64,000 nucleotides of DNA, from assembly GCF_000384815.1 (NCBI RefSeq), contig NZ_ARQF01000021.1:558001-622000 (forward strand), given 5' to 3'. Position numbers and translations under genes: made by a program. This DNA is from Halodesulfovibrio aestuarii DSM 17919 = ATCC 29578. GTDB taxonomy: Bacteria > Desulfobacterota > Desulfovibrionia > Desulfovibrionales > Desulfovibrionaceae. Below are positions 1 to 64,000 of the stretch, one piece after another; within the stretch, counting starts at the first letter, position 1, and every line of letters begins with the position of its first letter. The notes under the pieces are model-generated. The model was not told the origin of the DNA. It saw only the letters and a list, made by a program, of their open reading frames with translations, and did no database searches.

Positions 1-124
1 AGAGGTTATCATTCCAAACGGCGAAAGCGTAATCCTCCCTGATGACCGCATTATTATTCTGACTACTCCGGAAAATGTTGCACGAGTTGAACAAGCTTTA
101 GTTGTAACGTTGCAATCCGTGTAG
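1..124 (+). CDS. trkA: TrkA C-terminal end (partial)
   Basis: This is the last 40 codons of a gene that enters from the left edge. The reading frame starts at base 2 and ends with TAG at 122-124. The visible peptide runs EVIIPNGESVILPDDRIII and continues to ARVEQALV. That pattern is typical of the RCK_C (TrkA_C) domain, which senses ligand in the NAD-binding cytoplasmic subunit of the Trk potassium uptake system. The trkH gene follows 7 bases later, which fits a trkA-trkH operon. The NAD-binding RCK_N part lies outside the window. Confidence 0.85.
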   Translation, partial: EVIIPNGESVILPDDRIIILTTPENVARVEQALVVTLQSV

Positions 125-131
125 GTACTGT

Positions 132-1580
132 ATGCGAGTTAAGTACTGTCTTTACATTATCGGAGCATTGCTCGGAGCTGTTGGCCTCACCATGTTCTTT
201 CCTATTGGTTGGGCCTTGTATTATCAGGATGCTGGGTTAGTTCCATTACTGGTTTCAACTGTGATTACGTTGTTGGTTGGTGCAGCGTTATTTTTGCTGT
301 TTCGACCTAAGCAAAAAATGATGATGAACCACAGGGAGGGGATGGCGATAGTCGCCATCGGCTGGCTTGCCGCTGGCGTTGCCGGAGCTCTTCCCTTTTA
401 TTTCGGCGATGTGTTCCCCACACTGACCGACTGTATCTTCGAATCCATATCTGGTTTTACTACAACGGGTTCCAGTGTCATGACGGACATAGAGTCCGTG
501 GCAAGAAGTCTCCTGATGTGGCGTAGTTTAACACACTGGCTTGGTGGTATGGGGATTATTGTACTTTCTCTTGCTATTCTGCCATTTCTCGGTGTGGGTG
601 GTATGCAATTGTACAAGGCTGAAGTGCCGGGTCCTGTTCCGGATAAGTTGAAGCCACGTATTAAGGATACCGCTGCTGCGTTATGGAAAGTATACGTTCT
701 TTTTTCTCTTCTGCTGTGTGTTTTATTAATGTTTGGCGGTATGAACTTGTTTGATGCCATTTGTCATACCTTTGGGACAATGGCTACAGGTGGGTTCTCC
801 ACTAAAAACACGTCTGCAGGGTATTACAACAGTGCATATATTGACTGGGTGATCACAATATTCATGTTTATCGCCGGTGCTAACTTCTCTCTGCACTTCA
901 GGGCTCTTGCGGGAGACGTTAAGTGTTTTTGGAAGGACTCTGAATTCAGGTTCTACACTGCAATTATTGTATTGTTCACTGCGATTATTACCTTGGTAGT
1001 ATATGGCTCAAACTATGATTCTTTCGCAGATTCTTTGCGCTTTGCAGCATTTCAGGTCGCTTCTATTTGTACTACAACAGGTTTTGCTACCGCAGATTAT
1101 GAACTATGGGCTCCACTTGCTCAAGCTTTGCTCTTGTTCCTTATGTTCCTAGGAGGCTGTGCAGGCTCCACGGGCGGCGGTATAAAATGCATGCGTATAC
1201 AGCTGTTGCTCAAGCAGGGATACCATGAACTGTTTAGATTGGTTCATCCTCGTGCTGTAAAACATATTAAGCTTGGCGGGCGTACTGTTCAGGCGAGTGT
1301 TATGTCCGGCGTGCTAGGCTTTTTTGTTATCTACTTGGCAGTCTTTGTTCTTTCTGGATTCTTACTATCAGCTACTGGACTGGACGTATTGACGTCATTT
1401 GCTGCAGTTGTTGCCTGTATTGGCAATATTGGCCCGGGACTTGGCTCAGTTGGTCCTGCAGAAAATTTTGCGCACCTTCCTGACTTTGCAAAATGGGTTT
1501 TGACTCTCTGTATGCTGTTAGGGAGGCTGGAGATTTATACCGTCTTTATCCTGTTCATTCCTGAGTTCTGGAAAAAGTAA
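132..1580 (+). CDS. trkH: Trk potassium uptake channel subunit TrkH
   Basis: A 482-residue, strongly hydrophobic protein of the Trk/Ktr/HKT family that forms the inner-membrane K+ pore. The four pore-loop signatures are visible: GFTTTGSS near residue 108, GTMATGGFS near 215, CTTTGFATAD near 312 and GNIGPGL near 430. Each carries the central Gly of a selectivity filter. The length matches the family (about 480). It starts 7 bases after the trkA stop and is presumably co-transcribed and gated by TrkA. The Shine-Dalgarno is weak, so translational coupling to trkA is likely (inference). A terminator follows the stop. Confidence 0.95.
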   Translation: MRVKYCLYIIGALLGAVGLTMFFPIGWALYYQDAGLVPLLVSTVITLLVGAALFLLFRPKQKMMMNHREGMAIVAIGWLAAGVAGALPFYFGDVFPTLTDCIFESISGFTTTGSSVMTDIESVARSLLMWRSLTHWLGGMGIIVLSLAILPFLGVGGMQLYKAEVPGPVPDKLKPRIKDTAAALWKVYVLFSLLLCVLLMFGGMNLFDAICHTFGTMATGGFSTKNTSAGYYNSAYIDWVITIFMFIAGANFSLHFRALAGDVKCFWKDSEFRFYTAIIVLFTAIITLVVYGSNYDSFADSLRFAAFQVASICTTTGFATADYELWAPLAQALLLFLMFLGGCAGSTGGGIKCMRIQLLLKQGYHELFRLVHPRAVKHIKLGGRTVQASVMSGVLGFFVIYLAVFVLSGFLLSATGLDVLTSFAAVVACIGNIGPGLGSVGPAENFAHLPDFAKWVLTLCMLLGRLEIYTVFILFIPEFWKK

Positions 1581-1585
1581 AGATG

Positions 1586-1617
1586 AAGCCTAAGGAATGA
1601 TTTCTTAGGCTTTTTCT
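1586..1617 (+). terminator. Terminator after trkH
   Basis: Arms AAGCCTAAG and CTTAGGCTT enclose a 9-base loop and are followed by TTTCTT. It begins 5 bases after the trkH stop. Confidence 0.85.
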
Positions 1618-1643
1618 TAAGTAAAACGCAAAGCTATTTTTTG

Positions 1644-1666
1644 AGTACGTAGCAAAACAACGTACT
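1644..1666. repeat. Inverted repeat AGTACGT-N9-ACGTACT
   Basis: A perfect 7-bp dyad in the convergent gap between trkH and adk. It has no adjoining T-run on either strand, so it is not an obvious terminator. No role can be assigned. Confidence 0.4.
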
Positions 1667-1736
1667 GATGTTATTATTTTCTGCTGGTTCAGATTTATTG
1701 AGAGCTGTTTTTTTAAGACGGCGTTCGGTTTTATGC

Positions 1737-1778
1737 ACAAAAAAAGACCTCTTACCTGTACAGGTAAGAGGTCTTTAT
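1737..1778 (-). terminator. Terminator of the heme-tilS-adk operon
   Basis: A perfect palindrome at 1744-1777 (arms beginning AAAGACCTCTTACC) is followed on the minus strand by seven Ts. It lies 18 bases past the adk stop and ends the six-gene minus operon. Confidence 0.9.
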
Positions 1779-1795
1779 ATTCTAAAGCGGTATAA

Positions 1796-2470
1796 CTAGG
1801 AAAGCTTAGAAATAAGAGTATCTTTGATGGATTCGATAGAACCTTCACCATCAAGCTCAATGTATTTTGTTTCACCTTTTGCAGCAAGATCTTTGTAGAA
1901 GTAAGCTGCAGCGAGAGTTCCGTCGGTGGTGTTGTAGTAAATGTCGTGACGTTTGTTGATTGCACCTTCGTCCTGATCGTCAGCACGAGCAGTAAGAGCA
2001 CCGCCACATACGCGACAGACGTCTCCGTTTGGCTTGATAGGCTCAATGAAGATGTTGTTAGGGTGGTTGTTGTCATTTTCGCAAAGACGACGACCCATGA
2101 TGCGGTTTTTAGCAACTTCACGAGGAAGAAGGATTTCAACAACGTAGTCAAGCTTGATGTTCTCAGCTTTGAGAGCTTCGTACAGTTTTTCAGCCTGAAC
2201 CATGTTGCGTGGGAAACCGTCAAGCAGCCAGCCTTTTGCGCCTTCTACTTTCAGAGTTTCGAGAACCATAGGAATGGTGATTTCGTCAGGTACGAGGTCA
2301 CCGCGGTCAATGTATTCTTTAGCTTTTTTACCAAGCTCAGTTCCGCCGCCAATGTGTGCACGGAAGATAGCACCGGACTCAATGTGAGCCATGCCATCGT
2401 ACTTTTTCTTAATGAGAGCGCCCTGAGTACCTTTACCACTGCCGTTTGGTCCAAAAATGAGAATGTTCAC
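1796..2470 (-). CDS. adk: Adenylate kinase with metal-binding LID
   Basis: Adenylate kinase interconverts ATP + AMP with 2 ADP in the cytoplasm. I chose the GTG at 2470 (224 aa) because a strong AGGAGG lies 6 bases upstream. The longer ATG start at 2488 would place that ribosome site inside the gene. The Walker P-loop GPNGSGKGT is at residues 7-15 and the AMP-site LLDGFPRN near 83-90. The LID carries Cys130, His136, Cys152 and Cys155, i.e. C-x5-H-x15-C-x2-C. That is the pattern known from the metal-binding (Co/Zn/Fe) adenylate kinase of Desulfovibrio gigas. It is the last gene of the minus operon, downstream of tilS. Confidence 0.95.
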   Translation of the reverse strand: MNILIFGPNGSGKGTQGALIKKKYDGMAHIESGAIFRAHIGGGTELGKKAKEYIDRGDLVPDEITIPMVLETLKVEGAKGWLLDGFPRNMVQAEKLYEALKAENIKLDYVVEILLPREVAKNRIMGRRLCENDNNHPNNIFIEPIKPNGDVCRVCGGALTARADDQDEGAINKRHDIYYNTTDGTLAAAYFYKDLAAKGETKYIELDGEGSIESIKDTLISKLS

Positions 2471-2553
2471 CTCATTCCTCCTTGTCATTTATTTCACAAA
2501 TGAAATACAGTAGGCTGTAACGTCTGTCAATCGCAGAGAGATAAAATAAATAA

Positions 2554-3573
2554 TCATTGGTAACTAAAATAGATTGTACCCTTTCGAATCGTGGCAATTT
2601 TATTACCGGGAAACTGCACAACTTTTCCACCGACATTCGCTTGCCAGGCTGTATCCAGCGCAAGCAAATTCTGTTGAAGTGGTTGTCCCTTGCCCATGCT
2701 GTTCAGAACCGCTTTGTATACGCGCAGCCTTGTAGCCTGTGACATTGAACTAAGGTCTTCTTTGAGTAATTTCGGGGAGTCAAAGTCAGTTTTTTGGAGG
2801 TGCTGATTAATTATTTCAGCCCAGTGATCAGTATCAACCTGTGCGAGCTTCCAAAGGGACGTTGTTGCGTCGAGAAAAGCAGGATTCTCTTTGCATAACA
2901 ATGGGATAATTTGTGATCGTACGCGGTTGCGCAGGAATTGTTTGTCAATATTTGATGCATCTTCACACCATGTAAGGGAACATGCATTTGCAAATGAAAT
3001 AAGATCATCTTTCGGTGTTGTGAGCAATGGGCGTAGCAATTTGCGATTGTTGCATTTCCCTTGCATGCCACCCAGCGCAGGCCAGCCTGTTCCACGAATA
3101 AGTCGCATCATAACGTCTTCTGCGAGGTCATTGGCGTGGTGCCCTGTAACAATCCAGTCTGCATTTACTGCGAGTCGCGTTGATTCTAAAAAGGCATAGC
3201 GGCGGAGGCGCGCGGCTTCCTCTATTCCTAATTTATGACCAGAAGCGTATGCGGCAATATCTTGAGAATCTGTTGTTAATTCAATGTCTAATGAAGAGCA
3301 TAGCTGGCGGATGTGTGTTTCCTCAGCATCTGCCTCAGGTCGGAGCTGATGATTAAAATGAGCTGCATGAATGCAGAATCCGTTTTTTTTGGCAAGGCAT
3401 GTGAGGATGATGAGCAGGGCGCTGGAATCGACCCCTCCTGAAAGTGCAACAAGTAAAACGGTGTCTTCTAAAGAGGTTTGAAGTTCTCTTGTGATAAAAT
3501 TCTCAATCCCAAGACAGAGATGTGCTGCCTTGGGATCGAGTTCTTGCAAACCTGTAGGAAGATGCCTGTTCAT
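2554..3573 (-). CDS. tilS: tRNA(Ile)-lysidine synthase
   Basis: TilS uses ATP and lysine to modify C34 of the CAU-anticodon isoleucine tRNA so that it reads AUA. The PP-loop ATPase motif SGGVDSS is at residues 45-51. The family segments HFNHQLR, EEAARLRRYAF and GHHANDLAED follow, as does the RNR-R motif FLRNRVRSQIIP. At 339 aa it is shorter than the E. coli enzyme (about 430) and near the compact forms with a reduced C-terminal domain. It starts 24 bases after the preceding 111-aa gene. A candidate substrate tRNA with anticodon CAT is at 17758-17833. Confidence 0.95.
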   Translation of the reverse strand: MNRHLPTGLQELDPKAAHLCLGIENFITRELQTSLEDTVLLVALSGGVDSSALLIILTCLAKKNGFCIHAAHFNHQLRPEADAEETHIRQLCSSLDIELTTDSQDIAAYASGHKLGIEEAARLRRYAFLESTRLAVNADWIVTGHHANDLAEDVMMRLIRGTGWPALGGMQGKCNNRKLLRPLLTTPKDDLISFANACSLTWCEDASNIDKQFLRNRVRSQIIPLLCKENPAFLDATTSLWKLAQVDTDHWAEIINQHLQKTDFDSPKLLKEDLSSMSQATRLRVYKAVLNSMGKGQPLQQNLLALDTAWQANVGGKVVQFPGNKIATIRKGTIYFSYQ

Positions 3574-3597
3574 GGTCTGTTTAACTAACAGGTTGTG

Positions 3598-3933
3598 TTA
3601 TACATAAATATCAAGCTCTGTAAGCATATCATCAATGTATTTGATCATATGCGCACGTAATTCTGGAGATGCGTACGATACGCACTCGCAGCGCAGTTTG
3701 TTGCGGGCACGTACAAGAAGCTCCATGCGTAACTCTGTGCCATTAATTTCAACAGCCATGCAGTGCGGGCCGCACTCTTCTGTATGATCTTTCTGGACGT
3801 CAGAAAGCAGTTCCTGTGGACAGGGAAGCCAATAGATGCCTTCCATTGCGCCGGCAAGTTCCATCTCATTCAGTCGGCTTGTAATGGCCGTAATTTGATC
3901 ACTGGTGAAATCTTCGAGCAAGTAGAGTCGCAT
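3598..3933 (-). CDS. Conserved-looking 111-aa protein, function unknown
   Basis: I do not recognise the family. The protein is soluble and acidic, with no signal peptide or membrane segment. It begins MRLYLLEDFTSDQ. The centre holds a Cys/His group, EECGPHCMAVE, and a further Cys pair (RCECVSY) lies near residue 84, so metal binding is possible but unproven. The C-terminal third looks helical. It sits between hemA and tilS in the minus operon with short gaps on both sides, and its codon use resembles its neighbours. A role tied to heme synthesis would only be guilt by association. Confidence 0.75.
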   Translation of the reverse strand: MRLYLLEDFTSDQITAITSRLNEMELAGAMEGIYWLPCPQELLSDVQKDHTEECGPHCMAVEINGTELRMELLVRARNKLRCECVSYASPELRAHMIKYIDDMLTELDIYV

Positions 3934-3980
3934 GTGAGTATTCCTTTCTATTCAACTGTCAGCTTTAATTCGCGATATGA

Positions 3981-5288
3981 CTAGCGTCTTCTGTGAGGGT
4001 GTGCTTTTTCGGTCACATCATCCTTGTCCAGATTGAACATACGCCGGGTGATATCAATATATCGTTCACCGGCTTCTTCTTCCTCATAACGACGTTTGAG
4101 GAAGGAGATAGGTTCATGGTTTACCTTTTTGGAAATGGAATTAATCATTTCGCGTAAATGCATTTCCATTTCAGGCGTGGCATTTGGAATGTGCTTGAGT
4201 GTCTTAGCAAGCTCTTCTTCCATAATAGCATCTGTTCTGGAGATAAGGTCAACAATTGTTGGCTGTAATTGTAGTGATTTAAGCCACTTATTAAAAGTGA
4301 CTGTCTCACATTCAACAATTCTGCGCGCCTTGTTGGCTTCTTCCTGACGCTGAGCAAGGTTTTCTTCGACAACTTCTTTTAAGTCGTCGATGTCATACAG
4401 GTATACATTATCCAGACCGTTGACGTCTGGATCAATATCACGTGGTACAGCAATATCGATGAAGAACATGGAGCGGTTTTTACGCTTTTTTAATACCTGA
4501 CGGATATCTTTAGCGCGGATAACGGCCTCATGTGCACCAGTGGAAGAGATGATGATATCAACTTTTTCCAGCTGCTCGAAAAGTTGGTCAAATGGAATTG
4601 CTTCACCGTTAAATTGTTCAGCGAGAGCCTGTCCGCGGGCGAACGTGCGGTTAGCAACATAGACTTTGCTGATACCGTTATTAAGTAAATGCGTTGCTGC
4701 AAGCTCGGCCATTTCACCGGCACCGATAAGCATGGCGCTTTGTTCACTCATATCACCAAAAATACGTTTTGCTAATTCTACAGCAGCGTATGAGATAGAA
4801 ACAGCGCTGGAAGCAACTCCTGTTTCTGTACGCACTCGCTTAGCAACAGAAAACGCTTTGTGCAGCAGTCTGTTTAACACAACACCGGTAGTATTTTTAT
4901 CTACTGAGTCATGGTATGCATCTTTGAGTTGACCCAAAATCTGTGGTTCACCAATAACAAGTGAATCAAGACTGGCTGCAACTGTAAATAAGTGAGTTAC
5001 TGCATCGAGACCTTTGTGCTTGTAGACATACGGAGCAAGTTCTTCAACCGGAAGGTTGCGAGCTTTTGCCCAGCACTGGAGCACATGATCAACGGCATTA
5101 TCGCCATCTGCAACAACGAGTAACTCGACACGGTTGCAGGTGGATAGTGTAAGTGCTTCTTTAATACATCCTTCAACAGGCACAACGCCTTCTTCAAGAT
5201 GTTTGCAGTCTGTAAGAGCGAATTTTTCGCGGACTTCAACACCGGCGGTCTTGTGGTTAAGACCAATGAGATAAATATCACGATCCAT
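3981..5288 (-). CDS. hemA: Glutamyl-tRNA reductase
   Basis: HemA reduces glutamyl-tRNA(Glu) with NADPH to glutamate-1-semialdehyde, the first step of C5 tetrapyrrole synthesis. The N-terminal GLNHKTAGVEVRE and the catalytic STCNRVE (Cys51) are present. They are followed by the NADPH domain (GAGEMAELAATHL, near 185) and a C-terminal dimerisation helix region. The length of 435 aa is normal. The start lies 5 bases after the stop of the HemX-like gene. HemX-family proteins are known to act on HemA abundance in other bacteria. In sulfate reducers the product also feeds siroheme for dissimilatory sulfite reductase. Confidence 0.96.
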   Translation of the reverse strand: MDRDIYLIGLNHKTAGVEVREKFALTDCKHLEEGVVPVEGCIKEALTLSTCNRVELLVVADGDNAVDHVLQCWAKARNLPVEELAPYVYKHKGLDAVTHLFTVAASLDSLVIGEPQILGQLKDAYHDSVDKNTTGVVLNRLLHKAFSVAKRVRTETGVASSAVSISYAAVELAKRIFGDMSEQSAMLIGAGEMAELAATHLLNNGISKVYVANRTFARGQALAEQFNGEAIPFDQLFEQLEKVDIIISSTGAHEAVIRAKDIRQVLKKRKNRSMFFIDIAVPRDIDPDVNGLDNVYLYDIDDLKEVVEENLAQRQEEANKARRIVECETVTFNKWLKSLQLQPTIVDLISRTDAIMEEELAKTLKHIPNATPEMEMHLREMINSISKKVNHEPISFLKRRYEEEEAGERYIDITRRMFNLDKDDVTEKAHPHRRR

Positions 5289-5293
5289 ATTGT

Positions 5294-6112
5294 TTACTGA
5301 AGAAAGCTGTGATGTGTTGTTGTGAAGATATTAATGCCAATTAATGAGAACATGCAGATACTGAATATCCAAATAGCTGCACCCGCGGCCTTACGACCAC
5401 GCCATCCCATTACGAGTCGCTGGTGGAACAGCCACGCGTAGACAAACCAGACGCCCAGTGAAACAATTTCCTTGGGGTCACCGCTGAGTATTCTACCCCA
5501 TTCGACTCGAGCCCAGATAAATCCAGTGACTAAGCCCACAGTGTACAAAGGGAAACCGGCAACTACAGCAAGTTGGTTTACTTTGTCAAAAGTGTTTAGT
5601 GCAGGTAGTTCTTTTTCAAAATCACTAAGAGGTTCTTTTGATTTGATTTTCTTTTCAAGACGAATGAATAAAATTCCTGCCCCGAATGCCATTGCAAGCA
5701 AGCCAAAGCTGAAAAACAAGGTGCCGATGTGCAGCCCGAAGAAAGCTGCAGACCATGCTTTTGGTATTTGTGACATGCCCTTGGCATGGAACGATCCTAT
5801 AAATAGTACCAGCGCAAGCGGGGAGGCTGTGAGCGATAAAAAGGAAAGCTTAAATCGCCACCACATAAAAAAGTAAATAAGCAACAAGCTCCATGAAAGC
5901 ATGGAGATATAGTAACCGGAAGGTAATGCCCATCCGGCTAGTGCCATGGCATACCCAAGCAGTACTGTGTGCAGTCCAAAACCGGCAATAGTCACCGCAT
6001 TAGACAATTGTTTTAGCTTTGTGCTTTTAACAATTGAACCAGTGAAAACGGCAAGAGCACCCAAACAATACAACGAAACGACAAGAATGGAGAATAGCTC
6101 AAATGAGCTCAT
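5294..6112 (-). CDS. HemX/CcsA-like cytochrome c assembly membrane protein
   Basis: A 272-residue integral membrane protein with about eight hydrophobic helices. It matches the HemX/CcsA (cytochrome c assembly) fold. Family features include SWSLLLIYFFMWWRFK-like aromatic loops, LHIGTLFFSFG, and GDPKE before WFVYAWLFH near residue 215. The full CcsA tryptophan-rich WWD loop is not evident, so the HemX branch is more likely than a true heme ligase. The start overlaps the end of the SirC-like gene by 14 bases and hemA follows after 5 bases. This indicates tight coupling in a tetrapyrrole operon. Confidence 0.85.
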   Translation of the reverse strand: MSSFELFSILVVSLYCLGALAVFTGSIVKSTKLKQLSNAVTIAGFGLHTVLLGYAMALAGWALPSGYYISMLSWSLLLIYFFMWWRFKLSFLSLTASPLALVLFIGSFHAKGMSQIPKAWSAAFFGLHIGTLFFSFGLLAMAFGAGILFIRLEKKIKSKEPLSDFEKELPALNTFDKVNQLAVVAGFPLYTVGLVTGFIWARVEWGRILSGDPKEIVSLGVWFVYAWLFHQRLVMGWRGRKAAGAAIWIFSICMFSLIGINIFTTTHHSFLQ

Positions 6113-6788
6113 GGAGTAACGCTCCTATAGTAGAATGCAATGTCTCCGGAAGGGTAGACCGTAAAATTGATTCAGCCGCGATCCGATCTTTTTTCTGAAT
6201 GACTTCTGCAATGTCAGATGAAACAAGACGACGGAACAAAACCGTGTTTTGTGCAGTATCATTTGCCAGTTCAAGTATCAATGGACGAATACGTCCCATA
6301 AGCGTGACAACAGGGGCATATTTATTGCCAATCTGTTGTTGAAGTTCTTTTTTTATTTTGCGTGAAAGAGCAGGGCTCGCTCCTCCCGTCGAAAGAGTAA
6401 TCAGTAATTCACCGTTTTCTATGTGTGCAGGAACTGTGAAAGTGCCAGCTGAAGGATCATCGATGACATTACACAGGATTCGTTGTGCTGCACACGCGCT
6501 TGAGACGGCTTCGTTTACATCCCTGTTGCCAGTTGAAGCAAAAACAAGAGTTTTACCTGTAACATCGCTTGCTTCAAAATCCCGCTGCGCGTAGGTAACA
6601 AGTGGGTTGTTAAGTAGTTGCAGCAATTCAGTATCCTCCACATCTCCAAGTGCAAAGGTATCCAGAACCGTTACTTGTGCTGGATTTGCTTTTAGAAGAG
6701 TGGCAAGCTTTCGCTGCCCGACCTTGCCGAAGCCCACGATAAGGCAGTGCGTACCATGAAGGTCTAGTAGAAGAGGATAATAGCGCAT
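6099..6788 (-). CDS. Precorrin-2 dehydrogenase / siroheme synthase N-terminal domain
   Basis: A SirC/Met8-like enzyme that oxidises precorrin-2 to sirohydrochlorin with NAD and may also chelate iron or cobalt. From the ATG at 6788 it is 229 aa and begins MRYYPLLLDL. The Rossmann motif GFGKVG is at 19-24. Family signatures CNVIDDPSAGTFTVPA and STGGASPALSRKIKKEL follow. It lacks the uroporphyrinogen methyltransferase half of CysG. I preferred this start over the ORF start at 6836 because family members begin at this point, though no strong ribosome site is visible. It is the first gene of the tetrapyrrole operon. Confidence 0.9.
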   Translation of the reverse strand: MRYYPLLLDLHGTHCLIVGFGKVGQRKLATLLKANPAQVTVLDTFALGDVEDTELLQLLNNPLVTYAQRDFEASDVTGKTLVFASTGNRDVNEAVSSACAAQRILCNVIDDPSAGTFTVPAHIENGELLITLSTGGASPALSRKIKKELQQQIGNKYAPVVTLMGRIRPLILELANDTAQNTVLFRRLVSSDIAEVIQKKDRIAAESILRSTLPETLHSTIGALLHELI

Positions 6789-6978
6789 GTCTGTCTTATA
6801 TATTGTGTGCAGCGTCTTGTAAAATGCTGCCTTCAATAAGTTTACGGTAAAAAAAGTTGTAGTGCTGCTTTTAATAATAAGAGTGCCTTATTGGTGTGCG
6901 TTTCAATATTTGCACAATGCGGCGTGGGCAAAGTGAATCAGAAAAGGGTTAAGATAATTTTTTACGGTAGTAATTATT

Positions 6979-8199
6979 ATGAAAAAATACTGCGTTATCC
7001 AATTAGGTAATCTAACTGACCTGCTCCAAACAAAACGGCTTATTCTTTCTTTGCGTCAACATGATGCTGAGGTGCATCTATGCGTATTGTCAGAACTTCA
7101 AGATGCTGCTGCGTTTTTGTATCCAGAAGTTGTGCTTCATGTTCTTCCGTTGGAAATGATGGGTGATGAAGGTTCATTTGGGGAGGCTTCGATAGCTTCT
7201 TTGCAAGCAGAGTCGTTTGATTCTATCTACAATCTGCATGATTCCTTACAGAATATGGCACTTTCGTCAGCACTTTCTCTAGGTTCTCTGTATGGCTATT
7301 GGAGAAATAAGGGGCGCGAATACCGTAGCCAGTGGTTTACTTGTATGTCGCGTGTGCAGGGGCGGCGTCGCTTTTTGAATATGATGGACATCTGGGCACA
7401 TCTTGTACCATCACCAATTCCGTCTCATATGGTTAACCCTATTGCCATGCGTAAAGGTGGCGGCATCGGGGTTGTTTTACGGGACATACACAATAGAGTG
7501 CTGCCACTCACTGTACTTGCAGGATGCATAAATGCAGTTTGTACCGCCAGTCGCGAAACCAACGTTGTCCTGTTTGGTGAAAAAACAGACGAGCAGGTTG
7601 TTGCTGACCTGCTCCCATTGTTGAGGGAGAAAATAGCAGCCAAGACCGTAACCCGATGTTTTGCAACTTCATTTAAGGAAGATCTGGAAATTATTGGTAC
7701 GTTGGACATGCTTGTAACACCGGAATCAAGCTTAATGCATGCAGCCGCACATGTAGGAACGCCTGTGAACGCTTTTTTCCATTCCTCAGCGTGGTGTATG
7801 GAAAATGGCCCTTACGGGCTTGGGCACAGGGTATGGCAGGCAGACACCGCTTGCGCCCCATGTGTCCCGACGGAAAATTGTTCAGAAGCATTTGCTTGTA
7901 TGCATGCATTCGGTAGTGAGAAACTTCAGCGTTTTCTCGCTGGTAAAATTGATGATGATTACCCGCAGGGAGTGACTGGATATGTGTCCATGCTAGACGA
8001 AGTAGGGGTAACGTATATGCCGGTTTTTGGCGCAGAGGAACATGCGGGAGAGCGTCTTGCGTTACGAGGTGTTGCCTCTGAGTTTGTGGGTATAACTAAA
8101 ATTAGTAAAACAGTGCCTGTGGGTAGCAATACGTTTTATGCTGAGCAGGATTGGCTTATCCAGAATTGCGCACACGATGAGGAGTATGTTGATGACTAA
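6979..8199 (+). CDS. Glycosyltransferase family 9-like protein
   Basis: A 406-aa protein resembling GT9 (LPS heptosyltransferase) enzymes. The N-terminal IQLGNLTDLLQTKRLI fits the usual first strand and loop. The C-terminal domain has TPESSLMHAAAHVGTPVNAFF near residue 245, the typical nucleotide-sugar segment. Between about 285 and 310 is a Cys-rich loop (CAPCVPTENC) like the one in many Desulfovibrio GT9 proteins. It overlaps the next gene by 8 bases and so forms a two-gene operon. The acceptor is unknown; surface polysaccharide or flagellin glycosylation are possible. Confidence 0.75.
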   Translation: MKKYCVIQLGNLTDLLQTKRLILSLRQHDAEVHLCVLSELQDAAAFLYPEVVLHVLPLEMMGDEGSFGEASIASLQAESFDSIYNLHDSLQNMALSSALSLGSLYGYWRNKGREYRSQWFTCMSRVQGRRRFLNMMDIWAHLVPSPIPSHMVNPIAMRKGGGIGVVLRDIHNRVLPLTVLAGCINAVCTASRETNVVLFGEKTDEQVVADLLPLLREKIAAKTVTRCFATSFKEDLEIIGTLDMLVTPESSLMHAAAHVGTPVNAFFHSSAWCMENGPYGLGHRVWQADTACAPCVPTENCSEAFACMHAFGSEKLQRFLAGKIDDDYPQGVTGYVSMLDEVGVTYMPVFGAEEHAGERLALRGVASEFVGITKISKTVPVGSNTFYAEQDWLIQNCAHDEEYVDD

Positions 8200-9217
8200 T
8201 ACCCCACAGCATATTCTTATTGTCCCTCCGTTTGATACTCTAAGCTCCTGTATTGTTACAGGCTGTAAGGAAGCTTTGGAAAAGCTAGGGCATCAAGTCG
8301 ATGTCTTCGATACAGAGGCATGGTTGCCTATGACGGCTGCGCTTCAGCAGTTACCAATAAAGCTTGTATACCAAGACACATTATCTGCACATGGGGTTGA
8401 GCTTATCTCCCGTGCCGTTGCTGCTGTAGCATATTCAAACTGCATAGATATTGTTCTTGGATTTCCACGTTCTCCGCTTACTGCACTTGTTCGTAAAGAG
8501 ATGCAGGCGCAGTCCATCATAACTGCTTGCTGGATGACAGAGGAGTATGCTTCTTTTCCATTCTGGCGGAAAGTGATTGAAGGGTATGATGTTGTTGGAA
8601 CCATTCAACACGAGCCGTTTATTAGTGAGCTTTCTGTGCTTGGACATACCCCTGTATATTTACCGTTTGCCGCTAAGAGTGCTTGTTGTACACCGATAAG
8701 TACGCATACAGCTGTAGAAGATATGATTGTGGTGCTTGGAGATGCGAGTGACGAGCTTGCCAACGCATTGGCTTCACATGTGGACAAAGGGATGGTTCTT
8801 TGGGGGGACGGCTGGGATAACTACGAACGCTTTGTGCCACATTATCAAGGCAAACTTCAATCTCTTACTCGTTCTGAACGTAAGGCTTTGTACAGAGATG
8901 CCGCAATTATCGTAAATATCCATTCTACAAATATTGGTAGTGGTGATGCCATAAATATGGAAACGTTTGCCATAGCTTCTTGTGGTGGGTTCCAACTCGT
9001 TGATAAACGTATTCTCATGGACGGGATGTTCTCATACGATGAACTAGTCATATTTGAATCTGCTGCTGAACTTTCAGAGCAAATTACTGAATTTTTCGAT
9101 GACCGAAATTCCCGGATGGAATACGCCCGTAATGGACAAGAACTCGTGTTAGCTAAGCATACCTATGAGCAGCGAATGCAGGTTTTGCTGAAAGCTATTG
9201 CTGACACCAAGGAGTAA
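8192..9217 (+). CDS. CgeB-like glycosyltransferase
   Basis: A 341-aa protein of the CgeB/DUF3880 plus glycosyl-transferase group 1 type. The N-terminal half has ILIVPPFDTLSSCIV and GFPRSPLTALVR. The C-terminal half has HSTNIGSGDAINMETFAIASCGGFQLVD near residue 255, the typical end domain of CgeB-like transferases. I chose the ATG at 8192 because GAGGAG lies 7 bases before it. An in-frame ATG at 8186 is too close to that site. The start overlaps the GT9 stop, so the two enzymes are translationally coupled. Substrate unknown. Confidence 0.75.
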   Translation: MTNTPQHILIVPPFDTLSSCIVTGCKEALEKLGHQVDVFDTEAWLPMTAALQQLPIKLVYQDTLSAHGVELISRAVAAVAYSNCIDIVLGFPRSPLTALVRKEMQAQSIITACWMTEEYASFPFWRKVIEGYDVVGTIQHEPFISELSVLGHTPVYLPFAAKSACCTPISTHTAVEDMIVVLGDASDELANALASHVDKGMVLWGDGWDNYERFVPHYQGKLQSLTRSERKALYRDAAIIVNIHSTNIGSGDAINMETFAIASCGGFQLVDKRILMDGMFSYDELVIFESAAELSEQITEFFDDRNSRMEYARNGQELVLAKHTYEQRMQVLLKAIADTKE

Positions 9218-9631
9218 AGTTGGTTTCGGCTGGCCATCCAAGTTGTTATATCCGACAGCGTTTGGCAGCGGGATTTTTTAATTCAGAAAAGGCCTTGGTG
9301 TTCTTTTGTACTTCCAGCTTGTGAGCAATATGTTTTTAGAGGGACGGAAGTGTTACGGTGAGAAAATAAATTTCTCTATTGTGCGGCAACAAGGTTGTTT
9401 CTTAGCAATGAATAAAGGGCTTTCCTTCATGTGAAGGAAAGCCCTTTTTTTAGGAATGGTAAGAGAGTGTAGGTCGCGAGGTGCGCATAAAAACGTGCTG
9501 ACCAAGCAGATAAAAGTTTTAGAAGAGTTCAGTGAGGCTTTTCACCAAGATAGCTTTCCTCAAAGAATACGAGATATAAATGGCAATAGAGGTACAGAGT
9601 CTTTGGTCGCCGGATGCGAAAGATAAAAGTA
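9218..9631. other. Intergenic region, 414 bp
   Basis: A convergent gap between the CgeB-like gene (+) and ispDF (-). It holds the terminator at 9414-9451. I see no credible coding frame or other RNA here. Confidence 0.6.
9414..9453 (+). terminator. Terminator in the CgeB-ispDF gap
   Basis: A 15-bp stem (arm AAAGGGCTTTCCTTC) with a 4-base loop is followed by seven Ts on the plus strand. It lies about 200 bases after the CgeB-like gene. The A-run on the other side may also let it serve the minus strand. Confidence 0.85.
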
Positions 9632-10813
9632 CTACCCGCGTAACGCCATAATAGCAGCTACGGCTTTGATGCCTTTTTTCTCACCAGTAAATCCGAGTTT
9701 TTCTTCGGTGGTAGCTTTTACGTTCACTTGGTCGTCGTTAAGCTTGAGCATACGACAGATATTTTTTTTGATCTGCGGCTTCCAAGGTACAAGGCGCGGC
9801 ACTTGTGCAATAATTGTGAGGTCTATGTTTGTGAGACGATAGCCTCGCTGAAGAAATTTGTCATAGACTTCGTTGAGGAGCACGCCGCTTGAAATATTGT
9901 CAAACTGCGCTGAAGAGTCTGGAAAATGTTCGCCGATATCGCCGTCGCCCATGCAGCCGAGGAGTGCATCACATAGCGCATGAAGCAGAACGTCGCCGTC
10001 CGAATGCGCAACAACCTGAGGACCTCCTTGGATAGGAATGCCTCCAAGCTTCATTGGTCGTCCTTCACCATAGCGGTGCACGTCGTATCCCCAGCCGGTA
10101 ACTGGAATTGGCATGGAAGTCTGTTTTGATTCGATCATGGCAAGGTCTTCCGGATTTGTTATTTTGCAATTTGTCATTTCACCTGCCACTGTAGCAACAG
10201 AGTATCCAGCCTGTTCAACAATGGATGCATCATCTGTCACTTCCCAACCTTCTTCGTTGCACTTGTTGTGTGCCTCGATGAGCATTTTTTTGTGGAACCC
10301 TTGTGGAGTTTGACAGGCTCTGAGGGTAGAGCGGTCAAGGGTATGGCAAATGCTATTGTTTTCGACAACTTTTATGGTGTCAGTGACAGGAATTGCAGGG
10401 ATGACCGCTTGAGAGCCTTTTTCAAGAGCGTCGAGAAGTGCGTTTGTGAGCGTCGCAGAGAAAAAAGGGCGTGCTGCGTCGTGCACAAGTATGTGGGTGC
10501 TCTCGGTAGGCAGTGCCTGTAAGCCGTTATAAACAGAATCCTGTCTGCGAGCACCACCCGCAACCACTTTCCATGGTAGGCCAAGCCTGCGTCCAAAATC
10601 GAGTTTCTTCAGCGTTTCTGTTGCTTCGTCAATATCTTCTTCAGGGAAAACAAAGACAAGCCCGCGCATACGGGTTGTATGCGAGAATGTAATCGCAGAT
10701 TGCCAGAAAAGCGGGGCGCCCTGCCATTCTAAGAACTGCTTTTTAATGCCGTTTGTGGCAGCAGAGAGTCGGGTTCCAGAACCAGCGGCAAGAATGATAG
10801 ACCAACAATGCAT
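9632..10813 (-). CDS. ispDF: Bifunctional IspD/IspF (MEP pathway)
   Basis: A fusion of two isoprenoid enzymes, 393 aa from the ATG at 10813. The first half is IspD (4-diphosphocytidyl-2-C-methyl-D-erythritol synthase), with the CTP-binding LAAGSGTRL at 8-16 and VHDAARPF. The second half is IspF (2,4-cyclodiphosphate synthase), with GYDVHRYGEG (Zn-binding Asp and His), HSDGDVLLHALCDALLG and GDIGEHFPD. The start has AAGGAA upstream; the longer frame to 11008 runs through the rnpB terminator and is not credible. The intermediate pathway enzyme IspE is encoded at 61235-62122. The product feeds quinone and undecaprenyl synthesis. Confidence 0.95.
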   Translation of the reverse strand: MHCWSIILAAGSGTRLSAATNGIKKQFLEWQGAPLFWQSAITFSHTTRMRGLVFVFPEEDIDEATETLKKLDFGRRLGLPWKVVAGGARRQDSVYNGLQALPTESTHILVHDAARPFFSATLTNALLDALEKGSQAVIPAIPVTDTIKVVENNSICHTLDRSTLRACQTPQGFHKKMLIEAHNKCNEEGWEVTDDASIVEQAGYSVATVAGEMTNCKITNPEDLAMIESKQTSMPIPVTGWGYDVHRYGEGRPMKLGGIPIQGGPQVVAHSDGDVLLHALCDALLGCMGDGDIGEHFPDSSAQFDNISSGVLLNEVYDKFLQRGYRLTNIDLTIIAQVPRLVPWKPQIKKNICRMLKLNDDQVNVKATTEEKLGFTGEKKGIKAVAAIMALRG

Positions 10814-10865
10814 GGGGAGTTCCTTACATATTGTGCAGTGGTAGTGGTAAAAAAAGTATAGCATA

Positions 10866-10896
10866 CAAAAAAAGGGTGCAATGCACCCTTTTTTTG
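10866..10896 (-). terminator. Terminator of rnpB
   Basis: A perfect stem of seven As plus GGGTGCA with its complement, ending in seven Ts on the minus strand. It starts just past the rnpB 3' end. Confidence 0.9.
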
Positions 10897-10901
10897 AAAT
10901 T

Positions 10902-11266
10902 ATGGAGTCAGGACTATAAGCCGGGTTTTGTCTCCCTCTTGCGAGGGCGGTTATCATTCGTCTAGGATTATGATTACTCATAACCTCAAGCAACCTACCC
11001 GAAAACAACGACCGGGCCGGTCGTAACTGTTTTCCTATTTGGTCTTGCTCTGAACGGGGTTTACCTAGCCTACCATGTCACCATGGTACCTGGTGAGCTC
11101 TTACCTCACCGTTTCAACCTTACCGGCAGTAAACTGCTTAGGCGGTTTGCTTTCTGTGGCACTCTCCGAGGATCACTCCTCCTGGGTGTTACCCAGCGCT
11201 CTGCCCTTTAGAGCCCGGACTTTCCTCCCCGCACAAACGTGCGCGACGATAACCTGTCCAACTCCA
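10902..11266 (-). ncRNA. rnpB: RNase P RNA, bacterial class A
   Basis: The RNA part of RNase P, which removes tRNA 5' leaders. Read on the minus strand, the 5' region contains GAGGAAAGTCCGGGCTC, the hallmark CR-I block near the 5' end. The 3' region contains AAACCCGGCTTATAG, the matching 3' block before the closing helix. The first bases GGAGTTGGACAGG and the 3' GACTCC can pair as P1. The ends are set by this pairing and the following terminator and are good to a few bases. Only about 10 bases separate the upstream protein stop from the RNA 5' end. The promoter must therefore lie at or inside the 3' end of that gene (CATATT at the stop is a possible -10), or the RNA is cut from a longer transcript. 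Confidence 0.95.
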
Positions 11267-11276
11267 AAAATATGTT

Positions 11277-12026
11277 TTACGCTTCCGCTGCTTTGTCTGC
11301 TTCGCTAGCGAAGTGTTCTGACCAGTAGATTAGACGCTGGCAGTTTGGGCAGCTAAGGATCTGATGACCTTTTTGAAGCTCGATGTAGCTCTGTGGTGGA
11401 ATAGCAATGTGACAACCGTTACAGATCTGTTCTTTAACAGCTACAATAACTGGGTTGTCCAAACGAGAACGAATGAATTCGTAACGGTTAAGGATAGGAG
11501 TAGGAACTTCTTTTCCTGCAACATTACGTTTTTTATCGAGTTTCTCGAGAACCTTGTTTGCTTCTTCGACACGCTGTTTGAGGCTGGCTTTCTTTGCTTC
11601 CAGATCCTCTTTGATGATGCTGTAACGTTCATCCATATCAGAAACTGCCATCTGCTGACGCTCAAGTTCTTCTAAAAGAGCAATCTTTTCTTCTTCACGA
11701 AGACGGTTGAGTTTCTCAAGGTTGTCCATTTCACGCATCATCGCATGATACTCTTTGGTGTTACCAACGAGCATTAGTTTGGACTTGCTTTTTTTAACTT
11801 TGAGAGCGTCGTTTTCGATCTCAGCGTTAATGCGTTTTTCCTGTCCCTTGAGGTGGTCAATCTTCTCAAGGAAACGGTTGCGCTGGTTTTCAAGCGCATC
11901 AAAGCGTCCTTGAAGAGCTTCAACTTCTTTTGGAGCTTCATCAAGTTCGCTGGTGATACCAAGGATTTCATCATCAACAAGCTGCAACGCAACAAGCTGT
12001 TCGATTTGCTTTAAATACAGGCTCAA
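11277..12026 (-). CDS. Coiled-coil protein with C4 zinc ribbon (CdsZ/FlgZ-like)
   Basis: A 249-aa protein of the C4-type zinc-ribbon family that includes H. pylori HP0958. Residues about 20-185 form a long charged antiparallel coiled coil. The C-terminal end carries CNGC and CPNC, four cysteines for zinc. Family members bind RNA or help flagellar export, but the role here is not shown. I chose the TTG at 12026 because AGGAGG lies 8 bases upstream and no ATG fits better. It is 54 bases downstream of the NIF3-like gene and is followed directly by rnpB. The two-gene order NIF3-zinc ribbon before rnpB is common in bacteria. Confidence 0.85.
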   Translation of the reverse strand: MSLYLKQIEQLVALQLVDDEILGITSELDEAPKEVEALQGRFDALENQRNRFLEKIDHLKGQEKRINAEIENDALKVKKSKSKLMLVGNTKEYHAMMREMDNLEKLNRLREEEKIALLEELERQQMAVSDMDERYSIIKEDLEAKKASLKQRVEEANKVLEKLDKKRNVAGKEVPTPILNRYEFIRSRLDNPVIVAVKEQICNGCHIAIPPQSYIELQKGHQILSCPNCQRLIYWSEHFASEADKAAEA

Positions 12027-12080
12027 GGTTTTTTCCTCCTGAAAACCATAAGGTTCGGACTCGCCGAAACTGTGAAATTT

Positions 12081-13091
12081 CTATTCTGCGAATGGGCCGA
12101 TCAAACGCATCGGATCCTGCGCCGGCAGGAAAAATATTTCTATGTCTTCCAGTTCTGTTGCAAGTTGCAATGCGAACTGCCGCATCATTTCTTCTTCAAG
12201 GCTGAAATGTCCAACATCGAGAATGCATCCAGTTGTATCCAGAGCAGAATGATATTTGACATCACCAGTAATAAATACATCCGCACCCATGGCAAACGCT
12301 TTCGGGGCAAAATCACTGCCGGATCCTGTACAGTAAGCAATTTTTGTTACTGATTCAGGAGTAGGGCCGCTTTTAACCCAATAATCACGATCTACCACTG
12401 AGGCAAGTTGCTCAGCGAATATGCCAAAAGATACAGTTTTTGGCAAAGTGCCAATAGTGCCAAAGCCGAGGCTTCGGGAGGCCGTATCAGGTGTAGAAGG
12501 TATAAAAATCGGCAACTCATCCAAGTCAGCTGCAAGCTGAGCAAGAACAGTGCTTCGATGCTCTTTATTATATGTTACATTGATCATTTGTTCAACGTGC
12601 CGCACACAGTGAATATGGGGGTGGTTTTCCCATTCATAGAGCATAGAGCTTGCTGCAGTCTTACGTGATGGCGTAAAAGCAATAGCTTCCGGTTCAAAGG
12701 TACAGGAAGCGCCAAGTATTTTGCAATCTTGCAGTTCAAGCGCACGTGCTAGCCATCCCGCCGGTCCTTCCGGGTTTGCATCAAGCGACGTATGTGCACT
12801 GTAAAGGCATATATCATTTTGTATGAGCGCTGATACAATAGAAAAATGTGTATCAAGTCTGTTTAAATACCGAGGCTTCATCAACAACGGATGGTGCGTA
12901 AGTATAAAATCTGCACCCTGTGCTATGGCTGCCTGAATTGTCTCTTCAGTTGGATCAAGCGCCAGAGCAAGTTTTTGTACATTTTTTCTTCGGTTGGGAA
13001 TCTGCACGCCACAGTTATCCCATGTAGCTGCGCCGCAAAGAATGGCTGTATCTTCGATTTTTCCGATAAGGTCAGCTGTCTTCATGAACAT
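12081..13091 (-). CDS. NIF3-like dinuclear metal-centre protein
   Basis: A member of the NIF3/YqfO (GTP cyclohydrolase I type 2-like) family; the cellular role of the family is unsettled. Metal-site residues are visible in ILTHHPLL near residue 65, SAHTSLDA near 97 and a C-terminal ITGDVKYHSALD with GHFSLEE. The 336-aa length, with an insert between about 125 and 235, matches the longer YqfO-type proteins. The start may be the ATG at 13091 or the one 6 bases later (MKTADL). The zinc-ribbon gene follows in the same operon. Confidence 0.9.
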   Translation of the reverse strand: MFMKTADLIGKIEDTAILCGAATWDNCGVQIPNRRKNVQKLALALDPTEETIQAAIAQGADFILTHHPLLMKPRYLNRLDTHFSIVSALIQNDICLYSAHTSLDANPEGPAGWLARALELQDCKILGASCTFEPEAIAFTPSRKTAASSMLYEWENHPHIHCVRHVEQMINVTYNKEHRSTVLAQLAADLDELPIFIPSTPDTASRSLGFGTIGTLPKTVSFGIFAEQLASVVDRDYWVKSGPTPESVTKIAYCTGSGSDFAPKAFAMGADVFITGDVKYHSALDTTGCILDVGHFSLEEEMMRQFALQLATELEDIEIFFLPAQDPMRLIGPFAE

Positions 13092-13459
13092 CTCTCAACA
13101 AGTTAGGAAGGCGGTATAGTTTGTCGCCTGTAAAACAGCGTTAGTATCAACGAAAATTAAGAATAAATCCAGCAATAGGAAAAAAAAGCAGCGTTCTGTC
13201 TGTAGCGTTGACTACATGTTTTTTAGCAAAACTCTGATTCCGTGCTGGCTGTATGTGATCGGCACAATTCTTTGCGTGTCGCAAAGCGGATGTGTGCTAT
13301 GACATAACATGCGATGATGGTCAAGAAAAGTATGCAAACCGCGTGTTAAAGAGAAATAAAAGATGGGAAGTTTATGAGGAGAAGGGATGACTTATCGGAG
13401 TCGTGTTGTTTTAATGAATTGATCCTCCAGAAAAAAATCAGGAGGATCAAATAAAATTG
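13092..13459. other. Intergenic region, 368 bp
   Basis: It lies upstream of the NIF3-like gene and downstream of the 60-aa gene, both minus. It must hold the promoter of the NIF3 operon, but no clear -35/-10 pair stands out. It contains the hairpin at 13419-13451. No other gene is seen. Confidence 0.5.
13419..13451 (-). terminator. Hairpin after the 60-aa gene (probable weak terminator)
   Basis: Arms TTGATCCTCC and GGAGGATCAA are separated by 12 bases. It lies 9 bases past the stop of the 60-aa gene. There is no good T-run on the minus strand, so it may act as a stabilising hairpin rather than a terminator. Confidence 0.5.
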
Positions 13460-13642
13460 CTATCTTTTTTTGCTTGGCTGCCACATATCCCAATCCATAG
13501 GTCTGTTTACAGCGTATGCATCAGTCGTATCGCCCGCGCGACTAGTGCGTTCAGCGGCTTTTTTAATCCAGCGCTCTTTGTTTTGTGGTTCCCAAAGGTC
13601 ATTCCAATTTTTAGGGCTGTTAGCTGTGTTAGGTTGTACCAT
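13460..13642 (-). CDS. Small Trp-rich hydrophilic protein (60 aa), function unknown
   Basis: The product begins MVQPNTANSPKNWNDLWEP. I picked the ATG at 13642 because AGGAGG lies 8 bases upstream, a strong site that argues for a real gene. The longer frame to 13672 would bury this site. The protein has five Trp and many charged residues (KERWIKKAAER; MDWDMWQPSKKR at the end), and no membrane segment or Cys. I know no family for it. It stands alone, with a strong dyad 115 bases upstream (13757-13781) and a hairpin after the stop. This looks like a separately regulated unit. Confidence 0.65.
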   Translation of the reverse strand: MVQPNTANSPKNWNDLWEPQNKERWIKKAAERTSRAGDTTDAYAVNRPMDWDMWQPSKKR

Positions 13643-13756
13643 ATCCCTTTCCTCCTGGTTGAGCGTGCCCACGAACAGATTTTATAATCTGAAAATTGAC
13701 GTTGTACAAAAGTGCGGCAATGCATTGCCTGTATTTGCACAATGAGATTATATCCT

Positions 13757-13781
13757 AAATCATACTATTGAAGTATGATTT
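13757..13781 (-). promoter_or_regulatory. Operator-like dyad upstream of the 60-aa gene
   Basis: A perfect inverted repeat, AAATCATACT-ATTGA-AGTATGATTT, 115 bases before the ATG of the 60-aa gene. Ten-base arms with a 5-base centre fit a dimeric repressor site; no T-run follows. The regulator is unknown. Confidence 0.5.
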
Positions 13782-13934
13782 GAACGCAAAAAAATATTAA
13801 TGAGTACACCGAACTAACTTGTGAACGGCGCTATGTGAAACCAGCTGAAAAAACATTTTGGTTGTTATGCAAATTCAAACAATTTCTTAGTAGATGATTA
13901 ATGCTACAGTATTGGAGAATTTGGTTCAACTCTT

Positions 13935-13955
13935 TTCCTACTAAAATTGTAGGAA
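13935..13955. repeat. Inverted repeat TTCCTAC-N7-GTAGGAA
   Basis: A perfect 7-bp dyad in the same gap, about 60 bases from the DUF1641 terminator. No flanking T-run and no assigned role. Confidence 0.35.
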
Positions 13956-14012
13956 TTTAAAAAATGAGAGTGAGGAGGCAAGAAATCTTTGCACTAAAAA
14001 ATATTGATCAAT

Positions 14013-14047
14013 AAAAAAGCCCCTTACATTGCTGTAAGGGGCTTTTG
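14013..14047 (-). terminator. Terminator of the SQR-DUF1641 operon
   Basis: Arms AAAAGCCCCTTACA and its complement enclose TTGC and end in six Ts on the minus strand. It lies 19 bases past the DUF1641 gene stop. Confidence 0.9.
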
Positions 14048-14065
14048 AATTCATGAGGCTGGCTG

Positions 14066-14671
14066 TTATGCTTTTTCTTTACCAAGTGCGGAAAGAAGTT
14101 CCATAACAAGACCCAGTGCCTGTTTGGAGTCTTTGGAATGAAGTTTTGCAACCATACCAAGCGGGCTCACAGGCTTTGCATTTTCAAGATCAGCATCGCC
14201 CATCTTTCCAAGGAGACCTGCAAGTACTACCAGACCATCGCCCATGCGGCCGATTTCTTCTGGAGAGTATTTGTCAGTGATTGTGCCCATGGATTCAGCA
14301 AGTGCATTGATAGATTTGAACACACCTTTTTCGTCCAGTTCCTGAAACTTGCTGACGCCAGCAAGGAACGTAGGCTTAATCATAGGCTCTGTAAGTGCCC
14401 ATATGTCTACAAGGTCATCAAGACGCTCAAGTGCCCATGTGATATTACGAACGCTCATTACAAAGCGTTTTAACAGGGCTGTGATGTCATCTAGTTCGCA
14501 ACGGTGTTGCAGCGCATCTAGTTCGCCGAGCATTACGTTGTGAAGAGTATCCCGCATAATCGGGGTAACTGTAGCTCCCAGTTCAGCCATGGTCTCAGCG
14601 CGACTGTGCATCATGCTGATTTTTTCTTCCATGGCTTCCAGGCGAGCTAAAATGAGTTCTTCGTTGGTCAT
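14066..14671 (-). CDS. DUF1641 family protein, SQR partner
   Basis: A 201-aa all-helical cytoplasmic protein of the DUF1641 (YjgD/YrhD-like) type. It begins MTNEELILARLEAMEEK and carries the helical core LERLDDLVDIWALTEPMIKP near residue 80. Gly-rich turns (GDGLVVLAGLLGKMGDAD) lie near 145. Family members are found beside sulfide:quinone oxidoreductase or formate dehydrogenase genes, but their biochemical role is unknown. The gene begins 11 bases after the SQR stop and ends at a strong terminator. A dedicated accessory or docking role for the SQR is inferred from this pairing only. Confidence 0.8.
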   Translation of the reverse strand: MTNEELILARLEAMEEKISMMHSRAETMAELGATVTPIMRDTLHNVMLGELDALQHRCELDDITALLKRFVMSVRNITWALERLDDLVDIWALTEPMIKPTFLAGVSKFQELDEKGVFKSINALAESMGTITDKYSPEEIGRMGDGLVVLAGLLGKMGDADLENAKPVSPLGMVAKLHSKDSKQALGLVMELLSALGKEKA

Positions 14672-14682
14672 AGTAGGCTCCG

Positions 14683-15921
14683 CTATTTGTTTTTACGAAC
14701 GTCTATTTTGCCAGCCATGTACATGTTTGGCTCAAACGGAAGTTCGTGACCTTTCAGCATGAGGTTGTAGTAAACCCAACGGAACATCTGCTTGCCGTAG
14801 TAGTTCATACGTGTGTCGCCGAGAAGATCGAATGGACCTACGCCTGGAAGTGGGAACTTGCCTGGAAGCGGCTCAGTTTCGTAGTTAAAGTCAATGAGGG
14901 AGGCTTTCTCGAGGCTGGTAACAATAAAGCAGTTTGAGTGACCATCAAACATGTGGTGCGGTGCGTTACCGTTGATTTCAGCAAAAAGGTTTTCGCTAAT
15001 GATGTCGCACTCGAAGTGAGCAACGGAGCCAGCTTTAGATGTCGGAACGTTGGTTGCATCACCGATAACGTACATGTTCTCGTGCTCTTCAGCTTTGAGA
15101 GTGTGGTTGTCAGTAGGCACGAAACACATTGCATCGCCGATGCCGGAATCTTCAAGTACCTGCTGACCAAAGTTAGGTGGGATGGATACGAGTAAGTCGT
15201 AGTTGATCTCTTCACCCATTACGTCAACGAGAGCTTTATTTTTAGTATCTACACTGTCGAGAACGAAGTTAGGAACAATGTTGATGCCTTTTTCTTTACA
15301 GAGGCCGCCAAGGATTCGGTTTGCAACAGACTTGGTGAAAGCGCCTGTAAGCGGGGTAACGAGTTCGATCTCAATATTGTCACGAACGCCGCGTTTTTTG
15401 AAGAAGTCATCTGCCATGTAGAGGAATTCAAGCGGAGCAACTGGACATTTGTACGGTGTCTCAGCAATATTAAGAATAAGCTTGCCCTTGGTGAATTCGT
15501 GCATTTTAGGCATAAGAGCCGCAGCACCATCAGGGGTGTAGAAGTCGTGAATGTCACCGCGCCAGTCGTCCATCATGCCTTCAACTTCTTCCGGCACAAC
15601 ACGACAGCCAGTACCGATTACAATCCAGTCGTAATCGTACTTGCCTTCTTTAGTGGTAACAACTTTGTTCTTAGGGTCGATGTTGGTGATGGTATCCAGT
15701 ACGAAGTTAACACCTTTAGGGATAAATTCAGCTTTTGGCTTTACACAATCACCCGGAGTGTAAATCCCGAAAGGCACAAACAACCAGCCTGGCTGGTAGT
15801 GGTGCATCGGGTCACGGTCGATGATGGTGATATCCCATTCTTTCTCGGCAAGCAGCTTGCGCATTTTTGCGGCAATCATTGTGCCGCCACAACCTGAACC
15901 GAGAATAAGTAGTTTCTTCAT
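14683..15921 (-). CDS. Sulfide:quinone oxidoreductase family flavoprotein
   Basis: An FAD protein of the SQR family, which oxidises sulfide and reduces membrane quinone. The 412-aa chain has the dinucleotide motif GSGCGG at 8-13. Cys106 (GTGCRVVP), Cys159 (YKCPVAP) and Cys331 (HSNCF) are present, and the last two are placed like the redox pair of known SQRs. The second FAD segment VIGDATNVPTSKAGSVAHFE is near 285. The C-terminal amphipathic part (YNLMLKGHELPFE) may associate with the membrane. The ribosome site AGGAG lies just before the ATG. In a sulfate reducer the physiological direction is unclear; sulfide or polysulfide handling or detoxification are options. Confidence 0.88.
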   Translation of the reverse strand: MKKLLILGSGCGGTMIAAKMRKLLAEKEWDITIIDRDPMHHYQPGWLFVPFGIYTPGDCVKPKAEFIPKGVNFVLDTITNIDPKNKVVTTKEGKYDYDWIVIGTGCRVVPEEVEGMMDDWRGDIHDFYTPDGAAALMPKMHEFTKGKLILNIAETPYKCPVAPLEFLYMADDFFKKRGVRDNIEIELVTPLTGAFTKSVANRILGGLCKEKGINIVPNFVLDSVDTKNKALVDVMGEEINYDLLVSIPPNFGQQVLEDSGIGDAMCFVPTDNHTLKAEEHENMYVIGDATNVPTSKAGSVAHFECDIISENLFAEINGNAPHHMFDGHSNCFIVTSLEKASLIDFNYETEPLPGKFPLPGVGPFDLLGDTRMNYYGKQMFRWVYYNLMLKGHELPFEPNMYMAGKIDVRKNK

Positions 15922-16040
15922 GCCTGATCTCCTCTTACATATCAGTGAAGTAGTGCCTACACGTGGGTGCCTAGCAGGCCACGGTAAGCGGTTACGTCAT
16001 TTTTAGACGATTTTTAAAGCAACATTATATTCATGGAAAA

Positions 16041-16073
16041 AGTGTACTGCGCGGCAACGCAGTCGTTTTTTTT
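16041..16073. terminator. Weak hairpin between Rrf2 gene and SQR gene
   Basis: A 6-bp stem, ACTGCG/CGCAGT. On the minus strand it is followed only by ACACTTTTTCC; the better T-run is on the plus strand. It may partly separate the Rrf2 gene from the SQR operon. Confidence 0.35.
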
Positions 16074-16089
16074 CTGAATAGATGTACAA

Positions 16090-16566
16090 TTAAGCTAACG
16101 TCGGAAGGGGGATGTGTGTCGCATCTCGTGCTTCCAATGTGTTACTGAGCAAAATGTTATTACTGTAGCTTGAAGCTTGACTCCGCATCAGATCAGCAAG
16201 AGTAATTTTTTCAAGCGTGTCTTCTAAGGCTTGTGCTACACTATCCCAAGAGCCGACAACCTGAGCCGGGAAGAATTCATCGTCAGAATTAGGAGTAGGG
16301 GCAATTACTCCGCCTTCAATTACTCGTAATACCTGCGCAAGAGTTACGTCTTCAGGACGTCTGCAGAGGATATGTCCTCCGGCAACGCCACGTACGCTTC
16401 TCACCATTCCCGCAGTTTTCAATGACCGAATAATTTTTTCGATGAACTTAACGGAGATCCCTGTTTTGTCAGATAAAGCCGCAGCTGGGACTGGTTTATT
16501 GCCATCCTGTAGAGCAAGATGAGCTAGCAATAACGATGCATTATGTGCAGTTGTAGAGATTCGCAT
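16090..16566 (-). CDS. Rrf2 family transcriptional regulator (no Fe-S cysteine cluster)
   Basis: A 158-aa Rrf2-type regulator with an N-terminal winged helix. ISVKFIEKIIRSLKTAGMVRSVRGVAGGHIL near residues 36-68 is the family's DNA-recognition helix and wing. Unlike IscR or NsrR it has only a single Cys (near 69) and lacks the three-cysteine Fe-S cluster segment, so it probably senses something else. It lies just upstream of the SQR-DUF1641 pair on the same strand. Two tandem palindromes lie 54-80 bases upstream of its start and are probably its own operator. Control of the SQR operon is likely but inferred. Confidence 0.88.
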   Translation of the reverse strand: MRISTTAHNASLLLAHLALQDGNKPVPAAALSDKTGISVKFIEKIIRSLKTAGMVRSVRGVAGGHILCRRPEDVTLAQVLRVIEGGVIAPTPNSDDEFFPAQVVGSWDSVAQALEDTLEKITLADLMRSQASSYSNNILLSNTLEARDATHIPLPTLA

Positions 16567-16619
16567 GACTTGCTCCTTAGTTTGGTGTGTAGTTCGTGTC
16601 TGTTTAATTCCTACTTTGG

Positions 16620-16646
16620 TAATCCAGATTAATTTAATCCGGATTA
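16620..16646 (-). promoter_or_regulatory. Tandem palindromes TAATCC-RGATTA, probable Rrf2 operator
   Basis: Two 12-bp dyads, TAATCCAGATTA at 16620-16631 and TAATCCGGATTA at 16635-16646, repeat with a 15-bp period. The second is perfect. They lie 54-80 bases upstream of the Rrf2 start at 16566, a typical place for an autoregulatory site. Confidence 0.6.
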
Positions 16647-16811
16647 GATAGGTCGGAAATAGCTGAATCAGAAAGGGGTGTCAATAAGGATTACAAAAAA
16701 TAGTTATGTGTATTAGAGGGAGTTATGGAGAGAGGGATCGAAAGAGAAGAGGACTATCTGTAAACAGTGGGGGCGGTTATAGTCGTGTGGTGTGAAGAAA
16801 AGAGAAACACA

Positions 16812-16856
16812 AAACAACAACGCCTTGCTATACAAAGTAGCAAGGCGTTGTTGTTT
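16812..16856 (-). terminator. Terminator of the second Rrf2 gene
   Basis: A perfect 19-bp stem with a 7-base loop. One arm includes CAACAACGCCTTGCTA. It lies 58 bases past the Rrf2 stop at 16914 and ends in a T-rich minus-strand tail. Confidence 0.8.
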
Positions 16857-16913
16857 GTTCCATATATAAAGCATGTTACAATGCAAAAAATACGAAAGGA
16901 AAAATGTTAAAAA

Positions 16914-17339
16914 CTATTCGATAGGGTGAACTTTACCATCAATAATATCTTGCAAAGAAATGGAGTTAAGCTCGTTTTCAAGAACTTGAGAAGCTTTGAT
17001 CCAGACGCTTCGAGTAGTACAGAAATCTTTGCGTGGACAATCGTCCGCAAGTTTTTTGTCACAGCATGCGGTAAGGCCAACATGCCCTTCCATTATACGA
17101 ATAACATCCCCAACGGAGATATCCTCGGGGGTCTTAGCAAGCATATGGCCGCCAGCAGCGCCACGCATACTTGCAATTAGTCCGGCTTTTTTTAGGGGAC
17201 GCAATATTTGTTCTATGAATTGTACAGAAACTCCGGAAGATTCAGATAAGGATGTGGTTTTCAATGGAGAGTCAGTGCCATGCCGTCCTAATTTAACTAG
17301 AATTCTGACAGCATAGCGAGTACGCGCAGAAAGCTTCAT
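16914..17339 (-). CDS. Rrf2 family regulator with Fe-S cysteine cluster (IscR/NsrR-like)
   Basis: A 141-aa Rrf2 regulator. The winged helix includes VSVQFIEQILRPLKKAGLIASMRGAAGGHML-type recognition residues near 38-70. From residue about 92 it carries a cysteine group, CCDKKLADDCPRKDFC. That spacing matches the [Fe-S] ligand segment of IscR, NsrR or RsrR-type sensors. It stands alone with its own terminator, and a 15-bp inverted repeat (17396-17410) lies 57 bases upstream. It is not beside isc or nif genes, so the signal could be Fe-S status, nitric oxide or redox state. Confidence 0.9.
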   Translation of the reverse strand: MKLSARTRYAVRILVKLGRHGTDSPLKTTSLSESSGVSVQFIEQILRPLKKAGLIASMRGAAGGHMLAKTPEDISVGDVIRIMEGHVGLTACCDKKLADDCPRKDFCTTRSVWIKASQVLENELNSISLQDIIDGKVHPIE

Positions 17340-17395
17340 TAATTATGCCCCTTAAATTACGAAGTCTATTTATTGCGTGTCGATAAGCGTTAAAA

Positions 17396-17410
17396 TTACT
17401 ACGTTAGTAA
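17396..17410 (-). promoter_or_regulatory. Inverted repeat TTACTA-CGT-TAGTAA upstream of Rrf2 gene
   Basis: A perfect 6-bp dyad 57 bases before the start of the Fe-S-type Rrf2 gene. It is a candidate autoregulatory operator. It differs in sequence from the dyads of the other Rrf2 gene, as expected if each regulator has its own site. Confidence 0.4.
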
Positions 17411-17713
17411 GTGCTTCTCGTCAAGGTAGGCTGCGGTTTTAACCCGATTCATATATTGAATATTATATGGCAGTGTTGGCAGCTTCAACAGCTGGATACT
17501 AATATTACAAATAATATCATAGCTGGGTTGTATTATGTGGTTGGAGAATGAAAAAGCAAACTCTGGTAACTTCCGTATGGTATGGCATAACAAACCGCTA
17601 CCAAATGTAACAGAGTATAGTGAAATGGTATAATTTTTTGAGTACTCAATCTTTTTTGATGCTGATAGGATACATCAGCATATACGGTTGGGTAGCAAGA
17701 AGGTAGTAAAAAC

Positions 17714-17747
17714 GAAAAAAGGATTTACGGGGATATCCCGTAAATCC
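17714..17747 (-). terminator. Terminator of tRNA-CAT
   Basis: Arms GGATTTACGGG and CCCGTAAATCC enclose a 5-base loop, followed by TTTTTTC on the minus strand. It lies 10 bases past the tRNA 3' end. Confidence 0.88.
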
Positions 17748-17757
17748 TTGTTCTCTC

Positions 17758-17833
17758 TGGTGGGCCTAGCAGGATTTGAACCTGCGACCTGCCGGTTATG
17801 AGCCGGAGGCTCTGCCAACTGAGCTATAGGCCC
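17758..17833 (-). tRNA. tRNA with CAT anticodon (probably tRNA-Ile2)
   Basis: A complete 76-nt cloverleaf with encoded CCA. The acceptor is GGGCCTA/TAGGCCC, the D arm GCTC-GAGC, the anticodon loop CTCATAA, and the T arm GCAGG-TTCAAAT-CCTGC. CAT can mean initiator Met, elongator Met or the lysidine-modified Ile2. Pair 1-72 is a G-C match, which argues against initiator. The acceptor pairs C4-G69 and C5-G68 are the ones known to favour TilS recognition in E. coli, so Ile2 is my preferred call; elongator Met remains possible. Pair 27-43 is a T-C mismatch. Confidence 0.9.
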
Positions 17834-18025
17834 TTTATGTGCTGAGGAGGAGTAGCTAACACCTTGGTAACTCACTGTCAATTGCAAACTTGCAAAAAGT
17901 TACTATGGATGTATGTCTCAGCGTTTTTCTTGTAGTTGTGTGTATCACTTTAGAGCAGGTCATGAAACAGTATTTTGGGTAACATACAAGAAGTATAGTA
18001 AAAAGTAATCACTATCTTATAAGTT

Positions 18026-18748
18026 CTAAAGCCCAAGGGATGCGAGTAGATTATCGACATCTGATTGAGACGTTGCGTCGCTAGGTCCTTTAAGCTCTGA
18101 ATTTTCAACTTCTTTCGTAAGGTCAGTCTGTTTCGCCTGAGATTCTCTTTCAGCTTTTTTTACTGCGATGAAATCGCTTGTTGAATAGAGGTCAAACACG
18201 GTGGTTTTAAGATTTTGTAACGCACCGATGATGCGGAGAATACGCTGGCCGGCAAGGTCCTGAAAGCTTAGTGCTGTCATGATTTCATTCATATTCTGTC
18301 CTAGCTTATCTTCAAGAGAAGCAAGGGCAGCTAGATCTTTGTTGTCTGGCTGTGCTCGCCGTGCATTTTGCAGGTGGGCAAATGCAAGTTCCCGCATTTG
18401 AATCTGTTGCTCGACAATGGTCATAATGTCATCAGTGGCGTTTTCCAGTGTCTTATATACAGCGTCCAGTTGTTCAGAAGCTTCTCCGAAAAGCTGGGTG
18501 GCTTTCTTTTCTTCAGAGACCGTTGACGTATCATCAGGGCCAGTGATTTCAGAATAAATAGATTGAAGGCCTTCATGCATTTCCACACTGAGTTTTTTGT
18601 AGAATTCGCCTTCCATTAATGCCTGAGTTAAATGCTCGCTTAGGGTATTTTCTACACTGTTGGTAATGGTCTGTGTAATGCTGTTCGCGAGTTGAGTAGA
18701 AACGCGATTTAAAATTTCGTCCATTACAGGAGTGTCTGAGTTATTCAT
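18026..18748 (-). CDS. CheZ-like chemotaxis phosphatase
   Basis: A 240-aa helical protein. The central motif SFQDLAGQRI (residues 161-170) matches the CheZ active-site helix, where Asp and Gln (here Asp164 and Gln168) act in CheY-P dephosphorylation. The C-terminus SDVDNLLASLGL resembles the CheZ tail that docks on CheY. The middle (about 85-155) is a long helical hairpin. I chose the ATG at 18748 because GGGAG is upstream; the frame to 18793 has no site. No che or flagellar genes are adjacent. The downstream gene is PilZ-like. A CheZ-related protein acting on some other response regulator is possible. Confidence 0.72.
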   Translation of the reverse strand: MNNSDTPVMDEILNRVSTQLANSITQTITNSVENTLSEHLTQALMEGEFYKKLSVEMHEGLQSIYSEITGPDDTSTVSEEKKATQLFGEASEQLDAVYKTLENATDDIMTIVEQQIQMRELAFAHLQNARRAQPDNKDLAALASLEDKLGQNMNEIMTALSFQDLAGQRILRIIGALQNLKTTVFDLYSTSDFIAVKKAERESQAKQTDLTKEVENSELKGPSDATSQSDVDNLLASLGL

Positions 18749-18924
18749 GAAAAAAGTCTCCCTAAGATGTCGTTGAAGTGAGAAAGAAAACAAAAGAGAA
18801 AATACCCTTGGGGCACGTGCAACTATGAAGAATTATGGCTTGAAAAGCAACGTGTTCTATGTTGTTTTCCGCAGCATTGATAAAATGTAATAATATTGAA
18901 ATGTAAGAAGCTTGTGCAGAACAG

Positions 18925-18961
18925 CAAAAAGCCCTCTGTTGAGAACAACAAGAGGGCTTAT
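18925..18961 (-). terminator. Terminator after the PilZ-like gene
   Basis: A GC-rich stem (GCCCTCT/AGAGGGC with an inner TGTTG/CAACA) is followed by TTTTTGC on the minus strand. It lies 47 bases past the stop at 19008. Confidence 0.8.
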
Positions 18962-19007
18962 TTATTATGAAAGTCTATGGATTCCAGAACGGTTCAACGG
19001 TTAGCTG

Positions 19008-19517
19008 TTATGTAAGACGCTGAGTTCGGATTTGTCTTCGTTCTTCAACAAAGACGTGATGAACTATTTTTTCTCTATCTTCAGCGCTGATCCGGTCAAA
19101 CTTAATAGTAGCACTTTCGCTGTCAGCCTTTGTTACATGACCACAAGCACCTGCAACACTCAATGGGAAGTCACTTAGAAAGATAAGCAGCTCAAGGTGT
19201 GCACCTTCTGTTAATCCAAGGGTGTTCTTGATTGTAAGGTCTGCTCCGCTAAGCTTGATTACCTCTATTGGATTTGGAAAGTCCATTTCGAGCTGATCAT
19301 GCTTTAAGTGGGAGAGAATCGCATCAAGTTTTGCATTCATGTTTAGCAGAAACGAAACCATTGCTTCCGGTGTGTGTGAGTTTGTAAGCTCTTCAACATC
19401 AGCAGCGGAATCAGAAAGACCGAATCCGGAAAAACGGGACGGCTCATCTTTGTCAGTAAGAAGGCGCAGACGCCCTTTGAGATACAATGAGATGGATGCA
19501 AATTCTCGTTTTTCCAT
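19008..19517 (-). CDS. PilZ-domain-like protein
   Basis: A 169-aa protein starting MEKREFASISLYLKGRLRL; GGAG precedes the ATG at 19517. The C-terminal half (about 85-165) reads like a PilZ barrel: EVIKLSGADLTIKN, GAHLELLIFLSDFP and a final DREKIVHHVFVEERRQIR. The classical c-di-GMP signature (RxxxR with D/NxSxxG) is not clear, so ligand binding is uncertain. The N-terminal 80 residues form a separate helical module with MVSFLLNMNAKLDAIL. It follows the NIL-ferredoxin gene by 14 bases. A link to motility or surface signalling is suggested by the nearby CheZ-like gene. Confidence 0.65.
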   Translation of the reverse strand: MEKREFASISLYLKGRLRLLTDKDEPSRFSGFGLSDSAADVEELTNSHTPEAMVSFLLNMNAKLDAILSHLKHDQLEMDFPNPIEVIKLSGADLTIKNTLGLTEGAHLELLIFLSDFPLSVAGACGHVTKADSESATIKFDRISAEDREKIVHHVFVEERRQIRTQRLT

Positions 19518-19531
19518 AAACAACTCCGGTG

Positions 19532-19963
19532 TTAGATCATTCCGTTTTCAGCATCAACGTGCATAGCGTTAACTGGGCATACTCGTACGCACATGCCGCA
19601 AGCGGTGCAGCGTTCAATATCAAATTCGACAATACGCTTTTCACGATTAACAAAAAGAGAACCATTAGGACAGATTGCCGTGCACATACCACAATGCATG
19701 CAGGAATCTTCATCACGAGAGATTCGCTGCGCAACAGGGGTTGCAACAACGTGATTTTTTTCCAGATAATCAATTCCTTTTTGGTAATTTTCTCTGGAGC
19801 CGATAATTTCAACGGTCATGTACCCTTCTTTACGAGGAGTAATCTGTGCTTTAAGAATGTTAAAAGAAAGGTCAAACATTCTGGTAAGGTCACAGATAAC
19901 AGGTGAACCGGAAATGGTCGGTGGAAATGTCAGGTGGACGTTTTTACGGAACTCTTTTGTCAT
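19532..19963 (-). CDS. NIL-domain ferredoxin with two [4Fe-4S] sites
   Basis: A 143-aa protein. Residues about 5-75 form a NIL domain (named for its presence in methionine ABC transporter ATPases): VHLTFPPTISGSPVICDLTR and YMTVEIIGSRENYQKGIDYL. After this come two ferredoxin motifs, CMHCGMCTAICP and CTACGMCVRVCP, each with the cysteine set for a [4Fe-4S] cluster. NIL-ferredoxins are common in anaerobes and are linked to sulfur insertion or homocysteine synthesis in some methanogens and sulfate reducers; that role is not shown here. The ATG at 19963 is used; the ribosome site is weak. Confidence 0.85.
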   Translation of the reverse strand: MTKEFRKNVHLTFPPTISGSPVICDLTRMFDLSFNILKAQITPRKEGYMTVEIIGSRENYQKGIDYLEKNHVVATPVAQRISRDEDSCMHCGMCTAICPNGSLFVNREKRIVEFDIERCTACGMCVRVCPVNAMHVDAENGMI

Positions 19964-19983
19964 GATGTTAACCAATATTGCAC

Positions 19984-20886
19984 TTACTGTTTAGCAAGCT
20001 CTTGCTTTGCGCGTTTAGCCTCAACGGATTTAGGGAATTTTTCAATAAGTTGGTTGAGGCGGAACTTGCCGGCATTCGTTTTGCCTTGTTTAATAAAACT
20101 GAGACCCTGTTTTAATAAGGCCTGTGGGTATTTGTTGCTGTGAGGATATTTTTTAATAACATCCTCGTAGGCCAAGGTTGCACGCGGGTAATTTTTCATT
20201 TGAAAATACGCTTCCCCCTGCCAAAATTTAGCGTTAGCGGCTAACTTAGACTTTGGATAGGTTTTTTCATACTCACTCCACATGCGCTGCGCGTCTTCAT
20301 AGCGGCGTTCATTAAAAGCATCTAGTGCGCTTTTGTATAATGTTTCTGCAAGATCTTCAGGAGCTACCTTCTGAGGAGGAGTTGCAGGAGCAACAGGCGT
20401 AGGAACAGCTACAGGTGGAGTGCCCGGTATTACTTGTCCATTCTGGGGAGGAAGCATTGCTCCGGAGTCAGCAGACTGTGTCGGAGTTTTTTGCGGTGCA
20501 GGCGCTGGAAGATGGTTTTCAATACCTAGTTGTGACGACATCATCCGCATGGCACCTTCGATTTGTGTAATGCGTTGTTTAATGTTTGCCACGTCAGCTT
20601 CAAGAGAAGCCATGGTACCTGTTTCAGTCTGCACATCCTCAATCTGGCCTTCCAGTGTCGCTACAGAAACTTTCATGCCCTTAAGTTCAGACCAGATATC
20701 AGCCTGTTCAGGGCGAACTGTTTCGAGTGCTTGTGACGTTGAACCGAGTGAGTTGTTAAGAACCAAAATTTGTTGTTCTTGTTGAGACAGCTTACGTTCG
20801 AGGAGGTTTACTTGTTCCTGTTTAACGCAAGCAAGCAGAAATAACGTACTGAGACATACAATAGTTATACGAATGGTAATTCGCAT
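19984..20886 (-). CDS. cpoB: CpoB/YbgF-like lipoprotein with TPR repeats
   Basis: A 300-aa periplasmic protein. The signal peptide ends in the lipobox LFLLAC (Cys20), so it is probably lipidated, unlike E. coli CpoB. A coiled coil spans about 25-115 (LLERKLSQQEQQILVL). A Pro/Ala-rich linker (130-170) leads to three tetratricopeptide repeats near 180-300 (YEDAQRMWSEYEKTYPKSK and similar). CpoB coordinates outer-membrane constriction and peptidoglycan synthesis with the Tol-Pal system. No tol genes are adjacent. It starts 3 bases after the PLDc_N gene ends. Confidence 0.88.
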   Translation of the reverse strand: MRITIRITIVCLSTLFLLACVKQEQVNLLERKLSQQEQQILVLNNSLGSTSQALETVRPEQADIWSELKGMKVSVATLEGQIEDVQTETGTMASLEADVANIKQRITQIEGAMRMMSSQLGIENHLPAPAPQKTPTQSADSGAMLPPQNGQVIPGTPPVAVPTPVAPATPPQKVAPEDLAETLYKSALDAFNERRYEDAQRMWSEYEKTYPKSKLAANAKFWQGEAYFQMKNYPRATLAYEDVIKKYPHSNKYPQALLKQGLSFIKQGKTNAGKFRLNQLIEKFPKSVEAKRAKQELAKQ

Positions 20887-20889
20887 GGA

Positions 20890-21162
20890 TTATCCTCTCT
20901 GTTGAGGTGGTTTCGCCCATGGGGCAAGGCCGGTAGTGCGACGGAAGCCGAATAGAAGGTAGAGGATTCCACCCAGTACTGGCAGCATTACACCAGCAAG
21001 CATCCAACCATATTTTTCCATTGGTGAGGTAAATTCATGTTTATACGAATGCCAAATAGACCACAAATTAGGCAAAATGGGAAGAGCGAGTGCCAGAGCT
21101 AACAGTGCCGGATGCATTTCAGACACCGAAAAAACATTTAAAATTGGTAGTAATTCAGTCAT
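20890..21162 (-). CDS. PLDc_N-type small membrane protein
   Basis: A 90-aa protein with two membrane helices (about 14-35 and 50-72). The pattern ILPNLWSIWHSY, then GWMLAGVMLPVLGGILYLLFG, matches the phospholipase D N-terminal (PLDc_N) membrane module that also occurs alone. No enzymatic residues are present and its function is unknown. It lies between lspA and cpoB with gaps of 9 and 3 bases and is clearly co-transcribed. Confidence 0.8.
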   Translation of the reverse strand: MTELLPILNVFSVSEMHPALLALALALPILPNLWSIWHSYKHEFTSPMEKYGWMLAGVMLPVLGGILYLLFGFRRTTGLAPWAKPPQQRG

Positions 21163-21171
21163 GAGCCCTCT

Positions 21172-21642
21172 CTAAGTAAAGTCCCTGATAGTCAGCAGCA
21201 TTAATCCAGCACCTACACATATGCAGATATCCGCAACGTTGAATGCCGGCCAGTGGTAGTTTTTATAATAAAAATCAAGAAAATCGATAACAGCGCCAAT
21301 CCGGATTCGGTCAATGAGATTGCCAATGGCACCGCCGAGAATAAAACCCAGCGCTGTAAATAAAATTTTGTTAGATTTTGCTGAACGTGTCATTAGATGC
21401 ACTGCAACACAGGCAGCTATTGCAGCACCACTAAACAACCAGATTTGCCAGTTGCTTTCTGTACTGTTTAAAAAACCAAATGCCGCACCACGGTTAAGTA
21501 CATGCACTAAGTTAAAGAAATCAGGAACAACAGGAAAGCCCCTCCAAAGGGGGATGTGGTGAACGGTAAGCCATTTGGTGAACTGGTCCGCGATAATGGA
21601 AAAAAGACCAATTCCGTAGACGATCAGATATCGTGAGCGCAT
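21172..21642 (-). CDS. lspA: Lipoprotein signal peptidase II
   Basis: LspA is the inner-membrane aspartyl protease that cleaves prolipoproteins before the lipid-modified Cys. From the ATG at 21642 (GGAGG 5 bases upstream) it is 156 aa with four membrane helices. The catalytic aspartates are in GNLIDR (Asp111) and FNVAD (Asp138), with NRGAAFG near 50-56. The ORF extending to 21690 would run into the terminator hairpin, so the shorter start is right. It lies downstream of ileS, a widespread pairing, but here a structured RNA candidate and a terminator lie between them. Confidence 0.95.
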   Translation of the reverse strand: MRSRYLIVYGIGLFSIIADQFTKWLTVHHIPLWRGFPVVPDFFNLVHVLNRGAAFGFLNSTESNWQIWLFSGAAIAACVAVHLMTRSAKSNKILFTALGFILGGAIGNLIDRIRIGAVIDFLDFYYKNYHWPAFNVADICICVGAGLMLLTIRDFT

Positions 21643-21667
21643 GGAACCTCCAGATATGGAAGCATAT

Positions 21668-21706
21668 AGAAAAAGAGCCTGCCGAATCAAGTCCGGAAGG
21701 CTCTTA
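21668..21706 (-). terminator. Terminator between ileS and lspA
   Basis: Arms AAGAGCCT and AGGCTCTT with inner CCG/CGG pairing are followed on the minus strand by TTTTTC. It lies only 26 bases before the lspA start. It either ends the upstream structured RNA or acts as an attenuator for lspA. Confidence 0.75.
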
Positions 21707-21722
21707 ACTTTATGACAAAACC

Positions 21723-21944
21723 AGTTGCCTCCGGTTATTGAGGATGACCTGCTACATTTTTCTTTGTAACGTTCGCTTATAGCGAAATGTCAATGGTTTG
21801 CCTGTAACGCTTTTCCTTAGACGACTTTTCAAAGGCTTTTTACAATGAAAAGTCAAATGAAGAAGCTGTCAGTGCAATTAATTGCAGGTGAGAGCAAAAG
21901 CTCTCATACGGGCCAGGGCAACGCCCTAGCCCGTAGAGGCAACT
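21723..21944 (-). ncRNA. Candidate structured RNA between ileS and lspA
   Basis: A 222-nt segment closed by a perfect 9-bp helix (AGTTGCCTC at one end, GAGGCAACT at the other). It contains, in minus-strand order, a 12-bp hairpin with a GTT loop (ACGGGC arm), TGAGAGC-TTTT-GCTCTCA, TGCAA-TTAA-TTGCA, GACTTTTCA/TGAAAAGTC and TTCGCT-ATA-AGCGAA. A terminator follows 17 nt downstream. The region is noncoding in all frames. I do not recognise it as 6S, tmRNA, SRP RNA or a known riboswitch. It may be a free RNA or the leader of lspA. The strand is inferred from the terminator. Confidence 0.5.
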
Positions 21945-21952
21945 ATATTTGA

Positions 21953-24766
21953 TTACTTTGCTGCCTGAAGTACGCCTGTACAACGTGGGCAGATAGTCGG
22001 ATGTTCGCTGTCTGTACCAAGTTCGTTGCTGTAAATCCAACAGCGTTCGCATTTTTCGCCTTCAGCTTTAGCAACTGTAATCTTAAGTCCTTCAACGGCT
22101 TCAGATGCAAAAGCATCTGCCGGAGCATCATCAAGAGCTGCTGTAGAAAGCTGGGAAACGATAAAGTTGGCACGCAGGTCTGTTTTTAGTGCTTCAAGTT
22201 TTTCTGCAATAGGTGCTGCCATGTATAAAGTAATGTGGGTATCCAGAGGATGGCCAACAATTCCTTCTTTACGCACTGGCTCAATCGCTTTGGTCATTTC
22301 AGAGCGAACTTGAAGCAGCATTTCCCAGTTTACTCGTTCTTCATCTGAGATAGAGAACAGCTGCAGGTCCTTGGAAGAGAGAGCAAATACCGTATCTACT
22401 TCCGGCTTGAGGCCTTCAGGAATGTATTTGAACACTTCTTCAGCCGTGAAACTGAGAACTGGAGCCATGCTACGAACCAGTAAGGTTACAATGTGCAGCA
22501 TTGCAGTTTGTGCTGAACGGCGCTCTTTGCTGTCTGCAGCAGAAGAGTAGAGGCGATCTTTCAGAATATCTAAGTAGAAAGAAGAAAGATCCGTTGTGCA
22601 CAAGTTATGCAGTGTATGGTACACCTTGTGGAATTCGTATTCGGTGTAAGCAGTCTGAATTTTTTCATATGCACGGCATACAAGGTCAACTGCGTAGCGA
22701 TCAAGTGGTTCCATTTCTTCAAACGAAACAAGCGCATCAGGAGTAAGGTCGCTGATGTTGCCAAGCAGGTAACGGCTGGTGTTGCGGATGCGACGGTATG
22801 CATCAACCAGTCGGCTCAGAATTTCTTCAGAAATACGAACGTCTTCACGGTATTCAACAGAGGATGCCCACATACGGAGAATTTCTGCACCGTATTTTTT
22901 GATTACCTCTTCTGGCTCAATACCGTTGCCCACAGACTTGGACATTTTTTTGCCTTCACCGTCGACAACGTAGCCGTGAGTAAGAACCTCTTTATACGGA
23001 GGACAGCCACGGGTGCCCATGGAGGCCAGCAGTGAGCTGTGGAACCAACCGCGGTGCTGGTCAGAACCTTCAAGGTACATATCGGCAGGGAAGCTGAGTT
23101 CTGGACGCTGTTCTACAACTGCGGCAAAGCTGGTGCCGGAGTCGAACCAAACGTCGAGAATGTCTTTGCTGCGCTTCCAGTGGTGTCCACCACATTTAGG
23201 ACAAACAAGATCTTCTGGTACGAGGTCAGCGATATCTGATTCAAACCAGTAGTCACAGCCCGTTTTATGCTCTGCAAATTTCTCTACAATGCCTTTTACC
23301 CAGTCGGTGTCGTACCATGCTTCGTCACAGCTTTTACAAAGCAGTGCGATGATAGGTACGCCCCACATACGTTGACGTGAGATACACCAGTCAGGGCGGT
23401 TTTCGATCATATTGTAGATACGTTCTTCACCCCATGCCGGAATCCATTTAACATCGTTACGGATTGCTTCAAGAGAGCGTTTGCGAAGGTCGTTAGTTTC
23501 CATAGTGATGAACCACTGAGTTGTGGCACGGAATATAACAGGCTTCTTACATCTCCAGCAGTGTGGGTAAGAGTGCTTTACTTTGGACTGCGCGAGAAGG
23601 TTGCCGACTTCTTCAAGCTTCTCAATTACTTTAGGGTTAGCTTCAGTAATAGTGAGGCCTGCGAAGAACTCAACAGAATCGAGGAAGCGAGCTTCGTCGT
23701 CCATTGGAGAATAAATTTCAAGACCGTACTTCTGACCAACTTCAAAGTCTTCGCGACCATGACCCGGAGCAGTGTGAACACAGCCGGTACCGGATTCGGT
23801 AGTAACGTGGTCACCGAGGCAGAGAGGAGATTCTCGGTCATAAATAGGGTGCTTGGCTACAATACCTTCAAGCTTATCACCTGTGGTTGTTCCAACTACA
23901 GCGTAGTTTTCCCATCCAAAGGTTTTAACGTTTTCTTCAACCAGTGCAGAAGCAAGCAGGTAGAAGTCGCCATTTACAGCCACAAGGCTGTATTCAAGCT
24001 CTGGGTGTACAGCAATCGCCATGTTGTCTGGAATAGTCCAAGGGGTGGTTGTCCAGATGACGGCAAAGGTTTTTGCTGGATCAGCCTGCGGGAATACTTC
24101 CTTCACCCGTGCGTCGTTCATAGGGAAACGAACATAGATAGAAGGGGATACGTGATCGTCGTACTCTACTTCTGCTTCTGCAAGAGCAGTTTTACAGGAT
24201 GAACACCAGTAAATTGGCTTTTTGCTACGAGAAACAGAACCTTTTTCCATAAAGTGACCAAGCTCACGAGCAGTTGCAGCTTCGTAAGATGGGTGCATGG
24301 TGAGGTAAGGGTTGTCCCAGTCACCAAGAACGCCAAGACGCTTGAATTCTTTACGCTGGATACCAACAAACTTTTCTGCGTATTCGCGGCATACTTTACG
24401 GAACACGTGCTCAGGAATAGAGTTTTTCTTATCGCCGAGCTGCTGTTCAACTTTAAGCTCAATTGGGAGACCGTGACAGTCCCAACCCGGAATATACGGA
24501 GCTCTTTTGCCCTGCATGTTCTGGGATTTAATAATAATATCTTTAAGAATCTTGTTCAGTGCGTGACCAAGATGGAGATGACCGTTAGCATATGGAGGTC
24601 CGTCGTGCAGGACGTACTCACCATTCTCACCGCTTGCGGCGAGCATGGCATCATAGGCTTTTTTGCTTTCCCATTCTTTGAGCATTTCTGGCTCTTTCTG
24701 GGAGAGGTTTGCCTTCATCGGAAATTTGGTTTTTGGGAGATGTAGCGTCTTTTTGTAGTCGCTCAT
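21953..24766 (-). CDS. ileS: Isoleucyl-tRNA synthetase
   Basis: A 937-aa class I synthetase that charges tRNA(Ile). The HIGH-type motif GHLHLGH is at 62-68. The editing domain includes [10 protein letters not shown] near 230. [10 protein letters not shown] is the KMSKS loop, past residue 590. The C-terminal zinc site is CERC...CPRC near 905-930. I chose the ATG at 24766 because GGAGGAAGAG lies upstream; an ORF start 27 bases earlier overlaps that site. It sits between the hydrogenase cluster and lspA, the order I recall from D. vulgaris. Confidence 0.97.
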
Positions 24767-24882
24767 GGGAATCTCTTCCTCCGGAAGTAACATTGCTGAA
24801 ATAAGTCAGTTAGATTGATTTAAATGTTTGCTAAAGTCAAGAACACAGCTGTGATGAAGAAAAATAACTTTTTTGTCAAAAG

Positions 24883-24915
24883 AAAAAAGTCCCCTGCAGT
24901 AGTTCTGCAGGAGAC
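24883..24915 (-). terminator. Terminator of the hydrogenase cluster
   Basis: An 11-bp stem with one mismatch (GTCTCCTGCAG against CTGCAGGGGAC) is followed by TTTTTTC on the minus strand. It lies 25 bases past the hypC stop. Confidence 0.88.
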
Positions 24916-24939
24916 CAAAAATCGTTATGAACTGAATAA

Positions 24940-25191
24940 TTAAAAAGCGCCAGGCGTGCACTCATTAATTCCTGCCATTTGTCTGAGCAATCGCAGTGTC
25001 TCCTGTGCTTCATCAAAGTCCAGTTTCCGAAGTGCGAATCCTGCGTGAACAATCACGAAGTCGCCAATTTCGGCAGGACTTTCTAAAAGCATAGTCGAAA
25101 CATCAATATATGTTTCACTTTGTCCCACACGACATTTTGCCACGGTATCAGACTGAATTTCTACAACTTCAGCAGGAATTGCAAGGCACAT
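24940..25191 (-). CDS. hypC: Hydrogenase assembly chaperone HypC/HupF
   Basis: An 83-aa chaperone that binds HypD and the hydrogenase large-subunit precursor and helps deliver the Fe(CN)2CO unit. It begins MCLAIPAEVVEI; the second-position Cys is essential in the family. I chose the ATG at 25191 for that reason, with AGGAG upstream. The core GDFVIVHAGFALRKLDFDEAQETL is typical. It is the last gene of the cluster. The other Hyp genes (A, B, D, E, F) are not in this window and must be elsewhere. Confidence 0.95.
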   Translation of the reverse strand: MCLAIPAEVVEIQSDTVAKCRVGQSETYIDVSTMLLESPAEIGDFVIVHAGFALRKLDFDEAQETLRLLRQMAGINECTPGAF

Positions 25192-25258
25192 AAGCACTCC
25201 TAGGAACAGCGTAAGGCTGATAATTCATCAAAATATACGTTGAAAAGATTCCGGTTGG

Positions 25259-25747
25259 CTATTTTTTGAAAAATTTGCCGCCGGATTCGGTAATTTCCTG
25301 GAGTACAATGTCACACATTGAATCGAGTTTGCAAGCTACTTCTGATGAGAGATTTAGATTCATTGTTTGATAGTCGCTAGGCTCCATCCCGATTACAACA
25401 GTATCAGGACGGTTTCCTACCAGTTCACAGAAAATAAGGGTGTCGACTAAATCAGTTTGATGCATGGAGTTGTTAAAACCAAGGCTTTTGCGCAGATCTT
25501 CGCCAACTAGACGGTATATTGAACCGGCTTCATCGCCGCATAGCACGGCATCAACAACAATTAATTTGTCGTATTGAACGATGTGGTCCATCAGCTTCAT
25601 GCCAAGTGTGCCACCGTCAAATAAGGTTACGTTATCTGAAAAATTATATGAAGAGGACAGCTGTTCAACAGCTCGAACTCCAAGGCCTTCATCAGTATAC
25701 AGAGTATTTCCCACGCCCAGAACGAGAATTTCAGGAGAATTATTCAT
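25259..25747 (-). CDS. hynD: Hydrogenase maturation protease for the [NiFe] enzyme
   Basis: An M52 (HybD/HupD-like) nickel-dependent endopeptidase that removes the C-terminal peptide of the large subunit after nickel insertion. It begins MNNSPEILVLGVGN; TDEGLGVRA carries the metal-binding Glu, VVDAVLCGDEAG the Asp, and MHQTDLVD the His. From the ATG at 25747 it is 162 aa; a start 36 bases earlier is open but adds a non-family extension. It lies 257 bases after hynA, so HynA is the probable substrate. The second protease of this family (28950-29423) lies after hysA. Confidence 0.92.
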   Translation of the reverse strand: MNNSPEILVLGVGNTLYTDEGLGVRAVEQLSSSYNFSDNVTLFDGGTLGMKLMDHIVQYDKLIVVDAVLCGDEAGSIYRLVGEDLRKSLGFNNSMHQTDLVDTLIFCELVGNRPDTVVIGMEPSDYQTMNLNLSSEVACKLDSMCDIVLQEITESGGKFFKK

Positions 25748-25801
25748 AATATCTTTTGTTGCCTCACTGGCTAATGCGGCCATCTGTGTATAGTTGGGGC
25801 G

Positions 25802-25815
25802 GTTCTTCGAAGAAC
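25802..25815. repeat. Perfect palindrome GTTCTTCGAAGAAC
   Basis: A 14-bp perfect palindrome in the hynA-hynD gap, 55 bases before the hynD start, with a second hairpin ACCTC-GTAA-GAGGT at 25830-25843. They may be operator or mRNA-processing elements. There is no direct evidence. Confidence 0.35.
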
Positions 25816-25953
25816 GACGTGTTGCCTGAACCTCGTAAGAGGTATGCCCTCCAACCTGCGATTAGAAGTAAAATTTTGTGAAGGGTATGATTGGTTATAA
25901 TCTAAGGATTACAAGATGGTGGATAAGTTTTAAAAAAAACTTTGTAGTATGTT

Positions 25954-25987
25954 TGCTGGGGGAAATCTAGTAAGATTTCCCCCAGCA
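25954..25987 (-). terminator. Strong hairpin after hynA (processing or partial terminator)
   Basis: A perfect 15-bp stem with a 4-base loop lies 17 bases past the hynA stop. No T-run follows at once on the minus strand; an eight-T run comes about 15 bases further on. It may stabilise the hynBA messenger and lower hynD expression, rather than stop transcription fully. Confidence 0.6.
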
Positions 25988-26004
25988 TTTAGAGGCGATT
26001 ATCT

Positions 26005-27693
26005 TTATCTAATTTTGAACTTATGTACTTTGTTTGTATTTCCATCGATCACGTGTACGCCACAGGCGATACATGGGTCGAAGGAGTGCACAGTTCTGAG
26101 GATTTCAACAGGGCGTTCTGCATCTGCCACAGGAGTACCGACAAGTGCTTCTTCTACTGGTGACAGCAGGTCGTTTGCACAGCGAGGTCCAAGGTTCCAT
26201 GTGGAAGGCACAACAAGCTGGAAGTTATCAATCTTTTTTTCTTTAACTTTAAGCCAGTGAGAGAGCCCACCGCGTGGTGCGTTAACAAAACCAACGCCTT
26301 CGCCTTTTTCAACCATATCGACATCTTCGATAATTTGGTTTTTACCTGCAGCGAGGTTGGCTTCAAGCTGATCCAGCATGTCCACACAGTGTTCAGCTGC
26401 AACGGCTGTTTCAATACCACGAGCGGCGATACGACCAAGGGTTGAGTAGAGATTTTCTACTTTAATGCCAAGGGTATTAAGAACGTGATCTACAAGCGGT
26501 TTAATCTTTGGATGACCTTTTGCGTAGGCAACGAGTACCTGTGCAAGAGGGCCGGTTTCCATAGCTTTATCTTCATAGCGAGGAGCTTTCATCCATGAGT
26601 AGCGATCTTCACCGAACATTTCAGTGTACTTAGGATCAGTTTCGCCTTTGTATGGATGTAATGCTTTATCGCCTTCGTACCAGCTGTAGCGTACGTGTTC
26701 TGCAATTTTATTTGGATCAAACTTCTGTACGTTGCCGAAGTCGCGATTCATCACTATGCCGGCTGGGAAGTAACGGGAATCAAGTTCCTGACCTTTTGTC
26801 GGGAATTCGCCGAAGGTAAGGAAGTTGGTACAGCCACCGTATTGCGTCCAGTCTTTATACTGGCCTGCGATTGCAAGAAGGTCAGGAATGTAGACTTGGT
26901 CAATGAAGTTTTTGGTCTGCATGAGCAGATCGCGGAACTGCTTGAGCTTTTCTTTTTCCAAAGATTTGTAGCAGGTAACGCCGCCAACTTGCATGAACTG
27001 AGGATGCGGGTTTTTACCACCGAAAATAGCCATAGCACGGGCAGGAAGCAGTTGTATTTTGAGTGCTTCAAGGTAGTGTGCTGTACCTATAAGGTTAAGC
27101 TCTGGGCTCAGGTAGTAACCTTCGTGACCGTTTAAGAAGTAAGCATTAGTGAAAGGTCCAAGCTGGCCGCTGTCTACAAACTTCTTAAGAGTTGCCTGAA
27201 CCGCTTTAAGGTCTTCGACTTTGGTTTGGCGTGGAGAGATTGAGTTGGCGATGGAAGCAGCTTTCTTAGGGTCTGCTTTCAGGGCACCTGCTACATCAAT
27301 CCAGTCCAATCCGCAGAGATGATAGAAATGCACGAGATGGTCATGCATATACTGGCTACCCATAACAAGGTTACGGATAAGGGTAGCGTTTTCCGGAATG
27401 GTTACATTACAGGCATCTTCTGCTGCGCGGGTGGAAGCGAGGCCGTGTACGTAGGTACATACGCCGCATGAGCGCTGGGTAAAGTGCTGTGCATCTTCCG
27501 GTTTGCGACCTTTAAGGATTATTTCAAGCCCACGAAATAGAGTAGAAGAACTCCATGCGTTGGCAATTTTACCATCTTTTAATTCTACCTCGATACGAAG
27601 GTGACCTTCGATACGCGAGACAGGATCTACAACAACTCTGCCGCTCTTGTTGCCCTGAGGGGTAACAGGGAATCCAGAGGAATTGCTTTTCAT
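26005..27693 (-). CDS. hynA: Periplasmic [NiFe] hydrogenase large subunit
   Basis: The catalytic subunit of the periplasmic uptake [NiFe] hydrogenase (562 aa). Nickel ligands are Cys76 and Cys79 (RSCGVC) and Cys541 and Cys544 (DPCIACGVH). The precursor ends with 15 residues after His547, the peptide removed by the maturation protease. It has no signal peptide and is exported through Tat together with HynB. It starts 38 bases after hynB. All four ligands are cysteine here, unlike the neighbouring HysA. Electrons pass to periplasmic c-type cytochromes in Desulfovibrio (family knowledge). Confidence 0.97.
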   Translation of the reverse strand: MKSNSSGFPVTPQGNKSGRVVVDPVSRIEGHLRIEVELKDGKIANAWSSSTLFRGLEIILKGRKPEDAQHFTQRSCGVCTYVHGLASTRAAEDACNVTIPENATLIRNLVMGSQYMHDHLVHFYHLCGLDWIDVAGALKADPKKAASIANSISPRQTKVEDLKAVQATLKKFVDSGQLGPFTNAYFLNGHEGYYLSPELNLIGTAHYLEALKIQLLPARAMAIFGGKNPHPQFMQVGGVTCYKSLEKEKLKQFRDLLMQTKNFIDQVYIPDLLAIAGQYKDWTQYGGCTNFLTFGEFPTKGQELDSRYFPAGIVMNRDFGNVQKFDPNKIAEHVRYSWYEGDKALHPYKGETDPKYTEMFGEDRYSWMKAPRYEDKAMETGPLAQVLVAYAKGHPKIKPLVDHVLNTLGIKVENLYSTLGRIAARGIETAVAAEHCVDMLDQLEANLAAGKNQIIEDVDMVEKGEGVGFVNAPRGGLSHWLKVKEKKIDNFQLVVPSTWNLGPRCANDLLSPVEEALVGTPVADAERPVEILRTVHSFDPCIACGVHVIDGNTNKVHKFKIR

Positions 27694-27731
27694 GTATCTT
27701 GCTCCTTGGGATAAGCTATCGGTTCAAGCTG

Positions 27732-28685
27732 CTAGTTTTCATAGAACGGGCTCATTTCGTCCCAGAAGTTAGGTTCAGAGCAGCCGATACAAGGGTGACC
27801 TGCATCAACAGGCCAGTTTACCTGATTGAATTTGATGGTAGGGCAGTTGTTATAGGTATCTGGACCCTTACATCCTAATTCATACAGGCACCATCCCTTG
27901 CGAGCTTCCTCAGAATTAAAGGAAGGAGCAAACTCACCAGCTTCAAAGTGTGGTAAGCGTGGGCACTGGTCATGAACGCTTGTTCCAAAGAACGGAACAG
28001 GTCTTTGCAAATCATCAAGTTCTGGGGCTTTGTGCTTTGTGAGATAATATAAAATCGTACCCACAAAGTTATACGGGTTAGGAGGGCAACCCGGAACATT
28101 GATGCCTACGATGTTTTTATCTTTAAGGATTTCATTAACACCCTTTGCACCAGTTGGGTTAGGAGCAGCAGCCTGAACGCCACCAAAGCAGGCACAGGTG
28201 CCATGGTTGATAAGAGCTGTAGCTTTAGGAGCAATGTTGTTGACAATGTCCAGCATGGTATGTCCGGCTACTTTACCGTATATACCGCCGTCTTTTGTCG
28301 GGACACCACCTTCAATAGCAAGGATAAAGCCATTAGGATTTTCCACAGCCTGCTCAAGTGCTTTTTCAGCAGCATCGCCTGCAGCGGTCATGATAGTCTC
28401 ATCATAATCCAATGAAATGGTATCGAAAAGGATCTCTTGAATGTACGGCTCATGTGCCCGAAGGAGAGCTTCGGTACAGCCGGTGCATTCTGCACAATGC
28501 AAATACACAACAGAAGGGCGGAGTTTAGAGGTGATAGCTTCGGCAATTTTTGCTCCGAACGCAGGAGCCATTCCAAGGGACACAGCAGCCGCAGTACAGT
28601 ACTTCATGAACTGACGGCGGGAGACCCCTTTCTTTTCTAGACGTTCAACGACATCGTCTTTGCCGAGACCTACAGAAATTTTCAT
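27732..28685 (-). CDS. hynB: Periplasmic [NiFe] hydrogenase small subunit
   Basis: The iron-sulfur subunit (317 aa) that carries electrons from the active site. The Tat signal has SRRQFMKYC at 22-30 and a hydrophobic stretch after it. The proximal cluster ligands are in CAECTGC and later GTCACFGG and GCPPNPYN. The distal and medial cluster segment has [13 protein letters not shown] and [13 protein letters not shown]. The Pro in NWP is typical of the [3Fe-4S] medial cluster of standard enzymes. It is transcribed with hynA; the 264-bp gap upstream holds the hysD terminator and should hold its promoter. Confidence 0.97.
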
Positions 28686-28898
28686 ACAACCTCCTTATAG
28701 GAAGGAAACGGTTTGCACCTTAGTGCTACACCAGACGTATAAACACTGTTGGCTTCATACGTAACACTACATATCTATTAAAGAAACCAACTGATATAAC
28801 TGCCATCACGATAGCATAATTGAATTTTTCTTCATAATAGAAAAAAAGAATATCATTGGGTTATTTTCATTACGTTTTTCGAAGGTTGTGTCAGATAC

Positions 28899-28933
28899 AA
28901 AAAAAAGCCCCTGATACAGGGGCTTTTTTATTG
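28899..28933 (-). terminator. Terminator of hysD
   Basis: Arms AAAAAAGCCCCTG and CAGGGGCTTTTTT around ATA. It lies 17 bases past the hysD stop and is T-rich on both strands. Confidence 0.9.
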
Positions 28934-28949
28934 GCAGGAAAAAATAACC

Positions 28950-29423
28950 TTAGCTCATTTCTGCAATAATCTCATTAATGCGTTTACGTGTATGAGCTAC
29001 GAACTTGTCAAATTTAGGCTTGCAAACATCGGAGAGACCGATGTTCCAAGTTGTAATGTCATAGGGCTGCATTCCAATAATTTCCATTTTAGGACGCTTA
29101 CCACAACGCATTTCACACATGCGTAATGAATCAAGCATGTCAATATCATGAATCGAAACACGCTGTTTTTTGTTAGAGCGGATATCGTCTTCAGTCAGTT
29201 CATAAATGGTACCCGGTTCATGTTCCGCGTGGATAACATCAAGAACAAGCAGTCTGTCGTAGCCTTGGAAAAGGGCGTAAATATCTTGGGTAAAGGTTCC
29301 TGCTTCCATCACGGTAACATTTTCCGGCCATTCTTCTTTCCAAAGAACTTCAGCAGCATGAACGCCGACACCGTCATCAGTTAAAAGCGTATTGCCAATA
29401 CCTAGTACTAAAAGTTTTTCCAT
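28950..29423 (-). CDS. hysD: Hydrogenase maturation protease for the [NiFeSe] enzyme
   Basis: An M52 endopeptidase of 157 aa from the ATG at 29423 (AAGGAC upstream). It begins MEKLLVLGIGNTLLTDDGVG. Compared with HynD, the Glu of the TDEG metal site is replaced by Asp (TDDG). LVLDVIHAEHEPG and SIHDIDMLD hold the other probable ligands. It lies 180 bases after the true end of hysA, so it most likely trims the selenocysteine-containing HysA. A terminator separates it from hysA and another separates it from hynB, so it may have its own promoter or rely on read-through. Confidence 0.92.
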   Translation of the reverse strand: MEKLLVLGIGNTLLTDDGVGVHAAEVLWKEEWPENVTVMEAGTFTQDIYALFQGYDRLLVLDVIHAEHEPGTIYELTEDDIRSNKKQRVSIHDIDMLDSLRMCEMRCGKRPKMEIIGMQPYDITTWNIGLSDVCKPKFDKFVAHTRKRINEIIAEMS

Positions 29424-29548
29424 GATCCGTCCTTTAAGCAGCAATGTGAAAACAGAAAAAATGAATTACCTATCAATAAAATAAACAGTGAGACCTGAGC
29501 AAGGCTTTTGTCTCAGTTGTTTTCTCGACCAGAGAAAAGAGTTTGAAG

Positions 29549-29582
29549 AAAAAAAGAGGAACCAGACGGTTCCTCTTTTATT
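29549..29582 (-). terminator. Terminator after hysA
   Basis: Arms AAGAGGAACC and GGTTCCTCTT with a 4-base loop, T-runs on both sides. It lies 22 bases after the TAA at 29604-29606, not near the in-frame TGA. That supports the longer reading of hysA. Confidence 0.9.
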
Positions 29583-29603
29583 AGGTAATTTCAGGAGCGA
29601 GTC

Positions 29604-31148
29604 TTATTCAAACTCAACTACGGAAACTTTACCGGTCTCTGCGTTCATCACGTGAACGGCACAGCCCAGTCATGGGTCAAAGGCGCGAATGAGACGCGCC
29701 ACGTTTACTGGATTATCAATGTCCGGAACTGGGATGCCGATGAGAGCTTCTTCAACAGGACCGCGTACACCCTTGTCATCGCGAGGGTTACAGTTCCAGA
29801 GAGTTGCAGAAACAATCTGGTAGTTGTTGATTTTGCTGTCTTTAACATCAAGGTAGTGGAGCAGAGCGCCGCGTGGTGCTTCTGTGAAACCAGTACCTTC
29901 AGCAGATTCAGGAATTTCGTAAGCAGTGAAGGTCTCTTCGTCTGGCTTAACTTCTTTGAGCCATGCGTCAATGAAGTCAAGAATGTACCAAGATTCTTCA
30001 GCACGTGCTACGTGACGACCCATAAGGGAGAATGCTGCGTCTTCACCGAGGTCGCGGAAGCGTTTTGCATCCATACCGAATTTTTCTTTCAGCATTTTCT
30101 GACCGACTGGTGAAAGTGGAGGGTTCTCAACCCACATACGAGCGAGAGGACCTACTTCACAAGCGACGCCATTGTAGCGAGGGGCCTTAACAAAACTGTA
30201 TGCGCCTTCTTTCTCAGGAGCAGGAATAGTTTTGCCTTCAGAGTAGTGAAGACCTGTAGTGGAATCTTCAAACCATGAGTATTTAACATCTTCATGGATT
30301 TTGGAAGGATCAAACTTATGATCTTTACCATCAAAGTATACGCCGGATTTCATCATGAACTTGGAGTAGGCATTATCAAGCGGGAAAACACCGTATGCGA
30401 TACATGCTTTATGTCCCTGTCCAACTTTGAACATATCAGGGTATACAGAACCAACAGTATAAACAGTCGGAAGGTATTTGTTATTAACAAAGTCGCGAAC
30501 TTTCTTGAAGCGCACTGCGTATTCAAGGATTCGATCTTTGGTAGGCATTTCAGTTGTGCCACCAGCTACGAGGCCTTGTACGTGAGGCATTTTACCGCCC
30601 CAGATAGCAACCATTTCGTGACAGACAGCACGTACATCGAGAGCTTCAATGTACTGATCAACTGCCGCTGCGTTAACAGCTTTGAGATCTTTGCTGCGAT
30701 CTTCAAGAAGGTCAGACTTTTGGTAACGAGGTACAAACGGTGCGCTATCAGGACCCTGAACGAAGTCCTGTGCTGCTAAGTGGTAGAAATGCAGAAGGTG
30801 AGACTGCAGGTAGTTAGCACCGAGTATGAGGTTACGGGTAATGCGGGCATTGTTGGTTACTTTAACGCCAAATGCTGCGTCCTGAGCCATAATAGAAGCA
30901 GTTGCGTGCGCTGTTGGGCATACGCCACAGATGCGCTGAACGATCTGGGAAGAGTCGCGAGGGTCGCGACCACGAAGGATCTGCTCAAACCCGCGGTACA
31001 TACCGCCGGAAAGCTTTGCGTCCACAACTTTGCCGTTTTCAACGGTAACATCAGCTTTTAAATGGCCTTCGATACGGGTTACCGGATCGATTGCGATATG
31101 AGCTGTTTTACCGCTGGCTGCTGCTCCATTTCTTTTGCAACCAGACAT
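29604..31148 (-). CDS. hysA: [NiFeSe] hydrogenase large subunit, selenocysteine-containing
   Basis: The catalytic subunit of the periplasmic [NiFeSe] hydrogenase, 514 aa when the TGA at 29670-29672 is read as selenocysteine (residue 493). The frame then continues LGCAVH plus a 15-residue tail to TAA at 29604. Nickel ligands are Cys74 and Cys77 (RICGVC), Sec493 and Cys496. Cleavage is expected after His499. The N-terminus MSGCKRNG has Cys at position 4 without a signal peptide; in D. vulgaris this enzyme is known to be lipidated at such an N-terminal Cys. It starts 40 bases after hysB. A standard gene caller would cut it at 492 aa. Confidence 0.96.
29642..29658 (-). promoter_or_regulatory. Candidate bacterial SECIS hairpin in hysA
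   Basis: On the minus strand, C-GTTCA-CGTGA-TGAAC-G forms a 6-bp stem with a 5-base loop containing G and T. It starts 11 nt after the TGA codon, and the loop lies about 17 nt downstream, within the usual range for SelB recognition. It must stay translatable, and it is (AVHVMNA). Confidence 0.7.
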
Positions 31149-31188
31149 GTTAATTCCTCCTTAGGAATGTATAAGGGCGCACAAGCCG

Positions 31189-32145
31189 TTACGCAGGCTC
31201 GTAGAACGGGGACTTACCGTCAGGGAAGTCTGGCTCAACGCAACCGATGCATACAGCATTCTGTACACACCAGTTCATACCGTTGTTCCATTTACGTTTG
31301 TAACAATCAGACATGGTGTCTGGACCTTTACAACCGAGTTCCATGCGACAACCTCTAACATCAGTAAACTTAGTTGCCAGAAGGTCATTATCAAAGTCTT
31401 CAAGGTATGGGCAGTTGTCGTGAATGTTTTCGCCGTAGAATGGAGTAGGTCGTCCATCATCGTCGAGAATTTCAACAACTTCACCAAGACCATCTGCAAG
31501 ACCATGCTTTTTGATAGCATCAAGAGCAACAGTTACTGTACCAACGATCCAGTCAGGATGCGGAGGACAACCAGGAATGTTAACAACAGGAGTAGCAATT
31601 TCTTCGGATTCGAAGAAATCACGCACACCTTTTGCACCGGTTTGGCTGCCTGCTGCTGCAGGGATACCGCCGTATGCAGAACAGGTACCTATTGCGAGCA
31701 CTGCTGCTGCCTTAGGACCGAGTTCTTTCATTGCTTCGACCATGGTAATTTCTTGGTGATCGGCTTCGCCGACTACACAGTATTTACCCTCGGCTTCAGT
31801 AGGAATGCTTCCTTCGACAACAAGGAAGAATTTACCGTCATACTTGTCTGCAATTTTGAACATATGCTCCATTGCAGGTTCGCCTTCCCATGCCATCACT
31901 GTTGGATGGAATTCAAGACTGATAACTTTAAGCAGAACATCTTTAATGTGTGGGTTAACAGAGTTCAGGAGGGACACGGAACATCCCGTACATCCTGCAC
32001 CTTGTAACCATAAAACTGGAGGGCGTTCGCCGTTAAGTGAACCGGAAATCGCTTCACATACAGCTGGGTTGAACATTTGGGAAACCCCAAGTCCAGCCAC
32101 AGTCCCTGTACACAGTTTAACAAAATCACGCCTGTTGAGACTCAT
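31189..32145 (-). CDS. hysB: [NiFeSe] hydrogenase small subunit
   Basis: A 318-aa Fe-S subunit with a Tat signal (NRRDFVKLCTG at 4-14). I chose the ATG at 32145 with AGGAGG upstream; the ORF start 69 bases earlier lies ahead of the ribosome site. Cluster ligands are in GCTGCS, GTCSAYGG, GCPPHPDW, GCKGPDTMSDCY and CVQNAVCIGC. Where HynB has NWP, HysB has NWC, so the medial cluster has a fourth Cys and should be [4Fe-4S], as known for [NiFeSe] enzymes. It leads the hysBA operon. Confidence 0.97.
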   Translation of the reverse strand: MSLNRRDFVKLCTGTVAGLGVSQMFNPAVCEAISGSLNGERPPVLWLQGAGCTGCSVSLLNSVNPHIKDVLLKVISLEFHPTVMAWEGEPAMEHMFKIADKYDGKFFLVVEGSIPTEAEGKYCVVGEADHQEITMVEAMKELGPKAAAVLAIGTCSAYGGIPAAAGSQTGAKGVRDFFESEEIATPVVNIPGCPPHPDWIVGTVTVALDAIKKHGLADGLGEVVEILDDDGRPTPFYGENIHDNCPYLEDFDNDLLATKFTDVRGCRMELGCKGPDTMSDCYKRKWNNGMNWCVQNAVCIGCVEPDFPDGKSPFYEPA

Positions 32146-32321
32146 CCCTGCCTCCTTGCATTTGGGCGTTTGTAAACCATAAGTATCAAACGAATCTATA
32201 ACGTTGAAGAACAATAGAAGTCGTACATCTTGCTGGCAAAATGTGTCAATAAGATGCCGATGATTTCTCCTGTAATCTATAGAAAAAATTGATAATACAC
32301 TGTTTGTGTAATGAGTGTTCG

Positions 32322-32376
32322 CTCAATCGATACTGTTCGTGTTATTTTAATAAAAGCAGTAACACAATTGATTGAG
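32322..32376 (-). promoter_or_regulatory. Nested dyad upstream of hysB
   Basis: Outer arms CTCAATC/GATTGAG and inner arms GTGTTA/TAACAC lie 177-231 bases before the hysB start. It may be a regulator site for the hydrogenase; selenium, nickel or H2 control are possibilities only. Confidence 0.35.
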
Positions 32377-32479
32377 TAACTAGTTTTTAGGTCGTAAAAA
32401 AATTAGTGAAGCAAATAAAAATCATGAAAATCTATTGGGGAAACAAATTTCTTTTGCGGGGTGACAAATGGCAGTGAAC

Positions 32480-32514
32480 AAAAAAAAGCACCAAGGCTAA
32501 TACCTTGGTGCTTT
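32480..32514 (-). terminator. Orphan terminator in the hysB-gluQRS gap
   Basis: An 11-bp perfect stem, AAGCACCAAGG/CCTTGGTGCTT, is followed by eight Ts on the minus strand. No annotated gene ends before it, so it points to a small transcript starting upstream (higher coordinates). Confidence 0.85.
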
Positions 32515-32640
32515 CAAGTTGAGTTACGTTGAGAATTAATTAGTTTCCTAATCAGAATGCTGGCGAATTATTGGGGTCTATTCGCCTGTTAAGATGCATG
32601 GTGGAGTTTCCAAATGGGCACCTCCGTAAACTTCAAACTT
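32480..32640 (-). ncRNA. Candidate small RNA ending at the orphan terminator
   Basis: Read on the minus strand, the sequence before the terminator contains GGCGAAT...ATTCGCC (32568-32592 region) and ATTAG-GAAA-CTAAT, a GNRA-loop hairpin. The 5' end is a guess, since no clear promoter is visible. It also contains GGAGGTG followed by very short frames, so a leader peptide cannot be excluded. Confidence 0.35.
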
Positions 32641-32952
32641 TATCAGTTAGGTTACAAGATGAACTAATAAACTTCAGCTTTTATGCTTATCTTGAAATAA
32701 CTATACCTCTAACTAAATGGTTGGGCAATAGTTTTTATTTTTAATTAAAACGGAAGGTTCTAAGGAGCGGCACAGAGTATAAAGGTATTGTTACTTTTTT
32801 CTGAATCGTTATTGCAGGTTTTTAAAATTACTTTAATTTAGCAAGGCAATTTTTATGTCTTTCATTGAGAATGTAAGAAATTTGCGACGGCCTTTTGCGA
32901 ACATGTGTTTCTCATTAATGGATAAATTTAAGGTTGTAATGGTGGTTGACTT

Positions 32953-32969
32953 ATCATGCACGGCATGAT
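32953..32969 (+). promoter_or_regulatory. Inverted repeat ATCATGC-ACG-GCATGAT before gluQRS
   Basis: A perfect 7-bp dyad with a 3-base centre, 12-28 bases before the gluQRS ATG and just after TTGACT. It could be an operator overlapping the promoter or a hairpin masking the ribosome site. Confidence 0.4.
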
Positions 32970-32980
32970 TTCAACGGTGC

Positions 32981-34027
32981 ATGAGCTCCTTAAGTAATCT
33001 TGCAAAAATAGCTGCGGAAATTTGTCCTGCCGGTACATCTCCGCATTGTACTGTTAAAGGCCGTTTTGCCCCATCCCCAACAGGTTACATGCATCTTGGC
33101 AATGCGTGGTCTTTTCTCGTTTGTTGGCTTGCAGCCCGGGCAAAGAATGGCCGGCTTGTTCTTCGAATTGAAGATATTGATCCGGATAGATCAAAGCCTG
33201 AATTTGTCGATGGTATAATTGAAGATCTCAAATGGCTTGGTCTGGATTGGGATGAGGGGGTTGATATTGGCGGAGAATACGAACCATATACGCAAAGTGA
33301 GTCGACCTTATTATACAGCAGGGTTATAGAAGCACTTCAAAAGGATGGGTTGGTCTACCCGTGTTACTGTACCCGCAAGGAATTGCGATCATTGGCATCT
33401 GCACCGCACCTGAGTGATTATGGAAGTGCTTATCCGGAGCTTTGTTTACATCTTTCAGAAGAAGAACGAGGAGAGAGGGAAGCTGCTGGACGCAGAAGCT
33501 CTATGAGGTTGCATTGTGAAAAAACTGAAATTGGTTTTACTGATGCTTTGCACGGTGATTGCTGTATGAGTTGGAAAGAATGCGGTGGGGATTTTCCCCT
33601 TAAGCGTTCAGATGGTGTTTTTGCATATCAGCTGGCTGTTGTTGTAGATGATATGCGTCAGGGGATAACACAGGTTGTTCGGGGTGAAGACATACTACAT
33701 TGTACCCCCCGGCAGGTGTATTTGTATGAATTGTTTGGTTGTACCCCTCCGGAATATATCCATCTTCCACTTGTTGTCGACCATGAAGGGGAACGATTGG
33801 CAAAGCGGCATAGGCATTTTGAATTATGCAAGATGCGGGAGGATGGAATTTCTGCTGAAGCGGTTGTCGGGTATCTTGCTTACCTTGGTGGACTTACTCC
33901 AACTTGTCAAAAAATGTCTGTTCGTAAATTGTTAGATACGTTTTCTATAGGTCAAATTAATACGAATGCTTTGCAGCTTGAAAAAGACGTAATAGAGCGC
34001 CTTAAAGGGCTTTCTAACGCTTGCTGA
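32981..34027 (+). CDS. gluQ: Glutamyl-Q tRNA(Asp) synthetase
   Basis: A GluRS paralogue that attaches glutamate to the queuosine base at position 34 of tRNA(Asp). At 348 aa it lacks the anticodon-binding domain of GluRS. The class I signature GRFAPSPTGYMHLGN is at 27-41, RIEDIDPDR follows, and the zinc region has YPCYCTRKEL. The second signature is ERLAKRHRHFEL, where LAKRH takes the place of KMSKS. The N-terminal 25 residues are extra compared with E. coli. The start ATG at 32981 has no clear ribosome site, so a later start is possible. It stands alone. Confidence 0.88.
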   Translation: MSSLSNLAKIAAEICPAGTSPHCTVKGRFAPSPTGYMHLGNAWSFLVCWLAARAKNGRLVLRIEDIDPDRSKPEFVDGIIEDLKWLGLDWDEGVDIGGEYEPYTQSESTLLYSRVIEALQKDGLVYPCYCTRKELRSLASAPHLSDYGSAYPELCLHLSEEERGEREAAGRRSSMRLHCEKTEIGFTDALHGDCCMSWKECGGDFPLKRSDGVFAYQLAVVVDDMRQGITQVVRGEDILHCTPRQVYLYELFGCTPPEYIHLPLVVDHEGERLAKRHRHFELCKMREDGISAEAVVGYLAYLGGLTPTCQKMSVRKLLDTFSIGQINTNALQLEKDVIERLKGLSNAC

Positions 34028-34140
34028 CTTAATATAAAATCGATACGGTGCATACGTGAGTAATTTTGTGCATTGTATGCGATAAAATTATTGCTGAAAA
34101 AACAAGTTGATATACTTGAGAGAAAAGGTGGGAGTTCGCA

Positions 34141-34518
34141 ATGCAGTTGGATACCGTGTTTACAAAAGAAAAGCTGGAAGAATTGTTTCCAGCATCAAAA
34201 ACTGATGAATTCTTCGACGCGTTATACGGAGAAGCCGAAAGTGGTGCTTATGACATTGAGCTTGCGTTTGTGAAAGCCACCGACAACATGCTTGAGTTTG
34301 CCTTTTATTTAAATCAGCGTAATGGCGCATGTCTTGCCTGCAATTTGACCTATGGTCTTCCGCAAGTGTTTATGCGTCATCCTGTTATTAATGTTAAAGG
34401 GCTGGTGGATGAGATTGCTTCACTCGCAGGAAAGGATGAAGTAACGTTTGAGCTTGGTAGAACTTATGAAGAGTCTCATGCGCGTCATATCATTCCATTG
34501 GTGATTAAGACTACATAA
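34141..34518 (+). CDS. Conserved-looking 125-aa protein, function unknown
   Basis: A soluble protein starting MQLDTVFTKEKLEELFP, with GGGAG 7 bases before the ATG. The middle reads FAFYLNQRNGACLACNLTYGLPQVF with a CLAC pair, and the end is RHIIPLVIKTT. The composition is normal and the codon use matches the neighbours. I do not recognise the domain. It is followed by a terminator and appears to be a single-gene unit after gluQRS, with a 113-bp gap. Confidence 0.7.
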   Translation: MQLDTVFTKEKLEELFPASKTDEFFDALYGEAESGAYDIELAFVKATDNMLEFAFYLNQRNGACLACNLTYGLPQVFMRHPVINVKGLVDEIASLAGKDEVTFELGRTYEESHARHIIPLVIKTT

Positions 34519-34580
34519 AAGCACAAAACAAATTTTTGAGACTTAATACAGGCATAGTATTGAATCTATGCTGATGGCAC

Positions 34581-34616
34581 AAAAAAAGGAAGAGATGTAT
34601 CTCTTCCTTTTTTTGT
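34581..34616. terminator. Bidirectional terminator
   Basis: A perfect stem, AAAAAAAGGAAGAGAT with its complement around GT. It lies between convergent genes (125-aa gene + and tetR-like -) and has T-runs in both directions. Confidence 0.9.
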
Positions 34617-34632
34617 AGAATAGCAAATAATG

Positions 34633-35211
34633 TTAGTCGTTTTTAATACTACGGGAAATAAATTTGAGGACTTCGTCGTAAAGATTAGCAGGTGCATATG
34701 GTGTGAGTAGACGGGTTCGAATTGCACCAACTAAGTTACAGGTAAGGACTGAAGTGGTTTCGTGAGCAGGTAAGTCTTTAATTGAACCATCCTCTATGCC
34801 TCTGCGTACGTGATATTCAAGTTCTCGTGGTACTTGATTGAATTTCTCGTACATAATATCCCGATCCGTTTGGGTTTTCATATCTGAGTATGGAGAGCAG
34901 CGAACGAGAACAAGAAAGTGAGATTCCGGCATTACAGAATAGTCTAAGTAGGTACGGCAAAAATTCATAACAGAATCGTAACCTGTATCTCCTTGAGCAC
35001 ATGCTTCTCTCAGCTTGATAATGAAGTCATCCAGAACATCCAACCCAGCTGCAAGAAACAATTTTTCTTTGTTTCCATAGTGGTGTGTAAGTAAACCAAG
35101 AGCAACTCCGGCACGTTCAGAAATTTTTTTAAACGTAGTCTCGGCATAGCCATACTCACCAAAGAGCTCTTTTGCAGCCAGTAGCAGAGCTTCTTTTTTT
35201 GTTATTGTCAT
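34633..35211 (-). CDS. TetR family transcriptional regulator
   Basis: A 192-aa regulator. The N-terminal helix-turn-helix is FGEYGYAETTFKKISERAGVALGLLTHHYGNKEKLF (residues about 17-52), which fits the TetR pattern well. The rest is the helical ligand-binding domain with no clear clue to the ligand. I chose the ATG at 35211 because the family starts just before KKEALLLAAKELF. The next gene upstream, a phospholipid acyltransferase, lies 362 bases away on the same strand, so control of lipid metabolism is only a guess. Confidence 0.9.
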   Translation of the reverse strand: MTITKKEALLLAAKELFGEYGYAETTFKKISERAGVALGLLTHHYGNKEKLFLAAGLDVLDDFIIKLREACAQGDTGYDSVMNFCRTYLDYSVMPESHFLVLVRCSPYSDMKTQTDRDIMYEKFNQVPRELEYHVRRGIEDGSIKDLPAHETTSVLTCNLVGAIRTRLLTPYAPANLYDEVLKFISRSIKND

Positions 35212-35573
35212 AGCTTGACCCTGTAGTTTTAGGGTTAATCCAGTAGAGCTTCGCGGCAACTCGAAATTCTACCTAATAAACTGTTTGAGCACGCAATAAT
35301 GTTTAGCTCACAATTTTTTTTGCGTCAATGCATGAGAAAAATTTTCTAGACTACCGTACAAAAAATTCGTGCAGGCACGTTTTAAGAAGAAAACGAAAAG
35401 ATACAATGCTTGTCCATTGTTACAGACTAAGTCGGGACGGATGCCTTTTGTGAAAGAGTATTGTTGTACTGTAAAATAGAAAGCCGTCATTTTATATACA
35501 GAAGCTCATATAACGGTGATTTTTTTAATTGCTAGTTCCTAACTAGTTGAAAATTGGTTTAGCGCACAATGAG
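35212..35573. other. Intergenic region, 362 bp
   Basis: AT-rich gap between the acyltransferase stop and the TetR start. It has a dyad CTAGTT-CCT-AACTAG at 35532-35546 and a shorter ACCCT...AGGGT dyad at about 35218-35235, close to the TetR start. A 60-codon minus frame at 35308-35490 lacks a ribosome site and is not called. Confidence 0.45.
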
Positions 35574-36356
35574 TTATTTTTCCCACTTGTTCAAAGAGGT
35601 CTCAATAAAGTTACATACGGAGGTATGCGCTTCTTTACCATTGCTTTCAGCCGTAATAGGGGGATGGAATGCAAAATGAACTTTTTTTGAAGTATCAATG
35701 GGCCCAAATTCTTTGCCAAGCTTGCTGTGCCCCCAGCTGTCTGTTTTTAGGGCAAGAGGTACAATAGGAACACCAGCTTTTTTGGCGAGTTTCACACCAA
35801 TTGAATTGAATTTTGTGCGATCAAAGTTTGTGCTTCTGGTGGATTGGGGGAAGACAATAATCGATTTGCCCTGTGCAAGTTTCTCGCATCCTTCTGAAAG
35901 TACTTTTTTCAAATCTTCGCGAGGGTTTGTTCGGTTCACTGCAATTGGTTCTCTGGAAGCCATAAGATTTCCGAAGAAAGGATAGTTAAGGAGTGAACTT
36001 TTCACGACAAAAGTGACAGGCTTATGAGGCTGGATAATCGCTGGAAGTACAAATGTTTCGAGCGTGCTCATATGGTTACCGATGAATACGCAAGGAGAAT
36101 CAAGTTCTGTAAAGGCAGAAAGGTTTTCGAATGAAAGAGAGACGCCGACTCGTTCCAAAGCTTTAATTACACGCAGACTGGCGTTAACCCACGCCTGATC
36201 AGAAGACTTGCCTTGTTTTGCTTCTCTGTTCGCAAAGAATGCTGTTTTTGCCATTGAGGGGTAGAAAAATAGAGAAGGGAATCTGCTGGAAAAAAAGCCC
36301 CTTGCGTCGTTAGGGGTAGTATATGTGTTACTGTACATTACAGAGTAGTTTTTCAT
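35574..36356 (-). CDS. PlsC-like lysophospholipid acyltransferase
   Basis: A 260-aa acyltransferase of the 1-acylglycerol-3-phosphate type. Motif I reads NHMSTLE at 94-100, i.e. H-x4-E rather than the usual H-x4-D. Motif III reads FPQSTRS at 169-175 rather than FPEGTRS, and VPIVPLAL follows as motif IV. These changes keep the overall fold but may alter acceptor or activity. The ATG at 36356 has GGAGA just upstream. No transmembrane helix stands out; the N-terminal region is weakly hydrophobic. It is a single gene with no operon partner. Confidence 0.8.
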   Translation of the reverse strand: MKNYSVMYSNTYTTPNDARGFFSSRFPSLFFYPSMAKTAFFANREAKQGKSSDQAWVNASLRVIKALERVGVSLSFENLSAFTELDSPCVFIGNHMSTLETFVLPAIIQPHKPVTFVVKSSLLNYPFFGNLMASREPIAVNRTNPREDLKKVLSEGCEKLAQGKSIIVFPQSTRSTNFDRTKFNSIGVKLAKKAGVPIVPLALKTDSWGHSKLGKEFGPIDTSKKVHFAFHPPITAESNGKEAHTSVCNFIETSLNKWEK

Positions 36357-36669
36357 GTAGTCTCCGGACAGTGGGAATGTAATGGTCAATGTAGGTTTTA
36401 GCTAGCATAGAACCCGTTGCCATTACAACGTCTTAGATTGCGGTGGGAGTAGGCTCTTTTTGTTTTTTTAGAGCAGTTACCTTAGTTGAGTGACGTGATT
36501 TCCTTTTCTGGACAATTTGCAACAAATGCGCAAGAAGGGAAAAAATAATTTTCCTGTGCAATGTGAACTTTGTTCTGCAATCTTCAGAACAAAAAATATA
36601 TGATGGAATATGATGGCAACGAAAACAAGTTGCTGCTCAATAGGTTACTAATAGATTCAAGGTGGTAAT
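36357..36669. other. Intergenic region, 313 bp
   Basis: Divergent gap between the acyltransferase (-) and ettA (+). It should hold both promoters, but I could not fix them. No gene is seen. Confidence 0.45.
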
Positions 36670-38355
36670 ATGAGTCAGAACGAGCCGGATAAGATTATTT
36701 ATTCAATGGTTCGCGTGACAAAGCGTCACGGCCAGAAAGAGGTTCTTAAGAACATTTCTCTTTCATATTTTTATGGTGCAAAAATTGGTGTACTGGGTCT
36801 TAACGGTTCCGGTAAATCTTCTCTTCTTAAAGTTCTTGCCGGGGTAGATTCAGCATTTGAAGGAGAAACGCATGTTTCTCCCGGTTTTACTGTGGGCTAT
36901 CTTGAACAGGAACCTCTGGTGGATGAAACACGTACTGTGCGTGAAGTCGTCGAAGAGGGTGTTGGTGATGTCATGTCTCTTATTAATGAGTTTAACGACA
37001 TCAATGCTAAGTTTTCTGAACCTATGGAGCCAGAGGAAATGGATGCTCTTATTGAGCAGCAAGCTCAGGTTCAGGAGCAAATGGACGCGAAGGGCGCCTG
37101 GGATATTGATTCCCGTTTGCAAATGGCGATGGACGCCTTACGTTGTCCTCCTGCTGATACTCCGGTGAATGTAATCTCAGGTGGTGAGAAGCGTCGTGTA
37201 GCTTTATGTCGTCTGCTGTTGCAGAATCCGGATATTTTGCTTCTTGACGAACCTACCAACCATCTTGATGCAGAGTCTGTTGCGTGGCTTGAACGTTACC
37301 TGCAGAACTTCCCGGGTACAGTTATCGCTGTAACACATGACCGTTACTTCCTTGATAACGTTGCAGGCTGGATTCTGGAACTTGATCGTGGCCGTGGTAT
37401 TCCTTGGAAAGGTAACTATTCCAGCTGGCTCGACCAGAAGCAGAAACGCCTTGCACAGGAAGAAAGGAAAGAATCTGAGCGCCAGAAGACGTTGCAGCGG
37501 GAACTTGAATGGATCCGTATGTCTCCTAAGGGCCGTCATTCCAAATCAAAAGCCCGTATCAGTGCATACGAATCTCTTGTTTCTCATGAGTCGGAAGCAC
37601 ATGCTAAAGACCTTGAAATTTACATTCCACCGGGACCACGCCTCGGTAAGCAGGTTATCGAGATGAAGGGTGTAACAAAGTCCCTTGGCGATAAACTGCT
37701 TGTGGAAGACATGAACTGCATTATTCCGGCAGGTGCTATTGTTGGTATCATCGGGCCTAACGGCGCCGGTAAATCAACTACCTTTAAGATGCTTATTGGT
37801 GAGGAAAGCCCAGACTCCGGTGAGGTTGTAGTCGGCGAAACTGTTCAGTTTGCTCATGTAGATCAGGGGCGTGATTCTCTTGAAGCTGGAAAAACTGTGT
37901 ACGAAGTCATCTCGGGTGGTTACGAGACAGTAAAGCTTGGAACACAGGATGTTAACGCGCGTGCATACTGTTCTCGTTTTGGTATTACGGGTGCAGATCA
38001 GCAGAAGAAAGTTGATGTCCTTTCAGGTGGTGAGCGTAACCGGGTGCACCTTGCTCAGATTCTTAAATCTGGTGCAAACGTAATCTTACTTGACGAACCT
38101 ACAAACGATCTCGACGTAAATACCATGCGTGCGCTTGAGGAAGCTCTTGAGAACTTCGCAGGCTCTGTGCTGGTTATCTCTCATGACCGTTGGTTCCTTG
38201 ACCGTCTTGCGACGCATATCCTTGCTTTTGAAGGCGATTCTCAGGTTGTCTTCTTTGACGGAAACTACACCGAATACGAAGCTGACCGCAAAAAGCGTCT
38301 TGGCAAAGATGCGGATCAACCTCATCGTATTAAATACCGTAAGCTTACTCGATAG
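36670..38355 (+). CDS. ettA: Energy-dependent translational throttle protein EttA (ABC-F)
   Basis: A 561-aa soluble ABC-F ATPase that binds the ribosomal E site and gates translation by energy state. Two ABC domains are present: Walker A GLNGSGKS at 43-50, signature VISGGEKRRVAL and Walker B LLLDEPTNHLD; then GPNGAGKS, VLSGGERNRVHL and ILLDEPTNDLD. The arm insertion and the inter-domain linker are in the usual places. The length matches E. coli EttA (555). AAGGTGGT lies 7 bases before the ATG. A terminator follows 39 bases after the stop. Confidence 0.96.
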   Translation: MSQNEPDKIIYSMVRVTKRHGQKEVLKNISLSYFYGAKIGVLGLNGSGKSSLLKVLAGVDSAFEGETHVSPGFTVGYLEQEPLVDETRTVREVVEEGVGDVMSLINEFNDINAKFSEPMEPEEMDALIEQQAQVQEQMDAKGAWDIDSRLQMAMDALRCPPADTPVNVISGGEKRRVALCRLLLQNPDILLLDEPTNHLDAESVAWLERYLQNFPGTVIAVTHDRYFLDNVAGWILELDRGRGIPWKGNYSSWLDQKQKRLAQEERKESERQKTLQRELEWIRMSPKGRHSKSKARISAYESLVSHESEAHAKDLEIYIPPGPRLGKQVIEMKGVTKSLGDKLLVEDMNCIIPAGAIVGIIGPNGAGKSTTFKMLIGEESPDSGEVVVGETVQFAHVDQGRDSLEAGKTVYEVISGGYETVKLGTQDVNARAYCSRFGITGADQQKKVDVLSGGERNRVHLAQILKSGANVILLDEPTNDLDVNTMRALEEALENFAGSVLVISHDRWFLDRLATHILAFEGDSQVVFFDGNYTEYEADRKKRLGKDADQPHRIKYRKLTR

Positions 38356-38393
38356 ATAGCAGACTTTTGTACACTTCGTGCAAAATGTTTTTT

Positions 38394-38423
38394 AAAGCGA
38401 ACTCATTTGAGTTCGCTTTTTCT
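38394..38423 (+). terminator. Terminator of ettA
   Basis: Arms AAAGCGAACTC and GAGTTCGCTTT with an ATTT loop, followed by TTCTTT on the plus strand. Confidence 0.88.
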
Positions 38424-38524
38424 TTGCTGATATACTGTTACGTCTCATCGTTTGTGCGCTAGCCCAACAGGGCTGTCTCGGCTACAGGAGTGAAAAGTTT
38501 TTCCGTTATCAGAGAAGAGTATAG

Positions 38525-38563
38525 CAAAAAAAAGCAGACTCATGTTTTGAGTCTGCTTTTTTT
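38525..38563 (-). terminator. Terminator of the BON lipoprotein gene
   Basis: A stem of A-run plus GCAGACTCA with its complement around TGTTT, T-rich in both directions. It starts 2 bases past the stop codon. Confidence 0.9.
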
Positions 38564-38564
38564 A

Positions 38565-39113
38565 CTATTGTACCTGAATGTATGAGGTAACGGATCTAAC
38601 CTTGGGGACAGCTCTGGCGTGTTGAATGATTTTTTGTTTCTCTTTTGTTGTTCCTACAATGCCTGTGAGGATAATGTTACATTGCACAACATCAGTAGAA
38701 ACATTGGTTGACCAGATTTCTTTGTCGCCAATTAGTGCTTTTTTGAGTTGAGCATTCATGGTCAGGTTGTCTGTTGTTCCACAAAAATCTTGTTCATTTT
38801 TGAGAAGCAGATATGGCACAACTTCTTGAACGCCTTTTGTGTTACGTGCCGTAGAAATAGCAGTATTGCGTTGTGCAAGGGAATCTACTTCTCCTACTAG
38901 ATATACCTTTCCATTGAATGTGTTGACGGATACGTCAAGTGCACTGATTGTTTTACTTTTTACCATTTTTTTGAGGATAGTGGTGGTGATAACAGTATCT
39001 GAATACTGCTCGCTGATATTGCGTTCATCAACAGCAGCGTTGTACACAGCACACCCTGACAGGGTGTAGCAAAGAGTAAGTACTACTGTAACGCAGAGTA
39101 GCTTCTTTAGCAT
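38565..39113 (-). CDS. BON-domain lipoprotein
   Basis: A 182-aa periplasmic lipoprotein with the lipobox LSGC (Cys21). Two BON domains follow. The first (about 40-110) has ITTTILKKMVKSKTISALDVSVNTFNGKV; the second (about 115-182) has LTMNAQLKKALIGDKEI and IILTGIVGTTKEKQKI. This layout matches OsmY/DolP-like proteins, which bind phospholipid and support outer-membrane integrity. It is a single-gene unit with its own terminator. The downstream rarA gene reads in the same direction but ends just upstream. Confidence 0.85.
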   Translation of the reverse strand: MLKKLLCVTVVLTLCYTLSGCAVYNAAVDERNISEQYSDTVITTTILKKMVKSKTISALDVSVNTFNGKVYLVGEVDSLAQRNTAISTARNTKGVQEVVPYLLLKNEQDFCGTTDNLTMNAQLKKALIGDKEIWSTNVSTDVVQCNIILTGIVGTTKEKQKIIQHARAVPKVRSVTSYIQVQ

Positions 39114-39138
39114 ATGTCTCTCCTGATGCTATGGGGAA

Positions 39139-40353
39139 TTAACGGAAGCTTTTTCTGGCACGGGCAAGCCACGCAGTCAGGCGCGGTTCTACCCCTTGTT
39201 CTCGTTGCTGATAAAATTTGCGGCCTGCGAGATCGTCAGGAAGGTACTGCTGGGGAACATACCCTTCTGGATAATTGTGTGGGTACAGGTAGCCTTTTCC
39301 GTATCCCCACTCCTTCTGAAGTTTGGTAGAGGGGTTGCGTAAGTGCAGGGGCACAGGCTTGCGTCCATGTGTCCGTATCTCTTTTGCCGCGGCCAGATAG
39401 GCTGCATAGGCTGAATTACTTTTAGGAGCAAGAGCCAAATAGGTTGCAGTTTCGGCAAGCGGGATGAACCCTTCCGGCATACCTACAAACTCAACAGCTT
39501 GCTGACACGCAACGGCGAGCGGTAATGCGTTAGGGTCTGCAAGACCGACGTCCTCTGAGGCGGAAAGTATAAGCCTGCGACATACAAAACGAGGATCTTC
39601 TCCTCCTTCAAGCAGGCTTGCAAGGTAGTATAGGGCCGCATCAACATCACTGCCGCGGATAGCTTTAATCATAGCGGAGGCGAGCTCGTAGTGGCTGTCT
39701 CCGTTTTTGTCATGACGAGCAATAACGTCAGGGAGGGCTGCTTTTAACTGCTCCGGCTCTCTGGATTCGGGAGGAAGTAGAGCGATGTATTCCACAAGGT
39801 TTAGCATTGTGCGCGCATCACCATGAGCAATTCCTGCAACCATTTCGTAGACTGTTTCATCCAGTTCTACACCGCACGCCTCAGCACCTTTTTGAGCGAG
39901 TGCTTGAAGTGAAGTATTAGGCAGCGGTTTTAGTTTTAGGGTATGCAGTCTGGATAGTAATTGCCTTGTGACGCTGAAAGAAGGGTTCTCAGTCGTCGTG
40001 GCTATGAGTGTGATTTCGCCTGACTCCAAAATGGGAAGAAAAAAGTCCTGTTGGGCTTTAGAAAATCTATGGAGTTCATCTAAGACAAGAACTTCTACAC
40101 CCTTGAGAGATTTGCGAAGTTGGGTAAGACCGGCTTCCGGTGCGCTTACTCGTAGCCAATTTAATCCGGTATGCTTGGCAAGCAAAAGTGCAAGTGTTGA
40201 TTTTCCGCATCCCGGAGGGCCGAATAATAGCAGGCTGGGTAGCCTGTTCGCTTTTGTCAGCGCAGTAATGCGCGCGGAAAGGTGTTCCTGTCCTGAAAAT
40301 TCTTCAAAAGAATTTGGGCGAATTTTGTCTGCAAGAGGTTGTTTCGCCTCCAT
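39139..40353 (-). CDS. rarA: Replication-associated recombination protein RarA (MgsA)
   Basis: A AAA+ ATPase (404 aa) related to clamp-loader and RuvB proteins that acts at stalled replication forks. Walker A is GPPGCGKST at 45-53 and Walker B VLVLDELHRF. Sensor 1 is IATTTENPSF. The C-terminal half has DPRFVCRRLILSASEDVGLADP and LPDDLAGRKFY, both family-typical. I chose the ATG at 40353, with AAGGAG 6 bases ahead; the frame to 40380 overlaps rsmE. It is coupled to rsmE, 13 bases after that gene ends. Confidence 0.95.
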   Translation of the reverse strand: MEAKQPLADKIRPNSFEEFSGQEHLSARITALTKANRLPSLLLFGPPGCGKSTLALLLAKHTGLNWLRVSAPEAGLTQLRKSLKGVEVLVLDELHRFSKAQQDFFLPILESGEITLIATTTENPSFSVTRQLLSRLHTLKLKPLPNTSLQALAQKGAEACGVELDETVYEMVAGIAHGDARTMLNLVEYIALLPPESREPEQLKAALPDVIARHDKNGDSHYELASAMIKAIRGSDVDAALYYLASLLEGGEDPRFVCRRLILSASEDVGLADPNALPLAVACQQAVEFVGMPEGFIPLAETATYLALAPKSNSAYAAYLAAAKEIRTHGRKPVPLHLRNPSTKLQKEWGYGKGYLYPHNYPEGYVPQQYLPDDLAGRKFYQQREQGVEPRLTAWLARARKSFR

Positions 40354-40366
40354 AGACATCTCCTTG

Positions 40367-41098
40367 CTAACGTGCAGCATTGTTTACTTCACCTTTCCAC
40401 CATGCAAGACCGAGACACAGCAAGGCTGCTGTTTCCCAGCGCAAAATTCTTTTTCCAAGGCTTACCGGTTGCACGCCTTGTCCTTTGAAATATTCAGCTT
40501 CTGCATCGGAGAAGCCGCCTTCCGGGCCGATGATAAATAATGTTTTTCCAGAAAGATCAAGTTGTTCTGAAGAAAGAACGTCAGACGGAGACTGACCTTC
40601 CCACAACATAAAAATATTGTCGAACTCTTCTGCGCGATTCATAACGCCTTTTGCGCCATCAGCAAACGTTTCGAGTTCAGGAATCCAAGGATTGTTGCAT
40701 TGTTTGGCTCCAGCCAGCATTTGACCTTCCCAGCCTTCTTTCACCTCAACAGGGACTTTGGATTGAGACCTGTCTGCCTGCCAGAACCATATTCCAGCGG
40801 CACCGAACTCTACAGCTTTTTCGAAAATCCAGCCGCGACGAACGGATTTGCCCCAACCTATTGCAACATAGTGTTCTGCTTCTGGTTTCGGGTGCTGTAT
40901 GACGTCCTGTTTTTCAATTGATACAGTATGCTTTGTCATATCACTAATGATAAAGGTGCCTTCACGCCCTTTGCCATCTAACAGACGAATACTGTCGCCT
41001 GTTCTCATGCGAAGTACTTTAATGGCGTGTTTTGCTTCTTGTCCTTCAAGCACGCAGTGCTCGTCCCATTTATCTGCTTCAAGAAAAAATGTTTTCAT
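40367..41098 (-). CDS. rsmE: 16S rRNA m3U1498 methyltransferase
   Basis: A SPOUT-class methyltransferase (243 aa) that methylates N3 of U1498 in 16S rRNA with SAM. An N-terminal PUA-like part (about 1-70) holds HAIKVLRMRTGDSIRLLDGKG. The C-terminal knot has FIIGPEGGFSDAE and LGKRILRWETAALL, the SAM-binding and dimer residues. Its stop is followed 13 bases later by the rarA start, and gcvT lies upstream on the same strand with a terminator between. Confidence 0.95.
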   Translation of the reverse strand: MKTFFLEADKWDEHCVLEGQEAKHAIKVLRMRTGDSIRLLDGKGREGTFIISDMTKHTVSIEKQDVIQHPKPEAEHYVAIGWGKSVRRGWIFEKAVEFGAAGIWFWQADRSQSKVPVEVKEGWEGQMLAGAKQCNNPWIPELETFADGAKGVMNRAEEFDNIFMLWEGQSPSDVLSSEQLDLSGKTLFIIGPEGGFSDAEAEYFKGQGVQPVSLGKRILRWETAALLCLGLAWWKGEVNNAAR

Positions 41099-41138
41099 GA
41101 ATTATTATCTCATTATTGTGTGTAGTGCCAAAGGGAAT

Positions 41139-41172
41139 AAAAAAGGGAAGCCATACGGCTTCCCTTTTAATT
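41139..41172 (-). terminator. Terminator of gcvT
   Basis: Arms AAAAGGGAAGCC and GGCTTCCCTTTT around ATAC, T-rich on both strands. It lies 19 bases past the gcvT stop. Confidence 0.88.
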
Positions 41173-41190
41173 TATTCACTTGGATGCAGC

Positions 41191-42279
41191 TTAGTCAACA
41201 AGCTTCATACGTGCTGTGCCACCTTTGTAGAATGGCAGCTCGGTTTTGGTTGCTTCAAGAGAGGTGCGAGCGCCTCTAACAAGGAATTTTTCGTTATCGG
41301 CAGCTTCAACTTTAACGTATGCTAATGCTACGGAGTGACCAACACTCGGGCAGTAAGAACCACTGGTAACATGGCCAACTTCTGTACCGTCTTCAAGAGT
41401 AACGGCATCGTGGTGGCGTGCAGACCGGCGACCCGGAATGGAAAGGGCAATAAGGAGTTCACTACCTTCACGATCTTTTCCCTTACCAATGTAGTCGGCT
41501 TCAGAACGGAGCATCCAGCCCATACCAGAAGCAGCAGGTGAATGGACTGTATCGAGATCCTGACCGTAGAGCGGAAGACCAACTTCAAGACGAAGCGTAT
41601 CTCGTGCACCAAGGCCAGCTGGTTCAACTTCTTCCTGCGCCATGAGGGCTTCCCAAAGTGCGACTGCGTTTTCGGAAGGAAGGTAGAATTCGTAGCCGAG
41701 TTCTCCAGTGTAGCCGGTACGGCTGATAATGAGCGGCTGTCCGTTGAATTCTACGGTGCGGAAGTTGAAGTATTTGAGGTCACGCAAAGAACTGTCGAAT
41801 ATTTTTTCAAGCACTTCATAAGATTTTGGTCCCTGAAGGTCGATCTTCGCAGTCTGGTCAGACATATTCTCAAGCGTAAGGTGCTCTGGAAGGTGGTCTT
41901 TAATCCAGGAAAAGTCGCTTGCGATGCATGCAGCGTTAACTACAAGCATGTACTCGTCTTCTTCAAGACAGTACACAATAAGGTCGTCACGGATGCCGCC
42001 TTCTTTGTTCAACAAGAAACCGTAACCACATTTTCCGGGAGCAAGTTTGTCCAGATTATGTGTAACAATTTTAGAGAGAGCTTCACGGGCGCCTTCGCCT
42101 ACGAGACCAAATTCACCCATATGGCAGATGTCATAAATGGATGCCTGCTCACGGCAGTGAGTGTGCTCAGCGATGATGCCTGTGTACTGGATTGGCATTT
42201 CCCATCCGGCAAACGGAGCCATTTTGGCACCAGCTGCTTTATGCCAAGCGGTAAGTGGGGTTTGTAAAAGTTCAGACAC
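41191..42279 (-). CDS. gcvT: Aminomethyltransferase (glycine cleavage T protein)
   Basis: A 362-aa GcvT that transfers the methylene unit from the H protein to tetrahydrofolate. It begins with LLQTPLTAWHKAAGAKMAPFAGWEMPIQY. Family segments are CHMGEFGLVG, NKEGGIRDDLIVY and ARDTLRLEVGLPLYGQDL near residue 225, which holds the folate-side Arg and Asp. CPSVGHSVALAYV lies toward the end. The gcvH and gcvP genes are not adjacent, which differs from many operons. A related folate-binding function (YgfZ-like) is unlikely given the strong GcvT segments. Confidence 0.93.
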   Translation of the reverse strand: MSELLQTPLTAWHKAAGAKMAPFAGWEMPIQYTGIIAEHTHCREQASIYDICHMGEFGLVGEGAREALSKIVTHNLDKLAPGKCGYGFLLNKEGGIRDDLIVYCLEEDEYMLVVNAACIASDFSWIKDHLPEHLTLENMSDQTAKIDLQGPKSYEVLEKIFDSSLRDLKYFNFRTVEFNGQPLIISRTGYTGELGYEFYLPSENAVALWEALMAQEEVEPAGLGARDTLRLEVGLPLYGQDLDTVHSPAASGMGWMLRSEADYIGKGKDREGSELLIALSIPGRRSARHHDAVTLEDGTEVGHVTSGSYCPSVGHSVALAYVKVEAADNEKFLVRGARTSLEATKTELPFYKGGTARMKLVD

Positions 42280-42328
42280 AGCATGTCCTCCCGAATCTGG
42301 TTAAAGTGTTGTTGTTTTGTGGTTGTTA

Positions 42329-44062
42329 TTAAGGGCCGAAACCCTCAATAGATTTGTTTCGAGATTTGCGGATTGCTTTAATGTCGTCAAGCAGGGAGAC
42401 CAGTTTGCCGTATTCTTTTTTTATGCTGAGTCCGTACTCAGAGAGGTCGTCATCACGTTTCATGATGTAGTTTCGGCACAAATAACGATCATTTAAGATA
42501 GCCTCTGTGATGCTGATCATGGAAGCAACCAACTCATCGAAATATGTTGTAATATCAAATTTTAATTCTTTTAGAATGTAAACGGCTTGTTGAACCATTT
42601 TGGCGTACGGGATTTTCTCGCCCTTGATTTTACGTTTTTTCAATCGTTCAAGAACCATTAGTTTTCGGGCTTGCTGAATGTAGTTATAGCGAAGCTGTAC
42701 GTCTAAATAGAGATTTTTGTGTCTTTCGAATGATTCTTCGTTGTCAGGATCAAGCAGATATCCATCAAGGATTTTTACGACATTTGCATAGAATTCATCG
42801 GAATAGCTGATGATGCGACGTTGGTGTTTCGATAACCACGAATATAAAAACTTGAGACGTTTCTCTTCAGTATCGGTGTTTTCAACGAGTTCTATCCGTT
42901 TATAGGTAATGTGCCCGATATACTCACCGCGTACGATATCGTTTAAACGCAGAATCATGTTTGTTGTATCTTTAATGATATTAAGGTCATCAACGGAACG
43001 GCCAGTGATCGGGTGGATAACTTCCTGTTTTGCCACAGAAAGTGCACGCTCTTGTCGAACGTTTTCCGGGTTAAATTTATGCTGTGTATATGTAACGCGC
43101 AAAATTACAACATGACGTTTTCTGTCAACAAAGAAACCGCCTTCTTCGAGTTGGCGGATTACCTCAGACTGGTCTTCGTCAACCTGCACTAAAGCAATTT
43201 TTTCTACAGTAGGGTAGCGTCTTTTTTTTGTGGCAGAAGAAATAGTGGTGATAACCCTGTCTGTCTGTCCCAGTACACGAACCATGAATTTTTCACCAGC
43301 CTTATGTAATCGGCGGGAGAATAAAGCGCTTGAGGTCCTGCGTTCGGAACAAATGGTGAAGCCGTAAAGCTCCATGAGATACTGATATACAAATAGCCTA
43401 TTTTGCTCGTATTTCGTGTGGTTCCCAACTTCAAATTTTTTAGCTCGGAGTCCAAACCGTTTGATCTCTGGATCAAGGTCAGAAGGGAAGGAGCCGTATA
43501 CACCTGCTAAGTGGAAGAAGCCGGACGAATCGAGTGCGAGAACGTGCGCTCTGTCCATTTCAAGAATGTACGGGAGTAGCTGCGGATAGTAATCTAAGAC
43601 AGAAGTGTCGACTTTGCCGAATTCTTGTTTAAACAACTCATGCAGTTTTCGGGGGATACGGTTCTGAATTGTTTCAACATTTTGCTCAATAGTACAGTTT
43701 TCCAATGGGCAGGCGTAACCGTCGGCTTTAAACGTAACGTCCATTAGCGAGTGCAAAATATCAAATTGAAATATCTCTGAAAAATATTGTAGTTCACGCT
43801 CAAAGGCTACCAGCGAAAAGCCAGGCAGGTCTTTGTATTCAAAAAAATCGCTTTCGAATGAAGGGAGCAGTTCTCCGCGCTCAACAAGGGGATAGTCGGC
43901 ATTTTCAAAAAAAGGTCGCAACAGACATTGTGTAATCTGTACGGCATCAAGAAAAGTTTTAAGCTCCGAAAGAGTAGTGATGCTTATAGGTTCACTAAAT
44001 GAAAAAGTGTCTTTCCATGGTAACCCGCATTCGCGGAAGGCATTTTTCCAGAGTTTTTGCAT
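42329..44062 (-). CDS. 577-aa protein of unknown function
   Basis: I do not recognise this protein. It has no signal peptide or membrane segment. The N-terminal half is mixed, with aromatic stretches (FFEYKDLPGFSLVAFERELQYF). The middle has GEKFMVRVLGQTDRVITTIS and FFVDRKRHVVILRVTY. The C-terminal 200 residues are helical and charged (LVLERLKKRKIKGEKIP). It is a single gene on the minus strand, 49 bases upstream of gcvT with no terminator between, so it may share a transcript. Base composition looks like the neighbours. The gene is divergent from the GAF-mreB operon. Confidence 0.8.
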   Translation of the reverse strand: MQKLWKNAFRECGLPWKDTFSFSEPISITTLSELKTFLDAVQITQCLLRPFFENADYPLVERGELLPSFESDFFEYKDLPGFSLVAFERELQYFSEIFQFDILHSLMDVTFKADGYACPLENCTIEQNVETIQNRIPRKLHELFKQEFGKVDTSVLDYYPQLLPYILEMDRAHVLALDSSGFFHLAGVYGSFPSDLDPEIKRFGLRAKKFEVGNHTKYEQNRLFVYQYLMELYGFTICSERRTSSALFSRRLHKAGEKFMVRVLGQTDRVITTISSATKKRRYPTVEKIALVQVDEDQSEVIRQLEEGGFFVDRKRHVVILRVTYTQHKFNPENVRQERALSVAKQEVIHPITGRSVDDLNIIKDTTNMILRLNDIVRGEYIGHITYKRIELVENTDTEEKRLKFLYSWLSKHQRRIISYSDEFYANVVKILDGYLLDPDNEESFERHKNLYLDVQLRYNYIQQARKLMVLERLKKRKIKGEKIPYAKMVQQAVYILKELKFDITTYFDELVASMISITEAILNDRYLCRNYIMKRDDDLSEYGLSIKKEYGKLVSLLDDIKAIRKSRNKSIEGFGP

Positions 44063-44385
44063 TGGCAGTTGGCTGGCTATTGTTAAAAGAGGTAAAATAA
44101 AAGTGCTAGCAAGAGCCCTATGTGCTTGGTAACCATCGCATACTATTTTTTTTTCTAAAAAAACTCTAGCATTTCATAGAAAAAAACCTGTACTCTCATT
44201 GCTTGGCGTCCTATTAAAAAAATGATAATAAATTCTGAGGGCTTCATCTTTATAAAGATCCATAAGGGCTAGCCGTAAAGATGTCGCCTGATTTACTGTA
44301 TACGCAATATCCGTTATAGAGTGTTGCGCTGCAAGGTTTTACTTTGTGTTTGCGCAAATCATAATATTTTACTGGGTTATATTGG
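44063..44385. other. Intergenic region, 323 bp
   Basis: Divergent gap between the 577-aa gene (-) and the GAF gene (+). AT-rich, with a palindrome TTTGCGCAAA at 44349-44358, 28 bases before the GAF start. Promoters must lie here; none is assigned with confidence. Confidence 0.45.
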
Positions 44386-45441
44386 ATGAATACAACCGCT
44401 TGTTATGAAAGAATTTTAGGCATTATTTGTAGTGTCTTCGACGCATACTCTGCCGTGCTGATTATGCCGGATCGCTCCGGTAATCACTTCTCTGTGGCCA
44501 GCAGTTTTAGTCTTGGTGATATGGTAAATAAGAAAGAGACGTTCTCTGCTGGAACTGGGAAAGGCCTCGTTGGGTGGATCATTAGCAATGAAGCACCAAT
44601 GCTGGTTAACGACTTTGATACCAGACAATACAACTTGGGGTATTATGCGCAGAATGAAGAAACTAAAATTAAGGCCTTTATGGGGGTGCCTCTTAAAAAT
44701 GGTGCCGGGGTGTTGTGTTTAGACAGTAAAAGACAGTATTCATTTTCGAGTAAGGATCAGAAAATTCTACAACTGTTCGGGGAACTAGTGTACGAGGTGC
44801 ATTCCCGTTCTTTTGTTGTTGAAGAGCAGGTTAATTTGTCGCAGCAATACCATTGTTTGCAGGTTATTTATTCATTGCGTAATCACTTGAAAAAATGGGA
44901 CTCTTTTTTGTCTAAGTTCTTAGTCCTTCTTTCAGACACCTCGCATTTTGAATATTGTAGTTTGGCAACACGGGATGAGGGCGGTCAAAATTATCATATT
45001 GAAGGTGAAAATTATCAACTGCTACAGGGTGAAGTGGAAGAGATTCCATACGGTAGCGGATTGGTTGGATGGGTGTTTAAAAATAGCACGCCTTTCTTTG
45101 TGGAAGGCGGCAAAGCTGCAAGTCAAACTTCTCCATTATATGGCAAGAAAAAGGGTGTGCCCCAGTTTGTCAGCGTGATATGTATTCCGCTGGAAATAGG
45201 TGGTATGACTCGAGGTGTTTTAACGCTTGCGAGTGAAACGTCTAAAGTGATCCCTGAGGAGCTTAAGACGTTTTGCCAGATGGCTTCAGAGCATCTTTCA
45301 TTATTTTTGGAGAATTTGTATCTACGCAGCAAACTGTATGAGGCGCATCGACAGGTTGATGACCTGCAGCGCGCTGCAGCTTACGAACATGAGAATGAAG
45401 CTCTTTTTTCATTTTCATCTAAGACCCAAGAGAGCGAATAA
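44386..45441 (+). CDS. Two-GAF-domain protein
   Basis: A 351-aa cytoplasmic protein with two GAF sensor modules. The first spans about 10-145 (GTGKGLVGWIISNEAPMLVNDF and AFMGVPLKNGAGVLCLDS). The second spans about 175-320 (YGSGLVGWVFKNSTPFFVEGG and ICIPLEIGGMTRGVLTLAS). A short coiled coil ends it. There is no output domain (no kinase, GGDEF or HTH). The stop TAA touches the mreB ATG with no gap. That points to coupled translation and a possible link between a sensed signal and cell shape. No ligand can be read from the sequence. Confidence 0.85.
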   Translation: MNTTACYERILGIICSVFDAYSAVLIMPDRSGNHFSVASSFSLGDMVNKKETFSAGTGKGLVGWIISNEAPMLVNDFDTRQYNLGYYAQNEETKIKAFMGVPLKNGAGVLCLDSKRQYSFSSKDQKILQLFGELVYEVHSRSFVVEEQVNLSQQYHCLQVIYSLRNHLKKWDSFLSKFLVLLSDTSHFEYCSLATRDEGGQNYHIEGENYQLLQGEVEEIPYGSGLVGWVFKNSTPFFVEGGKAASQTSPLYGKKKGVPQFVSVICIPLEIGGMTRGVLTLASETSKVIPEELKTFCQMASEHLSLFLENLYLRSKLYEAHRQVDDLQRAAAYEHENEALFSFSSKTQESE

Positions 45442-46464
45442 ATGCTGGGAAAACTCTTGAGCATGTTCGGAAAAGATCTGGCTATGGATCTTGGAACTGC
45501 TAATACGCTTCTATATACAAAAAAAGACGGTATCGTGCTTAATGAACCGTCAGTTGTTGCGATTGATGTTGAACGCAACAGCGTGCTTGCCGTCGGGCGT
45601 GAAGCGAAAGAATTTCTTGGTCGTACACCTCAGCGTATCCGTGCAATCCGTCCTATGAAGGATGGTGTCATTGCGGATTTTGAGGTTACCAAGCAAATGA
45701 TTTCATATTTTATTAAAAAGGTTATCACCGGCTTTAGCCTTGTGAAGCCGAATATTGTTATCTGTGTGCCTACTGGTATTACTCAGGTTGAAAAGCGTGC
45801 TGTAATTGAATCTGCTCAACAGGCAGGCGCTCGAGATGTAAAACTTGTAGAAGAACCGATGGCTGCGGCAATCGGGGCTGCTCGTCCTATTCACCAACCG
45901 GTTGGAACCATGGTTGTTGATATTGGCGGTGGTACTACAGAAGTTGCAATCATCTCTTTATCTGCAATTGCCTACGCTGAATCAGTCCGTGTGGCTGGTG
46001 ACGCGCTTAATAATGCCGTGCAAAGATATTTTCAGGAAGAGTTTCAGCTTCTTGTCGGGGAAAATCAGGCCGAGAAAGTTAAAATGACTATTGGCTCCGC
46101 TTTCCCTTTACCGGAGCCTTTGGTCATGACTGTGCCCGGTAAGGACATTGTTTCAGGGACTCCAACTTCTGTCGAAGTGACTGACGAAGATATTCGTATT
46201 GCACTTTCTGAATCAGTAAGAGCAATAGTTTTTGCGGTTCGTAAAGCGCTTGAAAAAACTCCCCCTGAGCTTGCAAGCGATATTGCTGAACACGGCTTGC
46301 TGTTAGCTGGTGGTGGCGCGTTGCTTAAAGGGCTTAATGAGCTTATTATGCAAGAGACTGGTTTGCAGGTTGTTATTGATGAGGACCCGCTTACCACGGT
46401 CGTTCGAGGGACTGGCAAGACGCTGGAAGATCGAGCTAAGTTCTCGGATGTATATATAAACTAA
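45442..46464 (+). CDS. mreB: Rod shape-determining protein MreB
   Basis: An actin-like ATPase (340 aa) that forms membrane-bound filaments and guides side-wall peptidoglycan synthesis. Motifs: DLGTANTLLY (phosphate 1), VCVPTGITQVEKRAV, EEPMAAAIGAARP, DIGGGTTEVAIISL (phosphate 2) and GLLLAGGGALLKGL (adenosine). The length is typical. Here mreC and mreD do not follow; the gene is ended by a terminator and its upstream partner is the GAF protein, which is unusual. Confidence 0.97.
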   Translation: MLGKLLSMFGKDLAMDLGTANTLLYTKKDGIVLNEPSVVAIDVERNSVLAVGREAKEFLGRTPQRIRAIRPMKDGVIADFEVTKQMISYFIKKVITGFSLVKPNIVICVPTGITQVEKRAVIESAQQAGARDVKLVEEPMAAAIGAARPIHQPVGTMVVDIGGGTTEVAIISLSAIAYAESVRVAGDALNNAVQRYFQEEFQLLVGENQAEKVKMTIGSAFPLPEPLVMTVPGKDIVSGTPTSVEVTDEDIRIALSESVRAIVFAVRKALEKTPPELASDIAEHGLLLAGGGALLKGLNELIMQETGLQVVIDEDPLTTVVRGTGKTLEDRAKFSDVYIN

Positions 46465-46470
46465 CTTACT

Positions 46471-46496
46471 AAGGCGACCAACGGTCGCCTTTTTCT
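46471..46496 (+). terminator. Terminator of mreB
   Basis: Arms AAGGCGACC and GGTCGCCTT with an AAC loop, then TTTCTC. It lies 6 bases past the mreB stop and reaches almost to the start of the next gene. Confidence 0.85.
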
Positions 46497-46509
46497 CTTG
46501 GAAAATACA

Positions 46510-47283
46510 ATGGATTTACAAAAGCTGTTACCGCAAGTTCGTTCTGCTGTTATTGAGTCTGGTGCTCTTATCAGGGAAGCATGGGATAAGCCGCGAAAGG
46601 TTCGCTATAAAGGGCGGATTGATCTCGTAACTGAAACAGATGTTGCGGTCGAGAATGATGTGAAGGCTCGACTTGCAACAATTCTTCCTGAAGCAACCTT
46701 TCTTGCTGAAGAAAGTGCTGCCGAGGCTCCTTTGAATGAGCTTACCTGGGTTATCGACCCGATTGACGGAACAACAAACTTTACGCATCAAGTGCCGTTT
46801 GTTTGTACGTCTGTAGGACTTTGGCATAATGGTCGAATTGTGTTGGGAGTTATTAACGCTCCGATCATGAATGAGTGTTTTTACTCTGTGGCAGGTGGCG
46901 GTGCATGGTGTAATGATAAGCAGATTTTCGTAACAAAAAACGATAATCTCGAGAACTCGCTGGTTGCAACCGGTTTCCCGTATACGATTGCAGAAGATGC
47001 TGATGATATCACTGATCGTTTGCGCCGAGTGTTAAAAGCGTCACAGGGGATTCGCCGTTTAGGCGCAGCCGCGCTGGATCTGGCGTATCTTGCAGCTGGC
47101 CGTTTTGATGTGTTCTATGAGAAGGGGCTGAAGCCTTGGGATACTGCTGCTGGCTGGTTGCTTGTGAATGAAGCGGGCGGTTGGGTGACAGAATACGATG
47201 CTTCGAGAGATTTTTCTTTATATTCACCAAATATTCTGGCGAGCAATACGCTTTTGCATGCGCAGATGTCGAAATTAATGTAG
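46510..47283 (+). CDS. suhB: Inositol monophosphatase family protein (SuhB-like)
   Basis: A Mg2+-dependent phosphatase of the IMPase family, 257 aa from ATG 46510. Metal-binding motifs are LAEES near 65-69, DPIDGTTNF at 83-91 and KPWDTAAGWLLVNEAGG near 205-221. E. coli SuhB also acts in rRNA antitermination; that role is not tested here. The start is either ATG 46510 or TTG 46498. Both lie just after the mreB terminator and neither has a strong ribosome site. It converges with the Nudix-like gene, 26 bases apart. Confidence 0.93.
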   Translation: MDLQKLLPQVRSAVIESGALIREAWDKPRKVRYKGRIDLVTETDVAVENDVKARLATILPEATFLAEESAAEAPLNELTWVIDPIDGTTNFTHQVPFVCTSVGLWHNGRIVLGVINAPIMNECFYSVAGGGAWCNDKQIFVTKNDNLENSLVATGFPYTIAEDADDITDRLRRVLKASQGIRRLGAAALDLAYLAAGRFDVFYEKGLKPWDTAAGWLLVNEAGGWVTEYDASRDFSLYSPNILASNTLLHAQMSKLM

Positions 47284-47309
47284 CAATTCAGATCGTAAAA
47301 TATATATGG

Positions 47310-47867
47310 TCATATCGAGTCTGTAAAAATGATATTTTCGCGTATGGCCCATTTTAGGATAGACGTGAGCAGGTCTGGAAAGTGTTCATAGAGTGATTGC
47401 AATTCTTCTGCATCAACATAGAGTCCATCCTGAACTTCTTCTGGGTTCGGAGTAATCGTACGTGCCCCGATGTTGGCAGAGTAAATAGAACTCCACAGGG
47501 TTGCATCATCTATACGTACTTGCTGTGAGTTTTTATAATGTAAAGATATAGAAGTCAGGTTGAGTTCTTTGAGCAGCACTCTTTCGGCAGATGCTTCAAG
47601 TGCTTCATTTGCAGCTACGTGTGTTGCGGCAGAGATATCCCACATTCCGGGCGCTAATGTTTTATTATCAGCTCGCCGTTGCAGGAAAAATTTCCCTTGT
47701 TTGTTATATATAAAAACGAAGACAGATTTCATTGCAAGACGCTGTGCATGCGCTGTTGCTGAGGGTACGACCATGAGTGGTTTGCCACAGCTGTCTACAA
47801 CTTCAATATGACGTCCGTGAGAAGCGGCATCATCGGTGGAAGTATTTGGATAAATAATGTCTGACAT
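47310..47867 (-). CDS. Nudix-like protein with degenerate box (IDI-like)
   Basis: A 185-aa protein with a Nudix fold: EVVDSCGKPLMVVPSATAHAQRLAMKSVFVFIYN and FFLQRRADNKTLAPGMWDISAATHVAANEALEASAERVLLKEL resemble isopentenyl-diphosphate isomerase-type Nudix proteins (short pieces of these at about 10-105). The Nudix box is degenerate: the first Gly is Thr, REL is RVL and EEL-G is KEL-N. Classic catalysis is doubtful. The ATG at 47867 lies inside the start region of rimI on the other strand. Longer upstream frames run antisense through rimI and are not credible. Confidence 0.72.
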   Translation of the reverse strand: MSDIIYPNTSTDDAASHGRHIEVVDSCGKPLMVVPSATAHAQRLAMKSVFVFIYNKQGKFFLQRRADNKTLAPGMWDISAATHVAANEALEASAERVLLKELNLTSISLHYKNSQQVRIDDATLWSSIYSANIGARTITPNPEEVQDGLYVDAEELQSLYEHFPDLLTSILKWAIRENIIFTDSI

Positions 47868-48360
47868 GTTTGCTAAGATAGGGCCGTTGGAAGCTGATGA
47901 ATATGTTTTTTTTCGTTTAGAGAAAAAAGATAGCGCAGAAGTGGCGGCACTTGAGAAAAAATGTTTTTCAACGCCTTGGACTGAAAAAGAGTTTAGTCTT
48001 TCCTTTGACCAGAAGATTTTTGAAGTCTTCGGTTTGAAGAAAAATGATATATTAGTGGCGTATATTGCTATGTACCATACAGAGGATGAGTTGGAAATAT
48101 TAAACATAGCCACGGACCCGAAACATAGACGAAATGGTGCAGGAAAACGGTTACTTGCTCTTATGCTTTGCATTGGGCAAAAATTAGGTATACAACAGGC
48201 GTTTCTCGAAGTGCGCAGAACCAATATTCCTGCCATCAATCTTTATGAACAGATGTGCTTCTCTCAAATTGGGGTGCGAAAAAAATATTATAAAGACACC
48301 GGTGAGGACGCGTTACTATATAAATGTAACCTTGCGGATCTCTCCGATTGTCTGTGCTAA
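47857..48360 (+). CDS. rimI: Ribosomal-protein-alanine N-acetyltransferase-like GNAT protein
   Basis: A 167-aa GNAT acetyltransferase resembling RimI, which acetylates the N-terminus of ribosomal protein S18. The core NIATDPKHRRNGAGKRLLALML near residue 85 is the acetyl-CoA loop (R-x-x-G-x-G/A variant), followed by LEVRRTNIPAINLYEQMCFSQIGVRKKYY, a RimI-like block. The start is ATG 47857 or ATG 47866; the first overlaps the Nudix start on the opposite strand by 11 bases. The stop lies 17 bases before tpiA. Confidence 0.88.
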   Translation: MSDMFAKIGPLEADEYVFFRLEKKDSAEVAALEKKCFSTPWTEKEFSLSFDQKIFEVFGLKKNDILVAYIAMYHTEDELEILNIATDPKHRRNGAGKRLLALMLCIGQKLGIQQAFLEVRRTNIPAINLYEQMCFSQIGVRKKYYKDTGEDALLYKCNLADLSDCLC

Positions 48361-48377
48361 GTAAGGAGTAATGACTC

Positions 48378-49127
48378 ATGAAAAAGCTTATGGCTGCAAA
48401 CTGGAAAATGTTCAAAACTGCTCAGGACGCTAAAGAAACCGCAGCGGAGCTCGTTGAACTTGTTGGTGAGCTTTCTGAAGACAGAGAAGTTGTTGTGTTC
48501 CCTCCGTTCACGGCTCTGCATGCCGCAGGCGGAGTGTTCTCTCAACATGAAGGCTACTCTTTTGGTGGGCAGAATGTTTGTGCAGCCCTCGAAGGTGCAT
48601 TTACTGGTGAAATTTCTCCACTAATGCTTAAAGATGCCGGTTGTACTTGGGTTCTCACAGGTCACTCCGAACGCCGTGCTCTTTTTGGCGAAACCAGCGA
48701 ACAAGTTGGCGAAAAAACAACTTTTGCACTGAATAACGGTCTTAATGTTTGCCTTTGCATTGGTGAGACTCTTGAAGAGCGTGAAGCTGGTAAGCTTGAA
48801 GCAGTTATTTCTGAACAGCTTGAAAAAGGTCTTGCAACTATTCCTGATGTAGCTCCTGAATGCCTTGCTGTTGCGTACGAGCCTGTTTGGGCTATCGGTA
48901 CCGGCAAAGTTGCTGGTCCTGAAGAGATTGTAGAAGCTCATGCGATTGTTCGTGCTAAACTTCTTGATATTTTGAAAGGAAAAGCTAATACTACCCGCGT
49001 TCTTTATGGCGGAAGTGTTAAGCCAGAAAATGCTACTCAGATCATTGCACTTGACAATGTTGACGGTGTCTTGGTAGGAGGCGCTTCCTTGAAGGCTGAA
49101 AGCTTCAGCAAAATTGTTACTGCTTAG
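48378..49127 (+). CDS. tpiA: Triosephosphate isomerase
   Basis: A 249-aa TIM barrel that interconverts dihydroxyacetone phosphate and glyceraldehyde 3-phosphate. Substrate and catalytic residues are in NWKM (Asn and Lys near 8-11), TGHSERR (His near 95), and AYEPVWAIGTG (Glu near 167). The phosphate-binding GGSVKPEN and GVLVGGASL are at the end. AAGGAG lies 8 bases before the ATG. It leads into secG, a common pair in bacteria. Confidence 0.97.
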   Translation: MKKLMAANWKMFKTAQDAKETAAELVELVGELSEDREVVVFPPFTALHAAGGVFSQHEGYSFGGQNVCAALEGAFTGEISPLMLKDAGCTWVLTGHSERRALFGETSEQVGEKTTFALNNGLNVCLCIGETLEEREAGKLEAVISEQLEKGLATIPDVAPECLAVAYEPVWAIGTGKVAGPEEIVEAHAIVRAKLLDILKGKANTTRVLYGGSVKPENATQIIALDNVDGVLVGGASLKAESFSKIVTA

Positions 49128-49167
49128 CAACCGATTCGGATTGATATAGCTCTTAGGAGGACGTTTC

Positions 49168-49509
49168 GTGGAAACCTTGATTCTGACCCTGCACGTTGTG
49201 GTCTGTCTTGCACTCATTTTGCTTGTTCTTTTACAGGCTGGTAAAGAGGGCATGGGTGTTATCTTTGGAGGCGGCAACCAGTCTGCTTTTGGCGGCGCTG
49301 GTGCAGGCGGTCTTCTTGTGAAAGTTACTGCAACACTTGCAGCAATCTTTTTCATTACTTCTTTGAGCTACAACTACATCGCCAGTGATCATACTTCTGA
49401 TGATTCAACCATCATGAATATCCAGATTGAGCAAAAAGCCCAGCCTAGCCCAGATCAGGCTGTCGAGCAGAAAGCTCAGCCTAGTTCTGATAAGACTAAC
49501 GATAAGTAG
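49168..49509 (+). CDS. secG: Preprotein translocase subunit SecG
   Basis: A 113-aa SecYEG accessory subunit. It has two membrane helices (about 3-23 and 52-72) joined by the Gly-rich loop GGGNQSAFGGAGAGG. The start is GTG with AGGAGG 7 bases upstream. The C-terminal tail is a short duplication (EQKAQPS occurs twice) that is hydrophilic and probably not conserved. It lies 40 bases after tpiA and before tRNA-Leu. Confidence 0.95.
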   Translation: METLILTLHVVVCLALILLVLLQAGKEGMGVIFGGGNQSAFGGAGAGGLLVKVTATLAAIFFITSLSYNYIASDHTSDDSTIMNIQIEQKAQPSPDQAVEQKAQPSSDKTNDK

Positions 49510-49534
49510 ATAATGCGCGTTTAGCGCTTCCTCA

Positions 49535-49550
49535 GTAACGCTTGCGTTAC
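49535..49550. repeat. Inverted repeat GTAACGC-TT-GCGTTAC next to tRNA-Leu
   Basis: A perfect 7-bp dyad ends 2 bases before the tRNA 5' end. No T-run follows. It could shape the precursor for RNase P or be a remnant of a terminator-like element after secG. Confidence 0.4.
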
Positions 49551-49552
49551 AT

Positions 49553-49638
49553 GCCCAGGTGGTGGAATTGGTAGACACGCTATCTTGAGGGGGTAGTGGG
49601 CCACGCCCGTGGGAGTTCGAGTCTCCCCCTGGGCACCA
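49553..49638 (+). tRNA. tRNA-Leu (GAG)
   Basis: An 86-nt class II tRNA with encoded CCA. The acceptor is GCCCAGG/CCTGGGC, the anticodon loop TTGAGGG holds GAG, and the long variable arm GGGCCACGCCC marks leucine. The T loop is TTCGAGT. A strong terminator follows 10 bases later. It is the last gene of the plus cluster. Confidence 0.96.
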
Positions 49639-49648
49639 TGAAATTAAA

Positions 49649-49687
49649 GGGATCGAAGAAAATATTTCTTCGATCCCCTTTTTTATT
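49649..49687 (+). terminator. Terminator of tRNA-Leu
   Basis: Arms GGGATCGAAGAAA and TTTCTTCGATCCC with a 3-base loop, followed by CTTTTTTATTT on the plus strand. Confidence 0.92.
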
Positions 49688-49705
49688 TGTTTTGAGGGAA
49701 AGGCA

Positions 49706-49731
49706 ATAAAAAAGCCCGCTTACGCGGGCAG
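49706..49731 (-). terminator. Terminator of paaK
   Basis: Arms GCCCGC and GCGGGC around TTAC, followed by TTTTTTATTG on the minus strand. It lies 8 bases past the paaK stop. Confidence 0.88.
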
Positions 49732-49739
49732 TTATTTTA

Positions 49740-51047
49740 TTATTCAGCTTCGTTTCGTAAGTCGAACACTCGCTTGGCTTTGCCTTGTGAGCGTTCAATG
49801 GATCTGGGTTCAACGAGACGTACTTTAGTGGAAACACCAAGGAATTCCTTAATTGTTTTTTGAATACGCATTTCAATCTGCTGGAGATTTTTAATGGCAT
49901 CAGAAAAGAGGGTCTCATCAATTTCAACCTGAACTTCAACAGTATCAAGATTGCCCTGACGTTTGACGATAATCTGGTAATGTGGAGACGCTCCTTCAGT
50001 TTCAAGAATGATGGATTCAATTTGTGAAGGAAATACGTTAACACCACGAATGATGAGCATGTCATCACTGCGTCCTGTAATACGGTTCATGCGAACATGA
50101 GTGCGGCCACATTTACATGGAGTGTAGTTCAAAGAAGTTATGTCGCGTGTTCTGTAACGAATAAGCGGGATACCTTCTTTGGTTAACGTGGTGATTACCA
50201 GTTCACCTGTTTCACCTGCCGGTAGTTGTTCACCAGTTACTGGATCGATAATTTCTGGCAGGAAGTGGTCTTCAAAAATATGCATGCCGTCTTTGGCAAC
50301 TGCACATTCAATAGATACGCCAGGCCCCATGATTTCAGAGAGACCATAAATGTTTACAGCGTCAATGCCCATTTTCTTCTGCAGGTCATTACGCATTTCG
50401 TCCGACCACGGTTCTGCACCGAAAATGCCGACACGTAGTGGAAGATCGCGCATGTCAATTCCCGCCTGCTGTGCTGCTTCGTGTAGAACCAGACCGTAGG
50501 ATGGGGTACTGCAGATTACTGTGGCCCCGAAGTCCTTCATGAGTGAGACTTGACGTTTTGTACCGCCACCGGAAATAGGAATAACTGTTGCGCCAAGACG
50601 TTCTGCGCCATAATGGACGCCTAACCCACCAGTAAATAATCCGTATCCGTAGGAGTTGTGGATAAAGTCACTGCGGTCTGCTCCGGCTGCCATAAAAGAG
50701 CGTGCCATAAGTTCCGCCCAGTTATTCACATCGCGTTGAGTGTATCCTACTACAGTTGCTTTACCTGTGGTACCGCTGGAAGCATGAAGGCGGACAATAT
50801 TCTCTTTTGGAACAGCAAAAAGTCCAAACGGGTAGTTGTCACGTAGATCCTGCTTCTCAGTAAACGGGAGTTTAGCCAAGTCGCTGAGGCTTTTGATATC
50901 GGCAGGAGTAATTCCTGCCTTGATAAACTGTTCGCGATAGTGAGGAACATTTGCGTACACTCGTTCACAGAGGTTCTGTAGCCGGCGTAATTGAATTGCT
51001 TCTAACTCTTCACGAGGCAGTGTTTCTTGCTCAACATTAAAAATCAT
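49740..51047 (-). CDS. paaK: Phenylacetate-CoA ligase family AMP-forming enzyme
   Basis: A 435-aa adenylate-forming ligase of the PaaK type. The ATP motif is [15 protein letters not shown] near 89-103. [12 protein letters not shown] and YRTRDITSL are in the middle and C-terminal domains. The small C-terminal domain holds [20 protein letters not shown]. The start is ATG 51047 with AGGAG 6 bases ahead; the ORF to 51239 has a non-family extension. In anaerobes such enzymes activate aromatic or indole acids for aromatic amino-acid metabolism, often next to ior genes, which are not seen here. Substrate unproven. Confidence 0.92.
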
Positions 51048-51480
51048 ACATGACTCCTGATACAATAAGAATAAAATAACTACACGGTTCAGGGGGGATA
51101 TGAGGCTAGCGAGTTCGTATACCTGTCGCCTCCTGAATCTTTTGGACCTAGTCAGCTTGCTGACTATATATGTACGTGCAACCATAGGAAATGCACCATA
51201 ATCGGGAGGCGGGTCAAGTCTGTTTCTCAAAATTGTCATTTTTAATGGAAATTCTCTTCCTCTTGTTAATTGCGTATAGACCGTAAATGACGTAGGAAGG
51301 TGCAGGATTATTAGACTGGTAAAGTCGGAGACGTGTTTCTACTGACATTACCGGAAGAGACTTTATTATTTCTTTGCAGCGCCAGATGCTGTGAATAAAT
51401 TAAAATTATAAGCATTGCATGTGCTGCGCGCAGTGGTCTAAGCTTAGGCTGCAAAATTAAAGCGTAGCACCAACGAGTGG
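51048..51480. other. Intergenic region, 433 bp
   Basis: Divergent gap between paaK (-) and rsfS (+). It contains an 18-bp inverted repeat at 51148-51165 and a possible leader hairpin (GAGGC...GCCTC, about 51100-51130) on the paaK side. No gene is seen. Confidence 0.5.
51148..51165 (-). promoter_or_regulatory. Inverted repeat TAGTCAGC-TT-GCTGACTA upstream of paaK
   Basis: A perfect 8-bp dyad 101-118 bases before the paaK start. It suits an operator for a dimeric regulator or a leader hairpin. Regulator unknown. Confidence 0.45.
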
Positions 51481-51864
51481 ATGAAAAAAATGATTGAAAA
51501 AAAATACAGCACTGTTTCTTCTCAGGAAAAAGTAGCTAAAATTATTGAATGGCTTGAAGCTAAAAAAGCTACCAATGTCGTTGTTCTTGATCTTGAAGGT
51601 GTTAACTCTTTTACTGACGCAGTGGTGATTGCTACTGCTAAATCTGTTCGTCAGGCAAAAGCGTTAGCAGACGAAGTTTCTATGCGCGCTAAAGGCGAAA
51701 ATTACGAGCACATGCGTGTAGAGGGTAAAGATAACGCTCAGTGGGTTCTTGTTGACCTTAACGATGTTATTGTGAATATCTTCCAAGAAGATGTTCGTGA
51801 CTCTTTCAATTTGGAAAGTCTCTGGGCCGACGCTAAAGTTTTATATAAATCTGAAGCTGAATAG
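51481..51864 (+). CDS. rsfS: Ribosomal silencing factor RsfS
   Basis: A 127-aa RsfS/Iojap-family protein that binds ribosomal protein L14 and blocks subunit joining. The core VVVLDLEGVNSFTDAVVIATAKSVRQAKALADEV and the following EGKDNAQWVLVDLNDVIVNIFQEDVRDSFNLESLWADAK (about 33-118) are very typical. The start may be ATG 51481 or ATG 51490. It is 11 bases from the likely gpmI start, so the two are co-translated. Confidence 0.95.
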   Translation: MKKMIEKKYSTVSSQEKVAKIIEWLEAKKATNVVVLDLEGVNSFTDAVVIATAKSVRQAKALADEVSMRAKGENYEHMRVEGKDNAQWVLVDLNDVIVNIFQEDVRDSFNLESLWADAKVLYKSEAE

Positions 51865-51875
51865 GAATGAGCACC

Positions 51876-53408
51876 ATGACACCAACCCTTTTGTTGATTC
51901 TTGATGGTTGGGGCATTGCTCCTGCAGGAGAAGGGAACGCAATTTCTCTTGCGAATACACCTAACCTTGATCATTTAGTTGCTGATTATCCGATGTCCCG
52001 TCTCGCTTGTTCCGGTCGTGCTGTTGGGCTTCCGGAAGGCTTTATGGGAAACTCTGAAGTCGGGCACATGAATATCGGTGCAGGTCGGATTGTATATCAG
52101 GATATGACGCTTATTGATGTTGCACTTGAAGAAGACAAGTTCCAGAAGAACCTTGTTCTTAATAATGTTATGACGTCAGCAAAAGCGAAGGGTGGGACAG
52201 TCCATTTGATGGGCCTTCTTTCCGATGGTGGTGTTCATAGCCATATTAGGCATTTGATTGCGTTGCTTGAAATGGCGAAAGTCATCGATGTTGATGTTTG
52301 TGTGCACGTGTTCCTTGACGGCCGTGACACCTCTCCTACAAGCGGGCTTGGTTTTGTAAAACAGCTTCTTGAAGCGATTGATCGAATCGGTGCAGGTCGT
52401 ATTGCATCTATTTCTGGTCGTTATTACGCGATGGATCGTGATAAGCGCTGGGATCGTAACCAGCTTGCATGGGATTGTTTTGTGCATGGCAAGGCTAGAA
52501 TCGCAACTGATCCATTGAAAGCTATTCAGGATTCCTATGATGAAGGAATCACAGATGAATTCTTTGTACCGACATCAATTATTGAGCAGGGCGGTGAGCC
52601 AACTGTAATGAAAGATGGCGATTCTGTTTTTATGTTCAACTTCAGGGCAGATCGTATGCGCCAAATGGCACAGGCTATGTGTACTGATAGCTTTGCCAAT
52701 TTTGAACGGGGCAATTTCCCTAAATTATCCGCGCTTGCTTCTATGACTTGCTACGAACGAGCTTTTGGCTTTCCTGTTGCATTTGCTAAAGATGACTGTC
52801 CGGATCCTTTAGGAGAAGTTGTCTCAAAGCTAGGTGTTAAGCAGCTTCGCATTGCAGAGACTGAAAAGTATGCTCATGTGACGTACTTCTTTAACTGTGG
52901 TCGTGAAGAGCCCTTTGAGAATGAAGATAGAGAACTGATTAGTTCACCTCGAGATGTGGCCACATACGATTTGAAGCCACAAATGAGTGTTGAAGAAGTT
53001 ACAGATAAACTTCTTACTGCGATTGCTTCGAAAGAATATTCTTTGATTGTCTGTAATTTTGCTAACTTGGACATGGTTGGCCACACTGGAATTATTGATG
53101 CTGCAATCAAAGCGTGTGAAGCCGTCGATGTATGTGTAGGCAAGGTTATCAATGCTGTTCGAAGTAACGGCGGTAGAGCTTTGGTTACTGCTGACCATGG
53201 CAACGCAGAAGAGTTGCTTAACGCAGCTGGTAAAACGCATACTGCACACACTACCAATCCTGTTCCGATAGTTCTTGTTGATGAGAACGCTTCTTTGAAG
53301 CTTCGCGAAGAGGGTAAATTAGGTGATATTGCACCAACTATTCTTGATCTGTGGAATATTGAGCAGCCTGCTGCGATGAACGGAACAAGTCTTATTTGTA
53401 AGGACTAA
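51876..53408 (+). CDS. gpmI: Cofactor-independent phosphoglycerate mutase
   Basis: A Mn-dependent iPGM (510 aa) of glycolysis and gluconeogenesis. It opens with LLLILDGWGIAP; the catalytic Ser60 is in MGNSEVGHMNIGAGR. Other metal and substrate motifs are FNFRADRMRQM, FANLDMVGHTG and VTADHGNAEEL. I chose ATG 51876 because AGGA lies 9 bases ahead; the ATG at 51867 is only separated from that site by one base. It follows rsfS and precedes a small zinc-ribbon gene. Confidence 0.95.
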   Translation: MTPTLLLILDGWGIAPAGEGNAISLANTPNLDHLVADYPMSRLACSGRAVGLPEGFMGNSEVGHMNIGAGRIVYQDMTLIDVALEEDKFQKNLVLNNVMTSAKAKGGTVHLMGLLSDGGVHSHIRHLIALLEMAKVIDVDVCVHVFLDGRDTSPTSGLGFVKQLLEAIDRIGAGRIASISGRYYAMDRDKRWDRNQLAWDCFVHGKARIATDPLKAIQDSYDEGITDEFFVPTSIIEQGGEPTVMKDGDSVFMFNFRADRMRQMAQAMCTDSFANFERGNFPKLSALASMTCYERAFGFPVAFAKDDCPDPLGEVVSKLGVKQLRIAETEKYAHVTYFFNCGREEPFENEDRELISSPRDVATYDLKPQMSVEEVTDKLLTAIASKEYSLIVCNFANLDMVGHTGIIDAAIKACEAVDVCVGKVINAVRSNGGRALVTADHGNAEELLNAAGKTHTAHTTNPVPIVLVDENASLKLREEGKLGDIAPTILDLWNIEQPAAMNGTSLICKD

Positions 53409-53410
53409 GC

Positions 53411-53653
53411 ATGAGCAATTCACAGAAACCGATTTCTCCTGTTAAGCCTGTGGGCATGGAAGTAATTTTTTTCTACCCTTGCCCTCATTGTGGTCGTAAA
53501 GTACCAATTATCGGCGCGGTTCAGCCTTCAATGGAGCGCTGTGATGCATGTCAGAACCTTTTTCCGATTGTCCCTGTCGACCGACGGACTTTGCAGTATC
53601 TTAAAATTTCTTTAGCAGATGGCGGGGCAGCAATTGACCCCGATTTCATGTAG
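53411..53653 (+). CDS. Small zinc-ribbon-like protein (80 aa)
   Basis: An 80-aa protein starting MSNSQKPISPVKPVGMEV. It has two Cys pairs, CPHC (near 24) and CDAC (near 44), in a short beta arrangement typical of a single zinc ribbon. The C-terminal half (DRRTLQYLKISLADGG) is helical. The function is unknown; such proteins can bind RNA or protein. It starts 2 bases after the gpmI stop and so belongs to the rsfS-gpmI operon. A strong terminator follows. Confidence 0.8.
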   Translation: MSNSQKPISPVKPVGMEVIFFYPCPHCGRKVPIIGAVQPSMERCDACQNLFPIVPVDRRTLQYLKISLADGGAAIDPDFM

Positions 53654-53675
53654 ATTCAGTTTTTCTTAGAGAGTA

Positions 53676-53714
53676 AAAAAGCGGAACCCAGATTTTCTGG
53701 GTTCCGCTTTTTTT
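53676..53714. terminator. Bidirectional terminator
   Basis: Arms AAAAGCGGAACCCAG and CTGGGTTCCGCTTTT around ATTTT, T-runs on both sides. It lies between convergent genes ending at 53653 (+) and 53735 (-). Confidence 0.92.
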
Positions 53715-53734
53715 ATTCATGTTGAATGGGCTAA

Positions 53735-54160
53735 TTACTTTTTAGCGCTATTATATGCATCGGTAATTCTGTCTTTAATATATGCACGCATTGTTGCATC
53801 ATCTTCATCAAGGTTAAAGCAGCAGGCATCTTCGCCCATCAGCCCTCCTGGTACCCAGTCGCCCAGTTCATCAGCATCATTAATCATATCTGCATAGAAA
53901 CAGACAGAAAGCCAGCGGTCATCAGGGTCGTCATCAACTACGTCTACAAGTACAAACAGTTCACGTTCAGTTTGTTTTTCGTGTTTCGCGCGCAGAGAAA
54001 AGCTTACTCCGGGTCTACCTTTAAAAGAGAGGCTCAGACCTTCAAAAGAGAGTAACAAGTTTTTGTAATCTACAAATGCAGATTTGGTTTTAGCTTCTGA
54101 TTCAGTCCAGCTTTCAAGCAGAGCGTCAAGCTCTTCACGATGAGAAGTATCAATAAACAT
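53735..54160 (-). CDS. Acidic 141-aa protein, function unknown
   Basis: A soluble acidic protein beginning MFIDTSHREELDALLESWTE. The central region LSFKGRPGVSFSLRAKH and LFVLVDVVDDDPDDRWLSVCFYADMINDADELGDWVP looks like a mixed alpha/beta fold rich in Asp. A CC pair is near residue 113. I do not recognise the family. AGGAGAG lies before the ATG. It is a single gene with a shared terminator. Confidence 0.75.
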   Translation of the reverse strand: MFIDTSHREELDALLESWTESEAKTKSAFVDYKNLLLSFEGLSLSFKGRPGVSFSLRAKHEKQTERELFVLVDVVDDDPDDRWLSVCFYADMINDADELGDWVPGGLMGEDACCFNLDEDDATMRAYIKDRITDAYNSAKK

Positions 54161-54668
54161 ATATCTCTCCTGAATAGAGTGTCGTGAAATTAATTACTAA
54201 AAACACTGAAATTTCTCACGAGAAGAGCGGTGTGTCAATATGAGTCAGTAGCCAATGTATGATCAAATCATGCATATTTTATTCTTTTTAGTGTAGTTAC
54301 GACAATAAAAGAAATACACATTTTAGTTAAACAGTAAGGTTATTATAACAGCTTCTCTACTATAGCTATAATTGTTGATATAGATATAAAAACAGGAAGT
54401 TATTGTTTGTTTTTTCAATTTTGGAACTTTCTGTTGAACAATTCTGTAAGAAATAAGTAGACATTTTTGTGATCTAAACGTACTCCGAACTTAACGAATG
54501 GGAAGTGAATGCCTGATTCAGGCTGTTGTTTTACAAATTTGAGATTTAGCATCCCGACGATTCTGTCGAAAATATCGTCTGCTGCTTTTGTATTCTTCAA
54601 ATTGTACTATTCAGACTGCTGAAAGCTGCATTCATTATTAGTGTGTTAAATTTAGTCGAGGTACTGCT
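54161..54668. other. Intergenic region, 508 bp
   Basis: Divergent gap between the 141-aa gene (-) and the NSS transporter (+). It is strongly AT-rich with short palindromes (TATAGCTATA near 54361). A 61-codon minus frame at 54415-54600 is protein-like in composition but has no ribosome site and starts with TTG; it could be a gene remnant. Confidence 0.5.
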
Positions 54669-56153
54669 ATGGAAAATCGTGAACAGTGGGGATCCCGTGC
54701 GGGATTCATTCTTGCTGCTGTAGGTTCTGCTATCGGATTGGGTAATATCTGGCGTTTCCCGTACATTGCGTATGAAAACGGCGGTGGTGCGTTCTTTGTT
54801 CCTTACATTTTCGCTCTGCTGACCGCAGGTATTCCGTTTATGATCATGGAATTTGGCCTTGGTCATAAATACAAAGGTTCTGCTCCAAAAGTTCTTGCCG
54901 CTGTTAACGCAAAATTTGAATGGCTTGGCTGGGTACAAATTATCACCGCAGCAATTATTGCAGTATATTATGCTGCTGTAATAGGCTGGACAATTAACTA
55001 TCTTGGCTTTGCTTTTGATGGCGCTTGGGGTGCTGATACAAAAGGTTTCTTCTTTGGTGAGTACCTCGGTCTTACTTCTTCCCCGACTGAACTTGGTGGA
55101 GTTCGCTGGCCGATCTTTGGTGCTTGCGCACTTACCTGGGGGTTAACTTGGCTTGCTTGTAACTCCGGTATCCGCAACGGAATTGAACGTGCTTGTAAAA
55201 TTCTTATCCCGCTTCTTTTTGCATTAGTACTTGTGTTTATCGGTCGTGTGATCACACTTCCTGGTGCAACCGATGGTTTGGATTTCCTTTTCACTCCAGA
55301 TTTCTCAAAGCTTACAGACTTCAGTGTTTGGGCAGCTGCATATGGTCAGATCTTCTACTCGCTGTCCATTGGCTTCGGTATTATGGTCGCATACTCAAGC
55401 TACCTTCCTAAGAAGGCCGATATTAGTAACAATGCCGCTATAACAGTTTTTATTAACTGTGGATTCTCTACACTTGCTGGTATTATGATCTTCTCTGTAC
55501 TTGGTAGTATGGCCCATTCCACCGGTAAGGCTGTTGCTGATGTTGCCGGTTCTGGTGTGGGGCTTGCCTTCATTACGATTCCGGCTGCAATTAACACTAT
55601 GCCGGCACCGCTGTTCTTTGGTACAATTTTCTTCCTGTGTCTCACAATGGCTGGCGTTAGCTCACACATTTCTATTGTTGAAGCTGTGTCTTCTTCTGTG
55701 ATCGACAAATTTGGCGTTTCTCGCCAGAAAGTTGTAACTACTTTTTGTATTGTTGGTTTTGCTCTTACTTCAGTATTAACCACTGGTGCGGGTTTGCTGA
55801 TTCTCGATATCGTTGACCATTTCAGTAACACAATCTGCATACTTTTTTCAGCGCTCGTTGAAATTATCCTTATGAGTTGGGTTATCGGTCTTGATGACAT
55901 TCGCGAAGACGTTAATGCTCACTCAGACTTCTCTGTTGGTAAGCTTTGGGCATTCAGCCTTCGGATCATTACTGTGCTTGTCCTTGGCTACTCCTTCCTT
56001 TCTGGCCTCTATACTAAAATTACTGTTCCATACGGGGGCTACCCAACGTTTGATCTCGTGATGTTAGGTTGGTCAATCCTGCCTCTCGCTATTTTGGTTG
56101 CGATTTTCCTTCAGAAGAAACAGGCACATAAGCATTTCCAGCATTATTCATAA
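54669..56153 (+). CDS. Sodium-dependent NSS family transporter
   Basis: A 494-aa neurotransmitter:sodium symporter family protein (LeuT fold) with about 11-12 membrane helices. It begins REQWGSRAGFILAAVGSAIGLGNIWRFPYIAYENGGGAFFVPY; the broken helix 1 with GSAIGLGN is the sodium and substrate site. Helix 6 holds FYSLSIGFGIMVAYSSY. These carriers usually take up amino acids. A 33-aa membrane protein follows 22 bases later and resembles the MetS small subunit of methionine/alanine NSS transporters, which suggests an amino-acid substrate. GAGGT lies 8 bases before the start. Confidence 0.93.
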   Translation: MENREQWGSRAGFILAAVGSAIGLGNIWRFPYIAYENGGGAFFVPYIFALLTAGIPFMIMEFGLGHKYKGSAPKVLAAVNAKFEWLGWVQIITAAIIAVYYAAVIGWTINYLGFAFDGAWGADTKGFFFGEYLGLTSSPTELGGVRWPIFGACALTWGLTWLACNSGIRNGIERACKILIPLLFALVLVFIGRVITLPGATDGLDFLFTPDFSKLTDFSVWAAAYGQIFYSLSIGFGIMVAYSSYLPKKADISNNAAITVFINCGFSTLAGIMIFSVLGSMAHSTGKAVADVAGSGVGLAFITIPAAINTMPAPLFFGTIFFLCLTMAGVSSHISIVEAVSSSVIDKFGVSRQKVVTTFCIVGFALTSVLTTGAGLLILDIVDHFSNTICILFSALVEIILMSWVIGLDDIREDVNAHSDFSVGKLWAFSLRIITVLVLGYSFLSGLYTKITVPYGGYPTFDLVMLGWSILPLAILVAIFLQKKQAHKHFQHYS

Positions 56154-56175
56154 TGGGTTTTAAGGAGAAAATACT

Positions 56176-56277
56176 ATGGCTACATCCGCAATCATCATGA
56201 TGGTACTCGGCCTTCTCGTCACTTGGGGCGGCGCAGCATTCTGCATATCCGTTGCTATCCGCAATCGTGACATCTAG
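56176..56277 (+). CDS. MetS-like NSS transporter small subunit (33 aa)
   Basis: A very short gene. It begins MATSAIIMMVLGLLVTWGG and ends SVAIRNRDI, with a single membrane helix (about 5-26). AAGGAG lies 8 bases before the ATG, and a terminator follows 26 bases after the stop. The helix pattern with a Trp-Gly-Gly and a basic tail matches small subunits of MetPS-type NSS transporters known from Corynebacterium (MetS). The position directly after the NSS gene supports this. Genes this short are often missed. Confidence 0.8.
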   Translation: MATSAIIMMVLGLLVTWGGAAFCISVAIRNRDI

Positions 56278-56303
56278 ATTGTAAGATTATATTCTAAATG
56301 AAC

Positions 56304-56333
56304 AGACGCTGTCTCATGGCAGCGTCTTTTTTT
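56304..56333 (+). terminator. Terminator of the NSS transporter operon
   Basis: Arms AGACGCTG and CAGCGTCT with an 8-base loop, followed by seven Ts on the plus strand. Confidence 0.9.
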
Positions 56334-56543
56334 ATGGATAATGTCAAGTTTTGAGTTTTGTCTGGAGACTGGCGCAGAAGAAGGTGTCAGATTATGTGCA
56401 GATTAAGATTCGTCAGTGCGGGGGAGACTTTTTACCTGCTCATGAAGATGAGCAAAGAATAATATAGACTATAAGTGGATCAAAGGCTTCTTGCTCGGAT
56501 ATTACTGAAGGGAAAAAGACTGACATAAAATATGGTAGGCAAT

Positions 56544-56571
56544 AAAAAACCTCGCCATAGCGAGGTTTTTT
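56544..56571 (-). terminator. Terminator of rho
   Basis: Arms AAAAACCTCGC and GCGAGGTTTTT around CATA; T-rich on both strands. It ends the long minus cluster, 21 bases past the rho stop. Confidence 0.9.
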
Positions 56572-56592
56572 ATAAGTATCTTTCAGTTGTTC

Positions 56593-58017
56593 TTACTTAT
56601 TCATGGAGATGAAGAATTCATTGTTGCTTTTGGTCTTACGCATTTTGTCGAGCAAGAAGTCCATGCTGTCAATGGTGGACATTGGAGCAAGGATTTTGCG
56701 AAGAATCCAAATTTTATTAAGCATTTCTGTGCCAAGAAGGAGGTCTTCTTTGCGGGTGCCGGTACGGTTGATATCAATAGCCGGAAATACGCGTTTTTCA
56801 GCGAGATGACGGTCAAGATAGATATCGAGGTTACCAGTGCCCTTAAATTCTTCAAAGATTACTTCGTCCATTCGGGAGCCTGTATCAATGAGGGCTGTAG
56901 CGATGATTGTTAAGCTACCGCCTTCTTCGAGATTACGTGCTGCACCAAAGAAACGCTTTGGACGTTGCAGTGCGTTAGCATCAAGACCACCGGAAAGAAC
57001 ACGTCCAGAAGATGGGGTAACTGCGTTGTATGCACGCCCAAGACGAGTAATGGAATCGAGCAAAATAACAACATCTTTACCACGCTCTACAAGACGTTTC
57101 GCTTTTTCTTGAACCATCTCTGCAACCTGAACGTGGCGCTGTGGAGGTTCATCAAAAGTAGAACTGATAACTTCAGCGTTTTTAACCGTACGCTCCATAT
57201 CAGTAACTTCTTCAGGACGTTCATCAATGAGTAGAATAATAAGATATACATCTGGATTATTAGCATTGATGGAGTTAGCCAGTGATTGAAGAAGAATTGT
57301 TTTACCGGTGCGTGGAGGGGCAACAATTAAGCCACGTTGACCGCAGCCAATAGGAGCCATGAGGTCGATAACTCTGCCGGAAAGGCTTTCTTTTCCGTTT
57401 TCCATTACGAGCTGGCGTTCTGGATAAATAGGAGTGAGGTTATCGAAGAGAACGAGGTTTCGAGATTTTTCAGGTGGTTCAAAGCCAATTTCGTTGACTC
57501 TGAGCAAAGCAAAATAGCGTTCGCCTTCTTTAGGCGGTCTAATTTGACCTGAAACTACATCCCCTTTCCGCAGACCGAAGCGTCTGATTTGAGAAGGGGA
57601 AACATAAATGTCATCCGGCCCAGGCATGTAGCTATACATTGGTGAGCGTAGAAAACCGAATCCATCAGGAAGGATTTCGAGAACGCCCTCGCCAAAAATG
57701 GCTCCATTTTGTGCAGCACATTTTTGTAGTAAAGCAAAAATAAGTTCTTGCTTACGCATGTTGCTTGGGTTTTCAATCTCATACTCTTTGGCAAGCTCCA
57801 TCAGCTCCGCTGCTGGTTTGCGCTTAAGTTCTGAGAGATTGAGGCCTTCGCTGGGATCTGCATTTGGATCGGGAGTAAATTGAGGCGCTGGAGCTCTTCT
57901 GGACTTTTCTGTCCGAGGAGCAGCAGGGGGTCTGCGTTTACGAGTCGTAGGACGGGTTGTTGCAGCTCTACGAGGTTTTTCCTGCTTCGCTTCTTCGACG
58001 TCTTTTTTAGTTGCCAT
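56593..58017 (-). CDS. rho: Transcription termination factor Rho
   Basis: A hexameric RNA helicase (474 aa). Residues 1-50 are a basic, Pro/Arg-rich extension beyond the E. coli length (419). Rho_N and the cold-shock-like RNA-binding domain follow (about 58-185, including GFGFLRSP and the [10 protein letters not shown] part). The ATPase domain has APPRTGKT (Walker A, 233-240), [13 protein letters not shown], and the Q-loop/R-loop region [12 protein letters not shown]. It lies 217 bases after carD, so it may have its own promoter. Confidence 0.97.
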
Positions 58018-58234
58018 ATAGACTCAAAGGAATGGTTTAATTTGAATAGAACATGCACGTACGTACATAGAGAAGCTATGAGACATAGCCGATGACATAG
58101 TTTGGAAAGTTTTGTGCGTCCCCCGACGGAAGGACAAAGACGTTGAGCAGTGTCAAGTAGGGGGGACTAAAGAAAATAACTAACGTGTATAGAAGAAAAT
58201 AGCGTATCAGAAAAAAAATGACAAGAAAGTCTGA

Positions 58235-58744
58235 CTATTTTTTTTCTTGTGCAGCAATTACATCTGCAAACATTTCTTCGATTTCTTTTTGGACAGCATC
58301 TTGGGTCGTGTCTGTAGCATGAGCTATTTCAAGGGTAATGAGACCCATTGCTTGCTCCAATAAACGACGTTCACCAAAAGAAAGCTCCTTATCTTTACCG
58401 ATAAGGAGGAGCTCTTTTAGAACGTATGCTACGTCTTCAAGTGCGCCACTTTTAAGTTTATCAGAATATTCGCGATAACGGCGGTTCCAGTTTTGACCGG
58501 TATAACCAGTGAACCCTGAACGGTCATCGAGAGATTTAAGAAGATCAAGACCTTCTTCATGAGTGCACAGCGGGCGCAAAACGTTGCTTGCGGTAGTAAC
58601 TGGCACCATGAGTGTCACATTGTTGCTCAGTATCCGGATGAAGTAGAATTCAGCCTCGGTACCGCCAACAGTCTGAGTCTCGATTCTTTCTACTTTGCCT
58701 ACACCCTGAGCTGGGTATACTACTAATTGATCCTGAGCGAACAC
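58235..58744 (-). CDS. CarD family transcription regulator
   Basis: A 169-aa CarD/CdnL-type protein that contacts RNA polymerase beta through its N-terminal Tudor-like domain (LVVYPAQGVGKVERIE; then EAEFYFIRIL and MVPVTTASNVLRPL). The C-terminal helical domain has WNRRYREYSDKLKSGALEDVAYVLKELLL. I chose the GTG at 58744, with AAGGAG 7 bases ahead; the frame to 58792 has a foreign-looking extension (MVRVSRCNAD). It follows pth on the same strand with a 96-bp gap. Growth-related promoter control is known for the family. Confidence 0.92.
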   Translation of the reverse strand: MFAQDQLVVYPAQGVGKVERIETQTVGGTEAEFYFIRILSNNVTLMVPVTTASNVLRPLCTHEEGLDLLKSLDDRSGFTGYTGQNWNRRYREYSDKLKSGALEDVAYVLKELLLIGKDKELSFGERRLLEQAMGLITLEIAHATDTTQDAVQKEIEEMFADVIAAQEKK

Positions 58745-58840
58745 AGCGAGTCTCCTTACAATGTCTGCGTTACATCGTGAAACGCGAACCACACTCTAAC
58801 GTAATACGCATTAAGAGTCTATGGTTATCTATTCGAAGAA

Positions 58841-59446
58841 TTAGAGAAGCTTGAAGGAATTAGTTGTTTTCACAGCTTCATCAAAACCGGATGAAACAAA
58901 CGCTTCAATACCTTTTAGGGCACCTTCAAGAACCATTTCAACCTCAGCTTGTTCAGCTTTGTTGAAACGATTAAGAACGTAGTTGGATACGGTGCCATGT
59001 TCAGGCTTGCCGATACCAATACGCATGCGGTTGAAGTTGCGGCTTCCGAGATGCTGCTCAATAGAGCGTAATCCGTTATGCCCAGCGTGTCCGCCACCGA
59101 TTTTGAATTTTATTCGACCTAATGGGAGGTCTAATTCGTCGTGCAGTACAACAACCTGTTCAGGTGCAATGTCGAAGTATTTGCATGCATGACCAACAGC
59201 TTCACCTGAAAGGTTCATGTAGGTCATTGGCTTAATGATAAGCCAGAAGTTTCGGGATGTGCCTATTCTGCATTTCCATGCATCATATTTTTTCTTTCCT
59301 ATAGAAAGAGGAGAGCATGCATCGGGCGAAAAACGCTGTGCATCTTCTAATAAGTGGTCTGCAACCATAAAACCAAGGTTGTGTCGGGTATTTTCGTATT
59401 CTTTACCCGGATTTCCTAGTCCAACGATTACTCCGGAAATATTCAT
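58841..59446 (-). CDS. pth: Peptidyl-tRNA hydrolase
   Basis: A 201-aa Pth that recycles peptidyl-tRNA. The catalytic His22 is in NTRHNLGF; GLGNPGKEYE is at 9-18. KPMTYMNLSGEAVGHACKYF and VVLHDELDLPLGRIKFKIGGGHAGHNGLRSI follow as further family blocks. It is 81 bases downstream of rplY, with a terminator hairpin between. The order prs-rplY-pth is common in bacteria. Confidence 0.97.
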   Translation of the reverse strand: MNISGVIVGLGNPGKEYENTRHNLGFMVADHLLEDAQRFSPDACSPLSIGKKKYDAWKCRIGTSRNFWLIIKPMTYMNLSGEAVGHACKYFDIAPEQVVVLHDELDLPLGRIKFKIGGGHAGHNGLRSIEQHLGSRNFNRMRIGIGKPEHGTVSNYVLNRFNKAEQAEVEMVLEGALKGIEAFVSSGFDEAVKTTNSFKLL

Positions 59447-59468
59447 GACTATCCTGTAAGTGAATCCA

Positions 59469-59506
59469 ATAAAAAGGAAATGGCCTCATGCCGAGGCATG
59501 AGGCCA
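59469..59506 (-). terminator. Terminator of rplY
   Basis: A 12-bp perfect stem (TGGCCTCATGCC with its complement around GA), followed by TTTCCTTTTTATT on the minus strand. It lies between rplY and pth. Confidence 0.88.
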
Positions 59507-59527
59507 ACGATTTCACTAGGAATTCGC

Positions 59528-60112
59528 TTAATCTTCTGCTTCTTCAGTTTTTGAAGAACCACGGCCTGGTACGACTGCGAGCACTTTAAAGTCGTCGTCG
59601 TAGTAAGCAGTAACGTTTTCTGGAAGTTCGAGTTCACTAACTTTGAGGAAGGTGTGGATGTCAAAATCAGTTACATCAACAACAACTTCGTTAGGAATAT
59701 CTGCAGGTTTAGCAGAAACAGTGACTACTTGACGGTATTCTTCAAGACGGCCACCGAGTTTCACACCTTTAGATTCGCCAGTTGTGCGAACTGGAATCTT
59801 GATACGAATTTCTTTTTCTGGGTCAATGCCATAGAAATCTACATGCTGGAGACGGTTTTTGAACGGGTGACGCTCAAGTTTCCAGATGAGACAATCTTTA
59901 ACTTCGCCGTCGATATCAAGAGCGATAACGTTGGTAAGGCCTGCTTTTTCGTAAAGCTTTACGAGGGGCATTTCGTTCATCTGTACAGGAATGTTTTCGC
60001 CGGTAGTGCTGTAAAAGATACCAGGAACTTTGCCTGCTACACGAAGCCTACGGTTAGCGCCTTTGCCAAGACCTTCGCGTTTAGTAACGGAAAAAGTGAT
60101 TTTTTCAGACAT
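59528..60112 (-). CDS. rplY: Ribosomal protein bL25 (CTC form)
   Basis: A 194-aa 50S protein that binds 5S rRNA. The N-terminal L25 domain (about 1-92) has FSVTKREGLGKGANRRLRVAGKVPGIFY. The C-terminal TL5/CTC beta domain (about 95-180) includes LGGRLEEYRQVVTVSAKPADIPNEVVVDVTDFDI. A short acidic tail ends it (SKTEEAED). The ATG at 60112 has AAGGAG ahead; the ORF to 60151 has a non-family extension. prs lies upstream on the same strand. Confidence 0.96.
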   Translation of the reverse strand: MSEKITFSVTKREGLGKGANRRLRVAGKVPGIFYSTTGENIPVQMNEMPLVKLYEKAGLTNVIALDIDGEVKDCLIWKLERHPFKNRLQHVDFYGIDPEKEIRIKIPVRTTGESKGVKLGGRLEEYRQVVTVSAKPADIPNEVVVDVTDFDIHTFLKVSELELPENVTAYYDDDFKVLAVVPGRGSSKTEEAED

Positions 60113-60169
60113 GTAATAACTCCTTTGAGGTTCCACCACGAGGTTTTTCACTCGCTGCAGACGCGTTCT

Positions 60170-61117
60170 TTAAACAAAAAGAACGCTTACGGAGGATTCC
60201 GTGTGGATATTGTGAATTGCTTTAGCAAGAAGACCTGCAATAGAGAGGACTTCGAGCTTGTCGCATTGGTTGATTTTGTCGCCGAGAGCAATTGTATCGG
60301 TAACAAAAACTTTTTTGAAAGTTGATTTACAAAGACGTTCAATGGCTGGGCCGGAAAGAACCGGATGAGTTGTACACGCCATAACTTCTTTGGCACCGTT
60401 GTTCATAAGAACGTCAGCTGCAGCACACATGGTGCCTGCAGTATCGATCATATCGTCGACAACGATGGCTATTTTGTCTTTTACGTCACCAATAACGTGC
60501 ATTGCTTGAGCCTGATTTGGCTTGTCACGACGTTTATCAATGATTGCGAGGCCTGCGTTAAGACGCTTTGCGTAAGCACGCGCACGTTCAACACCACCAG
60601 CGTCAGGGGAAACCAATACGATTTCACCTTGTTCGTTCTGGATGCCACGAAGACGATCGAGCATAACAGGTGCAGCGTAAAGGTTGTCCACAGGAACATC
60701 AAAGAATCCCTGAATTTGTCCCGCGTGAAGGTCTACGGTTACAAGGCGATCCATTCCTGAAGTAGTCAGGAAGTCCGCAACAACTTTTGCGCTGATAGGC
60801 GCACGAGGAGCAACCTTACGGTCCTGACGTGCGTATCCGTAGTAAGGAACAACTGCAGTCACGCGGCCAACACTTGCACGCTTCAGAGCGTCGAGCATAA
60901 GGCAAAGCTGCATAATATTATCGTTAACAGGCGCAGAGGTAGAGAGAACAACAAATACGTCGTCACCTCGTACATTTGCACCGATCTCGATGCGGCATTC
61001 GCCATCGCTGAAAGTTTCACAAAGGGTTGGAATAAGCTCACAGCCTAAGTGGCTGCAAATTGCTTCTGCCAACGCAGGATTGGAAGAGCCGGTGAGGATT
61101 TTTAGATCGCCGTTCAT
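60170..61117 (-). CDS. prs: Ribose-phosphate pyrophosphokinase
   Basis: PRPP synthetase (315 aa), feeding nucleotide, histidine and tryptophan synthesis. Motifs: [36 protein letters not shown] (ATP loop), the metal-binding [19 protein letters not shown] and the PRPP loop [13 protein letters not shown] near 217-229. The length is standard. It starts 38 bases after tRNA-Gln, so the transcript likely includes the tRNA. Confidence 0.97.
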
Positions 61118-61155
61118 GGTACCATACTGGGGTTATAGTTAGTTACCTGTAAAAA

Positions 61156-61231
61156 TGGCTGGGACGGCAGGACTTGAACCCGCGGATGTCGGGACCAAAA
61201 CCCGATGCCTTACCAACTTGGCTACGTCCCA
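61156..61231 (-). tRNA. tRNA-Gln (TTG)
   Basis: A 76-nt cloverleaf with encoded CCA; acceptor TGGGACG/CGTCCCA, anticodon loop TTTTGGT with TTG, T loop TTCAAGT. The weak first pair T1-A72 is a known glutamine identity feature. It lies 3 bases after the ispE stop and 38 bases before prs, i.e. inside the operon, so it must be cut from the mRNA. Confidence 0.96.
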
Positions 61232-61234
61232 GTA

Positions 61235-62122
61235 TTACAGGTGGTGGAGATATGTGGCAACGCCTTCAGCCTCTAAGGCTGTTGCAGCACGTGCAGCCTG
61301 TTCCGTCTCTCGATACAAAGCAAAGATGCTAGAACCGCTTCCACTCATGACGGCGCCTTCAGCACCAAAAGACATGAGTTTTTCTTTGTACGCCCGCAGC
61401 TTCGGAAAGGCCGAGTATACCACCACTTCAAAACTATTAAAGAGCCACAAGGCACGAGAGGAGTGCTTTCTATCTTTTGAAGGTGTTGTTGTCAAGATTT
61501 CTTTCTTATTATTACTCGCACTAGTGCTTCGCATTGTCTTGTCCCACTCCGCAAATGCCCATGGTGTAGATATACTGATATCAGGGCAAATAAGAACGAG
61601 AGAATATCCGGAAAGCGAGATAGTTGACGGTTCCAAAATGTCACCGATGCCAGTTGCGTGTGCTGGAACATTGTTCAGAAAGAATGGCACATCTGCGCCG
61701 ATGCTTGCAGCAAGAGTATTAAGGCGTTCAGGCGAAAGAGCATTGTTGGGACAGTACTTGTTTAAATAGTTAAGAATTGTGGCGGCATCAGAACTTCCGC
61801 CTCCAAGACCTGCCCCATCTGGTATGCCCTTTTCAACGGTGATAGCAAGGTCAGGCTTCCAACCTGTGGCATCACTATATTTTTTCCAGCTTTTATAAAT
61901 AATGTTTTTTTCTGGAGGAATAGAAAGTGCTGGGCATTCAAGAAGAAGGCCGCTTCCGGTTGCACCTTTAGAAATGGTAATGGTATCAAAAGGGCTTGGA
62001 AGCGGAAAGAATAGGGTATCAAGTTCATGATACCCGTTTTCCCGAACACCGGTAATTTCTAAATGCAGGTTAATTTTGCACCCCGCATGTAGTGTGACGG
62101 AGGCTGGTTGCGTAAACGACAT
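61235..62122 (-). CDS. ispE: 4-diphosphocytidyl-2-C-methyl-D-erythritol kinase
   Basis: A GHMP kinase of the MEP isoprenoid pathway (295 aa from ATG 62122). The ATP loop GAGLGGGSSDAA is at 103-114; AGCKINLHLEITG near 13-25 is the substrate side, and SGSGSSIFALY is in the C-terminal part. The ATG begins 1 base after the hslV stop, without its own ribosome site, so translation depends on coupling. Together with ispDF at 9632-10813 it covers three of the pathway steps. Confidence 0.95.
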   Translation of the reverse strand: MSFTQPASVTLHAGCKINLHLEITGVRENGYHELDTLFFPLPSPFDTITISKGATGSGLLLECPALSIPPEKNIIYKSWKKYSDATGWKPDLAITVEKGIPDGAGLGGGSSDAATILNYLNKYCPNNALSPERLNTLAASIGADVPFFLNNVPAHATGIGDILEPSTISLSGYSLVLICPDISISTPWAFAEWDKTMRSTSASNNKKEILTTTPSKDRKHSSRALWLFNSFEVVVYSAFPKLRAYKEKLMSFGAEGAVMSGSGSSIFALYRETEQAARAATALEAEGVATYLHHL

Positions 62123-62123
62123 G

Positions 62124-62663
62124 TTATTTGTTGATGGTTTCAATAGTAAGGTTTTTATTTGTAAATACACATATTTCTGCAGCGATGGCCATCGCATTGC
62201 GGCAAATATCTTCTGCGCTCATTTCAGTGTGACGCTGGAGGCCGCGGGCAGCTGACAGTGCATATGCGCCGCCACTGCCGATTGCTGCGATGTTGTCGTC
62301 CGGCTCAATCACGTCACCATTACCGCTGATGATGAAAACATATTCAGCATCTGCAACAATGAGCATTGCTTCAAGTTTTCTGAGATATTTATCAGAACGC
62401 CAGTCTTTGGCCATTTCAACAGAGGCACGTAATAGGTTGCCTCCAAATTCTTCCAGTTTTGCTTCACAACGTTCAAATAACGTGAATGCATCTGCAGTGG
62501 CACCAGCGAAACCGGCGATTACTTTTTCGCGGTAGATGCGGCGTACTTTGCGTGCCTGATGCTTCATAACAATGGATTGCCCTAATGTTACCTGTCCGTC
62601 GCCAGCCATTGCAACACCGTTAGCATCTTTTACTGCCAGAATAGTTGTTCCACGAAGTTCCAT
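62124..62663 (-). CDS. hslV: ATP-dependent protease subunit HslV
   Basis: The proteolytic subunit of the HslUV complex (179 aa), related to proteasome beta. The catalytic Thr is expected to be the first Thr of [11 protein letters not shown] (residue 6), released by removal of the short MELRG peptide. Family parts: [22 protein letters not shown] and [21 protein letters not shown], with [14 protein letters not shown] near 130. The ATPase partner hslU is not adjacent in this window. ispE follows with a 1-base gap. Confidence 0.96.
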
Positions 62664-62760
62664 AACAAATCCTTATATTGTGCTTGTCGTATATGAATCG
62701 AAATTGTCAGATGAAAGGGGAATGAATTATTCCTGCCTGTTGTACAGGCAACGTAAAAAA

Positions 62761-64000
62761 TTATTCCCAGTATGCAGCTCGTTCATCCCGCTGTTTTTTG
62801 ATTAGCTCAAGAGCCGACGTCTGTTCTTGGGTCGTAGCAAGAGCCTCGGCTTTTTTGATATGATATGCTGTTTTTTTGGGGTCATTGCGATAGAGCGCAC
62901 TGTAAGCAAGATGTAGATGACCATTAAATTGATCACCACTTTGTCCGAGCATTTTGCCGTAGAAAAAATGTACTTCTGAATCTTCAGGTAGTTTCCGTAA
63001 AATTTTTTGGTAGTAGGACCCTGCTGATTTTGAATCACCCTTGTCATTAAGCAAACGGGCATAGAAAAACAGTGTCATTAAATCTTCAGGATTGCGTACC
63101 GCGGCTTTTTGAAGCAAGAAAATTGCTTTATTAGTATCACCCTTGGTGTAGTGGAATCTACCTGCTTCTCGAAGGATCAGGTAGTCTTTGGGTGCATCTT
63201 TTACTGCTTTATCAAAATATTCTGCTGCTTCCTTAACTTTATTAACTCTGGCTGCGGCGATACCTCGCCCCATGAGAATGATTGGTGTTTGTTCTTGTTT
63301 AGAGAAATAGGTAAGGGCAGTATTCGGGTCAGTAAAACGCGAGCGCACAAGAATCTGCACTCGTTTAAAGCGGATGTCATCTTCAGGACGGCTTTGCATA
63401 TCCTTTGGTAAAGAGGCAACCCGTCCTGCCAGGTAATCCTGACGTTCTTCTACTGCGGGGTGAGTAGACAGATAGGAAGGCATGTTGGAGCCGGATTCCC
63501 ATTTGCGTCTGCGGATTTTTTCAAAGCTGTTGGACAACCCGTTAGGGTTATATCCTGCATCAGTAAGGTAAATCAGACCCATTTGGTCTGCTTCCCGTTC
63601 GTCCTCACGACTATAGTTGAGTAAAGCAGCCTGACCTGCCGCCATTGAGCCGGTAATAAGGCCGCTGGTAACTTCAGACCCGCTCTCTGTTGTTGCACCA
63701 AGTACGGCACCTGCAAGCATCCCGACAAGACTCATTAGTTGAACTTTTTGCGATTTTTCGATGCGTTTGGCAATGTGACGTTGTGTGATATGCGCAAGTT
63801 CGTGAGCAAGAACTCCTGCAAGTTCGGATTCATGTTCCATTTCCAGCAGCATTCCTGTGTGGACAAATACGTAACCACCCGGCACGGCAAATGCGTTCAG
63901 GGTGTCGTTTACAATTACATTAATTTCAAAAGGGAAAGGCTGGGGAGGGATGTTTTTCTGGAGTCTGTCCAGAACTCCTTCGACGTAGGACACTATTTCA
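62761..64000 (-). CDS. M48 metalloprotease with TPR repeats, BepA-like (partial)
   Basis: A periplasmic zinc protease with C-terminal TPRs, like BepA/YfgC which handles outer-membrane assembly factors such as LptD. The frame is open to the right edge, so the N-terminus (signal peptide included) is outside the window; at least 412 codons are visible. The zinc motif HELAH lies about 66 residues from the edge, with the third-ligand region EREADQMG about 70 residues later. TPR-like repeats span the last 200 residues (YLILREAGRFHYTKGDTNKAI). A 97-base gap separates it from hslV. Confidence 0.9.
   Translation of the reverse strand, partial: EIVSYVEGVLDRLQKNIPPQPFPFEINVIVNDTLNAFAVPGGYVFVHTGMLLEMEHESELAGVLAHELAHITQRHIAKRIEKSQKVQLMSLVGMLAGAVLGATTESGSEVTSGLITGSMAAGQAALLNYSREDEREADQMGLIYLTDAGYNPNGLSNSFEKIRRRKWESGSNMPSYLSTHPAVEERQDYLAGRVASLPKDMQSRPEDDIRFKRVQILVRSRFTDPNTALTYFSKQEQTPIILMGRGIAAARVNKVKEAAEYFDKAVKDAPKDYLILREAGRFHYTKGDTNKAIFLLQKAAVRNPEDLMTLFFYARLLNDKGDSKSAGSYYQKILRKLPEDSEVHFFYGKMLGQSGDQFNGHLHLAYSALYRNDPKKTAYHIKKAEALATTQEQTSALELIKKQRDERAAYWE

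Follow-up and report, generated by a model that had tools for sequence, protein, structure and literature searches.

A conserved hairpin upstream of the selenocysteine codon in the [NiFeSe] hydrogenase gene hysA of Halodesulfovibrio aestuarii and its possible part in UGA decoding

The DNA analysed here, called the window throughout, was a stretch of 64,000 nucleotides from Halodesulfovibrio aestuarii DSM 17919, and the feature under study was hysA, the gene for the large subunit of a [NiFeSe] hydrogenase. Its frame opened with ATG at 31148, contained a single in-frame TGA at 29672-29670, and reached its next stop at TAA 29606-29604 (Table 1). If the TGA stops translation, the product has 492 aa; read-through extends it to 514 aa, with the codons 3' of the TGA encoding LGCAVH and then a 15-residue tail. 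An earlier note, made from the letters alone, had placed the gene and both codons at these positions and had warned that a frame ended at the TGA would lose 22 residues; translation returned every coordinate exactly, and the same loss. The small subunit gene preceded hysA, and a NiFeSe maturation protease gene came after it. The former, hysB, scored 598.5 bits against NCBIfam NF045520 (cut-off 470) and 20.1 bits against TIGR01409 (cut-off 16.7), and the hysD-like protease scored 258.7 bits against NF045519 (cut-off 190).

Table 1. Features of the hys locus in window coordinates.
Feature	Position	Strand	Basis
hysB, [NiFeSe] hydrogenase small subunit with Tat signal	31189..32145	(-)	NCBIfam NF045520, TIGR01409
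hysA, [NiFeSe] hydrogenase large subunit, 514 aa with Sec493	29604..31148	(-)	ORF, PDB alignment, NCBIfam
Upstream hairpin, 6-bp stem (29700-29695 with 29687-29682), 7-nt loop	29682..29700	(-)	Fold and conservation
In-frame TGA, selenocysteine 493 (DP-U-LGC)	29670..29672	(-)	Translation, PDB alignment, conservation
Bacterial SECIS	29631..29670	(-)	Fold; pair count; covariation
SECIS apical stem (loop 29652-29648, G at second position)	29657-29653 with 29647-29643	(-)	Lower stem weaker
hysA C-terminal tail, 15 residues after His499, and TAA stop	29604..29651	(-)	Translation, 2wpn_B end
Terminator-like stem-loop 3' of hysA	29552..29579	(-)	12-bp stem with T run; site count not above shuffles
hysD-like NiFeSe hydrogenase maturation protease	28950..29444	(-)	NF045519; ATG within first codons

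The read-through product aligned with PDB chains at up to 862 bits (phmmer), over query residues 10 to 513, and the best matches were named periplasmic [NiFeSe] hydrogenase, selenocysteine-containing. The U of DP-U-LGCAVH was aligned to the X of 5jsh and 2wpn, and chain 2wpn_B, aligned to query residues 1-499, ended there. In the solved large subunits (5jsu, 5jsh, and 2wpn), which we take to be HysA of D. vulgaris Hildenborough, selenocysteine (Sec) stood at the same place, as X or C in PDB letters; 5jsu and 5jsh carried a C-terminal tail of the same kind, and no notable difference in the protein was seen between these subunits and HysA. The alignment to HysA that the earlier note had proposed as a check thus gave the expected result, and its reading of DP-Sec-LGCAVH plus a 15-residue tail held on translation. 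A chance origin of the tail was excluded, because it aligned residue by residue with solved Sec-containing HysA chains. With C substituted for U, HysA also passed the NCBIfam model NF045518, at 909.6 bits against a cut-off of 780. We conclude that hysA almost certainly encodes the Sec-containing large subunit of a periplasmic [NiFeSe] hydrogenase.

A terminator had also been claimed to lie after the TAA. A 12-bp stem with a T run was indeed found there; however, terminator-like sites were no more frequent than in shuffled sequence (3, compared with a shuffle mean of 3.2). As the stem (29579-29552) is downstream of the TGA as well as of the TAA, it does not separate the two stops.

The same genome contained selA (629 bits, cut-off 267.9), selB (386 bits, cut-off 242.25), selD (338.5 bits, cut-off 125), and a tRNA-Sec gene, selC (84.6 bits, gathering score 47), for which ARAGORN gave the anticodon TCA. 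A second tRNA-Sec candidate, at 47.6 bits just over the gathering score, proved to be a tRNA-Ser. The search for these four genes had been suggested as a check, and since all are present, the finding that would have told against Sec, a genome lacking selABC or selD, does not apply. Decoding of the UGA as anything other than Sec was rejected given selA, selB, selC, selD, and a SECIS element, along with Sec in the solved relatives; the Sec assignment is supported by these, by the HysA model and PDB alignment, and by the conserved TGA described below. The selD gene itself (L018, C21:309978-310904) had one in-frame TGA and is likely a selenoprotein gene, and each of three fdhA matches over cut-off in this genome likewise had an in-frame TGA.

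The TGA was conserved among HysA relatives. A family search found it within DPULGCAVH at 30 of 30 loci. In a scan of named genomes (best 80 of 283 relatives), it stood at the Sec site in 46 of 79 loci; of the other 33, 3 ended before the site, 8 had Cys (TGC or TGT) and were at most 44% identical to HysA, and 22, without a motif match inside the matched region, were distant hydrogenases of 29-33% identity. Motif matches in L117 and L127 fell outside the matched gene and were excluded from the TGA counts. Among these best 80 of 283 relatives, the closest named loci were from Halodesulfovibrio (96% and 94% identical), and the named Nitratidesulfovibrio and Desulfovibrio HysA orthologues were 71-72% identical. 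A second set, consisting of an order-level search plus one phylum locus, had the TGA in 58 of 58 loci, whose rows had been preselected as TGA-flagged; three flag-free rows of its listing (G003, G324, and G441) stopped short of the Sec site. HysA-type loci that reached the site, all with TGA, therefore numbered 76 in the family and named-genome sets and 58 in the second set, counts that are not independent because near-identical loci were shared between sets. Of the loci that extend to the Sec site and are about 50% identical or more, none was seen to have Cys.

These counts bear on the idea that the TGA arose through an error of sequencing, or that a Cys codon (TGC or TGT) has recently mutated to a stop; in its favour, TGA and TGC differ by a single base. 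The same TGA with a SECIS recurs in the 76 and 58 HysA-type loci, and the genome has selA, selB, selC, and selD; because the TGA is kept down to about 50% protein identity, a TGC-to-TGA sequencing error is very unlikely. Conservation ruled out a pseudogene in the same way, and we assign the error or mutation explanation as a whole a negligible probability.

Several loci varied around this common form. In L024, from the same genus (G096), the conserved Trp of ATLWNC in hysA was replaced by a further in-frame TGA, in addition to the Sec codon; this is either a nonsense change or an assembly error. The tail after AVH in the Sec HysA of L046 and L047 was only four residues long (VLHA) before the stop, and the near Cys homologues L096, L099, L100, and L102 ended directly at AVH, without a tail. 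A HysA fragment (residues 375-512) with one TGA, at G026:C26:79997-80410, lay inside an open frame reported as 24146 aa long, apparently an artefact.

Directly 3' of the UGA, the RNA formed a bacterial SECIS. The 58 nt around the TGA folded at -18 kcal/mol (z -1.82), and the apical part had a 5-bp stem, GUNCA/UGNAC, with a 5-nt loop and 17 nt between UGA and loop. The loop G at position 2 was present in 125 of 125 hysA genes, the 5-bp apical stem was complete in 124 of 125, and the minimum free energy (MFE) was at or below -7.5 kcal/mol in 51 of 51 sequences. The bSECIS model, as outlined in the accessible sections of PMC13188914, specifies a loop of 3-9 nt, an upper stem of 4-16 bp, a G in the first two loop positions, a UGA-to-loop distance of 16-37 nt, and an MFE at or below -7.5. 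The hysA element agreed with that model in stem, loop size, loop G, 17-nt spacing, and MFE; it differs from the model as described there in that a conserved hairpin is also found 5' of the UGA.

Conservation and covariation both supported the SECIS. After rows sharing a 48-base stretch were collapsed, 54 of 76 sequences were left, in which 86.2% of cells of a 15-pair structure were paired, vs 28.8-42.0% after the partner had been displaced by 1 to 3 columns. Double changes occurred in 31 cells, vs 15.8 in shuffles; pairs with double changes numbered 3 in the same 54 distinct sequences, which was not above shuffles. The lower stem was poorly kept, with three of its pairs unpaired in 27, 35, and 30 of the 54 sequences. 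In the middle pair of the apical stem, position 3 of a Val codon is matched with position 1 of the codon that comes four places after it; the pair occurred as G-C with His (33/76), C-G with Asp (37/76), or T-A with Asn (6/76); over 125 genes, the types were G-C in 81, C-G in 37, and T-A in 7, the G-C rows including one with Gln (L303). A quickly built tree of 120 distinct proteins, containing a few very long branches (L062, L213, and L314), placed at least 3 compensated changes of this pair: in the close relatives of the H. aestuarii gene, in a large group including Desulfobacteraceae loci, and in L043. Every such change altered both bases and one tail residue. The covariation is new in that it ties a silent Val base to a residue of the tail. 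With Asn, His, or Asp as that residue, in a tail that would be cut off, the tie offers a clean case of an amino-acid replacement accompanying an RNA structure.

The most unusual part of the locus, on which the earlier note had said nothing, is the hairpin 5' of the TGA. In the H. aestuarii gene it is GGCGCG-UCUCAUU-CGCGCC; it folded at -11.7 kcal/mol alone (z -2.71), ended 9 nt before the TGA, and also formed in a joint fold with the SECIS. Structure was scored against a synonymous null, in which codons were exchanged for synonyms taken from the gene itself. The scan window just 5' of the TGA had a mean z of -2.30, vs -1.94 for the SECIS window and -0.31 (sd 0.42) for all windows except SECIS, a signal found post hoc among 78 windows in 51 sequences (51 of the 54 rows, with L046, L047, and L048 left out). 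In a 442-window scan of every second hysA sequence (32 of 64), the 10-codon windows at offsets -12, -11, -10, -13, and -9 ranked 1-5, with mean z from -3.05 to -1.86 compared with a mean of -0.24 (sd 0.44) for all windows, making the upstream hairpin the strongest synonymous-structure signal in hysA in those 32 sequences. At -12, the value over 64 hysA sequences was -2.85. A hysA window about 379 codons before the TGA also gave such a signal (mean z -1.78, rank 6 of 442).

Different lineages paired in different registers, including GGCGCG/CGCGCC, GGGGCG/CGCUCC, GGGCGC/GCGCCU, and AAGGAUC/GAUCCUU, with the stem ending 7-9 nt before the UGA in the main registers, and at least 32 changes of register class were counted on the tree. 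A fixed-register model was therefore inadequate, and register-free tests were used. A rare-codon effect was rejected as the source of the signal, as lineages vary between registers built on CGN and registers built on AGG/AGA.

The signal was found again in a second set of 49 further distinct hysA sequences (mean z -2.38 at -10), which come from other genomes nearly all of the same order and are therefore not phylogenetically independent. At least 6 uninterrupted pairs occurred upstream in 59 of 83 distinct hysA stretches vs 12.3 expected (maximum of 100 synonymous nulls, 19) and at the same stretch in 0 of 36 genes for HynA, the Cys-type paralogue. Three other hysA windows gave stem counts of 17/95 vs 18.2, 4/103 vs 5.0, and 6/106 vs 1.5 expected, the last being the window at -20, which has a small excess as well. 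With a GC-matched null, the upstream mean z in hysA was -2.26 (91 of 93 sequences), with 54 of 91 at p <= 0.05, and that of 40 HynA genes was -0.13, with 2 at p <= 0.05; by the synonymous null, the 40 Cys-type HynA genes averaged 0.02 at -12. Upstream values of the five nearest Cys homologues (38-44% identical, nearness being defined by identity alone) were +1.4, -1.0, +0.3, +1.0, and +0.8, with peptides similar to that of HysA, such as VGRVVRSFDPC, and three more distant Cys homologues gave 0.0, +0.2, and +1.8. Matched stem halves folded better than swapped ones (-9.85 vs -7.13 kcal/mol) over 47 distinct hairpins, whose relatedness inflates the permutation value.

With sequences grouped at 75% protein identity, 14 of 22 lineages had a mean z below -1 and 2 were above 0 (Wilcoxon p 1.6e-5); at 90% identity, the corresponding numbers were 34 and 6 of 50 lineages, and at the coarser level of 68% identity, only 3 of 8 clusters were below -1 and none above 0. 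Eight of the 22 Sec HysA lineages had a missing or weak signal, so the hairpin is not essential for Sec insertion. A deep HysA clade of 8 rows was without upstream excess (mean z -0.11), the Sec HysA of L032, L043, L048, L213, and L314 had little or none, and the signal was weak in L045/L302 (-0.97) and L046/L047 (-0.64). The upstream hairpin is conserved beyond the expectation from codon use and peptide in most HysA lineages sampled, and these sequence comparisons make it quite likely to be a selected structure.

Other Sec genes differed among themselves in this respect. The downstream signal was clear and the upstream signal absent in 23 selD-Sec genes, where the Sec codon is near the gene start and the farthest upstream windows may extend before the start codon, and in 7 FrhA-type-Sec genes, one of which (L213) is a HysA-like gene also in the second hysA set. 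A universal 5' element of Sec genes was accordingly rejected. The 21 Cys FrhA-type genes were without a downstream signal and had a mild upstream value of -0.97 at -10; the motifs had fitted 23 of 30 selD loci and 28 of 30 FrhA-type loci (7 Sec and 21 Cys). The fdhA Sec genes (n = 53) had mean z values of about -0.8 to -1.1, reaching -1.06 at -14, those from across the phylum (n = 28) reached -1.00, and the Cys genes (n = 16, including one spurious motif match, L334) lay at about -0.4 to +0.2 at -14 to -11. In Sec-type fdhA (L169-L198 and L315-L383), a hairpin of 9 bp, GCCTGGTG...CACCAGGC, often stopped 7 nt short of the TGA; its pairing is broken in five Cys paralogues whose peptide is similar. 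Among genes at or near the peptide LGLV(Y/F)(I/V)EHQAR, all 9 pairs were present in 17 of 27 Sec vs 0 of 5 Cys genes (Fisher p 0.015, with relatedness not removed). Of the three fdhA genes in the H. aestuarii genome itself, L333 (z -1.9) and L353 (-3.0) had the structure upstream of the TGA and L186 (+1.8) lacked it. The fdhA trend is weaker than that of hysA and may serve as a lead, not as a result.

The SECIS is the site of action of SelB and Sec-tRNA; in the mature enzyme, Sec coordinates nickel, and maturation removes the C-terminal tail. In H. aestuarii, SelB carrying Sec-tRNA would bind the hairpin 3' of the UGA at 29672-29670 and insert Sec493 as nickel ligand; translation would then run to the TAA at 29604, and the neighbouring protease would be expected to cut the tail after His499. 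When the UGA occupies the A site, the upstream stem would come to lie immediately behind the E site, and by refolding there it could hold the ribosome. Alternatively, the hairpin could slow the next ribosome about a dozen codons earlier, by which the SECIS would gain time to refold. Either route would raise the Sec yield against termination at the UGA. An unrefolded SECIS behind the preceding ribosome has been raised as a possible cause of termination in the sections of PMC4513850 available to us, and a hairpin upstream of a frameshift site is described in those of PMC3639245 as attenuating -1 frameshifting to a degree that depends on its stability and distance. That the hysA hairpin acts in decoding of the UGA is plausible, and we put it forward tentatively; refolding behind the waiting ribosome or slowing of the next one is our favoured guess, with a role in mRNA stability as the alternative. 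With similar reserve, we suggest that in Desulfobacterota hysA, and weakly also in Sec-type fdhA, the Sec codon may stand between two selected hairpins, of which the new 5' one would tune UGA decoding.

Two other explanations of the hairpin were weighed against a part in decoding. One holds that hysA is ordinary, with a downstream SECIS only, and that codon preferences together with the conserved peptide (A/G-R-x-I/V-R-A/S) produce the upstream hairpin incidentally. The peptide itself does favour a short stem, as 5 or more pairs form in 54% of synonymous versions, and the lack of excess in the deep HysA clade, with the related peptides AGRLVRAF and AGRLIRAF, is also counted in its favour; however, synonymous and GC-matched nulls built from the genes' own codons still leave a mean z of -2.26 to -3.05, the nearest Cys homologues have peptides such as VGRVVRSF without any excess, and the pairing registers differ among lineages. 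We consider a by-product unlikely.

The other explanation accepts selection and assigns the RNA (or DNA) element to stability or regulation of the hysA mRNA instead of UGA decoding. Selenium-dependent regulation of hysAB occurs in D. vulgaris, which agrees with it, as does the distribution of the hairpin, present in hysA, weak in fdhA, and found in neither selD nor FrhA-type Sec genes. An element of that kind sits less easily with a stem that ends 7-9 nt from the UGA in the main registers, with a signal that averages zero in the Cys-type paralogue HynA and does not exceed the null in the nearest Cys homologues, or with the separation of the 53 fdhA Sec forms (-0.8 to -1.1) from the 16 Cys forms (-0.4 to +0.2). 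Stability or regulation is a serious possibility, if a somewhat doubtful one, and action in UGA decoding remains the reading that we prefer.

In work on E. coli fdhF, upstream sequence reportedly proved dispensable, and the D. baculatum gene is said to have been expressed heterologously together with its own selB and selC. According to the available part of PMC10362691, the SECIS elements of D. baculatum and E. coli are different, and one that works in E. coli could not be built into the gene for the related D. baculatum enzyme without changing the protein; attempts were toxic. Large subunits of [NiFeSe] hydrogenases have been reported as truncated in databases at the in-frame opal codon, with a SECIS directly after it (PMC4730141, as seen in part), and the Sec reading of hysA is therefore already known in kind; NCBI now has a dedicated HysA model (NF045518). 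The words "upstream" and "hairpin" do not occur in the main text of PMC4730141, and no description of a hairpin upstream of a bacterial Sec codon was found among the open-licence PMC papers listed, at most 20 per search. On comparative evidence, the upstream hairpin would thus be a new part of the locus.

The nearest known structures are the refolding hairpins at frameshift sites (PMC3639245 and PMC6321510, in the portions available), which, like hysA, have a short 5' hairpin paired with a downstream structure. Those hairpins modulate frameshifting (-1 or +1), mostly in eukaryotic systems, at sites from viruses or reporters; hysA has no known slippage. A stable hairpin a few nucleotides 5' of the recoding codon, conserved as a structure, was found in 14 of 22 HysA lineages; it is kept as a candidate and not classed among the recoding-modulating refolding hairpins. 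The Sec reading of hysA is what is expected for the [NiFeSe] family, and the importance of the upstream hairpin depends on a part in decoding. In the accessible sections of PMC13188914, the model of bacterial Sec insertion contains the downstream element alone. If the role proposed here is correct, a 5' hairpin would be a part of bacterial Sec insertion signals missing from the current bSECIS model. It would add a testable condition to the production of [NiFeSe] hydrogenases and give searches for selenoprotein genes a new feature.

Elsewhere in the window, Rfam models at gathering scores matched only a bacterial RNase P class A RNA (10900-11265, 315.9 bits) and two tRNAs. After the hys genes, on the same strand (24940-28685), lay a second hydrogenase pair, with its large subunit under the NCBIfam cut-offs and its small subunit over the TIGR00391 cut-off, together with a HupD-type protease and HypC.
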